From Halalkaliarchaeum sp. AArc-CO (GTDB lineage Archaea; Halobacteriota; Halobacteria; Halobacteriales; Haloferacaceae), in assembly GCF_024972735.1 (NCBI RefSeq), contig NZ_CP087723.1:2604001-2668000 (forward strand): DNA of 64,000 nt, read 5' to 3'. The translations under genes and the position numbers were made by a program. Below are positions 1 to 64,000 of this stretch, one piece after another (position 1 is the stretch's first letter; every line of letters begins with the position of its first letter). The notes beneath the pieces are model-generated. The model searched no databases. It was not told where the DNA came from and worked only from the letters and a program-made list of their open reading frames with translations.

Positions 1-605
1 GGCGTCGGCTCGGCGTCGCGGACCTCGTCGGCCCCTTCGAGCACGTCCACCGGGTTCGAGAACGGTCTGTCGAACAGGTCCTCCAGTTCGGCGGCGACCT
101 CGATGGAGGCGTTCATCCCGTCCTCGTACTTCGACACCGTGCGCCGGGAGACGCCGAGCTCGTTGGCGAGCTTCCCCAGCGACCAGCCGCGCTGTTCCCG
201 TTCGTCCGCGAGCACGTCGCCGTCGATGCTGACGTACAGCCCACCCGGCGCCGCGTAGATGAGTGGCGGGACCTTCTCGACGAACAGGTCGTAGGCGGTG
301 TCCGGGTGAATGACCGGTACCCCGTGTCTGAAATACACCACGCCCGGTTTCAGCTCCTCGTTTCGGGTCCGGAGCCCGAGCAGGATCGGGGTCGCCTCGA
401 GGTACTGCCCGAGCCGCCGCATCTCCTCGCCGGTGCCGGCGTCCAGCGCGTCGACGTTGCCCAGGATCTTCAAAAGCAGGAGGTCCTCCCCCCGCCGCGC
501 AGCGATATCGAAACTCTTCGGACGGACGGCACACCGGTCGCTGACGAGGAACCCGGCGTCCTCGAGCATGGCGACCACGTTCTCGACGAGCGCCATCCGT
601 GACAT
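1..605 (-). CDS. HTH (Cro/C1-type) transcriptional regulator, archaeal family, 3' end outside window
   Basis: About 201 residues are visible and the reading frame runs off the left edge without a stop. The start is placed at the ATG at 605 ([10 protein letters not shown]); a second ATG lies three codons further in. The N-terminal ~120 residues look like the nuclease-fold-like domain of the archaeal 'putative HTH-type transcriptional regulatory protein' family, with the run [15 protein letters not shown] Cro/C1-type helix-turn-helix follows at roughly residues 126-180 ([21 protein letters not shown]). It probably binds DNA as a dimer; the target is unknown. It is transcribed divergently from tiaS, with an AT-rich gap between them. 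The family call is fairly secure, the role is not. Confidence 0.75.
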
Positions 606-764
606 ACTGAAATATAAGTGACTTCCAGCATATATGTGTTGTGGGAATTTCGGAATACCGGTATTACGCCGTCTGGCGGTTTTACGTTCGGCGTCCGGGT
701 CGTTTATATTGAACCGCAGGACGTCCGCGAAACCCCCTTATCCGTCCGCCGATTACGGCCGCCA

Positions 765-2105
765 GTGACGCAGTCGACAGCGACGATCGTGGGCGTCGAC
801 GACACCGACTCCCGGGAACGCGGGATGTGTACGACCTACCTCGCGGCACGGCTCGAAGAGCGCATCGAGGCGGCCGGCGGCGAGGTCCGGCGGCAGCTAC
901 TGGTCCGGCTCAACCCGGCAGTCCCACACAAAACCCGGGGAAACGCGGCGCTCGCGCTGCACGCCGACGTCGATCCCGACCTGGCGCTGGAGCTGGTTCG
1001 CGAGGAGCTGTCCGGGCTGGCAATTGCGGACGATCCACGAACGTCCCCGGGAGCGGTCGTGGCCGACGTCGAGCCGGCTGCGATCCCGGAAGACGTCGCA
1101 ACGTTCGCCCGGAACGCGTTGCGGGAGTTTCACGACCTCTCGGAGGCGATCGACCTGATCGAGCGACGCGGCTGGGAACAGGAGGCGTTCGGCGGAGGAA
1201 CGCCAGCGGCGACCGGAGCCGACGACGTCGTGGGACGGGGACGCATCGGCGCGCTGGCGGCGGTCGGCGCCTGGCGGGCGTTCGACGACTGGACGACGGA
1301 ACACGTCGCCTACCGGGAGTTCGACCGGTGTGGCACGCCCCGGGAGGTCGACGTCGACAGCGTCTTCGACGCCGCCGACTGGGGCTACCCGACCGTCTGG
1401 GACACCGTCGACCGGGCGGAAGGGGAGGCGGTTTGCGTCCCGAACGCGCCGGGACCGATCCTCTATGGCATCCGAGGGGACGATCCCGACGCCTGCCGAG
1501 CGGTCGCCGATCGGATCGACGCCGAGCCCGTCGAACGGACGGCGACGTTTCTGACCAACCAGGGGACCGACGCCCACCTCGCGCCCGGGGAGATCGGATC
1601 GCTCCGGGACGGGGCGGGCTACCGGGTCGAGGGAACCGTCGCGAGCCCGCCGGAGACGCGTCGCGGGGGACACGTGTTCTTCGAACTCGCCCGTCCCAGG
1701 GATTCCGGGATGGAGACCCCCCCGACCGTCACCTGTGCGGCCTTCGAGCCGACGAAACGGTTCCGGGAGCGCGTCCGGGCGCTCCGGTCCGGGGATCAGA
1801 TCACCGCCTGTGGGGAGCACACCGACGGCACACTCAAGCTCGAGAAGTTCGCCGTCAGGGAACTGGTCGAAACCGAGCGGGTCAACCCGACCTGCCCCGA
1901 CTGTGGCCGGTCGATGTCCTCCGCCGGACAAAACCAGGGGTACCGGTGTCGGGACTGCGGGACCGCCGCCGAACGGAAACGGCCGAAACCGATCGATCGA
2001 GCGCTGGACGTGGGTTGGTACGAGGTGCCGCCGTGTGCCCGGCGCCACGTCGCGAAACCCCTCGTCAGGGGCGGGTTCGACGCGAACGTCCACCCCGAAC
2101 GATAG
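765..2105 (+). CDS. tiaS: tRNA(Ile2) 2-agmatinylcytidine synthetase TiaS
   Basis: TiaS ligates agmatine to C34 of tRNA-Ile(CAU), so that the tRNA reads AUA rather than AUG; it is an essential archaeal enzyme that uses ATP. The GTG at 765 gives 446 residues beginning VTQSTATIVGVDDTDSRERG. The early VDDTDS motif is the family's nucleotide/metal-binding signature. A frame extending to 618 is open but lacks family similarity. The C-terminus carries a zinc ribbon (CPDCGRSMSS, then CRDCG) for tRNA binding, then the conserved RALDVGWYEVPPCARRHVAKP segment. The gene stands alone, between the divergent HTH gene and a convergent orphan. Confidence 0.92.
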   Translation: MTQSTATIVGVDDTDSRERGMCTTYLAARLEERIEAAGGEVRRQLLVRLNPAVPHKTRGNAALALHADVDPDLALELVREELSGLAIADDPRTSPGAVVADVEPAAIPEDVATFARNALREFHDLSEAIDLIERRGWEQEAFGGGTPAATGADDVVGRGRIGALAAVGAWRAFDDWTTEHVAYREFDRCGTPREVDVDSVFDAADWGYPTVWDTVDRAEGEAVCVPNAPGPILYGIRGDDPDACRAVADRIDAEPVERTATFLTNQGTDAHLAPGEIGSLRDGAGYRVEGTVASPPETRRGGHVFFELARPRDSGMETPPTVTCAAFEPTKRFRERVRALRSGDQITACGEHTDGTLKLEKFAVRELVETERVNPTCPDCGRSMSSAGQNQGYRCRDCGTAAERKRPKPIDRALDVGWYEVPPCARRHVAKPLVRGGFDANVHPER

Positions 2106-2163
2106 CACCGAGAGCCAGTTTGCCGTCGTCGGGAGGGGCCGCAACCGCCACGGGAGTCGGGGA

Positions 2164-2952
2164 CTACGGTCGGCCGCTGGGTGTGACGGGATCGCGTTCC
2201 TCACAGACGCTGTCTGCGATCCGGCGGAGATTCCGGTGTAATCCGGGGGCGGCCGCCGTCTGACAGCTATCGACGATCCCGCCGATGATCCGGTCGAGCG
2301 ACTCCCGCGGACGGGCGATGGCCGCGTTCCCCGTGATCGCCTCCGTAGCGAGCGTCCAGCCAAAGGCGGCGCCGCCCTCCTCGAGACTGGACAGCGTCGC
2401 CTCATCGAGCTCCCCCAGGACGCCCGCGAGCCGCGCGGCGGCCCCGCCGAGGACCGCCGGCGCAGTGTGGTCGAACCTGACGACCCCGGCGTCCGCCGGG
2501 GACGTGTCCCCACTGAACTGTCGCGCTTCGAACTGGCCTTCGTGGGTGCGGATACTCGCGCGAGTCAGCACCGAGAAACACCGGGTGACCAGCGGGGCCG
2601 GCGCGTCGAGTCGACCGAGTCGTTCGAACGCCCGCGCCTGGAGGTAATCCCCCGAGAGGATCGCGCGGTCGTCCTCCCGGGCCGTTCGGCCGGTCGGCGA
2701 CACGTCCTCCAAGATCCGTCCGTGAACGAGCGCCTGGAGATACGACAGTTCCAGCGACACGGCGGCGGGAAACGGATCGGCGACGTCGGTCCCGACCGCG
2801 TCGACGAGCGCCAGAAACAGCTGTCCGCGGACGTATCCGGATGGCCACCGGTCGCGGATCGAGTCGAACTCGACGTCGGCGTGAGGGCTGGAAAGCGTCC
2901 GCTCCAGGGACCGCTCGATCCGGGCGCTCCGGGCCTCGAGCCGCTCGGTCAT
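2164..2952 (-). CDS. Haloarchaeal hypothetical, all-alpha, prenyl-synthase-like
   Basis: The protein has 262 residues and begins MTERLEARSARIERSLERTL. It is Ala/Leu rich and apparently all-helical, with no signal peptide or membrane segment. The helical pattern (SLELSYLQALVHGRIL, GDYLQARAFERLGRL) resembles the polyprenyl synthetase fold, but neither aspartate-rich DDxxD motif is present, so it should not catalyse prenyl transfer. It may belong to one of the haloarchaeal DUF families annotated as polyprenyl-synthetase-like. It converges on tiaS with a 58-nt gap, and nothing nearby suggests its function. Confidence 0.6.
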   Translation of the reverse strand: MTERLEARSARIERSLERTLSSPHADVEFDSIRDRWPSGYVRGQLFLALVDAVGTDVADPFPAAVSLELSYLQALVHGRILEDVSPTGRTAREDDRAILSGDYLQARAFERLGRLDAPAPLVTRCFSVLTRASIRTHEGQFEARQFSGDTSPADAGVVRFDHTAPAVLGGAAARLAGVLGELDEATLSSLEEGGAAFGWTLATEAITGNAAIARPRESLDRIIGGIVDSCQTAAAPGLHRNLRRIADSVCEERDPVTPSGRP

Positions 2953-3030
2953 CGTCGCTCAGACAGTCGACCGCTAGCTATAACGGTTTTTCGGCCACGC
3001 CACGAAATCGACCGACGGCAGCGGTTCGAT

Positions 3031-5466
3031 TCACCCGAATCGGCGCTCCCAGACGATCAGCGTCGGCGGCAACACGATCAGCGCAGCCAGATACGAGTAG
3101 ATCACGCTCACCGACATCAACAGGCCGAACTGCCCGAGCATCGGACTGACCGCGAGCAGCAGCGATCCGACCCCGCCGGCGGTAGTGATCATGCTGCCGG
3201 TGATGCCGCCGCCGGTCCCTCGAAGCGTCGTCAACAGCGCGGCGTAGGCGTCCGGCCCCCGGTTGTACTCGTCGATGAACCGGTGGGTGATGTGGACCGA
3301 GTAGGCGACGCCGATGCCGATCGTGATCGAGAGAATTGTCGCCGTGAGCGCGTTGAAGGGAATGTCTAAAAGCGGCATCGATCCCGCGAGAAACACCACC
3401 GTGACGACGATCGGAACCAGGTTCGCGACCCCAAGCGACGCCCGACCTTCCAGCAGGTCGTAGACGACGACCAGGAAGATCCCGGTCACACCGAGCGCGA
3501 TCGCGAGACTCACGATCGCCGACTCGAGGATGAGCTCGGTCAGCGCCTGGAAGACGACGATGTTTCCGGTCGCGGTCGCGTCGAGCCGGTAGTCGCCGGC
3601 GACGTCGCGGGCGTCGCGGGTGACCGGCTCCTGGCCGGCGTCCGCCTCCACCGAGTAGATCACCCGGGTCGCATCGAGGTCCTCGGAGACGTAGTTGAGC
3701 GCCTCCTCGCGGACGGGCGAGGACAACAGCGCCTCGTAGATCTCCTCGAGGTTCCGGTCGGGAACGCCGTTCCCGCTGACGTCGTTTTCCGCAAGCAGCG
3801 CCGCAAACTCCGGATCCTCCTCGGCGTACTCCTGCATGACGGTGACGACGCTGCGTGCGACCGCCCGGTCGCCGTCGGCCACGAACGTCGGTGGGGGGTC
3901 CGCGCCGGCCCGGTGGATGGACTCGAGCGCGTACGGCTGCCGCAGGGGCCCCTCCGCGTACACCGTCACCTCGTCGTCCTCGCCGGTTTCGAAGTTGTCC
4001 CCGAGGAAGTTGACCGCCTCCGTGACCGTGTACTCCCCGGGACCGAGCGGCTCGGGGATGACGTCGATGTAGACGGGCATCTCCTCGTACGGCAGGAAGT
4101 CCTCGTCGTCGAACCGGGTCTCGACGTCGGTCGCGAGGACGCCCATCCCGGCGGTGGCGACGAGCAACAGAAGCAGCATCGCGATCGGTGCCTTCCGTCC
4201 CGCGACTGCCCCGAGCGGCAGGATCTTCCCCAGCGTCGACTCCTCGGAGCCCAGCGGTTCGTTGCTGAACTCCGGGAACCGGGTCCCCTCGCGGAGGTCG
4301 TCCAGGAACACCTTCGCTGCGGGCATAAACACCCCGAAGATGAGGAACGTGAAGGCGATCCCGACGCTTGCGACGAAGCCGAACTCCTGGATCGGCCCCA
4401 GGTCGCTCGCCATGTTGGCGCCGAAGCCGATCGCGGTGGTGCCGGTGACGATGAAGAAGGCGACCAGCAGCTGGTTGGACGCTGCGGTCATCCCGTCGTG
4501 AATCCCCTCGCCGGCGATCCGCTCCTCGCGGTAGCGGTTGACCGCGTGGATGCCGAAGTCGATCCCGACCGCGAGCAACAGCGGCGGCACCGCGACCATC
4601 ATCTGGTTGAACGGAATCCCCGCAATCCCGGTGAAGCCGAACGTCCAGATGACCGCCATGAAAAGCGAGACGAGCCCGAGAATGAGATCGACCGGATCGC
4701 GGTACGCGACGATCAGGAAAAGCAAAATGAGCAATCCGACAGCAGGTACCATGATCGAAAGCGAGTCGACGAGCGCGGCCTCGAACTCCGCATCGAAGAT
4801 GCCGCCACCGAAGACGATCACGTCACCGCCGACTCCGTCGGCGGTCGACTCGACCTGTCGCTGGATCTCCCGTTCGGTGTCGTCTCCCCCCTCCGGGATC
4901 TGGTGGGTGACCACGCCGATCGTCGCGGAGGCGTGCATCTCCCGCTCGTTGAAGTCGTCCGACAGCGACCGGGTGATCGCCGGGTTCTCCTCGACCAGGG
5001 TTCGGGCGGCCGCCCGGACCTCCGCTTCGGTGGCCCCCTCGACGGCGTAGATCTGTGCTTCCAGGGTTTCTGCGTTCGGATCAAGCACCTGCGCGACCCC
5101 CCGTGCGGGGCTGGTCGCCTCCACGACCCGCATGTCGGGGTTCCGCTCGATGCGGTACTGCAACTCGAGCATTCGGAGCACCCCGTCCCGCGAGAGGACG
5201 TTCTCGCCCCGCTGGAGGAGTTGCGTCGTCGTCTCGTCGTCGTCGAAGGCGGGTTCGAACTCCTGGTCGACCCGGTCGAGCGCCTGCTGTTCGGGGACGT
5301 CATCGGTGAAGGCGTCGGTGCCGGCGTCGAACTGGATGTTCGCCAGCCCGCCGGCAAACAGCCCAGTGACGAGGAGAAACGCCAGAATCACTGCCCGGGG
5401 ACGCTCGGTGATCCAGTGGTTGACCGTATCCAGCGCCGGCTGGTAGTCCCACCGGCCGCGACTCAT
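3031..5466 (-). CDS. RND/MMPL superfamily exporter
   Basis: This 811-residue integral membrane protein has two symmetric halves. Each half has one N-terminal helix, a large extracytoplasmic domain and a block of five helices, for 12 helices in total. The first helix is AVILAFLLVTGLFAGGLA. The motif LLLAVGIDFGIHAVNRYREE in half 1 and ITIGIGVAYSVHITHRFIDE in half 2 correspond to the conserved fourth-helix G-x-D/A-Y region of MMPL proteins. Half 2 has Val-Ala where the proton-relay Asp would sit. It probably exports lipids or other hydrophobic molecules using the ion gradient; the substrate is unknown. The ATG at 5466 overlaps the stop of the upstream surface-protein gene (ATGA), so the two are translationally coupled. 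An in-frame open extension to 6447 is antisense-like noise. Confidence 0.88.
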   Translation of the reverse strand: MSRGRWDYQPALDTVNHWITERPRAVILAFLLVTGLFAGGLANIQFDAGTDAFTDDVPEQQALDRVDQEFEPAFDDDETTTQLLQRGENVLSRDGVLRMLELQYRIERNPDMRVVEATSPARGVAQVLDPNAETLEAQIYAVEGATEAEVRAAARTLVEENPAITRSLSDDFNEREMHASATIGVVTHQIPEGGDDTEREIQRQVESTADGVGGDVIVFGGGIFDAEFEAALVDSLSIMVPAVGLLILLFLIVAYRDPVDLILGLVSLFMAVIWTFGFTGIAGIPFNQMMVAVPPLLLAVGIDFGIHAVNRYREERIAGEGIHDGMTAASNQLLVAFFIVTGTTAIGFGANMASDLGPIQEFGFVASVGIAFTFLIFGVFMPAAKVFLDDLREGTRFPEFSNEPLGSEESTLGKILPLGAVAGRKAPIAMLLLLLVATAGMGVLATDVETRFDDEDFLPYEEMPVYIDVIPEPLGPGEYTVTEAVNFLGDNFETGEDDEVTVYAEGPLRQPYALESIHRAGADPPPTFVADGDRAVARSVVTVMQEYAEEDPEFAALLAENDVSGNGVPDRNLEEIYEALLSSPVREEALNYVSEDLDATRVIYSVEADAGQEPVTRDARDVAGDYRLDATATGNIVVFQALTELILESAIVSLAIALGVTGIFLVVVYDLLEGRASLGVANLVPIVVTVVFLAGSMPLLDIPFNALTATILSITIGIGVAYSVHITHRFIDEYNRGPDAYAALLTTLRGTGGGITGSMITTAGGVGSLLLAVSPMLGQFGLLMSVSVIYSYLAALIVLPPTLIVWERRFG

Positions 5467-7952
5467 CGGTCGCCGGAACGGCCGCGTTTGCCCCTGCGCC
5501 GCTCCCACTCCTCGCGAAGCTGTTCCCGGTCGGGGAGCCGATCCCGGTACCGCCAGCCTGCGAGGGCGGCGAGCACCAAGACGAGCAGTATGAGCCAGAG
5601 CGGAACCAGTGGCTCGGCCGGTTCGACCACCTCGACGGGCACCCGGTAGGTGTCCGACAGCCGGGTTTGGTCCCGCTCGTCGTCGTACCGGAAGTCGATC
5701 GAAACGGGGTACGTCTTCGCGACCGCGCCGCCGGAGGCGCTCACCTCGAACACGATCGTCTCGGTTTCCCCGGGCGCGATCTCCGTCAGGAACGCCTCGT
5801 CGTCGTCGCTGGACAGCGGGCTGTTTGTGAACAGCTTCGCGCGGACGTTCCGGAGCGTCTCGTCGTAGGTGTTCTCGATGTCGATCTCGATCCGAGTGGT
5901 CTCGCCCGGCTCGAGGGTGGCCTCCGCCGGGCGGAGTGTGAACTCGTCTCGCTGTGGCTGGACGGTCGCGAACACGTCGGTCGCGTCCGACAGCCGGACC
6001 TCGCCGCGGTGGTTGCGGTATCGCGTGGTCAGCTCCAGCTGTCTGGGCCCCGCTTCGGCGTCGCGGCTCACCCCGATCCGGTACTGGAACTCGGCGGACT
6101 CGCCCGGCTCCAGCGAGCCGACGGCGTACTGGGTCTCTCTCGGGAACAGGTTCGCCAGGTCGCTGTCGTACAGCACGACCACGTTCTCGACGGTCCGCTC
6201 TCCGGTGTTGGTGACGGTTCCCTCGAGTGTGCCGTCCTCGCCGACGTACAGCGAGCTTTCGACGTCGCCGACCGCGAACGACTGTTCGGGCAGCGGACGC
6301 AGACCGATCGTCCTGCTCCGGGGAGTCAGATCGTTGTCGTCGGCGTCGCGGCTCTCGACGGTCACGTCGACGGTGTACTCCCGTTCGAGCGCGTCGTCTG
6401 TCGCCCCGCTGCGGTAGGACAGCGTTATACTCTCGCCGGCCTCCCACTCGCCGACGAACGCTTCCGAGGTCGGCGACCCGGGCCCTTCGGGCTGGAACGT
6501 CAGGTCGCCGGCCGTGATCGTCTCGCCGGCGGTGCCCGAGCCGAACACGATCGCCTGATCGCCCGCCGAGACCGTCACCGACGCTTCAGTGACGTCCCGG
6601 GGGCCGTCGTTGCGGAGTTCGATCTCGAGGACGCCGTCGTCACCCACTGCGACGTCGTGGTCCACGTCCACGACCTGGTACCGCTGTTTGGCCAGCGGCT
6701 GGACCCCGGTTCGGAGCGTTCGTTCGAACGCCTCGTCGTCGACGGTGCGGTAGGCGACGTCGACGTCGATCGCGTAGAACTTCTCGATCGCCTCCTCGGT
6801 CGTTCCCGCCCGGAACTCGACTGTTCTGGTCTCCCCCGGCTCCCACGCCCCGACGAACGTCTCCGAACTGGGGCCGCCCGATCCGAAGAAGACGTCCTGA
6901 TCCTGTGCCGTCGCCGCGACGGACGCCTCCTCGACCGGCTCGTTTCCGGCGTTTCTGATCTCGAGGGTCAGCGTCCCCGACTCGTCGACGCCGATCGAGT
7001 GGTCGAGTTCTTCGATCCGGAACTGGTGTGCGGGGTGTGGCCGAACTGCCGTCCGGACCGACCGGGCGAGCCGTTCCCCGTCCTGGGTGTCGTATTCGAG
7101 ATCCAGATCGACAGTGTAGAACGTCCGGATCGCGTCGGCGGTTGTCCCCCCGCGGAACGCGATCGTCCGCGTCTCGCCGGCTTCCCACTCGCCGACGAAC
7201 GTCTCCGAGCTGGGCCCTCCCGAGCCGAAAAAGAAGTCCTGGTCCTGGGCCGTCCCCGTCGCCACGACTTCGTCGACGTCCTCGCTGCCCGTGTTCTCGA
7301 CTTCGAACTCGACGAGCCCGGTCCCGCCGATCCCGACGTCGTGTGTCACGTTCGTGACCTCGAATCGAGCTTCGTCTTCGACCTCGATTGTCATCCGGAA
7401 CGTTTCCGATCGCTGGCGGACGTCCTCCTCGTAGTCGGCGTCCCCGTCGTCGTACTGCGTGTAGTAGACGAACTGGGCGTCGCGGTAGGTCACCTCGACG
7501 TCGATCGTGTACTCGCCCGGATCGGCGTCCTCCTCGACGAACACCTCGAACCCGTGAGGGCCGCTGGATTCGCCGTCCTCGATCGTCCCCACGAACTGTT
7601 CGTTCGTCCGGACGTCGATCGGCGCCCCCCGCGTGTCGTCGACGTCGATCCTGACCGACCGCGCCTCCGTGGCTCGATCGATCGCCTCCGAGGGATGCTG
7701 CCCCGTCGACTGTACCTCCCCGTCGTTCGCGATGAAGAACTCGAGCGTGTCCGTCTCCCCGGCCGCGACCCGGTTGTCCGGCAGCGTGACGTCGAGTTCG
7801 GCGCTCCCCTGGACGACTCCCGATCTCGTCTCGTTGGCCTCGACGACGCCGACCCCGGTCCCCAGGCTGATTCCGACGACGGCGATCACGGCCGACAGAA
7901 ACACGATCGTCGCGACCGCACCGACGATCCCTCGGCGCCACGGGGAGCTCAT
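5463..7952 (-). CDS. COG1361-type secreted/surface protein with repeated CARDB/NEW3-like domains
   Basis: The protein has 829 residues. An N-terminal hydrophobic segment (IVGAVATIVFLSAVIAVVGI) acts as signal or anchor, and a C-terminal helix (LVPLWLILLVLVLAALAGW) is followed by a basic tail (RRGKRGRSGDR), which puts the body outside the cell. The body is a string of Ig-like CARDB/NEW3 domains. One unit recurs almost verbatim (VFFGSGGPSSETFVG.W..GETRT) with long linkers, and a third, diverged copy reads VFGSG...SEAFVGEWEAGES. Such proteins commonly pair with RND exporters in archaea, and this one overlaps the exporter start by 4 nt. It may act as a periplasm-like adaptor or surface scaffold. 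The divergent TrmB gene is the obvious candidate regulator. Confidence 0.85.
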   Translation of the reverse strand: MSSPWRRGIVGAVATIVFLSAVIAVVGISLGTGVGVVEANETRSGVVQGSAELDVTLPDNRVAAGETDTLEFFIANDGEVQSTGQHPSEAIDRATEARSVRIDVDDTRGAPIDVRTNEQFVGTIEDGESSGPHGFEVFVEEDADPGEYTIDVEVTYRDAQFVYYTQYDDGDADYEEDVRQRSETFRMTIEVEDEARFEVTNVTHDVGIGGTGLVEFEVENTGSEDVDEVVATGTAQDQDFFFGSGGPSSETFVGEWEAGETRTIAFRGGTTADAIRTFYTVDLDLEYDTQDGERLARSVRTAVRPHPAHQFRIEELDHSIGVDESGTLTLEIRNAGNEPVEEASVAATAQDQDVFFGSGGPSSETFVGAWEPGETRTVEFRAGTTEEAIEKFYAIDVDVAYRTVDDEAFERTLRTGVQPLAKQRYQVVDVDHDVAVGDDGVLEIELRNDGPRDVTEASVTVSAGDQAIVFGSGTAGETITAGDLTFQPEGPGSPTSEAFVGEWEAGESITLSYRSGATDDALEREYTVDVTVESRDADDNDLTPRSRTIGLRPLPEQSFAVGDVESSLYVGEDGTLEGTVTNTGERTVENVVVLYDSDLANLFPRETQYAVGSLEPGESAEFQYRIGVSRDAEAGPRQLELTTRYRNHRGEVRLSDATDVFATVQPQRDEFTLRPAEATLEPGETTRIEIDIENTYDETLRNVRAKLFTNSPLSSDDDEAFLTEIAPGETETIVFEVSASGGAVAKTYPVSIDFRYDDERDQTRLSDTYRVPVEVVEPAEPLVPLWLILLVLVLAALAGWRYRDRLPDREQLREEWERRRGKRGRSGDR

Positions 7953-8191
7953 TGTAGATCCGCTCGGGGACTGTGACGGATAACGGTTTTCAAACCACCA
8001 AAAACATAATATCAGTTTTTATATGGTTATAGGTCCGAGAGGCAACAGTTTCCGACACCAGTCAGGCAGCCAAATCGGACGTTTTCAGTAGTGAAACGGG
8101 TTAATTCGGATTCGATCAGTGTCAATCTGGAAGAGATAGGATCCACGATAACTGGTTTATACTGTGGAGGTTTAAGTGTAGATAGATCGCA
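7953..8191. promoter_or_regulatory. Divergent promoter region, surface/RND operon and trmB-like gene
   Basis: This 239-nt AT-rich gap separates two divergent starts. For the minus operon, the TATA-like run on the minus strand is at about 8018-8030 (ccatataaaaac), leaving a leader of around 45 nt. For the plus gene, TATA-like sequences occur at about 8153-8162 (ggtttatact) and 8168-8175 (ggtttaag). The first lies about 30 nt before the ATG at 8192, which fits a leaderless transcript. No clear palindrome was identified. Confidence 0.5.
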
Positions 8192-9067
8192 ATGGCTGAC
8201 GGACGCGAGGGGACGGAAAGCCGGATCGACGGGGAAGACGCGACGCTTCGAGATCTCGGTCTATCCAGCTACGAGGAGCGGGCCTACCGGGCGTTGCTCG
8301 CGCTGGGATCCGCCACAGCCAGCGAGATCTCCGAGGCGAGCGGGGTCCCGACGGGGCGAATCTACGACGCCCTGGGCGGGCTGACGTCCCACGGTGCAGT
8401 CCGAACACAGGACGGCAGCCATCCGACCGTCTACGCCGCAGTCGAACCGGAGGTGGTCGTCGACAGGTTACTCGAGGTTCGGACCCGGGAACTGCGCGAC
8501 CGTCTCGAACGGTACAAGGCACAGCGGGCGGAACTGCTCGCGGATCTCCGCGAGATCGAAGTGCCCGAAGACGAGTTCTGGACGGCAGTGATGGGCCCGG
8601 AGGAGTCGATGGAGCTGTTGCTCGAACGCATCGACACCGCCGAATCGTCAGTGACGCTCGTGGCCGACACCGTGAGCTCTCAGTTCGAACTCGACGAACT
8701 CGGTCCCCGGATCCTGGAGACCCTGTTCGGCGCCTACAGGCGCGAGGTCGACATCTCGATTTTGCTTTCAGAGTCCGTGTTTGCACAGATCAGCCGCGAG
8801 CTGGGCAGGGGGGACGGGCTCGACCACCGACCGTTCGACTGGTCGCTGTTCGAACTCCGGGCGAGCGACGATCTCCACGGCAACTTCACGCTGATCGACG
8901 ACGCCGAGATCTGCATCGCGATCCCGAATCCGGCAGCACCCGACGATCTGTTCGGGATGGTGAACTTCCGGGACCGCCACTTCGCGGCCCGGGCGGACGC
9001 GACGTTCGAGCGCGCCTGGGAGGACGCAAGGCGGATCACCTCGCTTTCGGAACCTCGCGAGGAGTGA
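8192..9067 (+). CDS. TrmB family transcriptional regulator
   Basis: The protein has 291 residues. The N-terminal winged helix (YEERAYRALLALGSATASEISEASGVPTGRIYDAL) is the classic TrmB DNA-binding domain, followed by a short coiled linker (VRTRELRDRLERYKAQRAELLADL). The C-terminal region from about residue 130 (DEFWTAVMGPEESMELLLERI) resembles the phospholipase-D-like effector domain of TrmB proteins, which binds small molecules, often sugars. Divergent orientation to the RND/surface operon suggests it controls that operon. The ligand cannot be deduced. Confidence 0.85.
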   Translation: MADGREGTESRIDGEDATLRDLGLSSYEERAYRALLALGSATASEISEASGVPTGRIYDALGGLTSHGAVRTQDGSHPTVYAAVEPEVVVDRLLEVRTRELRDRLERYKAQRAELLADLREIEVPEDEFWTAVMGPEESMELLLERIDTAESSVTLVADTVSSQFELDELGPRILETLFGAYRREVDISILLSESVFAQISRELGRGDGLDHRPFDWSLFELRASDDLHGNFTLIDDAEICIAIPNPAAPDDLFGMVNFRDRHFAARADATFERAWEDARRITSLSEPREE

Positions 9068-9089
9068 CGTCGCCCCCGGTGAAGCTTCG

Positions 9090-9392
9090 TCAGGACGTCT
9101 CGCCGTACGTCTCCTCGACCGTCTCGCCGTACGTCTCCTCGACCGTCTCGCCGTACGTCTCCTCGAGGTACTCGATGATCCGCGTGCTTTCCGACATCCC
9201 CTCGACGCCGTTCGCCTCGTCGACGAGCACCGGGACGCCGGTCTGGCCGCTGCGTTCCTGCACCTCCGTCCGCTCGTGGTGTACACGGGGGACGGTTCTG
9301 GATTCGTAGTCGAGCTCCAGCTCCGCGAGTTTCTCGCGGACCATCGCACAGTAGGGACAACCCTGCAGTTCATAAAGGACGAGTTCCGTCAT
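9090..9392 (-). CDS. Glutaredoxin/GST-N-type thioredoxin-fold protein with repeated C-terminal tail
   Basis: The ATG at 9392 gives 100 residues (MTELVLYELQGCPYCAMVREKL). CPYC is the glutaredoxin active site, GVPVLVD is the cis-proline loop, and STRIIEYLEETYGE is the end of the thioredoxin fold. It probably reduces disulfides or mixed thiols in the cytoplasm. After the fold, the tail repeats EETYGETV three times, encoded by 24-nt direct repeats. The frame continues upstream to 9590, but that extension has no family similarity. Confidence 0.85.
   Translation of the reverse strand: MTELVLYELQGCPYCAMVREKLAELELDYESRTVPRVHHERTEVQERSGQTGVPVLVDEANGVEGMSESTRIIEYLEETYGETVEETYGETVEETYGETS
9097..9166 (-). 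repeat. 24-nt tandem repeat in the glutaredoxin-like gene
   Basis: Three copies of a 24-nt unit start at 9097, 9121 and 9145; the last two bases of the third copy diverge. The unit length is a multiple of three, so the repeat adds whole eight-residue units (EETYGETV) to the protein tail without shifting the frame. It looks like slippage expansion. Confidence 0.9.
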
Positions 9393-9498
9393 CGGTTCCG
9401 GGTATGCCCCTGAGCAGGATGAACTACCGGGGGTTATGCTCTGGGTGTGCAAAACCGCGAAACCACGCGGGCGGAGTCGCCAAAACGCTTCGCTTGGT

Positions 9499-10962
9499 TC
9501 AGAGGATGAATCCGCCGGTCTGGAGCACGTAGTACAGCGCCAGCACCGCCGCGATGGCGTACTGGCCGGGGACGACGTCACGACCTTCACCCATCGCGAG
9601 CTTGACGATCGGGTACGCGATGATCCCCGCCGCCAGCCCGTCGGCGATCGAGTAGGTGAGCGGCATGATCGTGATCGTCAACACCGCCGACACCGTCCAG
9701 GCGGGGTCCGACCAGTCGATGTCGGTGACGCCCTGGAACATGATGATGCCGACCACGACCAGCGCGATAAAGGAAGCGTAGTCCGGCACGATCGACGCCA
9801 GCGATACCAGCGGGATCGCAAGCAGGAACAGCCCTCCGACGACCAGCGCGGTGAGCCCGGTCCGACCGCCCTCCTCGATTCCGGTCGAGGATTCGATGTA
9901 CGTCGTCACCGTCGAGGTGCCGAGCATCGAACCGACGGTAGTGCCGACCGCGTCCGCCATCAATGGCTTGTCCATCTCCGGGAGGTCGCCCTCCTCGTCG
10001 AGGAAGCCGCCGAACTGGGAGACGCCGATCAGCGTCCCCGCCGTGTCGAAGAAGTCCACGAAGAAGAACGTGAACACGACGAACGCGAACGTAATCGGTT
10101 CCACGTGTGTGAACCCGTCGACGAACGCACCCGCAAGCGGCGTGATGTCCCACTGGACGTCCATCAGCACCGAGAGGAATCCCTCCGTCTGTGTCCGTTC
10201 GAGCAGCTGGGCGTCCACGAGCGTCCCGCGCTCTACGAGCCCGGCCAGGGCGACGACCCATCCGACCACCGCCGTCCCGAGGATGCCGATCACGATGCTG
10301 CCGGTCACGCCGCGAGCCCACAACACGAGTGTGAGTATCAGGCCCGCCAGCGCCACGATCGCCACGGGGTTGGTGAAGATGTCACCCAGCCGGACGAGCG
10401 TTTCGGGATCCCCTACGACGATCTGCATCTCCTGGAGACCGATGAAAAGCAAGAACACGCCGATCCCGGCTCCGACAGCGAACTTCACCGGCTCGGGGAA
10501 CAGCGAGATGATGTACTTGCGGGCGCCGACCGCCGTTAGCAGGATGAAGATCACGCCCTCCACGAACACCGCCGCCAGCGCCGTCTGCCAGGGGATACCG
10601 AAGCCCACGACGACCGAAAAGGCGAAGAAGGCGTTTAGCCCCATCCCCGGCGCGAGCCCGAAGGGCCGTTTCGCGTAAAACGCCATCACCACGATCGCCG
10701 CAATCGATGCCAGAATGGTAACGATCGCCAGCATCTGGAACACCTCCGTCGCCGTGTAGGTCGCCCCGTCGATGACCGCAGTGTCGGCACGCTCTCCTGC
10801 CCCGTGGTCCCACAGGATCGCATACGAGAGGATCGCCGGGTTTACGACGATGATGTAACTCATCGCGAGGAACGTCGTGATCCCCGCGAGAACTTCAGTA
10901 CGGACGTCGGAGCCGTGGTCGTCGACGTCGAAGTACGACGAAAGTGTTTCGCTCAACCCCAT
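9499..10962 (-). CDS. NCS2/AzgA-type nucleobase (purine) permease
   Basis: The ATG at 10962 (MGLSETLSSYFDVDDHGSDV) gives 487 residues. An upstream GTG/ATG extension is unlikely. The N-terminus VRTEVLAGITTFLAMSYII and the later GMGLNAFFAF and ESSTGIEEGGRTGLTALVVG are hallmarks of the AzgA/PbuG adenine-guanine-hypoxanthine permeases. About 12-14 membrane helices are visible. It imports a purine base, presumably with H+ or Na+. The next gene upstream on the same strand encodes a PRTase-fold regulator, and the promoters of the two share a sequence element. Confidence 0.9.
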   Translation of the reverse strand: MGLSETLSSYFDVDDHGSDVRTEVLAGITTFLAMSYIIVVNPAILSYAILWDHGAGERADTAVIDGATYTATEVFQMLAIVTILASIAAIVVMAFYAKRPFGLAPGMGLNAFFAFSVVVGFGIPWQTALAAVFVEGVIFILLTAVGARKYIISLFPEPVKFAVGAGIGVFLLFIGLQEMQIVVGDPETLVRLGDIFTNPVAIVALAGLILTLVLWARGVTGSIVIGILGTAVVGWVVALAGLVERGTLVDAQLLERTQTEGFLSVLMDVQWDITPLAGAFVDGFTHVEPITFAFVVFTFFFVDFFDTAGTLIGVSQFGGFLDEEGDLPEMDKPLMADAVGTTVGSMLGTSTVTTYIESSTGIEEGGRTGLTALVVGGLFLLAIPLVSLASIVPDYASFIALVVVGIIMFQGVTDIDWSDPAWTVSAVLTITIMPLTYSIADGLAAGIIAYPIVKLAMGEGRDVVPGQYAIAAVLALYYVLQTGGFIL

Positions 10963-10992
10963 GGTAGCACAGGGAGGCATACCTCCGACGAT

Positions 10993-11023
10993 GGCTTAAA
11001 TATTCTCATAGACGAAGAGAATA
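10993..11023 (-). promoter_or_regulatory. Promoter and putative operator of the permease gene
   Basis: On the minus strand a TATA box (atatttaag) lies about 34 nt before the ATG at 10962. It is overlapped by one arm of an inverted repeat, TATTCTC (11001-11007) and GAGAATA (11017-11023), with 9 nt between the arms. A repressor bound there would block TBP access. The same GAGAATA element occurs at 11911-11917, upstream of the adjacent regulator gene. Confidence 0.55.
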
Positions 11024-11144
11024 GTATACACAACCGTGTACAAAACAAGGCCAATATTCCAACGAAGCACGCGTTACGTTGCGGGAACGTGAGTACTGAT
11101 CGGAGCAGCCGTCGTGGTCGTCGGGGCTCCGCTCATAACCAGTA

Positions 11145-11861
11145 TCACTCTTCGAACGTCGTCAGGGCGCCGACCGGCGCCGTCGTGAACGCGCGAGCGC
11201 GGTCGAGTCCCTCCTCGCCGACGGCGATCAGTACGAAGACGCCGGCAACCTCGGCGTCGGCCTGCTCGGCGATGTCCAGGAGTAGCTCCTGGGTCTCCCC
11301 CGACCGGATGAGGTCGTCGACGACCAGCACCGTCTCCCCCTCGTCGATCGCCGTCGCCGGCAGGTAGTAGGTGAGCTCGATTCCCGAGGCGAGCCGGTGT
11401 CGCGATTCGATGAACTCCTCGACTGCGGTCTCTTTGGACTTCTTCGCGTAGGCGACGCGCGCGTCGAAGTAGGAGGCCATCGCCGCCCCGAGAGTGATCC
11501 CGTCGGTGGCCGCCGTCAACACGACGTCCGGCCGATCGAAGCCGAGCGTCTCGGCGGCGACCGGCGCGACGAGGTCGAGAAACGACTGATCGAACACCAC
11601 CGAGGAGTTGTCGACGTACCCCTCGTCGTCGACGGAGACCCGGGCTCGAAGCTCCGTCGCGAGCGCCTCCCGGCCGATCCCGTCGACCACCTCGCGTGCG
11701 CGATCAGTCCCGGGCAGCACGTGGCCGTTGACGTACCGGTTCAGATCCCCCGCCGGAAGCCCGGTCAGCTCGGAGAGCTCGTCGTAGGTCCGCGTCTGCT
11801 TCAGCATCCGCAAGACGGCGACCGCCTGCAACTGCAGGGCGGCCTTCTCGGCTCTGTTCAT
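11145..11861 (-). CDS. gfcR: GfcR-like transcriptional regulator (HTH plus orotate-PRTase-like domain)
   Basis: The protein has 238 residues. The N-terminal ~60 residues form a helix-turn-helix (TYDELSELTGLPAGDLNRYVNG). The rest is a type I phosphoribosyltransferase fold with the PRPP-binding loop VLVVDDLIRSGET. This arrangement is the haloarchaeal 'PyrE-like' family, whose Haloferax member GfcR regulates sugar catabolism genes. Bacterial PurR (Bacillus type) has the same HTH+PRTase design and senses PRPP to control purine genes. Because the neighbour is a purine permease, a purine/PRPP-responsive role is an alternative to the GfcR role. The family call is strong; the regulon is inferred. Confidence 0.8.
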   Translation of the reverse strand: MNRAEKAALQLQAVAVLRMLKQTRTYDELSELTGLPAGDLNRYVNGHVLPGTDRAREVVDGIGREALATELRARVSVDDEGYVDNSSVVFDQSFLDLVAPVAAETLGFDRPDVVLTAATDGITLGAAMASYFDARVAYAKKSKETAVEEFIESRHRLASGIELTYYLPATAIDEGETVLVVDDLIRSGETQELLLDIAEQADAEVAGVFVLIAVGEEGLDRARAFTTAPVGALTTFEE

Positions 11862-11903
11862 GAAGCCAGTACCTGATTGCGCAACTATGAGTACTTCGAT
11901 ACG

Positions 11904-11925
11904 TCCTCACGAGAATATTACACAC
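11904..11925 (-). promoter_or_regulatory. Upstream region of the PRTase-like regulator with a shared GAGAATA element
   Basis: The element GAGAATA at 11911-11917 sits in an AT-rich patch (gagaatatta) about 50 nt before the ATG at 11861. It matches one arm of the inverted repeat at the permease promoter. This is consistent with the regulator binding both promoters, including its own; it is inference from sequence only. Confidence 0.4.
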
Positions 11926-11967
11926 GGGGATGCAGAACGGAGGGCGACGGCGTCCTCGGAAACGGAT

Positions 11968-12810
11968 TCAACGCTCCCGCACGACGACGAACTCCGCAAG
12001 GTCGCGGAGATACCCCTTCGCCGCGGTCTCGGGCACGTCGGCCGCCTCGAGCGACTGGAGCGCGAGGTCGGCCTGGCGCTGTGCCCGCCGGTTCGCCTCC
12101 TCGACGGAGAGCCCGGTCACCTGAACGAACGAGGGCCGGTCCATCTGTTCGTCCTGGCCGGTCGGTTTCCCCAGGTCGTCGGCGTCTGCAGTCGCGTCCA
12201 ACACGTCGTCCCGGATCTGGAACGCGATCCCGACACGCTCTGCGTACTCGCCGAACGCCTCGACGGTAAACGCGTCCGCGTCGGCGGCGACGGCACCCAG
12301 CTCCGCCGCCGCGCGGAACAGTGCGCCCGTCTTTCGTCGGGCCAGCTCCATGTACGCCTCCTCGGAGTCGGGGTAGGACACGAGCTCGGTCGCCTCCCCC
12401 TCCCCGAGCTCGACCATCGCCTCCGCGACGATCTGGGTCGCCCGATCGTCCGCGGAAAACAGCCAGAACGCCTCGCCGAGGAGCCCGTCGCTCGTGATCA
12501 ACGCCGGGCCGTAGCCGAACTCGGCCCAGGCGCTCGGGGTGCCTCGCCGAAGCTGCGAGCGGTCGATGATGTCATCGACGACGAGCGACGCGTTGTGGAC
12601 GAACTCGACGCCCGCAGCGAAGTCGACCGCGTCCGCCGGATCCCCGCCACACGCCTCGCAGGACAGCACCGTCACTGCCGGACGGACTCGCTTGCCGCCC
12701 GCCAGCACGACGTGCTCCAGTTCCGCGCTCAGCTGTCCGGGTTCGATCCCCTCGATGACCTCGCTGAGACGGTCGTTCACGAGCTCGACCCGATGCTCGA
12801 GATACTCCAT
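11968..12810 (-). CDS. Polyprenyl (geranylgeranyl/farnesyl-type) diphosphate synthase
   Basis: The ATG at 12810 gives 280 residues (MEYLEHRVELVNDRLSEV). The first aspartate-rich motif is DDIIDRS and the second is FQIRDDVLD; VLAGGKRVRPAV is the conserved substrate-binding stretch. It condenses isopentenyl diphosphate with allylic diphosphates to make C15-C20+ chains for archaeal ether lipids or quinones. At 280 residues it is shorter than typical IdsA (~345), so chain length is uncertain. It lies downstream of the etf genes on the same strand with a 66-nt gap. Confidence 0.85.
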   Translation of the reverse strand: MEYLEHRVELVNDRLSEVIEGIEPGQLSAELEHVVLAGGKRVRPAVTVLSCEACGGDPADAVDFAAGVEFVHNASLVVDDIIDRSQLRRGTPSAWAEFGYGPALITSDGLLGEAFWLFSADDRATQIVAEAMVELGEGEATELVSYPDSEEAYMELARRKTGALFRAAAELGAVAADADAFTVEAFGEYAERVGIAFQIRDDVLDATADADDLGKPTGQDEQMDRPSFVQVTGLSVEEANRRAQRQADLALQSLEAADVPETAAKGYLRDLAEFVVVRER

Positions 12811-12876
12811 CACCGGAGAAAGGGGATCCGCGCGTTTGTAGGTGACGAAACGAGCGCTCTCGGAACCCTCCGAGGT

Positions 12877-13830
12877 CTACTCGAACTGCTCGGTCAGTTC
12901 GGGAACGACCTCGAAGAGGTCGTCGACGATGCCGTAATCGGCGATGTCGAAGATCGGCGCGTTCGGGTCGGTGTTGATCGCGACGATCGTCTTCGCCCCC
13001 TTCATCCCGGCGACGTGCTGGACCGCCCCCGAGATGCCGACGGCGATGTACACCTCCGGCGAGACCACCTTGCCGGACTGGCCGACCTGGCGGTTCTTCG
13101 GCAGCCAGCCGTTGTCGACGACCGGTCGCGAGGCCGAAAGCGTCGCGTCCAGCGCGTCCGCCAGCGCCTCTACGATCTCGAGGTTCTCCTCCTCTTCGAT
13201 GCCGCGACCGACCGACACCAGTACGTCCGCATCCGAGATGTCGACGTCGCCCTCTCCGACCTCCTCGAACCCCTGGACGCGGCTGCCGACGGCCGACTCG
13301 TCCAGTTCGAATTCGAACGGCTCGATCGACGCGTCGCCCCGGCCCTCGACGGCGGGCCACTCCCCGCTCCGGATCGTCACGAAGAACCGGTCGTCGTCCA
13401 CCTCGACGGTGGTTTCGACCTTCGAACCGTACATCTCGCGGGTCACCTCGAGCCCGTCCTCGTACGCCAGTGCGATCGCGTCGGTCACAAGCGGGATCGA
13501 CAGCCCATTTGCGACCGCCGGCGCGTAGTCCAGCCCGTTGACGCTGTTGGGCGAGAGGATCGCCGTCGCGTCCACTTCCTCACACAGGGCCTCGACGGCC
13601 TGGACGTAGACGTCGTGGTTGAACTCCTCCCCCTCGTCGACGGTGTGGACGACGTCGACACCCTCCCGGTTCAGTTCCTCGGCGAACGACTCGACGTCGC
13701 CGCCGATCACCGCGACGTGGAATTCCCCGCCGAGGGCGTCGGCGAGTTCCCGACCCGCGGCGAGCAGTTCGAAGCTCACGTCCCGGAGTGCGCCGCGACG
13801 GTGGTCCGCGACCGCGAGCACGGCGCTCAT
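12877..13830 (-). CDS. etfA: Electron transfer flavoprotein alpha subunit
   Basis: The protein has 317 residues. It starts MSAVLAVADHRRGALRDVSFEL, and the C-terminal FAD-binding domain has GISGAVQHVAGMKGAKTIVA and AINTDPNAPIFDIADYGIV, both diagnostic of EtfA. With EtfB it moves electrons from acyl-CoA and related dehydrogenases to the quinone pool. Its start overlaps the etfB stop by 4 nt. No FixC/ETF-quinone oxidoreductase gene is next to it in this window, so the membrane partner must be elsewhere. Confidence 0.95.
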   Translation of the reverse strand: MSAVLAVADHRRGALRDVSFELLAAGRELADALGGEFHVAVIGGDVESFAEELNREGVDVVHTVDEGEEFNHDVYVQAVEALCEEVDATAILSPNSVNGLDYAPAVANGLSIPLVTDAIALAYEDGLEVTREMYGSKVETTVEVDDDRFFVTIRSGEWPAVEGRGDASIEPFEFELDESAVGSRVQGFEEVGEGDVDISDADVLVSVGRGIEEEENLEIVEALADALDATLSASRPVVDNGWLPKNRQVGQSGKVVSPEVYIAVGISGAVQHVAGMKGAKTIVAINTDPNAPIFDIADYGIVDDLFEVVPELTEQFE

Positions 13831-14621
13831 TGGGCACCCACCCCCTTCTCCTGGAGGACCGCAGCAAGTTTCCCGGCCGTCTCATCGGGGTCGCCCTCGA
13901 AGATCTCGGCGTCGGATTCGCTTACGGGCTCGTACATGCTCGTGAGGTCGAGCTCCCCCTCGACGGCTTCCTCGCCGAGTCCCAGATCGTCCAGGCTTTG
14001 CACGTCGATCTCCTTGCTCTGGGCCTGCCGGATGCCGCGGAGACTGGCGTACCGCGGCTCGTTGATCCCCGTCTGGATCGTGAGCACCGCCGGCATGTCG
14101 ATTTCGGTCAGCTCCTCGACGCCGCCCTCCAGTTCACGTCGAACGTTCGCGATCGTATCGTCGTCGGAAAGCTCCATCCGGTTTACCACCGCGGCCCACT
14201 GGAACCCGAGCTGACGGGCGAGCGCTACGCCGGTCGCGCCGAAGCTGTCGTCGTTTGCCTGCACGCCCGACAACACCAGGTCGGGGTCCTCCGCCTCGAC
14301 GACGGCCTCGAGCAGCCGCGCCTTCGCGTCGACGTCCAGCAGGTCCTGGCGTTCGATCGCGTCGTCCCAGACGCGTACCGCCCGGTCGATGCCTTTCGCC
14401 AGCGCCATCCGGATCGTCTCCTCGCTGCGCTCGGGCCCGATCGTCACCCCGACGGTCTCGACGTCGTCGCGCTGTTCTGAAAGCTGGACGGCCTCCTCGA
14501 TCGCGTAGTCGTCCCACTCGTTGAGGTCGTACTCCAGATATCCCTCCTCGATTTCTATCCCCGAGATCTCGAAGTCGTCGGCGGCCTCGGCGACCTCCTT
14601 CACCGTGACGAGAACTTTCAT
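13827..14621 (-). CDS. etfB: Electron transfer flavoprotein beta subunit
   Basis: The protein has 264 residues: MKVLVTVKEVAEAADDFEIS at the start, with DLVLSGVQANDDSFGATG as the AMP/adenine-binding signature region. It forms the heterodimer with EtfA and is the first gene of the etfBA pair, coupled to etfA by an ATGA overlap. The upstream gap (14622-14704) separates it from an envelope protein gene that may be in the same direction but is independently transcribed. Confidence 0.95.
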   Translation of the reverse strand: MKVLVTVKEVAEAADDFEISGIEIEEGYLEYDLNEWDDYAIEEAVQLSEQRDDVETVGVTIGPERSEETIRMALAKGIDRAVRVWDDAIERQDLLDVDAKARLLEAVVEAEDPDLVLSGVQANDDSFGATGVALARQLGFQWAAVVNRMELSDDDTIANVRRELEGGVEELTEIDMPAVLTIQTGINEPRYASLRGIRQAQSKEIDVQSLDDLGLGEEAVEGELDLTSMYEPVSESDAEIFEGDPDETAGKLAAVLQEKGVGAQ

Positions 14622-14704
14622 GAAAGAGGGGTCACTTCCGCCGATGGTAAACGTTTTGATGGCCCCTCCGTTCGCGGTTCAACTGAAATCAACGGGAGAC
14701 GCGA

Positions 14705-15922
14705 TCACTCTTCGGCGTCGGTGTCGCCGTTTTCGCCCTCGTCGGCGTCCTCCGGGAGCGAAATGAGGTTCTCCCGGCCGAGGCGGAGCTTCTCTACCCG
14801 TCCGTCCTCGGCCATCGTCGAGAGGAGCTGGGACACCTTCGCGTCCGACCACCCCGTCTCCTCCACGATCGCGGCCTGTCGCATCCGGCCGCTGCGTTGC
14901 TCGAGCAGGCGTTCGACCCGCTCCTCGTCGGAGAGCAGCGAGAGATCGACCTCGTCGTCGGCCCCCTCCCGGCCATCCGACTCCACGGCGCCCTCGTCGG
15001 TCGGCGACGGCGTGTCGCCGGAGGAATTCTCCCCTGCCGTCGGTACGACCGCATCGGACGGGACGTCCGGGCCCTCCGTCTTGCGACGATACAGCAGCGC
15101 GGCGATCAGGATCGCCGCCCCGATCAGGAACGCGCCGCCGATGATTTCCCAGGAGCCGTCGGCTGTTTCGGTCGGCGTTCCCGGAGTCGGATCGGTGTCG
15201 ACGGGGCTGTACGTGACGATCAGACGATCCTCCGCAGTGAACAGCTGTGGCCCTTCGAGCCACGCGTTACCCTCTCTGAGATCGGGGTTCACACCCGGCG
15301 TGGTGTCCACCTGGTAGCCGTCCGGCGTGACGATCACGAGCTGCTGGTTCGATTCGAGCGATCCGAGTAGTGGTTCGTCGGCTGCCGTCGTCAACGCGTC
15401 GTCGAGAACGAGCTGATCACCGTCGGTCGCGAGAAACGCCGTCCAGGTGAACTCGACGCGGAGCGTCCCGACGTCCTCCGTCTGTTCTGCGGTCCGACGG
15501 ACGTCTGTCATCGCCATTTCCCGGTCGGTGGAGTCGTCGGCGACCGAGACGATCCGTTCGAACGTCTCGACGTCGAACGGGGCGTCCGCGGTTCCGCCTT
15601 CGAAGTCGGTCGCGAAGTCGTCGAAGGCGTCCCGCTCGGTGTCGGTTTCGAGTCCATACTCGACCGTCACGTTCCAGGTGGCGTTTCGATCCTCGTGAAG
15701 CACGACGCGGATCGTCGTTTCGGGAGGGTTCTCGGATCCGCCGAGGCTGCCGAGAGTCTGCGTCTGATCTCCGTCGACGGACGGTTGCAAGGCGTCGACT
15801 GGAGCCGTCGGCGAGTCGGCTAACGCGGTCGGTGAGGAGGTACCCGCCGCGGGAACCATCGCGACCGTACCGGCAAGCGCACCGAGCAGCACGGCCACGG
15901 CCAAGAGGGCGGAAAGCCGCAT
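14705..15922 (-). CDS. Membrane-anchored protein with extracellular domain and cytoplasmic winged HTH
   Basis: The ATG at 15922 gives 405 residues (MRLSALLAVAVLLGALAGTV), beginning with a signal peptide. Residues ~30-255 are an extracellular, Thr/Asp-rich, beta-rich domain. A single helix follows at ~259-279 (EIIGGAFLIGAAILIAALLYR), then an acidic linker and a winged helix at ~325-390 (DAKVSQLLSTMAEDGRVEKL). This one-component layout occurs in a haloarchaeal DUF family; it could sense envelope state and regulate DNA directly. The start is divergent from the next secreted protein gene, 106 nt apart. Confidence 0.75.
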   Translation of the reverse strand: MRLSALLAVAVLLGALAGTVAMVPAAGTSSPTALADSPTAPVDALQPSVDGDQTQTLGSLGGSENPPETTIRVVLHEDRNATWNVTVEYGLETDTERDAFDDFATDFEGGTADAPFDVETFERIVSVADDSTDREMAMTDVRRTAEQTEDVGTLRVEFTWTAFLATDGDQLVLDDALTTAADEPLLGSLESNQQLVIVTPDGYQVDTTPGVNPDLREGNAWLEGPQLFTAEDRLIVTYSPVDTDPTPGTPTETADGSWEIIGGAFLIGAAILIAALLYRRKTEGPDVPSDAVVPTAGENSSGDTPSPTDEGAVESDGREGADDEVDLSLLSDEERVERLLEQRSGRMRQAAIVEETGWSDAKVSQLLSTMAEDGRVEKLRLGRENLISLPEDADEGENGDTDAEE

Positions 15923-16028
15923 ATGGAGGAAACTATCCGGCCCCGGGCAAAACGCTTTCCATGCTTCCGGGGGAATACGGGCCGGCGTAGGAGAGTTTTT
16001 GTAGCGCCGGTTGAAAAGCCATCGTACG

Positions 16029-17342
16029 ATGAAGGCCGCCCCGATCCTCCTTTCGGTCCTCCTGATCGTCGGCACGGCCGGTGCCGGCGCGTTCGTCCCG
16101 GACGCAAACGGGGCCCAGCCAGCCGTCGATGCCGACGACGCCCCCCTCTACGACGGCGCTGTTGTCGGCGTCGGGGCCGAGACCAGACAGCTCGAGTCCG
16201 ACAACGAGAACGCTACCCGGGTACTCGGAATCCCGGACGACGAAGTCGACAGCTCCGAGGTCAGGCGGGAACACGCCGATATCGGCCCCGCTGTCGGCTT
16301 CGGTGCGAACGCAACTGGCGTGAAGCTCGGCACGGACGCGATGGAACGACAGCTCGAAGCGATCGAAGAAACCGACGAACGCCAGCGCCAGATCCTCGCA
16401 GAGATCTCAGAGATCGAGCAGCAGGAAATAACGCTCAACGGACGGGAACGTGCCGCAGTCGAGGCGTACGGTGCAGGTGAAATCGACGCCAGGGAACTGG
16501 TCGTCCGGCTCGCTCGCGTGAGCATGGAGGCACAGCTCCTCCGCGAGCGGCTCGCGATGCTCCGCGAACAGGCGGACGAAACCCCGGACTTCAGCGTCGA
16601 TGCGCGGGCGAACAACATCGACTTCCAGCTGCGAACCTACGGCGGCCCCGTGCGGGACCACGCGAAAGGGATACTCGAGGGGGAACACTCCTCCGAACGG
16701 GTGTTCGTCGAATCCGGCGGCGACGCGGTCGTGCTGTCGATGATACACGACGGCGAGTACGTCCGCGAGGCGAAAGTCCCCGACCGGCTGGACCGTTCGA
16801 CGACCGGTTCGATGGACCTGGAGGGTGCCGAGCGCGTGACGTTCGGCAGCTACCCCGAAATCGCCGCGACCCGCCAGGGGGCCGACTCCATCGGCTCTGA
16901 CGGCATCTTCATCGTCCAGGTGCCACACGCCGGCGGCGAACTGACGACGTTCGTCGACGGCGGCAGCGAACAGGTGTTCATCGATCACCAGCGGATCCCC
17001 CTGGAGAACACTACCGGTCACGTGCCCGTCGCCGACGTCCAGGAAGGGCTCAACGTGACCGTCGACCGGTCGTATCCCGGCGGGCCCGTCCGGGTGACCG
17101 TCCTCGACGCGGAGACCGACGATCCGGTGATCGGCGCGACTGTCACCGTCGGCGACGCCGTCCGGAGCGAAACTGTCGGAACGACCGACGTCGACGGCCA
17201 GCAGTGGATCGTATCCCCGCGGGAACCGTTCCTCCTGACCGTCCTCGGCGAGGACACGACGGTGGCACGTCTCGAGATCCAGCCGACCGAGACGCCCCAC
17301 ATCGAGGAGTACACCCTCGAAAACGAGACCGAAACCGAGTGA
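16029..17342 (+). CDS. Secreted haloarchaeal protein of unknown function with C-terminal carboxypeptidase-regulatory-like domain
   Basis: The ATG at 16029 gives 437 residues beginning with a signal peptide (MKAAPILLSVLLIVGTAGAG). Residues ~95-190 are strongly helical and charged (coiled-coil-like: MERQLEAIEETDERQRQILA). The last ~85 residues (VRVTVLDAETDDPVIGATVTV) look like a beta-sandwich of the carboxypeptidase-regulatory or CARDB kind. There is no C-terminal membrane anchor, so it may be released or held non-covalently. Divergent, shared upstream DNA with the membrane-HTH gene suggests a functional link. It converges on the Vms1-like gene with a 5-nt gap. Confidence 0.7.
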   Translation: MKAAPILLSVLLIVGTAGAGAFVPDANGAQPAVDADDAPLYDGAVVGVGAETRQLESDNENATRVLGIPDDEVDSSEVRREHADIGPAVGFGANATGVKLGTDAMERQLEAIEETDERQRQILAEISEIEQQEITLNGRERAAVEAYGAGEIDARELVVRLARVSMEAQLLRERLAMLREQADETPDFSVDARANNIDFQLRTYGGPVRDHAKGILEGEHSSERVFVESGGDAVVLSMIHDGEYVREAKVPDRLDRSTTGSMDLEGAERVTFGSYPEIAATRQGADSIGSDGIFIVQVPHAGGELTTFVDGGSEQVFIDHQRIPLENTTGHVPVADVQEGLNVTVDRSYPGGPVRVTVLDAETDDPVIGATVTVGDAVRSETVGTTDVDGQQWIVSPREPFLLTVLGEDTTVARLEIQPTETPHIEEYTLENETETE

Positions 17343-17347
17343 TCACC

Positions 17348-18244
17348 TCACAGCCCGTACAGTTTCGTCGTCCAGAACTCCGCGAACGCGTCACCGAGAG
17401 CGTCCCGATCGGCCCCACCCGCATCTGTAGTCGCCGTGACGTCCGCCTCGGACGCCAGCCGCGAGAGTAGCGTCCCCTCGCCGACGAGGATCGTCCGGTC
17501 GAGATCCCCATCCCGGTCTTCGAGCACGTCCCGGACCCGATCCAGGTGGGCGTCGATCTGCTCGTCCCGGCGGCGCTCGAACCGCCCCTGCGAGAACCCG
17601 CCTTTCGAGTGATCCGAGATCACGTCGCTTTCGAACCCCTCGAATGCTTCCAGTTCCTCGCCCTCGTAGATCCCGAACGCGCACGTGTCCGATCGGACGA
17701 GCCCGAAGCCGAACCGTCCCGTCGGCCGGAACCACCGCCTGGGAAGGCGGAACCGATCGTCCCACTCGAGGAACGGCTCCGGCGGCAGCGGCGGGACCAT
17801 CGCGGCGGCGACGACTCCGGCGTCGTCCGCGAGAACCAGCGCCGGGGCGGCGTCGCGAACGAGCGGGCTCCTGTCGCCGAGCAGCTCCCGGACGGGCTCT
17901 GGAACGTCCCCGTCGACGTACGCCGTCAGGATCCCCTCCTGTGGACCCTCGAGACTGCGGAGCCGGTCGAGGACCGACTCGAGACGGCGCCCGCGACACC
18001 GTTCGACGTGCCGGAACGACAGGCCCTCGTCGCGATTATCCTCGGCCCGGCGGACGCGATCCTGGAGCTCTTCGACCCGATCCTCGAGACGGTTGATCCG
18101 TTCTTCGGCCCGCTGTCTTTCGGTCACGGCGTCGGCCCGACGATCGGATTCGGCTTCGAGCTGTCGCTCGAGATGCTCGTTTGCCTCCTCGAGCTCGTCG
18201 ATCCGCGCTTTCAGTTCCGCGCGGCCCAACAGCCTGTCGATCAT
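17348..18244 (-). CDS. Vms1/ANKZF1-type peptidyl-tRNA hydrolase (VLRF1 domain)
   Basis: The protein has 298 residues. Residues ~5-70 are a coiled coil (ELEEANEHLERQLEAESDRR and onward). The rest is an eRF1-like VLRF1 domain with KGGFSQGRFERRRDEQIDAH. The Gln in the GGFSQ loop corresponds to the catalytic glutamine that releases nascent chains from stalled 60S/50S peptidyl-tRNA. It is expected to rescue ribosomes in archaeal ribosome quality control. The family assignment rests on this motif and overall layout; the activity is inferred. Confidence 0.72.
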   Translation of the reverse strand: MIDRLLGRAELKARIDELEEANEHLERQLEAESDRRADAVTERQRAEERINRLEDRVEELQDRVRRAEDNRDEGLSFRHVERCRGRRLESVLDRLRSLEGPQEGILTAYVDGDVPEPVRELLGDRSPLVRDAAPALVLADDAGVVAAAMVPPLPPEPFLEWDDRFRLPRRWFRPTGRFGFGLVRSDTCAFGIYEGEELEAFEGFESDVISDHSKGGFSQGRFERRRDEQIDAHLDRVRDVLEDRDGDLDRTILVGEGTLLSRLASEADVTATTDAGGADRDALGDAFAEFWTTKLYGL

Positions 18245-18320
18245 ACCGGGGAGCGGTCCCGCGTGGACTTGAAACAGGGGGGAACAGGAAACGGAGAACG
18301 GAGATCAAAACCCCAGCCGA

Positions 18321-18665
18321 TCAGGTTCCGGCGGACGGCTCCCAGCCGGCGTACCGGAGGAGTTCGACGGCCCGGTCGGCCTTCGCGAGCAGCACCTCGC
18401 GGCTCGCCGGAAGCCTGCGTTCGGTGTACGTCGGCGGGAGCGCGAGTGTCCCGGTCGGAACGTCGCCGTCACCGAGTACAGGGAAATGTCGGCCGTCGAG
18501 TTTCATGACGAGCGGCGCGTCGAGCCGTTCGAGCCCCTCACCTGTCGCATACAGCTGCTCGTTTACCCGCTCGTGATCCGCACGGTTGAGCACCGCGTAG
18601 TCGCCGTCGTGCGGTTCGACGTACATTTCCCCGAGGTAGTATCCGCTGGAAAACCGTTCGAACAT
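18321..18665 (-). CDS. Small conserved haloarchaeal protein (DUF5802-like)
   Basis: The ATG at 18665 gives 114 residues (MFERFSSGYYLGEMYVEPHD). The opening FSSGYYLG...VEPHDGD and LYATGEGLERLDAPLVMKLD match what I recall of DUF5802, a family confined to haloarchaea. There is no signal peptide or membrane segment. Function is unknown. It lies 76 nt before the Vms1-like start on the same strand. Confidence 0.65.
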   Translation of the reverse strand: MFERFSSGYYLGEMYVEPHDGDYAVLNRADHERVNEQLYATGEGLERLDAPLVMKLDGRHFPVLGDGDVPTGTLALPPTYTERRLPASREVLLAKADRAVELLRYAGWEPSAGT

Positions 18666-18812
18666 ACTATGCAAGTTATTCACACACACGGCCAGTCATA
18701 AAGGTTTCCGGGAACGCTTATATGGTCGCGCAAGTAGGTCGAAGCCGAGTGGCACCTTGCAACGGTCGACGACAACGTATTTCATTCAGACTCCCGTAGC
18801 TCCGGTCGGTCG

Positions 18813-19643
18813 ATGGCCGCACACGACGACGTTCAGTATCTGGCCGGGTCACCGGTTCGTGCGAAAATCCTCTCAGCGCTGTGTGAAGAGCCGCTGCGAC
18901 CGACGGAGCTCACAGACCGGGTGGACGCCACCAGAACGACCGTCCAGCGGATCCTCGCCGGCTATCTGGAGCGCGACTGGGTGGTCAAGCGGGGGCGTCG
19001 ATACACGGTGACCGTCACCGGTCGCGGAGTGTATCGCGCGTACGAGTCGCTGCGTGCAGACCTCGAACGGGCCAGCGAACTCGGACCGTTCGCGTCCCAC
19101 ATCGGACCGATCGCCGACGATCTCCCGTGGAGTGCCCTGAAAAGCGCCGAAATCACCGCCGCACGCGACCGTGACCCGTTCGCGACAGTTCAGCGGCTGG
19201 TCGAGCTCATCTCGACGGCCGATGCAGACCGGATGCGTGCGGTCACGCCCATCGTCGCCGAGGTGTTCAACGAGGCGGCCGGCGAGTTCATCGAAGGAGG
19301 TGGACACCTCGAGTTGACGATCGACCCCGGCGTACTCGAGGCGTCTCGGGCCGGATTCCCCGACGCCGTCGACCGTGCCGTAGAGAACGGCGACGTCGAG
19401 GTTCGGGTCCATCCGGAGCCGATCGAGTTCGGCCTCATGCTGTGTGAAGAGTGGACCTGCCTGGGCGCGTACGACGACGAGAACAACGTCCGGGCCGTGG
19501 TCGAATCCGACTCGCCGGAGCTGTTCGACTGGGCGGACGAACAGTACGATCGGTACCGGTCCCGGACGGTCCCGCTCGACGAGGTGCTGAGCGACGGGGA
19601 GGAGCTTGCACTCGAACGGCCAGTCGGCGGACGAAAACGCTGA
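18813..19643 (+). CDS. ArsR/MarR-like HTH regulator with FilR1-like C-terminal domain
   Basis: The protein has 276 residues. An N-terminal winged helix (SPVRAKILSALCEEPLRPTELTDRVDATRTTVQRIL) is followed by a C-terminal domain (residues ~120-250; PIVAEVFNEAAGEFIEGGGH) resembling the FilR1 middle domain of methanogen regulators. It is a likely ligand-responsive DNA-binding protein, target unknown. It is divergent from the DUF5802-like gene. Confidence 0.75.
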   Translation: MAAHDDVQYLAGSPVRAKILSALCEEPLRPTELTDRVDATRTTVQRILAGYLERDWVVKRGRRYTVTVTGRGVYRAYESLRADLERASELGPFASHIGPIADDLPWSALKSAEITAARDRDPFATVQRLVELISTADADRMRAVTPIVAEVFNEAAGEFIEGGGHLELTIDPGVLEASRAGFPDAVDRAVENGDVEVRVHPEPIEFGLMLCEEWTCLGAYDDENNVRAVVESDSPELFDWADEQYDRYRSRTVPLDEVLSDGEELALERPVGGRKR

Positions 19644-19940
19644 CGGTTCCCCTCGAGCCAGCGCCAGCGGCGATGGTACCTATCGGAAGCCGGAGACGGT
19701 CGAAGCAGGGGAGGGTCGACCGCCGGGCAGCCTGGATCGCGGCCGAAATGTCAGAGGTTTGCGTCAGGGAGAGCACAGGACGACGCGTTCGGTGGTGCCC
19801 GATCCGGCTTCGGCGGGAGCGTCGGACGAACCGGAGCTCGTCCGCTCCCGTACGTCGTCGTTCGATCGCCGACCACCTATACGTAGCTAACGATACGTGT
19901 TACAGCTTCAAAAACGTGTTACAGTCCTTGTAACACCCGT
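19644..19940. other. 297-nt gap between regulator and cyclophilin gene
   Basis: I see no convincing gene. The right-hand end holds a direct repeat of ACGTGTTACAG (19895-19905 and 19914-19924) and an inverted repeat, described separately. Open frames across the gap lack haloarchaeal codon pattern and similarity. Confidence 0.5.
19916..19936 (-). terminator. Inverted repeat just past the cyclophilin stop
   Basis: GTGTTACA (19916-19923) and TGTAACAC (19929-19936) form an 8-bp perfect stem with a 5-nt loop, ending 5 nt beyond the stop of the minus-strand cyclophilin gene. It could be a terminator or a 3' end stabiliser. An operator role is an alternative, because one arm is also part of a direct repeat at 19895. 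Confidence 0.4.
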
Positions 19941-20462
19941 TCAGCGATCGACGTCGATTGACTCGATGAGGGCCTCCTCCTCGGGTCGATCGGCGCCGTC
20001 GGTCTGGAGTGCCCCGATGTCCTCGACGACGTCCATCCCGTCGATCACCCGACCGAACACCGCGTGTTTCCCGTCGAGGTGGGGTTGGGCGGCCAGCGTG
20101 ATGAAAAACTGGGAGCCGTTCGTGTCGGGACCGCGGTTCGCCATGCTCAACACGCCCGGCCCGTCGTGGCTCAGGTCGTCGTGGAACTCGTCGTCGAACG
20201 TGTATCCGGGACCGCCGCGGCCGGTTCCAGTCGGGTCCCCGCCCTGGATCATGAAGCCGCCGATCACGCGGTGGAACGGGACGTCCTCGTAGAGGGGATC
20301 CGTCCGGGTCTCGCCGGTTTCGGGGTCCTCCCACTCCTTGTCGCCGGTCGCGAGCCCGATGAAGTTCTCGACGGTTCGGGGGACGCGCTGTTCGTACAGT
20401 TCGGCCTCGATCGCGCCGAAGTTGGTGTTGATCGTCGCTGTCGGGTTGTCGGGGTTCTCCAT
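19941..20462 (-). CDS. Cyclophilin-type peptidyl-prolyl cis-trans isomerase
   Basis: The ATG at 20462 gives 173 residues (MENPDNPTATINTNFGAIEA). FHRVIGGFMIQGGDPTGTG and GSQFFITLAAQPHLDGKHAVFG carry the canonical cyclophilin active site residues (Arg, Phe, Met, Gln, His). It is cytoplasmic, with no signal peptide. It speeds proline isomerisation during folding. The longer open frame to 20753 lacks similarity. Confidence 0.93.
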   Translation of the reverse strand: MENPDNPTATINTNFGAIEAELYEQRVPRTVENFIGLATGDKEWEDPETGETRTDPLYEDVPFHRVIGGFMIQGGDPTGTGRGGPGYTFDDEFHDDLSHDGPGVLSMANRGPDTNGSQFFITLAAQPHLDGKHAVFGRVIDGMDVVEDIGALQTDGADRPEEEALIESIDVDR

Positions 20463-20570
20463 GGGTTCACTGCGGTAGCCATCCCCAAAAGGACTCCCTT
20501 CCGGAGCGAGAACCGGAACTCGACTGAAACGGTCAGGTTCTTTGGCACGGACCTCCTTTCCCGGACGGGT

Positions 20571-21878
20571 ATGCTGCTTTCCGGAACGGTCGTCGTCGAC
20601 GCCGGGACGACCATCGAAGACGGGGCGGTGGTGACCGAGGACGACCGGATCGTCGCCGTCGGCGAGCGCTCGAAACTGCTCGAACGCTATCCCGACCACG
20701 AGCGGCGGGCGTTCGACATCGTTGCGCCGGGGCTCGTCGGCGGCCACGTCCACTCGGTGCAGTCGCTCGGCCGGGGGATCGCCGACGACACCTCGCTACT
20801 GTCGTGGCTGTTCGACCACGTGTTGCCGATGGAATCCGGGATGGGTGCGGAGGCGATGCGGGCCGCAGCGGAGCTGGGATATCTCGAGTGCATCGAGTCG
20901 GGGACGACGACGGTGATCGATCACCTGTCGGTCCACCACGCCGAGGAGGCGTTCGAGGCGGCGATCGAACTGGGCATCCGCGGCAGGCTCGGGAAAGTGC
21001 TGATGGACAAGAACAGCCCCGAGGGCCTCCAGGAGGACACCGACGAGGCTCTCGGGGAAACGGAGCGACTCCTCGAGAGATACCACGGCTCCGCCGACGG
21101 CCGGATCAAGTACGCGGTGACGCCACGGTTTGCAGTATCGTGTACGGAGGCGTGCCTCCGCGGCGCCCGGGAGTTGGCCGATACACACGACGACGTCAGG
21201 ATCCACACGCACGCGAGCGAGAACCCCGAAGAGGTGGAAACCGTCCGAGAAGAAACGGGACTGCGGAACGTCCATTGGCTCGACGAGGTCGGACTCACCG
21301 GCGAAGACGTCGTGCTCGCCCACTGTGTCCACACCGACGAATCCGAGCGCGAACTCCTGGCGGAGACGGGGACTCACGTCACCTACTGTCCCTCCTCGAA
21401 CATGAAGCTCGCCTCCGGGGTGGCTCCGATCCCGGATTACCTCGATCGGGGCATCAACGTCGCGCTCGGGAACGACGGACCTCCCTGCAACAACACGCTT
21501 GATCCGTTCACGGAGATGCGACAGGCGAGCCTGCTCCAGAAAGTCGAGACGCTAGATCCGACGGCAACACCGGCGGGGACCGTCCTGAAGATGGCCACCC
21601 TGAACGGCGCACGGGCGGCGGGGTTCGAACGGGTGGGCGCGCTCCGAGAGGGCTGGAAGGCGGACGTCGTCGGGCTGTCGACCGACGCCGCCCGGGCGAC
21701 GCCGGTCCACGATATCCGGTCGCATCTGGTGTTTGCCGCCCACGGCGACGACGTCGCGTTCACGATGGTCGACGGGGAGGTGCTGTACGACGACGGCGAA
21801 CACGTCGGCGTCGAGGCCGACCGGATACGGATGCGAGCACGCGAGCTCGCGGCAAACATCGACGGGACCAGGAGATAG
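20571..21878 (+). CDS. Amidohydrolase, 5'-deoxyadenosine / MTA / SAH deaminase type
   Basis: The ATG at 20571 gives 435 residues. Metal ligands are visible: HVH (H59, H61), the His of RIHTHASENPEE, and the Asp of GNDGPPCNNTLDPFTEMRQA. AHCVH carries the catalytic His region. The family deaminates adenosine-like or guanine-type compounds. The PPCNNTLDPFTEM segment fits 5'-deoxyadenosine/MTA deaminases best, linking it to purine and methionine salvage. Guanine or 8-oxoguanine deaminase is the alternative. It is divergent from cyclophilin and convergent with the AOR gene. Confidence 0.78.
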   Translation: MLLSGTVVVDAGTTIEDGAVVTEDDRIVAVGERSKLLERYPDHERRAFDIVAPGLVGGHVHSVQSLGRGIADDTSLLSWLFDHVLPMESGMGAEAMRAAAELGYLECIESGTTTVIDHLSVHHAEEAFEAAIELGIRGRLGKVLMDKNSPEGLQEDTDEALGETERLLERYHGSADGRIKYAVTPRFAVSCTEACLRGARELADTHDDVRIHTHASENPEEVETVREETGLRNVHWLDEVGLTGEDVVLAHCVHTDESERELLAETGTHVTYCPSSNMKLASGVAPIPDYLDRGINVALGNDGPPCNNTLDPFTEMRQASLLQKVETLDPTATPAGTVLKMATLNGARAAGFERVGALREGWKADVVGLSTDAARATPVHDIRSHLVFAAHGDDVAFTMVDGEVLYDDGEHVGVEADRIRMRARELAANIDGTRR

Positions 21879-21922
21879 TCGATTGCTCCCACCGAGGGGA
21901 ACGCTCTTTCGATCCGTCGAGA

Positions 21923-23590
21923 TCAGTCTACCGACGCCGCGATCGGCTCGACGGCTCCATCAGGAACTGTTCCGTCGTCATTCCACCCGCGGGCGTCGTA
22001 ATACTCGCCGATAGCCGCATCGAGATCAGGGAGTTCGTAGGGGATCCGGTCGTCGTCGCGGTCGAACCCTCGCTGGTTGTTGAAGTGCCGTTCCCGGACC
22101 ACGGTTTCGGCTCCGATCGAGAGTAGCTCCTCGTAGTCGGCGCCGAACAGCTGTTTGAGGTGGTCCTCGTTCACGTAGCCGTCGCTAAACTCACAGACGA
22201 TCCCGGTGTCGCGGAACGCGGCATAGTCCTCCATTTCGACGAGCGTGTCTGCCTTCCCGAGCGTGCCTTCCCGCTCGATGTCGCCGTTGTACTCCTGTTT
22301 GAGTATGACCGAATACATGTGATCCGCCCCCCGGTTGGCGACCGCATACGAGAGCCCCTGTCCGTGGAGCACGCGCCCGTCGTGGGCCGGGAACTCGAGT
22401 CCCTTGACGGTCCAGTTTTCGACGCCAAGTTCACCGTGACAGCGTGCAACCCCCTCCGCCAGCAGGTCGCCGATCCCCTCCCGATACGCGATCTTCTCGG
22501 TGAGTTCCTGGGCGAGTTCGGCGTTCCCGAACTCGCCCTCGCTTTCCATGTAGGCCGCGACAGTCACGCCGGCGGAAACGGTGTCCATCCCGAGGGTGTC
22601 ACAGAGTTCGTTGGCCTTCATTACCTCGACGAGGTCGCCGACGCCCTGATTCGAGCCGTACGAGAAGGTGGTTTCGAACTCCGGTCCCTCCGTCTCGAAG
22701 CCCGTCTCCTCGTCCCGGAGAGGAAGCTTGCAGGCAAACGCGCAGGCGGAACACGTCCCTCGCTTGTATTTTTTCGCCTCGATCGCGTCGCCTGCGATCC
22801 CTTCGGCATCTTCGAAGCTGTACTCACTGAAGTACCGGGTCGGAAGGGAGTACAGTTCGTTTCGGATCTCCGTGCTGGCGGTCGTCCCCTGCCGTTTCCT
22901 GATGTCGTCTGCGGTCGCAGCCTCGCGATGGATTTCCGACTCCGGAGGGTCCGGGATCTCGACTGTCGGTTCGGAGTCCCCCGTAAAGGTGATTCCCTTG
23001 ACGTTCTTTGCGCCCAGCACCGCACCCAGCCCGCCACGTCCGAACGCGCGCGAGTCAGCGGTCATCACCGCCGCGAACCGGACGAGGTTCTCGCCCGCCG
23101 GACCGATCGCGATACAGTTTTCGGATCCGAGGTCGCGCGTCTCCGCGACGTAGTCGGAAACCTCGGGAACGAGCGCGTCCGAGAGCTCGGGCACCTCCTC
23201 GAATTCGACCCCGTCGTCGGTAACGTGGACCAACAGGGGTTCGTCGCTTTTGCCGACGAGTTCGAACGTCGAGATCCCGGCCCCGACGAACTCCCGAGAG
23301 AGGAACCCCCCGGCGTTCGTCGACACCAGCCCGTCGGTCAACGGCGACAGGCCGGTCATGTTCATCCGTCCGGTGAAGGACATCTGACTCTGCTGGAGCG
23401 GTCCCGTGGAGAGATACACCCGGTTTTCGGGCCCGAACGGATCGGCATCGAACGGGATCCGATCGTGAGCGAGTGCGGTCGCGACCGCTCTGCCGCCGAC
23501 GAACCGCTCGAGCACGTCGTCAACGTCGATCCGGGACGCCGTTCGCTCACCGACGTCGACGGTGAGCAGCGGCCCTCTGGCGTGGAGCAT
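21923..23590 (-). CDS. Aldehyde:ferredoxin oxidoreductase (tungsten-type AOR family)
   Basis: The protein has 555 residues. CSACAFACK supplies three of the four [4Fe-4S] cysteines; the fourth is in DTGIVCEFS. DAVSAG-like pterin contacts appear as LCDTLGMDTVSAGV, and an N-terminal GGRAVATAL matches family motifs. AORs oxidise aldehydes to acids with ferredoxin as acceptor and bind a bis-pterin W cofactor; they are oxygen-sensitive. The paralog's substrate (aldehyde, formaldehyde or glyceraldehyde-3-P) is not deducible. A TATA-like catttag lies about 30 nt upstream of the ATG. The gene is divergent from the ABC importer. Confidence 0.88.
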   Translation of the reverse strand: MLHARGPLLTVDVGERTASRIDVDDVLERFVGGRAVATALAHDRIPFDADPFGPENRVYLSTGPLQQSQMSFTGRMNMTGLSPLTDGLVSTNAGGFLSREFVGAGISTFELVGKSDEPLLVHVTDDGVEFEEVPELSDALVPEVSDYVAETRDLGSENCIAIGPAGENLVRFAAVMTADSRAFGRGGLGAVLGAKNVKGITFTGDSEPTVEIPDPPESEIHREAATADDIRKRQGTTASTEIRNELYSLPTRYFSEYSFEDAEGIAGDAIEAKKYKRGTCSACAFACKLPLRDEETGFETEGPEFETTFSYGSNQGVGDLVEVMKANELCDTLGMDTVSAGVTVAAYMESEGEFGNAELAQELTEKIAYREGIGDLLAEGVARCHGELGVENWTVKGLEFPAHDGRVLHGQGLSYAVANRGADHMYSVILKQEYNGDIEREGTLGKADTLVEMEDYAAFRDTGIVCEFSDGYVNEDHLKQLFGADYEELLSIGAETVVRERHFNNQRGFDRDDDRIPYELPDLDAAIGEYYDARGWNDDGTVPDGAVEPIAASVD

Positions 23591-23894
23591 ATCGGATTGT
23601 TTCTGACAATACCCTAAATGATTACTGGAGAGACCAGTTTCGCGTTCCGACTGACTGTTCGAACCCGGCCGTTTTCCCCCCGAGGAATCTTCGTCGCCCG
23701 GAGTGGAGAATAGGTCAACTGGACGAATTCCTTCACCGCTAGGGAGTTTTGAGGGGAACCCTCTGTGTGCCCCGCAGCATCTACTTTTGTTGGATTGTGA
23801 TGCATTTACGTCGACGAATATCCCTTATCCCCATGTTACTTCATATTTGTAAGTTTACAAAATGTTTATTTGATATACATATTAACCGACATTT
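23591..23894. promoter_or_regulatory. Intergenic control region, AOR gene / ABC importer operon
   Basis: The gap is 304 nt, with the rightmost 100 nt markedly AT-rich. It holds the palindrome TTTGTAAGTTTACAAA (23846-23861) and a TATA-like tttattt (about 23865-23871) about 25-30 nt before the ATG of the binding-protein gene, consistent with leaderless transcription. The palindrome sits immediately upstream of the TATA box, in the BRE region, where a TrmB-like or other repressor could act. No gene was recognised in the gap. Confidence 0.6.
23846..23861. promoter_or_regulatory. Perfect 16-bp palindrome, putative operator of the sugar ABC operon
   Basis: TTTGTAA-GT-TTACAAA has 7-bp arms with a 2-nt centre, directly abutting the likely TATA box of the importer operon. 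The exactness and position suggest a regulator site. No regulator gene is adjacent, so the binding protein is unidentified. Confidence 0.55.
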
Positions 23895-25331
23895 ATGCGA
23901 AGTGAGACAAGCACTGACAAACCGCACGACACGTCAATCGTCTCCCGTCGACACTTCGTCGCATCAGTCGGCGCGGCCGGAACCGGTGCGATCGCAGGGT
24001 GCATCGGCGGAGACGATCCGGACGAGCCCGCTGAGCCCGAGGAACCCGAAGACGTCGACGTCCCCGGCGAGGACTGGCCGGACTTCAGCGGCGAGGAGAT
24101 TTACTATCTCGCGGAGTCGTCGGACCGCGAGTACCAGGAGTACTGGCAGCGAGTGGCAAACCGGTTCCAGCAGGCGACGGGCGCACAGGTCACAATCGAG
24201 TTCGCCGGGCACGCCGAGGGGTATCGGGACCGGATCATCCAGATGGTGCAGGCGGGCGATCCACCGGACGTGACCCACGCGTCCCTCAACATCGCGTCGT
24301 CGCTGGGTCAACAGGGCCAGCTTGCAGATCACACGGAGGTAATCGAGTACTGGGAGGGCGTCTGGGACGAGGAGTTCGACGACCAGTTCCGGATCCTGCT
24401 CGACGGCGAAGACCAGTACCTTCCGCTCCATGCCAATATTTTCGGCAACTGGTACCGCGACGACGTCTTCGACATCGAACCGAACACCTGGGAAAAAGAA
24501 CTCGAGATGGCCGCCGAACACGACGAGGGTCCCGGCGGCACGCGCGGGTACTTCATGCCGATTCGGGTCGGCCTGTGGGCCAACGACATGCAGTTGCTGA
24601 CCAACGGGTGGACCCTCGGGGCGCAAGTCTTCGACCGCGACGACGACGGCGAACTCGAGGTCGTTCTCGACCAGGGAGAACACGCCGAGCGATGGAGTGA
24701 AGCGCTCGATCACATGGAAGAGCTCTACGAGTACTCCAACGAGAACACGGACGCGTTCTACGACGAGCTCTTTACCGCACTTGGTGCGGAAGCCGCCTAC
24801 CAGGCACACTGGGTCGGGACGCACCTGAAAATTTTCTCGCTGGATTCGCCGGTCGCCGAGCACATCACCGAAACCGACCCCGCGGTACCCGAGGGGATGG
24901 ACCGTCGCCAGTGGGGGAACATTCAGGGACAGGCAGTCACGGCCGACGGAAACACTGAGGTCGGCAAAGAGTTCCTGAAGTTCCTCGCTCACCCGGAGAA
25001 CGTCATGGGCTACTACTTCGCCGAGGACCTCCAACAGGATCCGCTGCTCACGTCGGTTGCCGAACACGAGTTGTTCGACGAACACTGGGAAACGATGAAA
25101 GACGACTCCCCCTGGCGGGAATCCGACCTCAAGACGCACCGTCTCGAGGAATCTGAGTTCATCGACTGGGGAACCGAGGTCGATCCCGTCAATCCGCGTG
25201 CGTTCGAGGTAAACGTCAGCCATCCGATGGGACGGGTCGTCCGAGAGGCGCTTGCCGAGGAGCGCGACCACCAGGATGTCCTGGAGGAGGTCGCCGAGAA
25301 TCTGCGTGAGAACCATCTCGCGGAGATCTGA
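23895..25331 (+). CDS. ABC importer substrate-binding lipoprotein (family 1, sugar-type)
   Basis: The protein has 478 residues. The N-terminus carries a twin-arginine signal (SRRHFVASVGAAGTG) and a lipobox ending AIAGC, so the mature protein is Tat-exported and lipid-anchored at the Cys. A negatively charged linker (DDPDEPAEPEEPEDVDVPGE) follows. The mature part (EYQEYWQRVANRFQQATGAQ, QMVQAGDPPDVTH) has the family 1 extracellular solute-binding layout. Oligosaccharides or glycerol-phosphate-like substrates are the usual ligands; the exact one is unknown. It is the first gene of the four-gene importer. Confidence 0.9.
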   Translation: MRSETSTDKPHDTSIVSRRHFVASVGAAGTGAIAGCIGGDDPDEPAEPEEPEDVDVPGEDWPDFSGEEIYYLAESSDREYQEYWQRVANRFQQATGAQVTIEFAGHAEGYRDRIIQMVQAGDPPDVTHASLNIASSLGQQGQLADHTEVIEYWEGVWDEEFDDQFRILLDGEDQYLPLHANIFGNWYRDDVFDIEPNTWEKELEMAAEHDEGPGGTRGYFMPIRVGLWANDMQLLTNGWTLGAQVFDRDDDGELEVVLDQGEHAERWSEALDHMEELYEYSNENTDAFYDELFTALGAEAAYQAHWVGTHLKIFSLDSPVAEHITETDPAVPEGMDRRQWGNIQGQAVTADGNTEVGKEFLKFLAHPENVMGYYFAEDLQQDPLLTSVAEHELFDEHWETMKDDSPWRESDLKTHRLEESEFIDWGTEVDPVNPRAFEVNVSHPMGRVVREALAEERDHQDVLEEVAENLRENHLAEI

Positions 25332-25501
25332 CGGTGCCGGCACGTACCCAATCGTCTGAACGGCACCGCGTGGCTGGGGGAAGCCGTGTTGTCGTCCCGC
25401 AATCCGGAGTGGATACTCCGGTGATCGGCCACTCGGAAAATGGAGGTCCGGACAATCAATGAAATCGGTCGACAAGCGGCGTGAAACGGAGGAAACACAG
25501 G

Positions 25502-26449
25502 ATGATTGACGTCGGATTCTCACTTCCCGTCTCTCGAGAGCGGAAGGACGCGCTCTACGAGTTCCTCTCACAGCGCTACATGATGATCGCGCTCACCGTA
25601 CTTCCCGTCTTCCTTCTGTTTACGTTGATCCTCGCGTTTCCGATCCTGTGGGCCGTCGGTGCGAGCTTTCACGACATCCACGCGTTCGATCCAGAATGGA
25701 CCTGGGTCGGCGTAGAAAACTACGTCCACTACCTATTCGCCGACAGCGTATTCTGGGAGAGCCTCGGACTTTCGGCGGCCTTTGCGGTGGTGTCCGTCAC
25801 GCTCCACGTCACCATCGGAACGGCGGTCGCGCTCCTTTTGAATTACACGTTCCCGTACAAGAAGTTCGTGAGTGCGGTGTTGTTCCTTCCGTTTCTGATC
25901 CCGACCGCGATCCTCGGGTTCGGAGTCGGCTACATGATGAACTCCACGTTCGGGATCGTCAACTGGACCCTCGTCGACCTCGGAATCCTGGAGACGACCC
26001 GTCCCTGGTTCGGCAACCCCGATACCGCCCTGTACGTGGTCGCCGCAGTAAACAGCTGGAAGTTCTACGCGCTTGTGACGATCATGGTGTACGCGCGGTT
26101 GCAGTCGATTCCAAAGGAACACTACGAGACCGCGAAGATCATGGGCGCGAACGCGTGGGAACGGTTCAGGGACATCACCCTCCCGAACCTCAGGGGTGTG
26201 CTCTTTTTGGTGATCCTCCTCGACGGGATCTGGATGTTCTTCAAGTTCGACATCATCTGGATCCTCACGGGTGACGGCCCGAGCGACTCGACGCGCATCT
26301 CGGTGATCTACGCCTACCAGATCGCGTTCGAGCGAACCGCCCTCGGCGACGCTGCGGCCATTTCGGTGCTGCTGTTCCTGATCGTCGGGGCCGGCGCACT
26401 GACGTACTTCTACGTCCTCGAACCCGAAGAGGAGGTGCGTGCCGAATGA
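25502..26449 (+). CDS. ABC sugar-type permease, MalF/UgpA-like
   Basis: The ATG at 25502 is preceded by a clear GGAGG at 25488-25492, so it is favoured over the upstream GTG at 25481. The 315-residue protein has about six membrane helices and the EAA loop near EHYETAKIMGANAWERFRDI, which contacts the ATPase. It pairs with the next permease. Its stop overlaps that gene's ATG (ATGA). Confidence 0.9.
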   Translation: MIDVGFSLPVSRERKDALYEFLSQRYMMIALTVLPVFLLFTLILAFPILWAVGASFHDIHAFDPEWTWVGVENYVHYLFADSVFWESLGLSAAFAVVSVTLHVTIGTAVALLLNYTFPYKKFVSAVLFLPFLIPTAILGFGVGYMMNSTFGIVNWTLVDLGILETTRPWFGNPDTALYVVAAVNSWKFYALVTIMVYARLQSIPKEHYETAKIMGANAWERFRDITLPNLRGVLFLVILLDGIWMFFKFDIIWILTGDGPSDSTRISVIYAYQIAFERTALGDAAAISVLLFLIVGAGALTYFYVLEPEEEVRAE

Positions 26450-27363
26450 GCCTGGACACCGACACCGACGACGCGAACGCGACGATCATGGACTACCGGG
26501 GAAACATCCCGCTGTGGCGACATCTCCGGTACCGCCACCGTCGACTGCTCCGTCGATCGATCCTCTATATCGGGATCGCGATGGTGACGATGGCGATCCT
26601 GCTTCCGGTGTTGTGGATGCTCGTCTCCGCCGTCAGGCCGATCAGCGAGATCATCACCCGGAACCCGTCGCTTTTACCCTCGACAGTGACGGTGGAGCAC
26701 TTCTCGACGCTGTTTTTCGACTCCCGGTTCCCGATCTACTTGCGAAACACCGTGATCGTGACTGTGGGAGTCGTCTTCATGGCGACGACGGCCGCGACGC
26801 TGGGGGGCTACGGGCTGACGCGTATCGACATCCCGTTCAAGCGGACGTTCGCCCGGGGAGTGCTGTTCACCTACATGTTCCCGCCGGTACTGCTGGCGAT
26901 CCCGATGTACATCCTCTGGAGCAACATCGGAATGATCAACACGTACCTGGGCCTCATTCTCGCGATCACCGCCCGGGTGTTGCCGTTCTCACTGTGGCTC
27001 ATGTGGAAGTTCTTCCTCAACGTGCCGTACTCGCTGGAGGAGTCGGCACAGATGGCTGGCGCGACCCGGTTCCAGGCGTTCAAGGACGTGGCACTGCCGA
27101 TGGCCAAGCCCGGCATTATCGCGGTGGCGATCCTCGCGTTCGCGTTCGCGTGGGGCGACTACACGATGGCATTGATCCTCATGACCGACCTCGACATGTA
27201 CGTCATCACGACGGGCATCGAGGCGAGCTTCTTCGCGGGCGGGCAGATCCAGTGGGGCCTCGTGCTTGCCGGAAGTGCGGTCGCACTGCTCCCGCCGCTG
27301 GTTTTCGTGTACTTCCTCCAGAAGTACTACGTTCACGGCATGTCCGCCGGTGGTGCACTGTGA
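26446..27363 (+). CDS. ABC sugar-type permease, MalG/UgpE-like
   Basis: The protein has 305 residues with about six membrane helices. The EAA motif LEESAQMAGATRFQAFKDVA identifies it as the second inner-membrane subunit. The 4-nt overlap with the previous gene indicates translational coupling. Together the two permeases form the channel. Confidence 0.9.
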   Translation: MSLDTDTDDANATIMDYRGNIPLWRHLRYRHRRLLRRSILYIGIAMVTMAILLPVLWMLVSAVRPISEIITRNPSLLPSTVTVEHFSTLFFDSRFPIYLRNTVIVTVGVVFMATTAATLGGYGLTRIDIPFKRTFARGVLFTYMFPPVLLAIPMYILWSNIGMINTYLGLILAITARVLPFSLWLMWKFFLNVPYSLEESAQMAGATRFQAFKDVALPMAKPGIIAVAILAFAFAWGDYTMALILMTDLDMYVITTGIEASFFAGGQIQWGLVLAGSAVALLPPLVFVYFLQKYYVHGMSAGGAL

Positions 27364-27421
27364 ACTCCACTACGCACACACGACACGGACGAACTGTAAC
27401 TCAACCGGAGGTACTCCGATA

Positions 27422-28558
27422 ATGGCAAAAATAGAATTGTCGAATATACGCAAGGAATACAGCGTGAAAGGCGGTGTCGAAGTCGCCGTCGGCGGCATCG
27501 ATCTCGAGATCGAAAGCGGGGAGTTCATCTCGATCGTCGGCCCGTCGGGGTGCGGAAAGACGACCACCCTTCGATGTATCGCTGGACTCGAGATCCCGAC
27601 CGAGGGAACGATCGAGTTCGACGGAGTCGACATCACCGAAGTCCCCGCAAACAAGCGGGACCTCGCGATGATGTTCCAGGACATCGCCCTGTATCCGCAC
27701 ATGACGGTGCGTCAGAACATCGCGTATCCGCTGAAGATCGACGGGGTCGACAAAAGTGCGCGACACGAGACCGCCAGAGAAGCCGCCGAAGTCATGCAGA
27801 TCGAGGAACTCCTGGACAAGTATCCGGGCGAACTCTCGGGTGGTCAACAACAGCGGACGGGGTTGGCACGCACGATCGTCCAGGACCCGATCGCGTTCCT
27901 GATGGACGAACCGCTGTCGGATCTCGACGCGCAGCTAAAAATCGAGATGCGCCGCGAGATCCAGCGCGTCCACAGGCGCCTCGGCAAGGCGACGATTTAC
28001 GTCACTCACGACCAGGAGGAGGCGTTGACGATGTCCGACCGGGTTGTCGTGCTCAATGACGGCCGCATCAAGCAGGTCGGAACCACTGACGAGGTGTACA
28101 ACCGGCCTGCCAACACCTTCGTGGCGACGTTCATCGGCAATCCCAGCATCAACTACCTGGAGGGGATCATCGACACAGTCGACGACGATACAGCCGTCGT
28201 GACGTTCCACGGCACACAGTTCGAGGTGCAGTTCGAACCCGACACGGCGTCCTCGCCCGGCGATTCGGTAACGGTCGGCATCCGACCCCAGCACGTCGAG
28301 GTAGTCAGCGACCCCGACGAGGGACATCTCTCCGGGGAGCTGTCGCTGTTCGAACCTGTAGACGACCGGGCACACACCACCGTCGACGGCCCGGAAGGGG
28401 AGTTCCGTGCCGTTACGAGGGCGAACGCGCCGCTCGACGAGGGTGAGCAGGTCGGCCTGTTCGTCGACGACGAAAACGTGCTGGTGTTCGACGACGACAC
28501 CGGAACCCTCCTCGCCCGGTCAATCGGAACGAAACAGCCCGTCTCTGGACGCAGATGA
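27422..28558 (+). CDS. ABC transporter ATPase, MalK/UgpC-like
   Basis: The ATG at 27422 gives 378 residues (MAKIELSNIRKEYSVKGGVE); an open upstream extension overlaps the permease and is unlikely. Walker A is GPSGCGKTT, the signature is LSGGQQQR and Walker B is IAFLMDEPLSDLD. The C-terminal ~140 residues are a TOBE/OB domain typical of sugar importer ATPases. A purine-rich sequence (ccggaggtactccgata) precedes the start and contains a GGAGG. Confidence 0.93.
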   Translation: MAKIELSNIRKEYSVKGGVEVAVGGIDLEIESGEFISIVGPSGCGKTTTLRCIAGLEIPTEGTIEFDGVDITEVPANKRDLAMMFQDIALYPHMTVRQNIAYPLKIDGVDKSARHETAREAAEVMQIEELLDKYPGELSGGQQQRTGLARTIVQDPIAFLMDEPLSDLDAQLKIEMRREIQRVHRRLGKATIYVTHDQEEALTMSDRVVVLNDGRIKQVGTTDEVYNRPANTFVATFIGNPSINYLEGIIDTVDDDTAVVTFHGTQFEVQFEPDTASSPGDSVTVGIRPQHVEVVSDPDEGHLSGELSLFEPVDDRAHTTVDGPEGEFRAVTRANAPLDEGEQVGLFVDDENVLVFDDDTGTLLARSIGTKQPVSGRR

Positions 28559-28592
28559 TCGAACGGAGTTGCGCGGCAAGGCCACGTGAGTC

Positions 28593-30473
28593 ATGACGGG
28601 ACCGACGGATTCGAACCGTCTGACTGGAGTCGGGTCGTATCGGGGCCGGCGCGCGGACGACCCCGTCAACTGGCAACCCTGGGACGAGCAGTCGCTCGAA
28701 ACCGCCAGAGAGTACGACGCCCCCATCTTTCTCTCGATCGGATACGATACCGGCTACTGGTGTCGTGTGATGGCCGAGGAGAGTTTCCGCGACGAGGGCG
28801 TCGCAGAACTGCTCAACGCGCAGTTCGTTCCGATCGCGGTCGACCGCGATCTGCGCCCTGAACTCGATTTGATCTATCAGACGATCTCCCGGACCGTCAC
28901 CGGCGAGACCGGCTGGCCGCTTTCGGCGTGGCTGACCCCGGAGGGGAAGCCGTTCTACGTGGGGACGTACTTCCCACCCGAGCACGAGGACTGGGCACCG
29001 GGGTTCCCGGATCTCCTCGAGATGATTGCCCAGAAGTGGCCGACCCCCGAGATCCGCGAGGAGATCGAAGCCCGAGCCGAGGAGTGGGCCGGATACGCCG
29101 TCGAGGAGCTGGAAACCGTCCCGAACACGGGGCCGACGAACCGTAACGCGGTCGAGCGGATCGCCGACCTGGCCGTACGAACGGCAGATCACGAGTACGG
29201 AGGGTGGGGAACAGGGGCGAAGTTCCCCGAACCAGCCAGAATCGAACTTCTCTTCGTCGCCGGATCCGAGGACCACCGGCGTGTCGCGATCAGAACCCTG
29301 GACGCGATGGCCGACGGAACATTACACGATCACGTCGGTGGAGGGTTCTTCAGACACTGTGCCGAGCGTGAGTGGCGGACCCCTCACTTCGAGAAGACGG
29401 TGTACGACAACGCAGAGATCGCCCGAGCGTTCCTGTCCGGACACCACAGCACCGGCGAGCAACGATACGCAGACGTCGCGCGCCGAACCTTCGAGTTCAT
29501 CGCGCGCGATCTCTCGAGGACGGACGGAGCGTTCTCCGCCGGAATCGGAGAGATCGGCCCAGGTTCCGACAACCGGGCCGAGAGAGAGTCGGCCGACAAC
29601 AACCCGACGAGATCGTACTACGCCTGGACTGCCGGGGAAATCGAGGCGGCTGTTGACGACCCGACCTCCACAGCACTACTCCGTGACAGGTACGGAATCG
29701 AGAACGGTGGCGGCGATGGATCAGTCCCACGAATCGCTACCTCGATCGAGGAACTCGCCGAGGAGTACGACCGTTCGACGGAGACCGTTCTCGACCAACT
29801 CCGCCGCGGACGTGAACGGCTCCGTGACGCGCGTCGTCGCCGGAGTCGATCTCCCGCTCGGGACGAACGGATGTTTGCCGGCTGGAACGGTCTCGCAGTC
29901 TCCGCGTTTGCAGAGGGGGCACTCGTTCTCGACGACGGGGCACTCGCCGAGCGAGCGACCACCGCTCTCGATGTCGTCCAGGATCGTTTGTGGGACGGCG
30001 AACGGCTCACCGGCCGATACGTCGACGACGATCACAGCCGGGGTGTCGCCTATCTGGACGACTACGCGTTTCTGGGGACGGGGGCACTGCGGTGCTACGA
30101 GGCGACCGGTGACGACGCGTACCGCGAGTTCGCGTTCGACGTGGGGAGAACGCTCCTCGAGAAGTTCCTGTCCGACGATCGACTGTCATTCGTTCCCACA
30201 GATCGCGACGACACCCTGATCGCCGACCCCCAGCCGACCCGTGACCGGACAGTGCCGTCGAGTATCTCGGTCGCTGTGGACCTCCTTGTGTGTCTCGGTC
30301 GAGTGGATGGCGACGCCGGCTTCGACGACATCCCCGAACGGATCTTCGGGACGTACGAGCCGAGAATCGAGACGGACCTCCTGCAGCATCACGCGCTTGC
30401 CCTGGCCGGACGGCGGATCGCCGCCGGATCGACTACGCTCTCCATCGGCTCCGGGGCCCACCCCGGGAGCTGA
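28593..30473 (+). CDS. DUF255/YyaL-like thioredoxin-fold protein with degenerate active site
   Basis: The protein has 626 residues. The N-terminal thioredoxin-like domain (DAPIFLSIGYDTGYWCRVMAEESF) is followed by a six-hairpin glycosidase-like domain, as in the SSP411/YyaL family. Family members normally read CHWCH at the active site. Here it is GYWCR: the first Cys and both His are lost, so only one Cys remains and disulfide chemistry is unlikely to be normal. It begins 34 nt after the ABC ATPase gene and may be co-transcribed with it. The role of the family is poorly known. Confidence 0.82.
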   Translation: MTGPTDSNRLTGVGSYRGRRADDPVNWQPWDEQSLETAREYDAPIFLSIGYDTGYWCRVMAEESFRDEGVAELLNAQFVPIAVDRDLRPELDLIYQTISRTVTGETGWPLSAWLTPEGKPFYVGTYFPPEHEDWAPGFPDLLEMIAQKWPTPEIREEIEARAEEWAGYAVEELETVPNTGPTNRNAVERIADLAVRTADHEYGGWGTGAKFPEPARIELLFVAGSEDHRRVAIRTLDAMADGTLHDHVGGGFFRHCAEREWRTPHFEKTVYDNAEIARAFLSGHHSTGEQRYADVARRTFEFIARDLSRTDGAFSAGIGEIGPGSDNRAERESADNNPTRSYYAWTAGEIEAAVDDPTSTALLRDRYGIENGGGDGSVPRIATSIEELAEEYDRSTETVLDQLRRGRERLRDARRRRSRSPARDERMFAGWNGLAVSAFAEGALVLDDGALAERATTALDVVQDRLWDGERLTGRYVDDDHSRGVAYLDDYAFLGTGALRCYEATGDDAYREFAFDVGRTLLEKFLSDDRLSFVPTDRDDTLIADPQPTRDRTVPSSISVAVDLLVCLGRVDGDAGFDDIPERIFGTYEPRIETDLLQHHALALAGRRIAAGSTTLSIGSGAHPGS

Positions 30474-30483
30474 CACGGCGAGT

Positions 30484-30506
30484 GTATTTAACCCGATTAT
30501 AAGCAT
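30484..30506 (+). promoter_or_regulatory. Candidate cooS promoter
   Basis: AT-rich tatttaa (30484-30490) and gattataag (about 30496-30504) are TATA-like elements upstream of cooS in a GC-rich context. They would leave a leader of roughly 50-75 nt, so cooS-cooC probably has its own promoter, separate from the ABC operon. A CO-responsive site (CooA/RcoM type) is not apparent. Confidence 0.45.
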
Positions 30507-30582
30507 GTCGCTCCCTCCCCCGTCGTGACAACCGCGGGTCCCCCTCATTACGCAGCAGCGTGTACGTCTTCGGGAAGGACCG

Positions 30583-32463
30583 ATGTCTTCCCAGCCAGAC
30601 GGAGAGTACGAACTGCCGGAGGATCGTCTCGAGGAGAGCCAACCGCAGTGTCCGTTCGGCGTCGGCGGCGGCTGCTGCCGGATCTGTTACATGGGTCCGT
30701 GCCGGGTGACCGACGGGGCACACGGAATGGACCGGGGGGTCTGCGGGGCGACGCCGGGGACCGTCGCCGCGCGGAACCTCTACCGGGAGATCGCCGCGGG
30801 TGCCGCGAGTCACGCCGACCACGCCCGCGAAATCGTCGAGGTGCTCGAAGAGATCGCCGACGGCGGGCTGTCGGCGTACGACATCCAGGACCCAGAGAAG
30901 CTCGAGGAGATCGCCGCCGACCTGGGGATCGAGGCCGAAACCGACGACGAAAACGAACTCGCGAAGCTGGTCGCCGAGGCCGCGGTCGAAGACTTCCAGG
31001 GCGCAGGCGAGACGCTCAACTGGCTCGACCGGATGCCCGACGAACAGCGAGAGTTCCTGAGAGAGCAGGGGATCCAGCCGAAACCGAGCGTCGACATGGA
31101 GGTCGCCCGGGCGATGCACCGGACGACACAGGGCAACGACGCCGACCCGGCCCACCTGCTTACCGGGGCGCTGGAGGCGGGGATGGCCGACGGCTACGCC
31201 GGCCTCACGATGGGCACCGACCTCCAGGACGTCGTCTTCGGCCGGCCGCAGCCGGTCGAGACCGAGGCGAACCTGGGTACCCTCGAGGCGGACCAGGTGA
31301 ACATCGCGGTCCACGGCCACTCGCCGGTGCTCAGCGAGATGATCGTCGAGATGGCCGACGAACTCGAGCCGGCAGCTCGCGAGGTGGGAGCCGAGGGGAT
31401 CAACCTCGTCGGGATCTGCTGTACCGGCAACGAGCTGGCCGAACGGCGGGGGATCCCGCTTGCGGCCCACAGCACCCAGGCCGAACTGGCCGTCACCACG
31501 GGCGCGCTGGACGCGATGGTCGCCGATATCCAGTGCATCTGGCCCGGCATCGGCGACGTGATCGAGTGTCACCACACGAAGCTGTTGACGACGACCGACT
31601 ACGTCCGGATTCCGGGCGCCGAACACGTGAGTTTCGACCCCGAGACCGCCGAGGCGGACGCCCGCGAGATCGTCCAGCGGGGGATCGCCGCCTACGAGGA
31701 CCGCAATAGCAGACAGGAGTACGACGTCGAGATCCCCGAGGAACGAACAAGCGCGCTGGTGGGCATTTCGGAGGACTACGTGCTGGAGGTGCTGGAGGCC
31801 GCCTCTCCGGAGGATCCGGTCGCGCCGGTCGTCGACGCGCTCGCAGCCGGCCAGCTGAAAGGGATCGTCGGGATTGTCGGCTGTCCGAATCCGAAACAGC
31901 GCACCGCCGACATGACCGAACGACTGATCGAAGGGTTGCTCGAGGAGAACGTGCTGCCGATCGTCACCGGCTGCATCGGGCACGTCACCGCCCAGGCGGG
32001 CTATCTCGACCCCGCCCGGACCGACGAACTCGCCGGCGACGGACTCGCCGAGGTGCTGCACGCGCTGGGCGACGCCGCCGGACTCGACGGCCCCCTGCCG
32101 CCGGTGTGGCACATGGGTTCCTGTGTCGACAACTCCCGGATCGGCAACCTGGTCCGGGCGATCTCGGAGGGCGCCGACGTCCCGACCAGGGAGCTGCCCG
32201 TCGCCGCCAGCGCGCCGGAGCTCATCGCCGAGAAGGCCGTGAGCATCGGCACGTGGGCGCTGACGCTCGGGCTGCCGGTTCACACCGCGCCGACGCTGCA
32301 CATGGATCAAAGCGAAGAGGTCAGCCGGATCATGACCGAAGACCTGAAAGAGATCACCGGCGGGTACGCGATCCAGGAGGAGGACCCCGACGCGGCGATC
32401 GACGCACTCGTGGCGGCGGTCGACGAACGCCGGCTGGCGCTGTTCGACGAGACGGGAGCGTGA
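30583..32463 (+). CDS. cooS: Ni-containing anaerobic carbon monoxide dehydrogenase catalytic subunit
   Basis: The protein has 626 residues. CO + H2O are converted to CO2 + 2H+ + 2e- at a [Ni-4Fe-5S] C-cluster. Cysteines 23, 31, 32, 35, 40 and 54 have exactly the spacing of the D- and B-cluster ligands of Carboxydothermus CODH-II. The C-cluster ligands also fit: H246 (VHGHSP), C280 (GICCTGNE), C318 (ADIQC), C434 (IVGCPNPKQ), C464 (VTGCIGHV) and C514 (HMGSCVDNSRI). All ligands are present, so it should be active. There is no cdh/acs gene and no ferredoxin-type CooF nearby. The cooC maturation factor follows 6 nt after the stop. Confidence 0.95.
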   Translation: MSSQPDGEYELPEDRLEESQPQCPFGVGGGCCRICYMGPCRVTDGAHGMDRGVCGATPGTVAARNLYREIAAGAASHADHAREIVEVLEEIADGGLSAYDIQDPEKLEEIAADLGIEAETDDENELAKLVAEAAVEDFQGAGETLNWLDRMPDEQREFLREQGIQPKPSVDMEVARAMHRTTQGNDADPAHLLTGALEAGMADGYAGLTMGTDLQDVVFGRPQPVETEANLGTLEADQVNIAVHGHSPVLSEMIVEMADELEPAAREVGAEGINLVGICCTGNELAERRGIPLAAHSTQAELAVTTGALDAMVADIQCIWPGIGDVIECHHTKLLTTTDYVRIPGAEHVSFDPETAEADAREIVQRGIAAYEDRNSRQEYDVEIPEERTSALVGISEDYVLEVLEAASPEDPVAPVVDALAAGQLKGIVGIVGCPNPKQRTADMTERLIEGLLEENVLPIVTGCIGHVTAQAGYLDPARTDELAGDGLAEVLHALGDAAGLDGPLPPVWHMGSCVDNSRIGNLVRAISEGADVPTRELPVAASAPELIAEKAVSIGTWALTLGLPVHTAPTLHMDQSEEVSRIMTEDLKEITGGYAIQEEDPDAAIDALVAAVDERRLALFDETGA

Positions 32464-32469
32464 GATCCG

Positions 32470-33453
32470 ATGTGTGAGGAGTGCGGCTGTCACGAGGGCG
32501 CGGGGCACGACCACGACCACCCACACGACCACGACCACGACCACCCACACGACCACGACCACGACCACCCACACGACCACGACCACGACCACCCACACGA
32601 CCACGACCACGACCACGACCTCGGCGACGACGAACCCGAGTCAGTCGTCGACGGCCCGCTGCGGATCGCGGTGACCGGCAAGGGCGGCGTCGGGAAGTCG
32701 ACGCTGTCGGCCGCGCTTTCCGCGCGGCTCACCCGGGAGGGCGACGTCGTCGCCGTCGACGCCGACCCCGACATGAACCTGGCGGCGACGATCGGCTGCG
32801 CGGAGCCGCCGGCGATCACCCGAAAGCGGGAGCTCATCGAGGACCGGGCCGGCGGCGGGGGGCTCGTGCGGCTCTCCCCCGACGTCGAGGACGTCCTCGA
32901 GAGCCACTCGACCCGGTTCGGCGACGGCGACCGCGGGCGCCTGCTGACGATCGGCGCGCCGGAGGGGGCGAACACGGGGTGTCTGTGTGCCGAAAACAGC
33001 GTCGTCCAGTCACTGGTCCGGTCGGCGCTCGACGCGGACTACGCCGTGCTCGACATGGAGGCCGGCATCGAGCATCTCGGTCGGGGAACAGCGCGCGACG
33101 TCGACGCGATGATCGTGGTCGTCGGCCCGTCGCAGTCGGCAATCGAGACTGCCAAGGGGATCCGGGAGCTGGCGACGGAGATGGGCGTCGAGGAGGTGTA
33201 CGCCGTCGTCAATCGGGTCCGGGAGGGCGAGGGCGAGGCCGTCCGGGAGGCGCTGTCGCTGCCGGTGCTGGAGACGGTGCCGTACGACGAAGACGTCGCC
33301 GCGGCGGCGCTTTCGGGCACCCCGCCCGTCGACGCCAGTGATCGGCTGACCGTCGCCGTCGAACGGATCCTCCGGGGGATCGACTGCCGGATCGACGGCG
33401 CGGACGACGTCACTTCTCGTTTTGTTTCCGCTCCCGGATCGCCTGTCGAGTGA
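32470..33453 (+). CDS. cooC: CODH nickel-insertion ATPase CooC with His-rich N-terminal tail
   Basis: The protein has 327 residues. CooC hydrolyses ATP to load Ni into CooS; Walker A is GKGGVGKST, and the metal-binding CxC is NTGCLCAEN. Before the ATPase there is a tail: MCEECGCHEGAG, then 38 residues of HD/HP repeats with 19 His (residues 13-50). That tail would bind several Ni2+ ions, like the His-rich parts of HypB or CooJ, and an extra CxxCxC cluster sits at the N-terminus. CooC is normally ~250 residues with no such tail. Its 3' end overlaps the convergent kinase gene by 44 nt. Confidence 0.9.
   Translation: MCEECGCHEGAGHDHDHPHDHDHDHPHDHDHDHPHDHDHDHPHDHDHDHDLGDDEPESVVDGPLRIAVTGKGGVGKSTLSAALSARLTREGDVVAVDADPDMNLAATIGCAEPPAITRKRELIEDRAGGGGLVRLSPDVEDVLESHSTRFGDGDRGRLLTIGAPEGANTGCLCAENSVVQSLVRSALDADYAVLDMEAGIEHLGRGTARDVDAMIVVVGPSQSAIETAKGIRELATEMGVEEVYAVVNRVREGEGEAVREALSLPVLETVPYDEDVAAAALSGTPPVDASDRLTVAVERILRGIDCRIDGADDVTSRFVSAPGSPVE
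32507..32621 (+). repeat. Short tandem repeats encoding the His-Asp/His-Pro tail of CooC
   Basis: A 24-nt unit (period of eight codons: HPHDHDHD) built of CAC and GAC codons is repeated four to five times in frame. Codon choice is nearly invariant (CAC for His, GAC for Asp), so the DNA repeat itself can expand or contract by slippage. Confidence 0.85.
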
Positions 33454-35089
33454 ACTGCGGGCGCGCCCGGATCGCCTTCGGCGTGCGGAACGACCGGTAG
33501 AGGAACAAAAGCGGCACCAGCGTGAGAAGCGCGACCGCCGCCGCGATTCGCCAGTCGGCCCCGAACGCGTAGATGATCGACGCCGAGAGCACGCCGACCG
33601 CCGAAAAGATCGTGTACGTGAGCCGCTTTGCGAGCTTCGCGAACACGTCGTGGTCGTCCTCGACGGCGACGTTGACCGACAGGCTGTCGCGTTCGAGTCG
33701 GTCGAGGGTCCGGTCGAGCTTCGGCGGAATCGTGACCATCGCCTCCGCGGTCGACTGGAGCTGTCTGGCGCCCCGCTCGGCCAGCTCCCGGGCGGTCTGC
33801 TCGTAGTAGCCCTTCTCCGAGAGGTAATCGGTCGCGACGGAGATGAAGTCGAAGTCCTCGTCGAGCGTGACACACACTCCCTCCAGAACCGTGACCACCC
33901 GGAGAATGAGCGCCAGGTTCCGGGGCAACCGGAGCGGGAACTCGTAGATTGTCGACTCGACGCTGGCGAGCACCTGGTTCACCCGATACTGTTCGATGTC
34001 CTCCCCGCGGGCGTCAGCGATCGCGAGTTCCATCACCTCACCCATCACCTCCCGATCGACGTTCGGCGAGATCGTTCCCATCTCGATGAGCGTCTGGAGG
34101 ATCGCGTCGGTGTCCTGCTGGGCGACTGCGACGTAGAAGTCGACGATCTTGTCCTGGATGAACGGGTCCACCCGACCGGACATGCCGAAGTCGTAGAAGA
34201 TGATCGTTCCGTCCTCGGCGACTGCGAGGTTCCCCGGGTGAGGATCGGCGTGGAAGACGCCGTCCTCGATGATCATCTGCATGTACACCCGCTGGAGGTC
34301 GACGGCGACGTCGGTCCGGTCTAACCCCATCGCATCGAGCTCCTCGACGTCGCTGATCTTGGTCCCGGGGATGTACTCCATCGTGAGCACCCGGGCGGTG
34401 CATGCGGATTCGACCGGCTCCGGGATGACGAGACTGTCGTTGCCCTCGAAGTTGTCGCGGATCTCCCGGAGGATCGCCCGTTCCCGGTCGTAGTCCATCT
34501 CCTCGCGGATCGTCTTTGCGAACTCGTCGGCGAGGTTCTCCAGCGAGAACGCTCGACCCTCCCCGATAAATCGCTTCAACACGGGCAACAGCCACCGGAT
34601 CGCCCGGAGATCCGCCTCGACCAGTTCCTCGATCCCCGGCCGGCGAATCTTGACGGCCACCCGCTGTCCCTCGTAGGTGGCGACGTACACCTGGCCCAAC
34701 GAGGCACCGCTTATCGGCTCGGTGTCGAACTCGTCGAACGCCTCCTCGACGGCGCCGAGCTCCTCCTCGAGCACCTGTCTGGACTCGCCCCACGGTGCCG
34801 GCGGGACGTCGTCCTGCAGACTCGAGATGACGTCGATGTACGCCGGCGGGAGGATGTCGGGACGCGTCGACAGCAGCTGTCCGAGCTTGATAAACGTCGG
34901 TCCGAGCGTGAGAAGCGTCTCCAGCAGGATCTCGGCGCGTTCCACCTGCGTGTCGTAGTCGACGTCCCTTGAGGAACCGAACAGGAGATACCGTCGCCTG
35001 TCTCTGGCGTAGGCGACGATCAGCGGGAAGAACCGGCGGACGATCAGGACGAACCGCCAGTACGCGCGGAGAGTGACCAGCGTGACCAC
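33410..35089 (-). CDS. ABC1/UbiB (ADCK)-family protein kinase-like membrane protein
   Basis: The protein has 559 residues starting at the GTG at 35089. LGPTFIKLGQLLSTRPDILP is the KxGQ signature of the UbiB family. PISGASLGQVYVA replaces a normal glycine-rich P-loop with the family's Ala-rich one. VAVKIRRPGIEE holds the kinase Lys, and FHADPHPGNLAVAEDGTIIFYDFG carries the catalytic and metal residues. The C-terminus has two helices (TIFSAVGVLSASIIYAFGA; AVALLTLVPLLFLY), so it is membrane bound. It supports quinone or lipid metabolism. Only 3 nt separate it from the Hsp20 gene, so they are probably co-transcribed. Confidence 0.9.
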   Translation of the reverse strand: MVTLVTLRAYWRFVLIVRRFFPLIVAYARDRRRYLLFGSSRDVDYDTQVERAEILLETLLTLGPTFIKLGQLLSTRPDILPPAYIDVISSLQDDVPPAPWGESRQVLEEELGAVEEAFDEFDTEPISGASLGQVYVATYEGQRVAVKIRRPGIEELVEADLRAIRWLLPVLKRFIGEGRAFSLENLADEFAKTIREEMDYDRERAILREIRDNFEGNDSLVIPEPVESACTARVLTMEYIPGTKISDVEELDAMGLDRTDVAVDLQRVYMQMIIEDGVFHADPHPGNLAVAEDGTIIFYDFGMSGRVDPFIQDKIVDFYVAVAQQDTDAILQTLIEMGTISPNVDREVMGEVMELAIADARGEDIEQYRVNQVLASVESTIYEFPLRLPRNLALILRVVTVLEGVCVTLDEDFDFISVATDYLSEKGYYEQTARELAERGARQLQSTAEAMVTIPPKLDRTLDRLERDSLSVNVAVEDDHDVFAKLAKRLTYTIFSAVGVLSASIIYAFGADWRIAAAVALLTLVPLLFLYRSFRTPKAIRARPQFTRQAIRERKQNEK

Positions 35090-35092
35090 CCG

Positions 35093-35449
35093 CTAGGTTT
35101 CGTCGATCGGGATCTCTCTGCGCCCCGCCGCGTCGCGTTTGGGCAGCCGGATCTCCAGGACCCCGCCGTCCATCTCCGCCTCCGCCGCGTCGCCGACACA
35201 GTCGGGGGGCAACGGCAGTTCGGCGTCGAGAAACAGCGGCCGGTCCTCGCGGACGTACTGGAACCCCTCGGGAGAGATCTTCTCCCGACGTGCCTCCACG
35301 TCGATCCGGTTCGGCTCCGCGATCACTTCCGTCGTCTCCGCAGTCGCTCCGGGCAGGTCGATGACGAGCAAATATGCGTCCTCCGACTCGAGCAGATCGG
35401 CGAAGATCGCCTCCGGAAGCTCCCGAAGGGCTTCCCGTAACGCGGACAT
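35093..35449 (-). CDS. Hsp20/alpha-crystallin family chaperone
   Basis: The ATG at 35449 gives 118 residues (MSALREALRELPEAIFADLL). The domain begins DAYLLVIDLPGATAETTEV, and the C-terminal GGVLEIRLPKRD is the conserved G-x-L/I motif of small heat-shock proteins. It prevents aggregation of unfolded proteins. It is shorter than the usual ~150 residues and lacks a long N-terminal arm. An AT-rich TATA-like tract lies just upstream. Confidence 0.87.
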   Translation of the reverse strand: MSALREALRELPEAIFADLLESEDAYLLVIDLPGATAETTEVIAEPNRIDVEARREKISPEGFQYVREDRPLFLDAELPLPPDCVGDAAEAEMDGGVLEIRLPKRDAAGRREIPIDET

Positions 35450-35594
35450 GCCCACAAATATGGGGCGACGGGCGTTAAAGGTCGTGGTCGAGAACTGCAG
35501 TGGTCTGCAGTCCCGACGGTCGTCCACAACCGGCGATCCGTCGCACTGTCGGCCGCAAAACCCATATCGGTCGACGCCCTATGGGGTACTCCCG

Positions 35595-36317
35595 ATGGCG
35601 CTCGACACGTACGAGGTGTGGCTGTTCGACCTCGACGGCACGGTCGTCGACGTAGAGTGGCCGTACACTCGGGAGCTGTTCGACCGCGTCGGCGACCGCA
35701 TCGGCCGGGAGTTCACCGACCGGGAGGCGCTGACGCTCTGGCACGGACTCGGCGGCGACCGGAACGCACAGCTCCGGGAGTGGGCGCTCGAGCCGACGAC
35801 GTTCTGGGACACGTTTCACGCCACCGAGGACCCCCTCGAGCGCGCCGAGGCCACGTATCTCCACCCCGACGCCGAGCGCCTGATCCGCGAGATCCACGGG
35901 CCGATCGGCCTTGTCACCCACAGCCAGGAGTTCCTGGCCTCGCCGGTGCTGGATACCCTCGACATCCGCGACTGGTTCGACGTCGTCGTCTGCTGTACCG
36001 ACGAACTCGGCTGGAAGCCCGACCCAGCACCGGTCCGGTACGCGCTCCGGGCGATGGACGCCGCCGACGCCGAACGGGTCGTGCTCGCCGGCGACAGCTC
36101 CACCGACGTCGGCGCCGCCTGGAACGCCGGCTACGACGCCGTCCACGTCGAGCGACACGGTCACGACAACCGGGGGCGGTGTGTGCTCGCGGACTTCATG
36201 ATCCAGTCGTTCGACGAATTCCCCCGCCTGCCGCTCGTCGACGCCGACCTCGGCGTGACTGGCCACCGCCGGGCCGGCGGCGCACCGGAGACCGACCCGA
36301 CGCAGGCTAGCGACTGA
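35595..36317 (+). CDS. HAD-superfamily hydrolase (phosphatase-like)
   Basis: The ATG at 35595 gives 240 residues. WLFDLDGTVVD is HAD motif I with nucleophile Asp; LVTHS (motif II) and LAGDSSTDVGAA (motif IV) are also present, and ELGWKPDPAP supplies the motif III Lys. Phosphoglycolate phosphatase-like or phosphoserine phosphatase-like activity is typical; the exact substrate is unknown. It is divergent from hsp20; the gap of about 145 nt holds promoters for both. Confidence 0.85.
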   Translation: MALDTYEVWLFDLDGTVVDVEWPYTRELFDRVGDRIGREFTDREALTLWHGLGGDRNAQLREWALEPTTFWDTFHATEDPLERAEATYLHPDAERLIREIHGPIGLVTHSQEFLASPVLDTLDIRDWFDVVVCCTDELGWKPDPAPVRYALRAMDAADAERVVLAGDSSTDVGAAWNAGYDAVHVERHGHDNRGRCVLADFMIQSFDEFPRLPLVDADLGVTGHRRAGGAPETDPTQASD

Positions 36318-36318
36318 C

Positions 36319-36372
36319 CGCCGCGATGCACGATTCGCCGCGACGCGCCGCGATGCACGATTCGCCGCGACG
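36319..36372. repeat. Two-copy 27-nt tandem repeat between HAD and Nif3 genes
   Basis: Two identical 27-nt copies (36319-36345 and 36346-36372) lie in the non-coding gap between the convergent genes. The unit is cgccgcgatgcacgattcgc plus cgcgacg. Each unit contains the core GATGCACGATTC. A third partial cacgattc follows. No function is apparent. Confidence 0.85.
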
Positions 36373-36409
36373 CACGATTCCGGTCGTATTCGGCTCCGTT
36401 TTCGAACCG

Positions 36410-37201
36410 CTACAGGCCGGTGGGATGACCGAGGTACGTCGTCTCGATCCCCCAGCCGTCGACGACGTCCTGGAGCGCCCGAACTCCGAACGTCTCCGTC
36501 GCGTAGTGGCCCGCCAGGACGACCGAGATGCCGGCTTCGCGTGCCTCGTGGTACACCTTTCCTTTCCCTTCGCCGGTGACCAGCACATCCACGCCGGCGG
36601 CAACCGCCTCGCCGAGCCAGTCGGTCCCGGAGCCGGTGACGATCGCCACGTCCGAGACGTTCGCCGGCCCGAAATCCAGTAGCCGAACGTCGCCGGAGCC
36701 GGTGTCGAGTTCGGTCTCGAGCGTCTCTGCGAGCTGCGTCGTGCTGGTTCCACCCGGGATCTCTCCGTGTATTCCGATGTACTCCCCGCCGAGTTCGCCG
36801 AACGGCGCCCGATCCGTCACGCCCAGCAGGTCGGCGATCCCCGCCGCGTTGCCCAGTTCCTGGTGACCGTCCAGCGGGAGATGCGAGACGTACAGGGCGA
36901 GATCCCCTTCGACAAGCGGCGCCAGCCGGGCGTAGTCGCTGCCGGTGATCCGGTCCAGCCCACCCCAGACCAGCCCGTGGTGGGTAACGAGCACGTCAGC
37001 GCCCGCGTCTGCGGCCGCCTCGATCGTCTCCATCGCGGCGTCGACCGCGAAGGCGGCGTGGTCCACCACGGGATCGTTGCCGACCGCGCCCGCGTCGGGC
37101 GAGGGGCCGACCTGTAGCCCGTTCGCGCTCGCGTCGACGTCGGCGTACGCCTCCGTGTCGAGTCTGTCGTCGAGTTTCGCGGCAAACTCCGAGAGTCGCA
37201 T
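36410..37201 (-). CDS. Nif3-like dinuclear metal centre protein (YbgI/GTP cyclohydrolase I type 2 family)
   Basis: The ATG at 37201 gives 263 residues (MRLSEFAAKLDDRLDTEAYA). LVTHHGLVWGG carries two metal-binding His, YVSHLPLDGH another, and VLAGHYATETFGV and LGHPTGL the last. This family is conserved across life, forms hexamers and lacks a firm function. The start follows family alignment; an open upstream extension is not convincing. Confidence 0.88.
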   Translation of the reverse strand: MRLSEFAAKLDDRLDTEAYADVDASANGLQVGPSPDAGAVGNDPVVDHAAFAVDAAMETIEAAADAGADVLVTHHGLVWGGLDRITGSDYARLAPLVEGDLALYVSHLPLDGHQELGNAAGIADLLGVTDRAPFGELGGEYIGIHGEIPGGTSTTQLAETLETELDTGSGDVRLLDFGPANVSDVAIVTGSGTDWLGEAVAAGVDVLVTGEGKGKVYHEAREAGISVVLAGHYATETFGVRALQDVVDGWGIETTYLGHPTGL

Positions 37202-37292
37202 GTCCGACGATTGGGCGATGACGGCTTGAAACCCGCGGCGTCGGCGCGAGAAACGGGACCGTTTACGTTGCTGTCGTGTTATCTCCGAACGA

Positions 37293-37709
37293 ATGGACGG
37301 ACAGCTCACAGCCGAGAACCGACGACGCCTCCGAAACGCCGCGATCGTCGCCGTCGGCGGCTACCTCGGCGCGAACGGGCGATACGGGATCTCGCTTCTC
37401 GTTCCGGGAGCACTGGAGGCGACGCTTCTGGTGAACGTCCTCGGGAGCTTTCTGCTCGGAACGCTGGTGTACAGAGGGCTCACCGGCGGGGAGCTCTCCT
37501 CGCGACTCGAGTTGTTGTTCGGTACCGGCTTCCTCTCGTCGTTTACCACCTACAGTACGTTCGTCCTCGACGCGACGACCCACCCCGAAAGTGCGATTCT
37601 GTACGTGCTCGCGAGCTACGCGCTCGGATTCGGCGCGGTGCTTCTCGCCCGGGGAGTGATCCGACGGACCTCGGTCGGAGAGCAGCTCACGGGAGGCGAC
37701 CGGGAATGA
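37293..37709 (+). CDS. crcB: Fluoride channel protein FluC (CrcB), first half of pair
   Basis: The protein has 138 residues and about four helices. AAIVAVGGYLGANGRYGISL at the N-terminus, LLVNVLGSFLLG and FLSSFTTYSTFVLDA are FluC signatures; the last holds the Phe-box and the T-x-S-T-F sequence. It exports fluoride through a dual-topology dimer. Its stop overlaps the next gene's ATG (ATGA), as expected for the paired heterodimeric arrangement. Confidence 0.92.
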   Translation: MDGQLTAENRRRLRNAAIVAVGGYLGANGRYGISLLVPGALEATLLVNVLGSFLLGTLVYRGLTGGELSSRLELLFGTGFLSSFTTYSTFVLDATTHPESAILYVLASYALGFGAVLLARGVIRRTSVGEQLTGGDRE

Positions 37710-38068
37710 ACTCGCTTCTGGCGGTACAGCTGGTCGGGGTCGGCGGGGCGCTGGGTGCACTGTTGCGGTACGGGGCGTACGCGGCGCTGCCGACGGACGA
37801 ATACCCGTTCGCGACGCTTCTGGTGAACGTCCTCGGGAGTTTTCTGCTCGGAGTCGTCACCTTCGGCGGCGCGGGAGAGGGCGCAGCGCTGTTCGTCGGG
37901 GTGGGCGTCTGTGGCGCGTTCACGACGTACTCCTCGTTCAGCGTCGACGTCGTCCGCCTGTGGGAGCGCGGTCGACCCACACACGCAGCCGTCCACGCCG
38001 TCGGGAACCTCGCGCTGTCGCTTCTGGCCGTCGGCGTCGCGTGGCTTCTCGTCGAACTGGTGGTGTGA
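37706..38068 (+). CDS. crcB: Fluoride channel protein FluC (CrcB), second half of pair
   Basis: The protein has 120 residues and about four helices. VGVGGALGALLRYGAYAALP, LLVNVLGSFLLG and CGAFTTYSSFSVDVV match FluC. The ATG at 37706 is embedded in the previous stop. It has N-terminal positive-charge differences from its partner, consistent with opposite topology. Forty nucleotides covering TLLVNVLGSFLLG are identical in the two genes apart from one base. Confidence 0.92.
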   Translation: MNSLLAVQLVGVGGALGALLRYGAYAALPTDEYPFATLLVNVLGSFLLGVVTFGGAGEGAALFVGVGVCGAFTTYSSFSVDVVRLWERGRPTHAAVHAVGNLALSLLAVGVAWLLVELVV

Positions 38069-38077
38069 GTGTCCCGA

Positions 38078-38539
38078 TCAGGCTGGAACAGCCGTCTCTG
38101 CTTCGACTTCGGCTTCGACGAGCTCTTTCGTGTTCTGGAGGTGCGCCCCGAGCTGTCGCTCGTTGTACCGCGAGGCGACCGGCGCGAGGATGCGGTCAAA
38201 CAGCGAATCGCCGAGGTCGTACTCCGCGCGGTGGCGAAGCTGCGTCCCGGAGTCGGTCTCCGAGAAGTAGTTGTGGATTTCGCCGGTCATCCCGTCCCCC
38301 TCGATCGTGACCATCGTGTGTTCGTTCGGTTCGACGACGCGAAACTCCATCTCGAGGTCCATCGAGGTACCGAGCAGTTTGTAGGTGGCGTGCAGCCGGG
38401 TGCTGTCGTCGGTCTCTTCGATGATCTCCACGTCGTGCATGCTGCCCATGGTCCGCGACCAGTTTTCTGGATTGCTGTCGAACTCGAAGACGTGTTCGAC
38501 GGGTGCTGCGATCTCGATCGTGTGTTCGAACGTTTTCAT
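38078..38539 (-). CDS. SRPBCC (START-like) family protein
   Basis: The protein has 153 residues, starting MKTFEHTIEIAAPVEHVFEF, with the START/Bet v1 helix-grip pattern (RTMGSMHDVEIIEETDDST). This family binds hydrophobic ligands; polyketide cyclase/dehydrase-like members are common in haloarchaea. There is no signal peptide. It lies at the end of the FluC operon in the opposite direction and adjoins the non-coding region below the 5S gene. Confidence 0.8.
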   Translation of the reverse strand: MKTFEHTIEIAAPVEHVFEFDSNPENWSRTMGSMHDVEIIEETDDSTRLHATYKLLGTSMDLEMEFRVVEPNEHTMVTIEGDGMTGEIHNYFSETDSGTQLRHRAEYDLGDSLFDRILAPVASRYNERQLGAHLQNTKELVEAEVEAETAVPA

Positions 38540-38829
38540 ATTGTTTCAACTCTGCATCAAGCCGAATCACTCCACGACTTCGATACCGGAACTCGGGCCA
38601 CGGCGGTCGAGAACGTGGGCCACTGCGTCGGTTGACTGATACTACAGACGCGCTCTGAGCTATTAAAGGGACAGCGATCACTGCTATCACACGAGTGATC
38701 CCTCTCTCCGGCCCGAAATCGAGCCCTCGAGACAGTGATTCCTCTCTTTGCCGTAGGTGAATACGCAGAGAGAGACACCGAACCCTCTCTACGATCTCTC
38801 TCTGACTACGAGTATGAAGTATGAATGAC
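38540..38829. other. Region downstream of the rRNA operon
   Basis: The gap is 290 nt with no recognisable protein gene and no tRNA. Some haloarchaeal rRNA operons carry tRNA-Cys here; none is visible. On the minus strand it contains repeated CTCTCTC-type tracts (38760-38806) and an imperfect inverted repeat around 38677-38700 (GATCACT ... AGTGATC), a possible operon terminator or trailer processing element. A separate promoter for the SRPBCC gene should be near 38540-38570. Confidence 0.5.
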
Positions 38830-38949
38830 GAGGCGGCGATCCGGATTTCCCAGAGGTTCGCACACTCCAGTACTCCCCGCAACGCTTGTGGGCTTAACTT
38901 CCGTGTTCGGTATGGGTACGGGTGTTTCCCCACCGCTCTGGCCGCCTCT
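38830..38949 (-). rRNA. rrf: 5S ribosomal RNA
   Basis: The ~120-nt sequence on the minus strand contains the typical archaeal 5S parts: GGCGGCCAGAGCGGTGGGG at the 5' side, CCGTACCCATACCGAAC and GCCCACAAGCGTTGCGGGG in the middle, and ACCGGATCGCCGCC at the 3' end. Ends are estimated from the helix I pairing and are good to within a few nucleotides. Confidence 0.93.
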
Positions 38950-39008
38950 ACGCCGATCGACGGACTCGAACCGCCGTCTCCCCACCTGGATCGGTTATAC
39001 TTCTGCCT

Positions 39009-39027
39009 GTGTGTCCGTGCAATCCAG
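39009..39027 (-). other. 3' arm of the 23S rRNA processing stem
   Basis: On the plus strand GTGTGTCCGTGCAATCCAG (39009-39027) is the reverse complement of 42042-42060 apart from one position, so the two flank the 23S gene and form a stem. A second paired block (TGAACCCGC at 39036-39044 with GCGGGTTCA at 42025-42033) sits just inside. This is the pre-23S stem cut by the archaeal splicing endonuclease, a bulge-helix-bulge-like structure. Confidence 0.8.
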
Positions 39028-39070
39028 CTTCCGCCTGAACCCGCCTTCCGGCGTGGCCGTCTACGATGAC

Positions 39071-41993
<2,923 letters not shown>

Positions 41994-42000
41994 TCTGTAA

Positions 42001-42206
42001 TTGTATACGTCCACGACCCGCAAAGCGGGTTCAGTGGGCGTCTGGATTGCACGTACACACGGCGTCATCGATGCCACCCGGGTGTGGACGGGCGGCGATC
42101 TCGAACCCTTCCCATCCTCGCTCTCGCGGGATGGTGCATCGGTCGTCCATCCCACCGTTCCGGATCCGCCCCCATAAGGGGCGCGATTCGAAACGATGGG
42201 CGGGCA
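42001..42206 (-). other. Internal transcribed spacer, tRNA-Ala to 23S
   Basis: This is the spacer between tRNA-Ala and 23S. It holds the 5' arm of the 23S processing stem (42042-42060, CTGGATTGCACGTACACAC) and its inner helix (42025-42033), plus short inverted repeats in the TGGATGGACGACC region. No gene is present; open frames are shadows. Confidence 0.75.
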
Positions 42207-42278
42207 TGGACCCGCTGGGATTCGAACCCAGGGCATCCTCCTTGCAAAGGAGGCACTCTACCACTGAGCTACGGGCCC
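42207..42278 (-). tRNA. tRNA-Ala (anticodon TGC)
   Basis: The 72-nt tRNA is encoded on the minus strand. The acceptor stem is GGGCCCG / CGGGTCC with discriminator A, and CCA is not encoded. GTAGCTCAGTGGTAGAGTGC forms the D-arm region. The anticodon stem-loop is CTCCTTTGCAAGGAG with anticodon TGC, and the T-arm contains GGGTTCGAATCCC. Position between 16S and 23S is normal for haloarchaea. No intron. Confidence 0.97.
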
Positions 42279-42457
42279 TCCCCCGGCCACGCGTCCTGTC
42301 CGCGCGTGGTCGGGAAGCTGCTGTGAGCCGCGATCGTTCGTAAGTGCCCCGGATGTCGAATGGGCGAAGCGTGGAGCTTCCTCCACCTCGTGGAGTTCCC
42401 GTCTGGGAACGCCACAGTGAATGGGCGCTGTGGAGTGATCCACAGCGTCCCGGTCTG
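42279..42457 (-). other. Internal transcribed spacer, 16S to tRNA-Ala
   Basis: This spacer includes the 3' arm of the 16S processing stem (42322-42340, plus-strand TGTGAGCCGCGATCGTTCG), small hairpins such as the imperfect GGGCGCTGTGGA / TCCACAGCGTCC (about 42423-42450), and CCACGCG/CGCGTGG near 42290-42310. No gene. Confidence 0.75.
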
Positions 42458-42458
42458 T

Positions 42459-43930
<1,472 letters not shown>

Positions 43931-44030
43931 GTCCCTGCACAGAGTGCAGGGGGGTGGCGGGAATAGACACGAAGTGTCTACTCACCATTGCAAGGTCCAC
44001 GTTCGCTGCCACCGACATCGGGGGTGACAC

Positions 44031-44049
44031 CGAACGATCGCGGCTCACA
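44031..44049 (-). other. 5' arm of the 16S rRNA processing stem
   Basis: CGAACGATCGCGGCTCACA (44031-44049, plus strand) is a perfect reverse complement of 42322-42340, enclosing the 16S gene. Immediately inside, CGACATC (44013-44019) pairs with GATGTCG (42352-42358), with a C-rich/G-rich interior helix between, giving a bulge-helix-bulge-like fold for splicing-endonuclease cleavage. Confidence 0.82.
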
Positions 44050-44125
44050 TCAGAACGCGTCTTACGGCGGACCGCAGGGGCGCAATCCTCATCTCTTACG
44101 GATCTTATCGTACCGCGTCCGAGGG

Positions 44126-44131
44126 CTTAAA
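44126..44131 (-). promoter_or_regulatory. Candidate rRNA operon promoter (TATA)
   Basis: The minus-strand TTTAAG (complement of 44126-44131) follows GATCCGATGGG, with a G-rich patch around it. Transcription would start near 44100, leaving a leader of about 170 nt before 16S. A second candidate is the TTATCAG region near 44230-44236, and a third is GTTAAG near 44331; haloarchaeal rRNA operons often use several tandem promoters. Confidence 0.45.
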
Positions 44132-44160
44132 CCCATCGGATCGCTTCCGATTCGATCCCC

Positions 44161-44191
44161 GCGAATCCGGCCGAATTCGGTCCGGATTCGC
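44161..44191. repeat. Perfect hairpin in the rRNA upstream region
   Basis: GCGAATCCGG (44161-44170) and CCGGATTCGC (44182-44191) form a 10-bp perfect inverted repeat. The 11-nt centre contains a self-complementary CCGAATTCGG (44171-44180). It lies just upstream of the TATA box at 44126-44131. A further inverted repeat occurs at about 44249-44274 (CGACCCCTCCC / GGGAGAGGTCGG), and a ccccggg-type repeat follows it. Confidence 0.75.
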
Positions 44192-44703
44192 GGTCTCGTT
44201 CGCATCACGATTCGAATGCCCACCTACTGATAAGGGCATCGGATCGGACGCGGTCGACCCCTCCCATCGGGAGAGGTCGGACCCCGGGTCGCCCCGGGGC
44301 GTTCGCATTCTAACCGAGGAGAGTCGACCACTTAACCCCGTCGTTCCATCGCCGCCTCGTCACTCGATTCCACGGCCCGTCGTCACAGTTGTCGACGAGG
44401 CTATCGGTCGGGTTCGAAACCTTCCAGTCGATGGCGAACGCCCGAGTTACAGGGAACACGAGACAGGGAACACGAGACAGGAAGCGCGACGGTTCACACT
44501 ACCGGGAGAACTGTTGCGCGGATGGAGGCCGGTCGATCATCCGTCCGCTCGTACGGGTCGTCCCGCCGGGCGTGCGCCGCGCGTACGACTAACTGTTCGT
44601 CACGCGAATAAAAGAGTCGGATTCGACGGCGTCGTCGGCGACCCGATCTTCGCGACCGCCCGACAGGTCGTCACTCTCCGCTGCTACTCGCGGCTACTCG
44701 CGG

Positions 44704-45012
44704 CTACTCTTCGAGGTGTTCGATGCCCTCTTTGGAGACGTTTGCCTCGGTGATCTCCTCGGGCATCCAGTCGGGACTGTTGTCCGGCGCCTCCTCTTCC
44801 CAGGCCCAGCCTTCGTAGATGTGGACTTTGTCGGTCCCTTTCTCGCGGAGTCTGAGTTCCTCGGGATCGGCGGCGTCCTCGCTGGGTGCCGGCTCGAGCC
44901 GTCGGGCAGCCTTGAGTGCTGCCTGTCGAGGAGTGTTCCCCGAGAACACGCTCGGTTCGTCTCCACCTTCCTCTCGAAGTGCGAAATTGCGCTTACCATC
45001 TTCACGTACCAT
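44704..45012 (-). CDS. Non-histone chromosomal protein MC1
   Basis: The ATG at 45012 gives 102 residues (MVREDGKRNFALREEGGDEP). VFSGNTPRQAALKAARRLEP, ELRLREKGTDKVHIYEGWAW and EANVSKEGIEHLEE are MC1 hallmarks. MC1 is an abundant, small archaeal chromatin protein that bends DNA sharply. Unusually for a DNA-binding protein it is acidic overall, as in other haloarchaea. TATA-like tttttataac lies about 40 nt upstream. An upstream open frame is not similar to the family. Confidence 0.93.
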   Translation of the reverse strand: MVREDGKRNFALREEGGDEPSVFSGNTPRQAALKAARRLEPAPSEDAADPEELRLREKGTDKVHIYEGWAWEEEAPDNSPDWMPEEITEANVSKEGIEHLEE

Positions 45013-45353
45013 GGTTTTAACCCTCCATGGCAATCGAACACATGATACGTTATAAAAATACCGGGGAAGGCCACCAGAAAGACAGAAAGTATTTAAGCTT
45101 CGATCTCGCTCCACCGGAACGAGCGGCGAAAAAAGCGGTTACGGGGCCGATACCGGGGTGAAATCACGGGGTTCAGGGGGCACTGGATGCTCGCGCGCGG
45201 TCGGAATCGCCCCACGGCCACCCTGTCCGGGGAGCAAATCGGCGTCCGAACGACCCTCAGCATGGTCGGCTCTTCATCACGGACGGGGGGCCACGGGAGC
45301 GCGAAACAACACTTATGTATAGGCTACTCCGAAGTTAGGGATAGATAGGTTCG
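45013..45353. promoter_or_regulatory. Divergent promoter region of the MC1 gene and the AbrB-like gene
   Basis: This is a 341-nt gap between divergent genes. MC1 promoter candidates on the minus strand are near 45050-45060 and at gcttaaatac (45088-45097). For the plus gene, cttatgtatag (about 45312-45322) is a TATA-like element about 35 nt before the ATG at 45354. The middle (45110-45300) shows no gene and no obvious structured RNA. Confidence 0.5.
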
Positions 45354-45551
45354 ATGGTCCGGAAAAAGAAGCTCAGCCCGAGTGGGGCCAAGGACGACGA
45401 CGGGCAGTATCACAACGCCCACGTGAACCTTCACGAAGACGAACTCGCCGTGGCGGGAATGGAGATCGGCGACGAGGTGTTCGTCAGGGTACGGGACGGC
45501 AAGATCGTCATCCAGAAGGCGGATTCGGACGAGGTCGAACACGACTTCTAA
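45354..45551 (+). CDS. AbrB/SpoVT-MazE-like small DNA-binding protein
   Basis: The protein has 65 residues. VNLHEDELAVAGMEIGDEVF and VRVRDGKIVIQKADSDE form the swapped-hairpin AbrB/MazE fold. The lysine-rich start (MVRKKKLSPSG) would contact DNA. No toxin gene lies next to it, so a free-standing regulator is more likely than an antitoxin. It is 64 nt upstream of pyrD on the same strand, so the two may be co-transcribed. Confidence 0.78.
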   Translation: MVRKKKLSPSGAKDDDGQYHNAHVNLHEDELAVAGMEIGDEVFVRVRDGKIVIQKADSDEVEHDF

Positions 45552-45615
45552 AGCGACAGTTGACGGCTCCGGCGAGCCGGCGGCTTCTTGTCGCCGGAGG
45601 AAGTTTGTCCGGACG

Positions 45616-46671
45616 ATGAGGGCGTACGATCTCCTGAAGCGAGGACTGTTCCTGTTGCCGCCGGAGACGGCACACGGACTCGCAGTGAACGGACTAAAGG
45701 CCGTCCAGCGGACGCCGGCAGCGGGGGCGATCGAGCGACGCTGTCGCATCGACGACCCACGCCTCGAGTCCGAGGTGTTCGGCGTGCAGTTCCCCAACCC
45801 CGTCGGCGTCGCCGCCGGCTTCGACAAGAACGCGGAGGTGCCGGTGGCGCTTGCGGCGCTGGGCTTTGGCCACCTCGAAATCGGCGCCGTCACCGCCGAA
45901 CCGCAGGTCGGCAACCCACGTCCACGAGCATTCAGGCTGTCCGAGGATCGGGCACTCATAAACCGGATGGGGTTCAACAACGACGGGGCCGACGCGATCG
46001 GACGCCGCCTGGACCGCGGCCCGCTTCCGGACGTTCCGCTCGGCGTCAACATCGGCAAAACGACCGCGACGCCCCTCGCGGAGGCTGCCGACGACTACCG
46101 GTACACCTACGAGCGCGTCGCCGAAGCGGGCGACTTCTTCGTGGTGAACGTCTCCTGTCCCAACACTCCGGAGCTCCGCGAACTACAGGACAGAGATGCC
46201 CTCGAGGAGATCCTCTCGAAGCTGCAGTCCGCCGGTGCCTCGCCGCTGTTGGTGAAACTCTCGCCAGACCTTCCGGGCCCCGCACTCGAGGAGGCACTTT
46301 CGGTCGTCGACGGGATGGGCCTCGACGGGGTCGTCACCACGAACACGACCACCGAACGCCCGAACACGCTGGAGAGCCCGAACCGAAGCCAGCGTGGCGG
46401 CCTCTCGGGAAAGCCGATCGAGGACCGTGCGACCGACCTCGTGGGGTACACCGCCCGACGGGTCGACGTTCCCGTGGTCGGCGTCGGTGGAGTCTCGGAC
46501 GCCGAAGGCGCCTACGCCAAGATCCGGGCGGGGGCGAGCCTGGTACAACTGTACACCGGGCTGATCTACGAGGGGCCGACGATCGCACGCGACATCAACA
46601 GGGGACTGCTCGAACTGCTCGAACGGGACGGGTTCGACTCGATAGAAGACGCCGTCGGCGCGGATCTCTAG
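45616..46671 (+). CDS. pyrD: Dihydroorotate dehydrogenase (quinone), class 2
   Basis: The protein has 351 residues. The N-terminus MRAYDLLKRGLFLLPPETAH is the membrane-associated helical segment of class 2 enzymes. FMN-binding motifs include NPVGVAAGFDKN, LGVNIGKTTAT, VVNVSCPNTP (catalytic Ser in the class 2 context) and VVGVGGVSDAEGAYAKIRAGASLVQLYTG. It oxidises dihydroorotate to orotate with quinone in pyrimidine synthesis. It converges on valS with a 51-nt gap. Confidence 0.94.
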   Translation: MRAYDLLKRGLFLLPPETAHGLAVNGLKAVQRTPAAGAIERRCRIDDPRLESEVFGVQFPNPVGVAAGFDKNAEVPVALAALGFGHLEIGAVTAEPQVGNPRPRAFRLSEDRALINRMGFNNDGADAIGRRLDRGPLPDVPLGVNIGKTTATPLAEAADDYRYTYERVAEAGDFFVVNVSCPNTPELRELQDRDALEEILSKLQSAGASPLLVKLSPDLPGPALEEALSVVDGMGLDGVVTTNTTTERPNTLESPNRSQRGGLSGKPIEDRATDLVGYTARRVDVPVVGVGGVSDAEGAYAKIRAGASLVQLYTGLIYEGPTIARDINRGLLELLERDGFDSIEDAVGADL

Positions 46672-46722
46672 GCGGGATCCCGCCTTCCGTTCGGCCGACC
46701 GCTCACCGCCGACAGCTGCCGA

Positions 46723-49368
46723 TCAGTCGTCGACGCTTACGATGACGACGACGCCGTCGGCGTCGAGGTACGTCCCGTCGCCGGCGTACTGCCGTTCGGT
46801 CTCGACCTCGAACATCTCCGGCTCGAGCGCCTCCCCGGCGGCGTGGAGTCGGTCGTCCTCGATCTCGTAGTCGCCGGCCTCGATCGCGGCCTCGATGTCG
46901 GGAACGCCGCCGCCGAACTCCGGCCCGACCAGCGAGTAGTCGAGATCGATTCCCGTGACTACCGTCTCGACTGGCGGTTCGGCGCCGGGAAGCACCGCGA
47001 GTTCCTCGACGTGCATCACGCCGGTGACGTCCGCTTCGAAGTCGGCGACGTCGGCGTACACCTCGACGCGGTCGAGCGTCGCGTTCAGGGGGAGCTGGTT
47101 TTCGCTTTTGTACTTCCGGAGCGCGCCGACGACCGCCATCGCCGCCGCCCCGGCCTCCCGGTCGGCCTCGATCCCGAGCGGTTCGGGCCACGCCTCGAGA
47201 TGGATGCTCTCCTCGCTTTCGGACGCGTCGTACATCTCCTGCCAGATCTCCTCGGTGGCGTGAGCGAGCAGGGGCGCAAACAGCTTCAGGAACCGCCGGT
47301 GGGCGGTCTCGAGCGCGTACTGCGCCGAGCGTTCGTCCTGCCCCTCGCGGATCCGCTGTTTGGCGATCTCGAGGTAGTCGTCACAGAACGTCCCCCAGAA
47401 GAACGACCGCAACCGGTCGCGCGCCTTCGAGAACTCCCGGTGTTCGAACTGGTCGGTGAGCGTCTCGATCTCGTCGTCGAGCCGGGCGAGTAGCCACCGA
47501 TCCAGTTCCCGGAGCTCCTCGGGACGATCGACCGTCCCCTCGGGAGTCAGCGAGTCGACGAGCTTCGAGGCGTTCCACAGCTTCCGGAGCAGTTTCTCGC
47601 CGGCGCGGAGCCCTTTCTCCTGGTACGGGAGGTCGTCGCCGACGGCACTGCCGGCCGCCCAGAAGCGCGCGGCGTCGACGGGATACTTCTCGAGCACCTC
47701 GTCGGGGGCGACGATGTTCCCTTTCGACTTCGACATCTTCTCGCGGTTCTCGTCGAGCACCATCCCGTTGATCATCGTCGAGTCGAACGGCACTTCGCCG
47801 GTGTGTTCGTAACACTTGATCACGGTGTGGAACAGCCAAAAGGAGATGATGTCGTGACCCTGCGGCCTGACGTCCATCGGGTAGATCTCCGGGCGATCCA
47901 TCGTGTACGACTCCGTCTCGGGGTCCCAGTCCCAGCCGGCGTTGATCAGCGGAGTGAGCGACGAGGTCGCCCACGTGTCGAAGACGTCGTCCTCCGGCCG
48001 GAACGACTCGCCCCCGCAGTCGGGACACGCCGCGACCGGCGGGTCGTCCGAGAGCGGATCCACCGGGAGGTCGTCCTTTTCTGCGAGGATCTCGGTGCCA
48101 CAGGAGTCGCAGTACCACACCGGGAACGGGATCCCCGAGGAGCGCTGCCGGGAGATACACCAGTCCCACTGGAGCCCCTCGACCCAGTGTTCGTACCGGG
48201 TGAGCATCTTCTCGGGGAACCACTCCATCTCCCGACCCGCCTCGAGATACTCGTCGGTCCTGTCGAGCACCTCGACGTACCACTGTTCGGTGACGAGGAA
48301 TTCGATGCCCGTCCCGCACCGTTCGTGGACGTTGACTGTGTGGGTGATCTCCCACCGGTCGAGCAGCGCCCCGACGCCCTCCAGGTCCTCGACGATCTCT
48401 TCGCGCGCGTCCGTCGCGTACAGCCCGGCGTACGCGCCGGCGACGTCGGTGAGGTGCCCCGACTCGTCGATGGCGATCCGCAGCGGGAGATCGTGGGCGC
48501 GGTACCACTCGATGTCGGTCTGGTCGCCGAACGTACAGCACATCACGATCCCCGACCCAGTCTCCATGTCGACGCGGTCGTCCTCGAGGATCGGCACCTC
48601 CTGGCCGAAGATGGGGATCTTCGCATGGTTGCCGACGAGGTGGGCGTTCTCCTCGTCGTCGGGGTGGACGAACACCGCAACGCAGGCCGGGAGCAGTTCG
48701 GGACGGGTCGTCGAGATCGTGAACGTCTCCGGGAGGTCGTCGTCCGCCGCCGCTTCGACGACCTCGAATGCGATGTCGTGGAAGTGTGACCCCCGCTCGT
48801 CGTCCTCGGTTTCCACCTGCGAGATCGCCGTCTCGCATTCGGGACACCAGATCGCCGGCGCCTCCTCGCGGTACTCGCGGCCCTGCTCGTAGAGGTCGAC
48901 AAACGACAGCTGGGAGACGCGTTGCACCTGCGGGGAGATCGTGCGGTAGGTGTTGTTCCAGTCGATCGAGACCCCCATCGACTGCATCTTCTCGGTGAAC
49001 TCCGCTTCGTACTCCCTGCACACCTCCCGACACTTCTGCTGGAACTCCCGACGGTCGAAGTCCTGGTGGCGGATGTCCAGCTCCCGTTCGGTGAGTCGTT
49101 CGCTCGCGATCCCGTTGTCGTCGTAGCCGAACGGGAAGAAGACGTCGCGCCCGCGCATGCGATGGAATCGGGCGACCACGTCCTGGAGGATCGACCCGTA
49201 TACGTGACCCCAGTGGAGGCTCCCGGATACCGTCGGCGGCGGCGTGTCGATCGCGAAGGCGGTGTCCGGGTCGGCTTCGGCGTCCGGATACGAATACGTC
49301 TCGTCGTCGACCCAGCGTTGCTGCCACTTGGATTCGACAGCGTCGGGGTCGTAGTCTCCACTGGGCAT
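46723..49368 (-). CDS. valS: Valyl-tRNA synthetase
   Basis: The protein has 881 residues. PTVSGSLHWGHVYGSI is the HIGH motif (HWGH variant) and DENREKMSKSKGN is KMSKS. The editing domain is inserted between, and the C-terminal anticodon-binding region has LLRKLWNASKLVDSLTPEG. It charges tRNA-Val and edits Thr. Length and layout are normal for archaea. The start at 49368 (MPSGDYDPDAVESKWQQRWV) is the usual one. It is transcribed alone. Confidence 0.96.
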   Translation of the reverse strand: MPSGDYDPDAVESKWQQRWVDDETYSYPDAEADPDTAFAIDTPPPTVSGSLHWGHVYGSILQDVVARFHRMRGRDVFFPFGYDDNGIASERLTERELDIRHQDFDRREFQQKCREVCREYEAEFTEKMQSMGVSIDWNNTYRTISPQVQRVSQLSFVDLYEQGREYREEAPAIWCPECETAISQVETEDDERGSHFHDIAFEVVEAAADDDLPETFTISTTRPELLPACVAVFVHPDDEENAHLVGNHAKIPIFGQEVPILEDDRVDMETGSGIVMCCTFGDQTDIEWYRAHDLPLRIAIDESGHLTDVAGAYAGLYATDAREEIVEDLEGVGALLDRWEITHTVNVHERCGTGIEFLVTEQWYVEVLDRTDEYLEAGREMEWFPEKMLTRYEHWVEGLQWDWCISRQRSSGIPFPVWYCDSCGTEILAEKDDLPVDPLSDDPPVAACPDCGGESFRPEDDVFDTWATSSLTPLINAGWDWDPETESYTMDRPEIYPMDVRPQGHDIISFWLFHTVIKCYEHTGEVPFDSTMINGMVLDENREKMSKSKGNIVAPDEVLEKYPVDAARFWAAGSAVGDDLPYQEKGLRAGEKLLRKLWNASKLVDSLTPEGTVDRPEELRELDRWLLARLDDEIETLTDQFEHREFSKARDRLRSFFWGTFCDDYLEIAKQRIREGQDERSAQYALETAHRRFLKLFAPLLAHATEEIWQEMYDASESEESIHLEAWPEPLGIEADREAGAAAMAVVGALRKYKSENQLPLNATLDRVEVYADVADFEADVTGVMHVEELAVLPGAEPPVETVVTGIDLDYSLVGPEFGGGVPDIEAAIEAGDYEIEDDRLHAAGEALEPEMFEVETERQYAGDGTYLDADGVVVIVSVDD

Positions 49369-49419
49369 TGCTACGGCGAGTATAGCCCGCCATCATATGT
49401 TAAACGGCACGATTGTGTG

Positions 49420-49463
49420 GCGAGACGTGGCGACGGTGTGGCGAGACGTGACGACGGGACTGG
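49420..49463. repeat. Short direct repeat upstream of valS
   Basis: Two near-identical 21-nt copies of the unit tgtggcgagacgtgrcgacg lie upstream of the valS start; the second copy differs by one base. They sit in the gap between the divergent valS and zinc-finger genes. Function unknown; slippage is the simplest explanation. Confidence 0.7.
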
Positions 49464-49517
49464 GCGGGACGACTTCGGGGACAAACGCTTTTATCATCTC
49501 CGCCGGGACTGGGCCCC

Positions 49518-49742
49518 ATGAGCGACGGAGAGGAGGACAATCCCTGCCACGCCTGCGGCGAATCGACGACCGACGCGCTGTCGCGAACGGTCAGGCTGAG
49601 CGTCGACCGGTCGACGATCGACACCCAGCGGCTCTGCCCGGAGTGTTTCGCCGAGTGGATCGCCCGCTACGAGGAAGAGATGAAAAACGAACAGGACGCC
49701 GGAATCGGAGGCGACCCGGACTCGGAGATCATCGTCGACTAA
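49518..49742 (+). CDS. Small zinc-finger protein, haloarchaeal
   Basis: The protein has 74 residues. CHACG and CPECF provide two Cys pairs for one zinc ion in a treble-clef- or ribbon-like fold (NPCHACGESTTDALSR, TQRLCPECFAEWIARYEEE). Haloarchaea encode many such one-domain proteins of unknown role. Its stop overlaps the stop of the convergent ACT-domain gene by 3-4 nt. The ATG at 49518 is preceded by AT-rich ttttatcatctc (about 49490-49500), likely a TATA box for a leaderless message. Confidence 0.75.
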   Translation: MSDGEEDNPCHACGESTTDALSRTVRLSVDRSTIDTQRLCPECFAEWIARYEEEMKNEQDAGIGGDPDSEIIVD

Positions 49743-50239
49743 AACTCCACGCGCCGGACGTACGACAGCTCCCTGATCTCCACGAGCAGGTCACCGGGCA
49801 ACGGATCGTCGGTGATGACGTACAGCTTCGGCTCGTCGGTGAACTCCGGGTCGTCCGAGAGCACCTGCCTGATCGAGATCCCCCGGTCGGCGATCAGACC
49901 GGTGATCTCGGCGACGATGCCGGCCTCCTCGGCCGCGCCGACCTCGACAGTGAGCACCGACAGGTCCAGCACCGGCGCGAGATCCATCAGGCTCGGGATC
50001 GCGGAGATGTTTCCGAAGATCTCCCGAAGCTGTGGGTCCTCGAGGATCGCGTCGGTGGTCGAATCCACGACTCGACGGTCGACGTCCAGCTCGCGCGCGA
50101 TTCCGGTGTAGGGGATCTCGATCCCGCCGGAGACCACCCGGCCCTCCTCGTTGACGGAGAAGCCTCGCTCGAGCAGCAGCCGAATCACCGCCTGCTGGCT
50201 CGGCGATCCCTCGAACTTGCCCATGATCTCGTCGAACAT
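49739..50239 (-). CDS. ACT-domain regulatory protein (amino-acid binding)
   Basis: The ATG at 50239 gives 166 residues (MFDEIMGKFEGSPSQQAVIR). The first half has a winged-helix-like pattern (QAVIRLLLERGFSVNEEGRV, IPYTGIARELDVDRRVVDST), and the second an ACT domain (SVLTVEVGAAEEAGIVAEIT, DRGISIRQVLSDDPEFTDEP). This matches COG2061-type proteins that bind amino acids and regulate threonine/homoserine metabolism, typically beside a homoserine dehydrogenase gene, which is absent here. It follows a zinc-finger gene by 59 nt on the same strand. Confidence 0.78.
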   Translation of the reverse strand: MFDEIMGKFEGSPSQQAVIRLLLERGFSVNEEGRVVSGGIEIPYTGIARELDVDRRVVDSTTDAILEDPQLREIFGNISAIPSLMDLAPVLDLSVLTVEVGAAEEAGIVAEITGLIADRGISIRQVLSDDPEFTDEPKLYVITDDPLPGDLLVEIRELSYVRRVEF

Positions 50240-50298
50240 CCGTTGCCGGTGTTGTCGACGGCGCGAGGTTAATCCTTGTGGGTCCCCCCGGCCGAGAC

Positions 50299-50532
50299 TC
50301 ACTCGTCTGTGAGTTCGTCTCCGTCGTCGAAAAGCCCCATGTCGGTCGCAACGAGGTCCGCGATGTGCTCGGCGATCGCGGGATCGACCTCGGCGACGTC
50401 CTCGCCGTCGTGGAGCCGCCGGTTGTGTCGCTCCACGGTGTCGGCCACCTCCTCGAGCGGGACGCGGGATCTCGTCTCGCAGGCCGGACAGACGATCGGC
50501 ACCCTGGGCTCCTCCTCGTCGTCAGTTGCCAT
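50299..50532 (-). CDS. Small zinc-ribbon protein
   Basis: The protein has 77 residues: VPIVCPACETRSRVP at the N-terminus has only one visible CxxC, which suggests binding half a zinc site or dimerisation. The rest is helical and acidic (HIADLVATDMGLFDDGDELT). Function unknown. It is in a run of four same-strand genes (Rieske, 115-residue protein, this, ACT protein). Confidence 0.65.
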   Translation of the reverse strand: MATDDEEEPRVPIVCPACETRSRVPLEEVADTVERHNRRLHDGEDVAEVDPAIAEHIADLVATDMGLFDDGDELTDE

Positions 50533-50592
50533 CGGCTCGGGATACGCGGCAAGGATACAAAAAGCAACGCGACCCGGTCTCGGGGCGAACGG

Positions 50593-50940
50593 TCACGCGT
50601 CGTCGGAGTCTACAGCACCGTCGTCCGCGTCGGCGGCCGTCGCGAGCGCGTCCGGATCGATCTCGTCGACCGCCCCCGCGAGGGAGGCGGCGTCGCTTGC
50701 GACCGTCGTGTGATCGACGCCGGCCTGGTCGGCGACGAGCCGGACGTGGGCCGCCAGAAGCGACAGCGCCTGGAGGCCTTCCTCCCGAGGGGAGTCGGCA
50801 CGCTGGGCGAACGTGGTGTCGACCTCCTCGCCGTCCCGGACGACGCCGACGACAGCTGCGGTGACGCCGTCGTCGTCGAGCAGCTGCCGGGCGTACTCGA
50901 GTTCCCGCGCGAACTGCTCGTCCTCGCTGGGTGATGTCAC
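50593..50940 (-). CDS. Small acidic haloarchaeal protein
   Basis: The GTG at 50940 gives 115 residues (VTSPSEDEQFARELEYARQL). It is acidic and helical with no recognised domain; the last ~15 residues are Asp/Ala-rich. The start lies 10 nt after the Rieske stop, so it is probably in that transcript and may be a haloarchaeal accessory protein of the Rieske/cytochrome region. Evidence is weak. Confidence 0.55.
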   Translation of the reverse strand: MTSPSEDEQFARELEYARQLLDDDGVTAAVVGVVRDGEEVDTTFAQRADSPREEGLQALSLLAAHVRLVADQAGVDHTTVASDAASLAGAVDEIDPDALATAADADDGAVDSDDA

Positions 50941-50950
50941 GCGTGGGACC

Positions 50951-51787
50951 TCACTGTGGGCGCGGCCGGGCGATGAACAGCGTCCGGACGATGTTGAACG
51001 GGTCGTACACCGACTGGTGACACTGACAGTACACCTTGTCCTGGGCGTCGTACCGGACCGAGTCCGGAGTCCGTTTGTAGCCGGGGACACAACAGAAGTG
51101 CGTACAGACGTTGAGATACGCGAGGAACCCCTCCTCGGTCGACGCTTCGAGCCACTCGCTTTCCTGTGCGGCCTCTTCGATCTGCGTCGACCGGATCACG
51201 TTGACCGGCAGCACCTCGTCGGCGCCCTCCGAGCGCCACCGGCAGGTTGCGGGCTTGCCGACGCCCGCAGCGCCGATCTCGTTGCCCCACTCCTGATAGT
51301 CGTCGAAATCGTCGATGTGGAGCCGGTCGCCCTCGTCGTACGTCTCTCCCTGCCAGTCGTATCCCGGGCTGCCGGTGACGTGAAAGTAGTTGTCCGAATC
51401 GAAGTCGGGCTGGATCCCGGCGGCACCCTCGTAGCCGCAGTACTGGAACCACTCGCCGGAGTAGGTCTCGCCGCCCAGTTCCATTCGCGCGACCTCGACC
51501 TCGACCCCCTCGACGACCTCCGTCTCGATGTCGGGCCAGACGCCCCGGAGATACCCCTCGTCGTCGAGTTCGACGGGGATCTGTGGCATCCCTCTCGGCG
51601 CCGGACCGCCAGTACGTTCGATGGCCATCGCCTCCGTCTGGCCGCCTCCCGCGCCAGTCTGTGTCGTCAGGGTGTTGATCGACGCGATGCCCGCCGCGCC
51701 GACGCCCGAGAGCGCGGCACCGCCGACGACACCCTTCACGAACCGGCGACGTCCGGATTCGGAGGGATACTTGTCCTCTTCGGTCAT
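50951..51787 (-). CDS. Rieske iron-sulfur protein, Tat-exported
   Basis: The ATG at 51787 gives 278 residues (MTEEDKYPSESGRRRFVKGV). A twin-arginine signal (RRRFVKG) is followed by a hydrophobic segment (GVVGGAALSGVGAAGIASI) that likely anchors it. The [2Fe-2S] ligands are in CTHFCC and CQCH (VCTHFCCVPGYKR; VYCQCHQSVYDPF). It is the haloarchaeal quinol:electron acceptor (bc-type) Rieske subunit. No cytochrome b or halocyanin gene is adjacent, so it may be an orphan copy. It is divergent from ppc. Confidence 0.9.
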   Translation of the reverse strand: MTEEDKYPSESGRRRFVKGVVGGAALSGVGAAGIASINTLTTQTGAGGGQTEAMAIERTGGPAPRGMPQIPVELDDEGYLRGVWPDIETEVVEGVEVEVARMELGGETYSGEWFQYCGYEGAAGIQPDFDSDNYFHVTGSPGYDWQGETYDEGDRLHIDDFDDYQEWGNEIGAAGVGKPATCRWRSEGADEVLPVNVIRSTQIEEAAQESEWLEASTEEGFLAYLNVCTHFCCVPGYKRTPDSVRYDAQDKVYCQCHQSVYDPFNIVRTLFIARPRPQ

Positions 51788-51918
51788 ATCGCTCCCTACG
51801 GCCCTGCAGTAAAAAGCATGACGACCGAAGGCGTCCGCCAGCGGGTGATCGAGGGGCACGGAAGGCAAAAATTTGGGGGAGTAATGGTTTTTAGCAGTGG
51901 GAAACCAACGGCCGTGGC

Positions 51919-54624
51919 ATGGAGTTACACGACAGGAGCGTCCGCCGCGACGTACGTGAGCTCGGGGCACTCCTGGGAGACGTACTGGAGACGCAGACGT
52001 CGACCGAGTCGTTCGAAACCGTCGAGGAGCTTCGAACGGACGCGATCTCTTACCGGGAGGGGGATCTCGACACGCGAAACCCGATTCGGGATCGAATCGA
52101 CGAACTGTCCCCGGACGAGGCGAGCGTTATCGCGCGTGCATTTACCGTCTACTTCGAACTGATCAATCTCGCGGAGGAGCGCGAGCGTGTTCGCGCCGTC
52201 CGGCGCGGTCGACAAGAACACACCCTCGAGGACACCTTCGACCGAACGGTGTCGGAACTGGCCGAACAGGGCGTCGACGGGGAACAACTGCAGGCGATTC
52301 TCGACGACGTGTTGGTCGAGCCGACGTTCACCGCTCACCCGACCGAAGCACGGCGGGGGACCGTAAAGGCGAAACTGCGGTCGATCGCAGAACACATCGA
52401 GGAGCTCGACGAGCGCCGCCTGACCGACCGGGAGCGGGAGGCACTGTGGCGGAAGATCGACGCCGAGGTGAACAGCCTGTGGGGAACCCGACAGGTTCGG
52501 GAGCGTCGTCCGGAGCCGACTGACGAAGCGCTGAACGTCCAGTGGTACCTCGAGAACACGCTGTTCGACGTGATCGGGGAGACGTACCGCGAACTCGAGT
52601 CGGTGGTCGACGAAGAGTTCGGCGACGTCGAGATCCCGAAGCTGTTCGAGTTCCGGTCGTGGGCCGGCAGCGACCGCGACGGCAACCCGTTCGTCACGCC
52701 GGAGGTGACCAGCGAGACGCTCTCGCGTCAGCGGTCGGTCGTCGTCGAGAAGTATCGCGACGAACTGAAGGTGCTGTCGGCGGCGCTCAGCCAGGACGGT
52801 GCCCGGTACGACACGGGACCGGCGTTCACCGAGCGGCTCGAGGCCGACAGAAACCGGTTCCCCGGGCTCGCATCGGAGATCGAAACCAGATATCCCGACG
52901 AGCCGTACCGCCAGAAGCTGCGCTTCATGCGCGAGCGGCTCGCCCGCGTCGACGACGTCCGGCCCGGAGAGTACGACGGCCCCGAGATGTTCATCGAGGA
53001 CCTCGACGCGATCCACCGGAGTCTCCTCGCCAACGGCGGACAGGCAGTCGCCGCGGAGTTCGTCGAGCCGCTGCGCCGACAGGCCTCGACGTTCGGCTTC
53101 GCGTTGGCGTCGCTGGACGTTCGGGACCACCAGGAGAACCACACCGAGGCGGTCGCGGAGGCGCTGGAACGCCAGGAGATCGACTACCGCGAGCTCGACG
53201 AGGAGGAGCGCATCGAGCTGCTCACCGATGCGATCCTCCAGGAGGAGCCGGTGATCGACCCGTCGGATCCGGGGCTGGTCTCCGAGACCGCCACGCGGGT
53301 CCTGTCGCGGTTCGCCAGGCTGGCCGACTGGCAAGACGAGTACGGCATCCAGGCGATCGACACCTACTGCATCTCGATGACCGAGGAGTCCAGCCACGTG
53401 CTCGAGGTGCTGTTTTTGGCAGATCAGGCCGGCGTGGTCGCGCTCCCCGATCACTGCGGGATCGACGTGGTGCCGCTTTTGGAAACCGAGTACGCACTCG
53501 ACGGCGCCGAGCGCATCATGGGTCGACTGTTCGAAAACGAGGCGTACGCACAGGCGCTCGCGACCCGGGGGAACACCCAGGAGGTGATGCTCGGTTACTC
53601 CGACTCCAACAAGGAGAACGGCTTCCTGGCTGCCAACTGGTCGCTGTACCGCAACCAGAAGCGACTCGCGGCGATCACCGACGCCTACGACGTCGACCTC
53701 CGGCTGTTCCACGGCCGCGGCGGGTCGATCTCCCGGGGCGGCGGGCCGATGAACGAGGCGCTGCTGGCGCTGCCAAACGAGACGGTGACCGGGCAGGTGA
53801 AGTTCACCGAGCAGGGCGAGGCGATCGCCGAGAAGTACGGCAACCCCGACATCGCCGAGCGCAACCTCGAACAGATGCTCGACGCCCAGGTTCGGTCGCG
53901 ACACCGGGCGCTCGAAGAGCCCGTCGAGGCGGTAGAGGACGAGTGGCGCAAGGCGATGCAGACGATGGCGGACGCCGCCGGCGAGTCGTACCGAGAGCTG
54001 CTCGAAGCCGATGGCTTCGTCCAGTACTTCGAGCAGGCGACCCCGATCACGGTGATCGAGGACCTCAACCTGGGCTCCCGGCCGGCCTCCCGGACCGACG
54101 AGCGCAGCGTCGAGGACCTCCGGGCGATCCCGTGGGTGTTCTCCTGGACGCAGTCGCGGTGTATCCTCCCCGGCTGGTACTCACTGGCCTCCGGGATCGA
54201 TGCGTATCTCGAGGCCGCAGCCGACGAGGAGGCCGCGCTCGAGACGCTCCAGGAGATGCACGACGAGTGGCCGTTCTTCCGGACGACGCTGGACAACGCC
54301 GCGGTGGCGCTGGCCCGAACCGACATGGAGATCGCCACGGAGTACGCCGAACTCGCGGACGCGGAACTGCGCGAGGAGTTCTTCCCGCATCTCCGGGCGG
54401 AGTACGAACGGGCAAGCGAGCTCGTCCGCACCATCACCGGCCGTGAGTCGCTGGAGCGCCGCGAGTGGCTCGAAGGGAGCCTCGAACGCCGCAACCCGTA
54501 CGTCGATCCGCTAAACCTACTACAGGTGGATCTGCTCGACCGGACCCACCGCACGCCCGAAGAGGAGCGCACCCTCCGGCTGACGGTCAACGGGATCGCT
54601 GCCGGAATGAAGAACACGGGATAG
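51919..54624 (+). CDS. ppc: Phosphoenolpyruvate carboxylase
   Basis: The protein has 901 residues of bacterial/haloarchaeal type. TFTAHPTEARRG holds the catalytic His, and MLGYSDSNKENGFLAANWSL and RLFHGRGGSISRGGGPMNEA are the PEPC signatures. It carboxylates PEP to oxaloacetate to refill the TCA cycle. It is full length and stands alone. The ATG at 51919 follows an AT-rich aatggtttttagc tract. Confidence 0.96.
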   Translation: MELHDRSVRRDVRELGALLGDVLETQTSTESFETVEELRTDAISYREGDLDTRNPIRDRIDELSPDEASVIARAFTVYFELINLAEERERVRAVRRGRQEHTLEDTFDRTVSELAEQGVDGEQLQAILDDVLVEPTFTAHPTEARRGTVKAKLRSIAEHIEELDERRLTDREREALWRKIDAEVNSLWGTRQVRERRPEPTDEALNVQWYLENTLFDVIGETYRELESVVDEEFGDVEIPKLFEFRSWAGSDRDGNPFVTPEVTSETLSRQRSVVVEKYRDELKVLSAALSQDGARYDTGPAFTERLEADRNRFPGLASEIETRYPDEPYRQKLRFMRERLARVDDVRPGEYDGPEMFIEDLDAIHRSLLANGGQAVAAEFVEPLRRQASTFGFALASLDVRDHQENHTEAVAEALERQEIDYRELDEEERIELLTDAILQEEPVIDPSDPGLVSETATRVLSRFARLADWQDEYGIQAIDTYCISMTEESSHVLEVLFLADQAGVVALPDHCGIDVVPLLETEYALDGAERIMGRLFENEAYAQALATRGNTQEVMLGYSDSNKENGFLAANWSLYRNQKRLAAITDAYDVDLRLFHGRGGSISRGGGPMNEALLALPNETVTGQVKFTEQGEAIAEKYGNPDIAERNLEQMLDAQVRSRHRALEEPVEAVEDEWRKAMQTMADAAGESYRELLEADGFVQYFEQATPITVIEDLNLGSRPASRTDERSVEDLRAIPWVFSWTQSRCILPGWYSLASGIDAYLEAAADEEAALETLQEMHDEWPFFRTTLDNAAVALARTDMEIATEYAELADAELREEFFPHLRAEYERASELVRTITGRESLERREWLEGSLERRNPYVDPLNLLQVDLLDRTHRTPEEERTLRLTVNGIAAGMKNTG

Positions 54625-54667
54625 CGCGGGCCCGGGATAGCTCGAACGTCGTAACGATCGCTTTCCG

Positions 54668-54901
54668 TTACCGACCCAGCTGCAGGAGCCGCGGTTCGAA
54701 CAGGTACGCCGTCACACCGAGGACCGCACCGATCGCACCCGCGAGAGGGAACAGTCCCGCGTAGCCGAACGGCAAGTCGCCGTCGAGCAGGAGGTACCCC
54801 TGTGCGACGACGAGGAACACGAGCGCGCCGATTACCCCCCACAGCAGCGCCGATTTCCGTCGATCGCGGGGATGGATCGGGGGACCGTCGTCAGCCATCA
54901 C
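54668..54901 (-). CDS. Small two-helix membrane protein
   Basis: The protein has 77 residues with a charged N-terminus (PPIHPRDRRK) and two helices, ALLWGVIGALVFLVVAQGYL and YAGLFPLAGAIGAVLGVTAY. The start (MMADDG) overlaps the RidA stop, so it is coupled to it; ATG at 54898 is an alternative. No function is known. Confidence 0.65.
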   Translation of the reverse strand: MMADDGPPIHPRDRRKSALLWGVIGALVFLVVAQGYLLLDGDLPFGYAGLFPLAGAIGAVLGVTAYLFEPRLLQLGR

Positions 54902-55293
54902 TCGGGGGCGGCGTCCGGAACGACGGCGACGGCCTCGACCTCGACGCCGACGCCCTTCGGCAGCGCGCCCGCCTGGACCGCCGACCGGGCAGGCGGTTCC
55001 TCCTCGAAGTAGGTGCCGTACGTCTCGTTCATCTCCTCGAAGTCGTCGATGTCAGCGAGGAACACCGTCGTCTTCAACACGTCCTCCGGGCCGGCGCCGG
55101 CCTCCTCGAGCACCGCGAGCAGGTTGTCGAGTGCCAGCTCCGTCTGCTCTGCGATCGGGGCGTCATCGAGCAGTTCGCCGTCCGTCGTCAGCGGGATCTG
55201 TCCGGCCGTGAACACGAGTTCGCCGGTCGTCGTCGCCTGACTGTACGCGCCCACTGCCGCCGGTGCCTCGTCGGTACTGATGATCTGCTTCAT
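54898..55293 (-). CDS. RidA family reactive-intermediate deaminase
   Basis: The protein has 131 residues. VGAYSQATTTGELVFTAGQI at the N-terminus, the Arg in PPARSAVQAGALPKGVGVEVEAVAV, and the C-terminal Glu are typical RidA residues; the conserved Arg (RSAVQ) contacts the imine. It hydrolyses enamine/imine intermediates such as 2-aminoacrylate. It is a single-domain trimer in other species. Confidence 0.9.
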   Translation of the reverse strand: MKQIISTDEAPAAVGAYSQATTTGELVFTAGQIPLTTDGELLDDAPIAEQTELALDNLLAVLEEAGAGPEDVLKTTVFLADIDDFEEMNETYGTYFEEEPPARSAVQAGALPKGVGVEVEAVAVVPDAAPE

Positions 55294-55430
55294 GCGGTTT
55301 CCTTTCGTCGCCCGGGGTTCATTAATGGTTCTTCCTGCGCTAGGTCTGCCGGATCCGATGCCGAGGACGATGCGGACACCTCCGGTGCAATATCGACAGC
55401 ACCTAAACCGCCCCGCGTGTAGCCTCGCGT

Positions 55431-56093
55431 ATGTTCACCGGCATCGTCGAGCGGAGCGGGGAGATCGTCGGCGTCGAACGCACCGAAGACGGGCGACGGC
55501 TCGCGATCGCGGCGCCCGGAATCGAGGACGTCCACCACGGACAGTCGATCGCGATCAGCGGCGTCTGCCTCACCGTCGAGCGACACGGCAAAGAGGTCGA
55601 GATCGTCGAAGCCCGCCCAGAGCTGGGGGACGCCCCGGGGGCCGACGATCCCGAGGCGGGCAGCGTCTTCGAGGTGTTTCTCGCGAGCGAAACCGTAGAC
55701 AAGACGTACCTCGGGGAGCTGGGCGTCGGCGACCGGGTGAACCTCGAGCGCGCGCTCGCGGCCGACGGCCGGTTCGACGGCCACCTGGTGCAGGGCCACG
55801 TCGACACGGTGACGACGGTGACGGGGATCGAACGCGTCGGGGAGGACTGGACCTTCTCGTTTGCCGTCCCCCCCGAGTTCGACCAGTACGTCGTTCACAA
55901 GGGGTCGGTCGCGCTGGACGGCATCTCGCTGACGGTCGCCGAGCGCCGCGAGGACGAAATGGACGTCGCCATCATCCCGACGACCTACGAGCTCACGACG
56001 CTGTCCGACAAGGAGGTCGGCGACCCCGTCCACCTGGAGGTCGACGTCGTCGCGAAGTACGTCGAATCGATCGCACAGGGCTACCTGGAGTAA
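55431..56093 (+). CDS. ribE: Riboflavin synthase (alpha chain, bacterial type)
   Basis: The protein has 220 residues in two lumazine-binding barrels: MFTGIVERSGEIVG and GVCLTVERHGKEVEIVEARP in the first, DGRFDGHLVQGHVDTVTTVT and GSVALDGISLTVAERREDEM in the second. It dismutates two lumazines to riboflavin. Methanogens use an unrelated archaeal enzyme, so this is a bacterial-type gene, common in haloarchaea. It begins after a short AT-rich stretch and is divergent from RidA. Confidence 0.94.
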   Translation: MFTGIVERSGEIVGVERTEDGRRLAIAAPGIEDVHHGQSIAISGVCLTVERHGKEVEIVEARPELGDAPGADDPEAGSVFEVFLASETVDKTYLGELGVGDRVNLERALAADGRFDGHLVQGHVDTVTTVTGIERVGEDWTFSFAVPPEFDQYVVHKGSVALDGISLTVAERREDEMDVAIIPTTYELTTLSDKEVGDPVHLEVDVVAKYVESIAQGYLE

Positions 56094-56106
56094 GACCCCG
56101 CGGTTG

Positions 56107-57009
56107 TTACGACCGGTCGAACTCGATGACTGATAGCTCCTCGTCCAGGAGGACCGACAGCTCCTCCCCGTCGACAGTCACGGTGACCGCGACCCGCACC
56201 GGGTCGTCGTCCACGATGGATTCGACGGACTCGACCGACTCGGGTCGCTTCCAGAGCGCGATCTCCCGGTAATCGTATCCCGCCTCGTACAGCAGGGAGA
56301 CGACAGCCGGGTGATCGAGGAGGAGCGAAACCGCCGAGGTGTGCGAGACGAGTCCACACTCCCGACATTCGTGGACGACCTTGACGCGACCGTCGGGCGG
56401 GTCGTCGCCCTCCAGTTGTGCTCGGGCCACTCGTGCGTCGATCGGACCGTTGCAGAGCGGACAGAACCCGCGAATCGTCTTCTGGATCTCCGAAAGTGTG
56501 TACTGCTGGAGCGCGTCGGGGTTCGATTCGACGTCGTGTGCCCCGACGAGGATCGGCGGCGCGTGCATGACGACCCGGACGTCGCAGTCGTCACACGCGA
56601 CGGTCACGTGACCGTCGTCGTAGCTCGCTTCGAGGGTTCCCTCACAGCTCTGTTTGGCGCACTCGCCCACTGGATTCGGGTCGAGTTCGGTGTCGGGTTC
56701 CGTGTAGACGCCCGAAACGACGGCGCCGATGATCTGGGCGCCGGCGTGCGTCAGCGCGTAGCCGTCCTCGCGATGCTGGACGAACCGTGGGACGAGCTCC
56801 GAGAGGTGGTAGTTGAACCGCCCGGAATCCCGGACGCCGACACGCTCCCTGAGGTCCGAAAACGGGACCGGGTCGCGCTCGGGACCGTCGATCTCCTCGG
56901 GCGATTCGGTGTGGATGTCCCACAGCGCCTGCAGGATCTCGAACCTGGTGTCGTTGGCGACGACGCCGAACACGTCGTCGAGATCCGGGACCGGTCTCGC
57001 GTCGGTCAT
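56107..57009 (-). CDS. ArsR-like winged-helix protein with zinc-ribbon domains
   Basis: The protein has 300 residues. An N-terminal winged helix (GVVANDTRFEILQALWDIHT; FNYHLSELVPRFVQHREDGY) is followed by two zinc-ribbon-like blocks: CAKQSC...CDDCD and CPLCN...CRECG. Eight cysteines are in total available for two zinc sites. It is one of the haloarchaeal HTH-plus-zinc-ribbon families, probably a regulator. It converges on riboflavin synthase with a 13-nt gap. Confidence 0.75.
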   Translation of the reverse strand: MTDARPVPDLDDVFGVVANDTRFEILQALWDIHTESPEEIDGPERDPVPFSDLRERVGVRDSGRFNYHLSELVPRFVQHREDGYALTHAGAQIIGAVVSGVYTEPDTELDPNPVGECAKQSCEGTLEASYDDGHVTVACDDCDVRVVMHAPPILVGAHDVESNPDALQQYTLSEIQKTIRGFCPLCNGPIDARVARAQLEGDDPPDGRVKVVHECRECGLVSHTSAVSLLLDHPAVVSLLYEAGYDYREIALWKRPESVESVESIVDDDPVRVAVTVTVDGEELSVLLDEELSVIEFDRS

Positions 57010-57301
57010 ACGCGATACTGTGGTGGATAGATATAATCATCCTGTCGGCGGGATCGACGGGATCTGGGGCGGTGTCGGGGCGCGAACCGATCGTCCCGGG
57101 CAGCCGACGTTTCGAAGCCCTTAACCCGGTTCTCGAAGTAGCACCGGTAACTCGCTGGCCGACGGGCGACCAGTGGGCACCCGAACCGCCGACGCTCCGG
57201 CTCGCGCCGGGGCAGCCGGCGACGGGACGAAATGTGGCCCGGGGCGGAGCCGATCGGTTCCGCCGCCGCGGCTGAATCGCAAGCGCCCGTGGTGAACACC
57301 C

Positions 57302-57892
57302 ATGGCACGAAGCTTCTACTCGCACATCAAGGAAGCCTGGCGGGATCCCAGCGACGGGAAACTCGCCGAGCTGCAGTGGCAACGAAAACAGGACTGGCGC
57401 GAACAGGGCGCGATCGAGCGGATCGACCGCCCCACGCGGCTGGACAAGGCGCGCGAACTCGGCTACAAGGCCAAACAGGGCATCGTGGTCGTCCGCGTCG
57501 CGGTCCGGAAAGGCGGCGCACGAAAGCAGCGCTTCACGGCCGGCCGCCGGTCGAAACGGCAGGGCGTCAACCGCATCTCGCGGCGCAAGTCGATCCAGCG
57601 CATCGCCGAGGAGCGCGCCAGCCGGAAGTACCCCAACCTCCGAACGCTGGCCTCCTACTGGGTGGGCGAGGACGGCACCCAGAAGTGGCACGAGGTCATC
57701 ATGGTCGACCCGAACCACCCCGCGATCGAGAACGACGACGAGCTCAACTGGATCTGCGACGACTCCCAGAAGGGTCGGGCGTTCCGCGGGCTGACCAACG
57801 CCGGCAAGTCCAACCGCGGGCTCAACCGCCGCGGCAAAGGCGCCGAGAAGGTCCGCCCGAGCACGACGAAAAACGAGCGCAAAGGCAACTAA
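57302..57892 (+). CDS. rpl15e: 50S ribosomal protein L15e
   Basis: The protein has 196 residues. The start MARSFYSHIKEAWRDPSDGK, the Arg/Lys-rich KQGIVVVRVAVRKGGARKQR, and RGLTNAGKSNRGLNRRGKGA are L15e. It is an archaeal/eukaryotic large-subunit protein, binding 23S rRNA near the exit tunnel. The ~290-nt upstream gap contains AT-poor sequence and presumably the promoter. Confidence 0.97.
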   Translation: MARSFYSHIKEAWRDPSDGKLAELQWQRKQDWREQGAIERIDRPTRLDKARELGYKAKQGIVVVRVAVRKGGARKQRFTAGRRSKRQGVNRISRRKSIQRIAEERASRKYPNLRTLASYWVGEDGTQKWHEVIMVDPNHPAIENDDELNWICDDSQKGRAFRGLTNAGKSNRGLNRRGKGAEKVRPSTTKNERKGN

Positions 57893-58142
57893 CACAGCCC
57901 ATTTTTCAGGGGGCACGGCCCCGCTCTGAAAGGAGTTCGCCAGCGACTGCGAGGGAAGGTCCCACCCGGCCGGTCGGACCGGCCAGCCGTCGCTCAGTTG
58001 CACACTGACGGCGACCGGAAGGGGACATATTAACCGTCCACGGGATCCAATTACGGGTAATGACGGGAACTCTGGATCTGGTTTGTGAACCCGACTGTGT
58101 CGATCGTACAGAATCGAACGCTCCGCCGCGGGGGGATCGTCG

Positions 58143-58769
58143 ATGAAACCGGGGCGCGTCGACTTCTTCGTCGATCTCACCTACGGGCTATTGATCTTCC
58201 TTGCAGTGGTGTTGATCCTCACTGTCGGGACCACAGTCGGGATCGCGTTCGGGCTCGGCGCGCTGGTGTCGTACGGCGTCCACGTCGCCTGGAAGATGGC
58301 CCGGTTCGATCCCGAGTGGATGACAAAGGAGGTGACCGAGAACATCGAGGAGACACTGACAGAGGAGGTTACCGAAAGCGTCGGCGAGAAAGTCACCGAG
58401 GAAGTCACCCAGGAGGTCGGCGAGAAGGTCACCGAAGAGGTGACCCAGGAAGTCGGCGAGAAAGTCACCCAGGAGGTCGGCGAAAAGGTCACCCAGGAGG
58501 TCGGCGAAAAGGTCACCCAGGAGGTCGGCGAGAAAGTCACCGAGGAAGTCACCGCCGAGGTGACCGAAAACGTCACGCGGGAGGTCACCGAGAACGTCGA
58601 AGAGAAAGTCACCGAAAGCGTCGGCGAGAAGGTCACCGAAGAAGTCACCGCCGAGGTGACCGAAAACGTCGAACGGGCGCTGTCGGCCGAGATCGACTCG
58701 ATCATCCAGCAGCTCGAGGAGGTCAACGAACGCATCGACAAGCGACCAAAAGAGGGTGAGGTCGAATGA
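58143..58769 (+). CDS. Membrane protein with a strict four-residue repeat tail
   Basis: The protein has 208 residues. The N-terminal ~50 residues are one or two membrane helices (TYGLLIFLAVVLILTVGTTV, IAFGLGALVSYGVHVAW). From residue 64 to about 184, Val/Ile/Leu occurs every fourth residue without interruption (31 repeats of V-x-E-x), made from VTEE, VTQE, VGEK, VTES and VTEN blocks; the C-terminus is SIIQQLEEVNERIDKRPKEG. It should be a long acidic helix, probably cytoplasmic, as the basic WKMARFDPEW end suggests. The stop overlaps the uspA-like start (ATGA). No family is recognised. Confidence 0.75.
   Translation: MKPGRVDFFVDLTYGLLIFLAVVLILTVGTTVGIAFGLGALVSYGVHVAWKMARFDPEWMTKEVTENIEETLTEEVTESVGEKVTEEVTQEVGEKVTEEVTQEVGEKVTQEVGEKVTQEVGEKVTQEVGEKVTEEVTAEVTENVTREVTENVEEKVTESVGEKVTEEVTAEVTENVERALSAEIDSIIQQLEEVNERIDKRPKEGEVE
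58330..58670 (+). repeat. Imperfect 12/24-nt tandem repeats in the tetrad-repeat gene
   Basis: The DNA repeats units such as gaggtcggcgagaaagtcac and gaggaagtcacc, with 24-nt periods (gaggtcggcgaaaaggtcacc twice in the middle). Synonymous differences (gaaaag/gagaag/gagaaa) show that the protein repeat is conserved beyond recent DNA slippage. Confidence 0.8.
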
Positions 58770-59185
58770 TCGATCGGGTGCTCGTGGCGATGGACAACTC
58801 GGAACTTGGCGAGCGCGCCCTCGAATACGCGATCGAGGCGCATCCGAACGCCGAAATCACCGTCTTGCACGTTGTCGGGGAGCCCTCGGGGATGCTCGGA
58901 GGGGCGGCCGGCATCGCGCTGGCGGACGACATCGAGGAAGCCGCCGAAGAGCGGGCGGAAGACGTGTTCGATCGCGCGAGAGAGATCGCCGACGAGCACG
59001 GCGTCGAGATCGACACCGCAGTCGAGATGGGCCGGCCGGCGCGCGCGATCGTCCGGCGGGCGGAGGCGTTCGACACCGTCGTGATCGGGAGCCACAGCGG
59101 GAGTCTCGCCGACCGACTGTTCGTCGGCGACGTGGCGAAGACGGTGTTCCAGCGGTCGCCGGTTCCGGTGACGGTCGTCCGGTGA
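58766..59185 (+). CDS. Universal stress protein (UspA) domain protein
   Basis: The protein has 139 residues. MIDRVLVAMDNSELGERALE at the start and TVVIGSHSGSLADRLFVGDV, then SPVPVTVVR, are the UspA ATP-binding fold with G-x2-G-x9-G-S. It is translationally coupled to the preceding repeat protein, suggesting that the Usp acts with, or reports on, the membrane helical protein. Confidence 0.9.
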   Translation: MIDRVLVAMDNSELGERALEYAIEAHPNAEITVLHVVGEPSGMLGGAAGIALADDIEEAAEERAEDVFDRAREIADEHGVEIDTAVEMGRPARAIVRRAEAFDTVVIGSHSGSLADRLFVGDVAKTVFQRSPVPVTVVR

Positions 59186-59302
59186 AACAGTGGATCTGGA
59201 CCGGACAACCGCCAGATTTCGGGTGGTTCGACGTCGGTACGTGGACGGACACCGCCCCCGACGACAGGCGATTTTATGACATCTCAGTCACAATCTCGTG
59301 GT

Positions 59303-61003
59303 ATGGGATACCTCGTCAAGATGCCGAAACTCGGCATGGAGATGTCGCAGGGAACAGTCGTCGCGTGGCTCTTCGAAGAGGGAGACGGCGTCGAGGCGGG
59401 AGAACCGATCGCGGAGATCGAATCAGAGAAGACGACCGCCGAAATCGAGGCCCGCGAGGACGGCGTCCTCGGGCGGATCCTGCTCGCGGAGGGGGAGACC
59501 TGCGAGCCGGGGGATCCGATCGGGATCGTCGTCGGCCCGGACGAGGACGTCGCCGAGTTCGAGGCAGCGATCGGAGGAACTGGGGACGGCGATCTGTCCC
59601 CGGACGCGGAACCTGCCGCAGAGTCCACCACGGACGGCGAACCGGAGGAGATCACGGCGGGCGAATCGGGAGCCGACGCCGAGTCTGCTGTGGACGTGAA
59701 AGCGACCCCGCGCGCCCGCAAGCGGGCCGAGGAACTCGGCGTCGACCTCGTGGGGATCGACGGGACCGGTCCAAGCGGGGCAGTGAGCGCCGACGACGTC
59801 GAGGCCGCCGCCGAGGGAAAAGAGGAGTCCCCCGACGAGGAGACAGCCGAGAGCGCCTCGGAGGCGGCCGGCCTCACCGTCAGCGAGGAGCGCACCTTCG
59901 GACAGATGCGCCGGACGATCGCAACGCGGCTCGGGGAGAGCTACCGCGAGGCGGTCCACGTCACCGAGCACCGCCACGCCGACGCCGAGGCGCTGCTTTC
60001 TGCGGCCGACGTCGCCGACGAGGAGCTCGGGGTCGACGTCTCCCTCCCGGACGTCCTGCTGGTCGCGCTGTCGGCCGCTCTCGAAGAGCACCCCGAGTTC
60101 AACGCGACGTTCGAGGACGACACCCACCGGCTCTACGAGGAGCACAACGTCGGCCTCGCGGTCGACGTCGAACAGGGGCTGTTGACGCCGGTGTTGCGCG
60201 ACGTCGGCTCGCTGTCGCTCGAAGAGATCGCACAACGCCGACGCGAGCTCACCCGGCGCGTACTCGACGGCGAGTACGACATGTCGGACCTCCAGGGCGG
60301 GACGTTCACGGTGACGAACCTGGGAACCTTCGGCATCGAGCAGTTCGACCCGATCATCAACCCCCCACAGATCGCGATCCTGGGGGTCAACGCGATCGAC
60401 GAGCACGCCGTACGTGGCGACGACGGCGTGACGTTCCGCCGGCAGCTTCCCCTCTCGCTGTCGTTCGATCACCGGGTCGTCGACGGCGCCGACGCGGCGC
60501 GGTTCCTCGAGACGCTCGTCGAGCACGTCGAGAACCCCTGGCCGCTGTTGCCCGACGCGGTGTCTGTGACCGCCGACGTGGCGACTTCGGGCGAGGCGGT
60601 CGAACTCCCGGAGCGAACCGTGAGGACGCATCTCCGGGAGGATCTCTCGGGGTGGATCGCGGCCGGCTCCTTCGAGTGGGAGTTCGACGTCACCGAGAAG
60701 TTCGGCGGCAGCGGCGGCCCGACGCCGATCGACTACTACCTGGGCGCGCTGTCGTCGTGTCTGGCCTCCAGCATCGGCATCCAGGCTGACATCCGCGACG
60801 TGGAACTCGAGGAACTCTCCGTCGAGGCCGAGGCTGCTCCAGCGGAGGGTTCCGTCGAATCGCTCGCTGCCCGGGTGACGATCGACGGCGACACCGACGA
60901 CGAGACGCTGGAACGGCTCGTGGAAAACGGCGAGCGAACCTGTCACGTCGCGGAGTTGCTCCGCGAGGACGTCCCGCTCGAACTCGGCTGGGAGCGTCCC
61001 TGA
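59303..61003 (+). CDS. 2-oxoacid/acetoin dehydrogenase E2 acyltransferase fused to an OsmC-like domain
   Basis: The ATG at 59303 (MGYLVKMPKLGMEMSQGTVV) gives 566 residues; ATG 59276 is an alternative, but ttttat at about 59272 looks like its TATA box. Residues 1-78 are a lipoyl domain (lipoyl Lys 43 in ESEKTTAEIEA), ~132-168 the E1/E3-binding domain (TPRARKRAEELGV), and ~190-417 the acyltransferase core with catalytic HRVVDG (H390, D394). Residues ~425-566 are an OsmC-like domain (GPTPIDYYLGALSSCLASSI, Cys486). OsmC proteins reduce peroxides with two Cys; only one clear Cys plus Cys near TCHVAEL is visible. It faces the E1 operon convergently, with a 6-nt gap. Confidence 0.92.
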   Translation: MGYLVKMPKLGMEMSQGTVVAWLFEEGDGVEAGEPIAEIESEKTTAEIEAREDGVLGRILLAEGETCEPGDPIGIVVGPDEDVAEFEAAIGGTGDGDLSPDAEPAAESTTDGEPEEITAGESGADAESAVDVKATPRARKRAEELGVDLVGIDGTGPSGAVSADDVEAAAEGKEESPDEETAESASEAAGLTVSEERTFGQMRRTIATRLGESYREAVHVTEHRHADAEALLSAADVADEELGVDVSLPDVLLVALSAALEEHPEFNATFEDDTHRLYEEHNVGLAVDVEQGLLTPVLRDVGSLSLEEIAQRRRELTRRVLDGEYDMSDLQGGTFTVTNLGTFGIEQFDPIINPPQIAILGVNAIDEHAVRGDDGVTFRRQLPLSLSFDHRVVDGADAARFLETLVEHVENPWPLLPDAVSVTADVATSGEAVELPERTVRTHLREDLSGWIAAGSFEWEFDVTEKFGGSGGPTPIDYYLGALSSCLASSIGIQADIRDVELEELSVEAEAAPAEGSVESLAARVTIDGDTDDETLERLVENGERTCHVAELLREDVPLELGWERP

Positions 61004-61009
61004 CGATCG

Positions 61010-62035
61010 CTACAGATCAGTTACGAACGCCCCATCGCGGGCTGCAATCTCGAGCGTTTTCACCGACCCGATCAATCGCGGCCCGTCAGTTCGCACAGTG
61101 AGATCGACGGTGGCGTTCGTCAGTTCGAGGTCGCGCTCGCCGTCGACGGCGAGAACACCCTCCTCGATCGTCGTCGACAGCGTCTCGCCCGGGTCGAGCC
61201 GGTGACGCTCCCGAATGCCGATCCGTTCGACCACCCCGGGGGCGACGATTCCCCGGAGGATCCGCTCGGGCTGTGGGTCGGTCGTCGCGTCCGTCTCTCC
61301 AGCGAACCGCAGCCCGATCCCGCCGGGATCGTCGGGGGCGTGTTCTCCCGCGGCGCCGGCGATCCCCGAGAGGCCAATTTCGCCGGGAGACGCCCGCGAG
61401 ACGACGCCGATCCGGTAGGCCGTAGCGTCGAGGATCGCCCGCGTCCCGACGAACGGCTCCGCGAGAACGCCGGCGGTCGCGAGCCCGCGCTCGGTCCGGT
61501 CGGCCTCCCCGCGCACGCTCGCCTCGATCCAGCCGTGGCGGTACGTCACCGCGTCGGGATCCACGCGACCGGTCGCGACCAGCCCGGCCGCGATCCCGGC
61601 GACGGTTCCGTCGACCGAGTCGGGGACCACGTTGTTCGTTCCCGTCGAGATCGCAGCGACCGGCACCTCACCGATCCGGAACCCGACGTCGGCGGTGGTG
61701 CCGTCACCGCCGAGGACGATCGCCGCGTCGGCGATCTCGGCGAGCCGTTCGGCCGCGCGATGGGTGTCCTCGCGGTGGCCGGTCGCGAGGGTGTCGAGTT
61801 GTCGGACAGGGATCCCCTCGGCGTTGTCGACGATCCGGTCGGCGATCGAACTGACGGTCGGCATCACGAGCGCCTCGATCGGCTCCGCGAGGGAGGCGAG
61901 CCCGGCGAGGGCGCACTCGGCGGTCCGGCGCTTCGCGTAGTTGTCGCTGACGGCGGCACCCCCGACGAGCCGCCGGATGTCGCGGCCGGCCGCGGGGTTG
62001 ACGATCAGCCCGACGGTGGCTGGCTCCCCGGTCAC
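61010..62035 (-). CDS. AcoX-like ATP-NAD kinase family protein
   Basis: The protein has 341 residues from GTG at 62035 (VTGEPATVGLIVNPAAGRDI). GGDGT (IVLGGDGTTADV) is the nucleotide kinase motif; AISTGTNNVVPDSVDGTVAG is the distinctive AcoX element. AcoX accompanies acetoin dehydrogenase operons in bacteria and its function is not clear. It lies 38 nt after the E1beta gene in the same strand. Confidence 0.83.
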   Translation of the reverse strand: MTGEPATVGLIVNPAAGRDIRRLVGGAAVSDNYAKRRTAECALAGLASLAEPIEALVMPTVSSIADRIVDNAEGIPVRQLDTLATGHREDTHRAAERLAEIADAAIVLGGDGTTADVGFRIGEVPVAAISTGTNNVVPDSVDGTVAGIAAGLVATGRVDPDAVTYRHGWIEASVRGEADRTERGLATAGVLAEPFVGTRAILDATAYRIGVVSRASPGEIGLSGIAGAAGEHAPDDPGGIGLRFAGETDATTDPQPERILRGIVAPGVVERIGIRERHRLDPGETLSTTIEEGVLAVDGERDLELTNATVDLTVRTDGPRLIGSVKTLEIAARDGAFVTDL

Positions 62036-62073
62036 GATCGACGGTCGGTCCCGGGAGTCGACGAATGAACCAC

Positions 62074-63075
62074 TCAGATCACCCGATCGATCGCCTCGCG
62101 GACGTCCTCGCCCGTGGGGATCACCTCGTCCTCCAGGGTCGGGCTGAACGGGACGTGCGTGTCGGCGATGCCCACGCGCTGGATCGGCGCATCGAGGCTG
62201 AAGAACTCCTCTTCGACGATCCGCGCGACCACCTCGGCGTGGGTGCCGTACGACAGCGGGCTCTCGTCGGCGACGACCAGCCGGCCGGTCTTCCGGACGC
62301 TCTCGGCGATCGTCTCGGTGTCCAGCGGGTACAGCGATCGGGGATCGATGACTTCGAGGTCGGCCTCGTCGGCCATCTCCTCTGCAAGATCGAGCGTCTC
62401 ACCGACGAGCCGCTGGGTCGCGACGACGGTGACGTCCTCGCCCTCGCGTTCGATGCTGGCCTCGCCCAGCGGAACCGTGAAGTCGGGATCGGTCGGAACC
62501 TCCCCTTCCTGCTCGTAGATCACCTTGTTCTCGAACACCATCACCGGATCGTTAGACCGGATCGCCGACTTGAGCAGCCCCTTTGCGGCCGCCGGCGTTC
62601 CGGGGGCGACCGCCTTGATCCCCGGGAAGTGCGCGAACCACGTGTGGACGGTGCCGGAGTGCTGGCTGGCGGCGCGCTGGCCGCCACCCTCGGTGGTGCG
62701 GATCGTCACCGGCATCTCCGTCTTCCCGCCGAACATGTAGCGCATCTTCGCCATCTGGTTCATGATCTGTTCCATCGAAACCCCGAGGAAGTCGGAGAAC
62801 ATCACCTCGACGACCGGCCGGGAACCGGTGGCTGCAGCCCCGACCCCGGCGCCGACGAAGCCGGCCTCGCTGATCGGCGTATCGCGGATCCGCTCTTCGC
62901 CGAACTCCTCGATCAGGTCGCCGGTGACCTGGAAGACGCCGCCGAACGTGCCGACGTCTTCGCCCATCACGAACACGTCCTCGTCGCGGCGGAGCTCCTC
63001 GCGCATCGCCTCCCGGAGCGCCTCCCGGACGGTCATCGTCTCGGTCTCACCGGCGGTCTCGAGTCCGGTGCTCAT
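62074..63075 (-). CDS. 2-oxoacid/acetoin dehydrogenase E1 beta subunit
   Basis: The protein has 333 residues. MTVREALREAMREELRRDED, VMGEDVGTFGGVFQVTGDLI and EGGGQRAASQHSGTVHTWFA are E1beta signatures. It forms an alpha2beta2 thiamine-diphosphate enzyme with the neighbouring subunit. It starts inside the E1alpha stop (ATGA). Confidence 0.95.
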   Translation of the reverse strand: MSTGLETAGETETMTVREALREAMREELRRDEDVFVMGEDVGTFGGVFQVTGDLIEEFGEERIRDTPISEAGFVGAGVGAAATGSRPVVEVMFSDFLGVSMEQIMNQMAKMRYMFGGKTEMPVTIRTTEGGGQRAASQHSGTVHTWFAHFPGIKAVAPGTPAAAKGLLKSAIRSNDPVMVFENKVIYEQEGEVPTDPDFTVPLGEASIEREGEDVTVVATQRLVGETLDLAEEMADEADLEVIDPRSLYPLDTETIAESVRKTGRLVVADESPLSYGTHAEVVARIVEEEFFSLDAPIQRVGIADTHVPFSPTLEDEVIPTGEDVREAIDRVI

Positions 63076-64000
63076 CGGGAATCACCCCCGTCGGCGCGGG
63101 GCAGTTCAGCGAATGTTGCGATCTCCGGTGCAGGTTCCGCGAACATGTCCTCGTAAGCCTCGTGTGGTTCGGGCGGGTCGGCTCGCTGTGCGCTGTCGAC
63201 TGCCGCGTCGATCTCGGCGTCGATCTCCTCCCGGATCGATTCGAACTCCGCGTCGGTGAGCTCTCCGCGATCGATCAGCCGTTGTTTGAACTGGTCGATG
63301 GGGTCCCGCTCGCGCCAGGCCTCGATCTCCTCCTCGTCGCGATACGGCTGATGGTCGCCCTCGAAGTGTCCCTCGTAGCGGTAGGTGTCCGCCTCGATGA
63401 ACGTCGGCCCGTCGCCGGCGATCGCCCGCTTTCGAGCCTCCGCGACGGCCTCCGCGACGGCGGTCACGTCCATGCCGTCGATCGTAAAGCCCGGGATGTT
63501 GTACGCCTCGGCGGTCTCGCTGAGGTTCTCGACGTTGTGCTGTTTCTCCATCGGCGTCCCCTCCCCGTACTGGTTGTTCTCGACCAGGAAGATCGCCGGC
63601 AACCCCCAGGTCGCAGCGAGGTTTATCGACTCGTGTACCTGCCCCTGTGCGACCGCCCCGTCGCCGAAGAACGCCAGCGCGACCCGGTCTTCGCCGTTCC
63701 GGTGAGCGGTCAACGCCGCCCCCGTCGCGAGCGGCGGGCCGGCCCCGACGATGCCGTTCGCGCCGAGCATCCCGGCCTCCACGTCGGCGATATGCATCGA
63801 TCCGCCTTTGCCGTTGCAGTAGCCGTCGGCCTTGCCGTACAGTTCGGCCATCATCCGCTCGGTGTCGAGCCCCTTCGCGATGCAGTGGCCGTGGCCCCGG
63901 TGGGTGCTCGTGATGTAGTCGTCCGATTCGAGCGCGGCGGTGGCCCCCACGCCGACCGCCTCCTCGCCTTTGTACAGGTGGACGAATCCGGGGAGTTCGC
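63072..64000 (-). CDS. 2-oxoacid/acetoin dehydrogenase E1 alpha subunit, 5' end outside window
   Basis: At least 309 residues are visible and the frame continues past 64000 without a start. GDGAVAQGQVHESINLAATW is the ThDP/Mg-binding motif (GDG...N), and STHRGHGHCIAKGLDTERMM and GKGGSMHIADVEAGMLGAN are typical E1alpha. With E1beta, AcoX-like and the E2 it makes an acetoin-dehydrogenase-like locus. The visible left part begins ELPGFVHLYKGEEAVGVGAT, so about 40-60 residues are missing. Confidence 0.93.
   Translation of the reverse strand, partial: ELPGFVHLYKGEEAVGVGATAALESDDYITSTHRGHGHCIAKGLDTERMMAELYGKADGYCNGKGGSMHIADVEAGMLGANGIVGAGPPLATGAALTAHRNGEDRVALAFFGDGAVAQGQVHESINLAATWGLPAIFLVENNQYGEGTPMEKQHNVENLSETAEAYNIPGFTIDGMDVTAVAEAVAEARKRAIAGDGPTFIEADTYRYEGHFEGDHQPYRDEEEIEAWRERDPIDQFKQRLIDRGELTDAEFESIREEIDAEIDAAVDSAQRADPPEPHEAYEDMFAEPAPEIATFAELPRADGGDSR

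Follow-up and report, generated by a model that had tools for sequence, protein, structure and literature searches.

C. hydrogenoformans CooC-1 (3kje-3kji) combines an ATPase core, a deviant Walker A and a CxC site, and its partner is CooS. It binds one Ni per dimer at 0.4 uM, whereas R. rubrum CooC shows no tight Ni binding (PMC6006190). Maturation of CO dehydrogenase (CODH) in R. rubrum also involves CooJ, a separate small protein with a C-terminal His run, whose Ni-binding region (16 His) takes up 4 Ni at 4.3 uM (PMC6006190). Many CO oxidisers lack CooJ and CooT (PMC6006190, PMC4257681), and C. hydrogenoformans and Rubrivivax gelatinosus have active CODH without either (PMC4257681). With one CooC binding Ni, another not doing so tightly, and CooJ and CooT often missing, the nickel source of CooC is still a question in the field.

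Nickel-binding tails have been described on other proteins. HypB, a G3E-family GTPase for hydrogenase, can carry an N-terminal prefix before its P-loop, with CxxCGC in E. coli and a His-rich stretch in Bradyrhizobium and Rhizobium (PMC7055735). In the E. coli prefix, the three CxxCGC cysteines (Cys2, Cys5, Cys7) and the N-terminal amine hold Ni(II) with a sub-picomolar Kd, while His-rich prefixes bind 4-9 Ni with micromolar affinity where measured (24 His, 9 Ni and 2.3 uM in B. japonicum) (PMC7055735). Within the CODH system, the Ni-CODHs of structural groups B-1 and B-3 carry HxH-rich extensions (4-48 His) on the CODH itself (PMC6344411).

Here we describe a haloarchaeal CooC with a His-rich N-terminal tail. 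It shares its core, its metal site and its partner with C. hydrogenoformans CooC-1 but not the tail, which that protein lacks (the match starts at its residue 2). As in prefixed HypB, CxxCGC and a His run precede a metal-inserting P-loop NTPase, but this one is a MinD-type ATPase for CODH. Unlike CooJ, the His-rich region is fused to the N-terminus of CooC, and unlike in the His-rich Ni-CODHs it sits on the insertion ATPase. Those CODH extensions are the nearest published parallel that we found: the open-access literature searched describes His-rich extensions only on CODH, and we found no description of a His-tailed CooC in it.

The cooC gene, its core and its client

The window, meaning the whole 64,000-nucleotide stretch of DNA analysed, contains cooC 6 nt behind the stop codon of cooS (Table 1). 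It also contains an archaeal rRNA operon, with a 16S about 90% identical to those of Halorussus, Halorubrum and relatives.

Table 1. Features of the cooS-cooC locus, with positions counted in the window
Feature	Position	Strand	Evidence
cooS, anaerobic Ni-CO dehydrogenase catalytic subunit, 626 aa, presumed client	30583..32463	+	TIGR01702, 578 bits (cut-off 478)
cooC, Ni-insertion ATPase of MinD/SIMIBI type with N-terminal tail, 327 aa	32470..33453	+	ATG start; 3kje sequence and fold matches
MCEECGCH, HypB-type CxxCGC cap (C2, C5, C7) plus His8	32470..32493	+	HypB_prefix_1 score 28.0 bits, or 13.4 bits with the three Cys substituted
His/Asp/Pro run, residues 13-50, 19 His	32506..32619	+	sequence
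24-nt tandem repeat, 4.6 copies, 100% identical, encoding HDHDHPHD-type octapeptides	32506..32616	+	
Acidic linker LGDDEPESVVDGP, tail to core, predicted disordered	32620..32658	+	pLDDT about 50, residues 1-60
Deviant Walker A GKGGVGKST, residues 70-78	32677..32703	+	
Cys-Leu-Cys (C171, C173), CooC dimer-interface metal site	32980..32988	+	invariant in 23 CooCs; equals Cys112/Cys114 of C. hydrogenoformans CooC-1 (PMC6006190)

Sequence and modelled fold both place the protein in CooC. Among solved structures, the closest relative by sequence is C. hydrogenoformans CooC1 (3kje, E 3.7e-34, with the next family at 1e-7), and a fold search with the AlphaFold2 model also ranked 3kje first (E 2e-17). 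The model has a mean pLDDT of 78, with core blocks mostly at 75-95 and a tail of about 50 that lacks secondary structure. A MinD/SIMIBI fold with the GKGGVGKT/S Walker A, the CxC site and adjacency to cooS were all found, and both the Walker A and C171-L-C173 are conserved in 23/23 aligned CooCs. Together with an NCBIfam profile considered below, the 3kje matches bear out the preliminary description, which had seen a His-rich, Cys-capped tail fused to a standard CooC.

Alignment of CooS revealed the C-cluster, acid-base and type II D-cluster motifs, and no His-rich extension was present at its termini. A regular-expression result in which the CooS proteins of tail-less haloarchaea lacked the acid-base His was rejected, as the alignment shows this residue in all of them. 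Near cooS there is no other ORF of comparable His density, and no separate CooJ was found in the coo operon.

The histidine-tailed CooC is real. Ahead of the P-loop, the only in-frame starts are ATG1 and GTG68, the latter within the first beta strand. With no in-frame start between these two and a P-loop that opens at residue 70, every functional product must include the tail, and a tail-less product is not expected from this gene. The DNA at the tail is a low-complexity repeat that opens several reading frames, as might be seen if a wrong start codon, frame or assembly repeat had created the tail. This explanation is scarcely credible: no alternative start precedes codon 68, and homologous tails in independent genomes already refute it. 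Three other haloarchaeal CooC tails use other codons and lack the 24-nt repeat, indicating that the tail is not an artefact of the repeat DNA.

Composition of the tail and its likeness to the HypB prefix

The ORF begins with MCEECGCHEGAGH, and the His/Asp/Pro run then continues up to residue 50. In residues 13-50, the 19 His are accompanied by 15 Asp and 4 Pro in HPHDHDHD units, and His8 brings the number of His before the P-loop to 20. Neighbouring proteins contain 2.0% His, a rate that predicts 0.75 His in a 38-residue stretch (binomial P for at least 19, 1e-22).

We compared the tail with the NCBIfam profile HypB_prefix_1 (NF053667). The full CooC matched over residues 1-57 with 23.6 bits, and the tail alone scored 28.0 bits, slightly below the curated cut-off of 30. 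Changing Cys to Ser lowered this to 13.4 bits, while neither three composition shuffles nor a construct with the cap intact and the remainder shuffled gave a match. These controls indicate that the score depends both on the CxxCGC cap and on the alternation of His. CxxCGC stands straight after Met1 (MCEECGC) in two haloarchaeal CooCs, this one and its genus-mate (G000 and G001). The third Cys is missing in G130 (MCDHCGNH) and G228 (MCDACGRH), and the other haloarchaeal tails scored 19.7 bits, 11.6 bits and no match. A genome search with NF053667 for further prefixed proteins found this locus only (E <= 0.01), which indicates that the profile is too insensitive for the other tails. The shorter tail of the genus-mate weakly resembles His-rich segments of UreE, Ni/Co efflux proteins and DmeF, besides HypB.

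Since the score is below the cut-off, we do not file the tail as a member of the HypB prefix family, nor do we file it as CooJ. By sequence it appears closer to the HypB N-terminal prefix (CxxCGC plus His) than to CooJ alone. The preliminary description had envisaged a CooJ- or HypB-like store on one chain; the HypB side of this holds, the prefix with its CxxCGC being the closest match, but likeness to CooJ alone does not.

The likeness is confined to the tail, as the HypB G3E GTPase domain (TIGR00073) is absent from the families matched by the tailed CooC. The genome encodes a HypB elsewhere (TIGR00073 match over cut-off, C2:2395986-2396618). Neither this HypB nor those of six other CooS-bearing haloarchaea (L041-L047) have an N-terminal CxxCGC. 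In 5/7 of these HypB proteins, the last 40 residues include 7-10 His.

It is also conceivable that tail length and repeats mostly reflect neutral slippage of a short ancestral tail, with the long His run adding little function. The 24-nt repeat of the CooC tail is perfect, the tail length is unlike that of the sister species, and two further in-frame arrays with 24-nt periods lie in the window, at 9096-9166 and 58380-58637. These arrays suggest frequent slippage in this genome, and extra tail units in CooC may accordingly be partly neutral. However, a His-rich composition persists over four haloarchaeal CooCs without the DNA repeat, and slippage concerns the expansion rather than the Cys/His tail as such. 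We regard neutral slippage as quite unlikely to be the main reason for the length and repeats of the tail.

Other repeats in the window are recorded here for completeness. The 9096-9166 array, the second in-frame 8-codon array within the window, is a perfect threefold 24-nt repeat (EETYGETV) at the C-terminus of a glutaredoxin-like ORF (9090-9590, minus strand). At 58143-58769 (plus strand), a small protein has a hydrophobic N-terminal segment and long VTEKVTEEV/VGEKVTQEV repeats with 24- to 84-nt periods. Positions 36319-36373 form a perfect 27-nt tandem repeat of 2.0 copies.

Distribution and evolution of CooC tails

CooS exceeded the cut-off in 8/391 sampled Halobacteria genomes, and cooC directly follows cooS in all eight. 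Half of the eight CooCs are tailed: the one described here, that of the genus-mate (MCEECGCH), G228 and G130, where the gene has 45% G+C. These four keep an MCxxCGxH start and a His-rich composition, while tail length and codons differ. The P-loop is preceded by 69 residues with 20 His here and by 49 residues with 11 His in the genus-mate, so the suggestion that tail length may vary holds between two species of one genus. The remaining four CooCs are tail-less and form a single clade inside the haloarchaeal CooC clade; no His-rich protein was found near cooS in their genomes. G228 has a tailed CooC yet no HypB over the cut-off, which argues that there the tail does not serve a HypB-dependent hydrogenase. 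A plasmid tblastn search returned a single distant match, in which the tail region was unmatched.

Outside haloarchaea, Cys/His tails were present in 3/80 related loci from public genomes. The families of these three genomes were then searched for further CooCs. In a desulfuromonad-like family, 7/7 CooCs are tailed, three at the N-terminus (MCDQH...) and four at the C-terminus (PPC(M/T)C...HHH). In a gammaproteobacterial family, 3/3 have an N-terminal tail (MCDT(C/R)A...). The tailed loci are L096, L376 and L377; L132, L383 and L384; and, with the C-terminal tail, L130 and L379-L381. Like the CooC described here, these proteins join a CooC core to a Cys/His-rich terminal tail, but they occupy separate branches of the CooC tree and one group places the tail at the other end. 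At L096, a bacterial MAG locus, hypA-like and ferredoxin-like genes (807-1181) lie immediately upstream of cooS and the tailed cooC; they follow the end of an ORF that resembles a hydrogenase large subunit.

A broader Desulfobacterota sample was also screened. A recognisable CooC stood beside cooS in only 19/109 Desulfobacterota cooS loci, and CooC was therefore searched for directly, giving a relative in 165/247 genomes. No further tails were found in about 40 fetched candidates with the longest open frames, a selection that short tails or frames of ordinary length would escape. An internal start (MKxAxS) just ahead of the first strand accounts for nearly all of these long frames. In the genomes sampled, Cys/His-tailed CooCs thus appear to be rare outside haloarchaea and the two bacterial families. 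The objection foreseen in the preliminary description, that many CooC homologs share the tail, does not hold in general; the architecture is not unique, however, with 4/8 haloarchaeal and ten bacterial CooCs tailed.

The CooC tree, built without the tail columns by a quick search with SH-aLRT support only, requires four changes of the tail label. A single common origin of all CooC tails was ruled out, as a tree uniting all tailed CooCs was rejected (p-AU 3.3e-42). These data indicate that tails were gained in several separate lineages and at both protein ends. For the haloarchaeal tails, one gain, or one loss of an old tail, would suffice.

Proposed working of the tail

We propose that the tail is probably a module that loads and buffers nickel for the Ni-insertion ATPase to which it is fused. 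Once Met is removed, the exposed amine may, together with Cys2, Cys5 and Cys7, bind Ni(II) tightly, in the manner of E. coli HypB. Cytosolic Ni(II) would be captured and buffered at several sites of micromolar affinity supplied by the approximately 20 His. Being disordered and attached to the ATPase, the tail could then pass the ion on to CxC at the interface of the CooC dimer, and ATP binding or hydrolysis would drive Ni insertion into the C-cluster of CooS. A single chain would in this way do the work of CooC and CooJ in Rhodospirillum rubrum. Published data leave room for such tail-to-CxC loading, given Ni binding by C. hydrogenoformans CooC-1, the lack of tight binding by the R. rubrum protein and the existence there of CooJ as a separate chain.

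The nickel-module reading is supported by the CooC identity in sequence and fold, the cooS operon in eight haloarchaea, the HypB_prefix_1 match and the recurrence of tails. It is weakened by the tail-less state of half of the haloarchaeal CooCs and most of those elsewhere, by the loss of the third Cys in G130 and G228, and by a HypB_prefix_1 score that is under the cut-off and lower still in the other haloarchaeal tails. Two further points count against it: His-rich tails take up Zn, Co and Cu as well, and K. aerogenes UreE can dispense with its His-rich tail (PMC7055735).

Metal promiscuity raises another explanation, in which the tail is a general buffer or detoxifying sponge for Zn, Co, Cu and Ni that happens to sit on CooC without supplying the CxC site. 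Zn, Cu, Co, Cd and Mn are likewise bound by His-rich HypB tails (PMC7055735), a single site of C. hydrogenoformans CooC-1 accepts both Zn and Ni (PMC6006190), and the metal cannot be fixed from sequence. We nevertheless consider a sponge unlikely, because the tail sits on an insertion ATPase adjoining cooS, begins with a HypB-type Ni cap rather than being a random His run, and recurs on CooC in separate lineages.

It is very improbable that the tail chiefly serves docking or dimerisation, with partners such as HypA or CooS and metal acting as structural glue. Tails do make protein contacts in the HypB-HypA and SlyD-HypB systems (PMC7055735), and at the tailed bacterial locus L096 a hypA-like gene precedes cooS by two genes. 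Yet the tail is predicted to be disordered, its extreme His/Asp content and variable length are unlike a docking motif, and either terminus is used, depending on the lineage.

The tail had also been offered as the reason why CooJ and CooT are absent. This argument carries little weight: CooCs with no tail manage without CooJ and CooT too, as the active CODHs of C. hydrogenoformans and Rx. gelatinosus attest (PMC4257681), and tail-less haloarchaea have no His-rich substitute near cooS.

Returning to the nickel module, these comparisons suggest that a CooC ATPase can carry its own nickel supply. More tentatively, and with rather less confidence than we would need to assert it, CooC may repeatedly evolve a fused two-tier nickel module, in which nickel is relayed along one chain from a His reservoir through a tight Cys cap to CxC and on to the C-cluster, making CODH maturation independent of separate nickel carriers. 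The tailed and tail-less CooCs of the same haloarchaeal clade offer a ready comparison between a fused and an absent carrier. Repeated gain of tails on two unrelated insertion NTPases, HypB and CooC, would represent a convergent solution to nickel supply.
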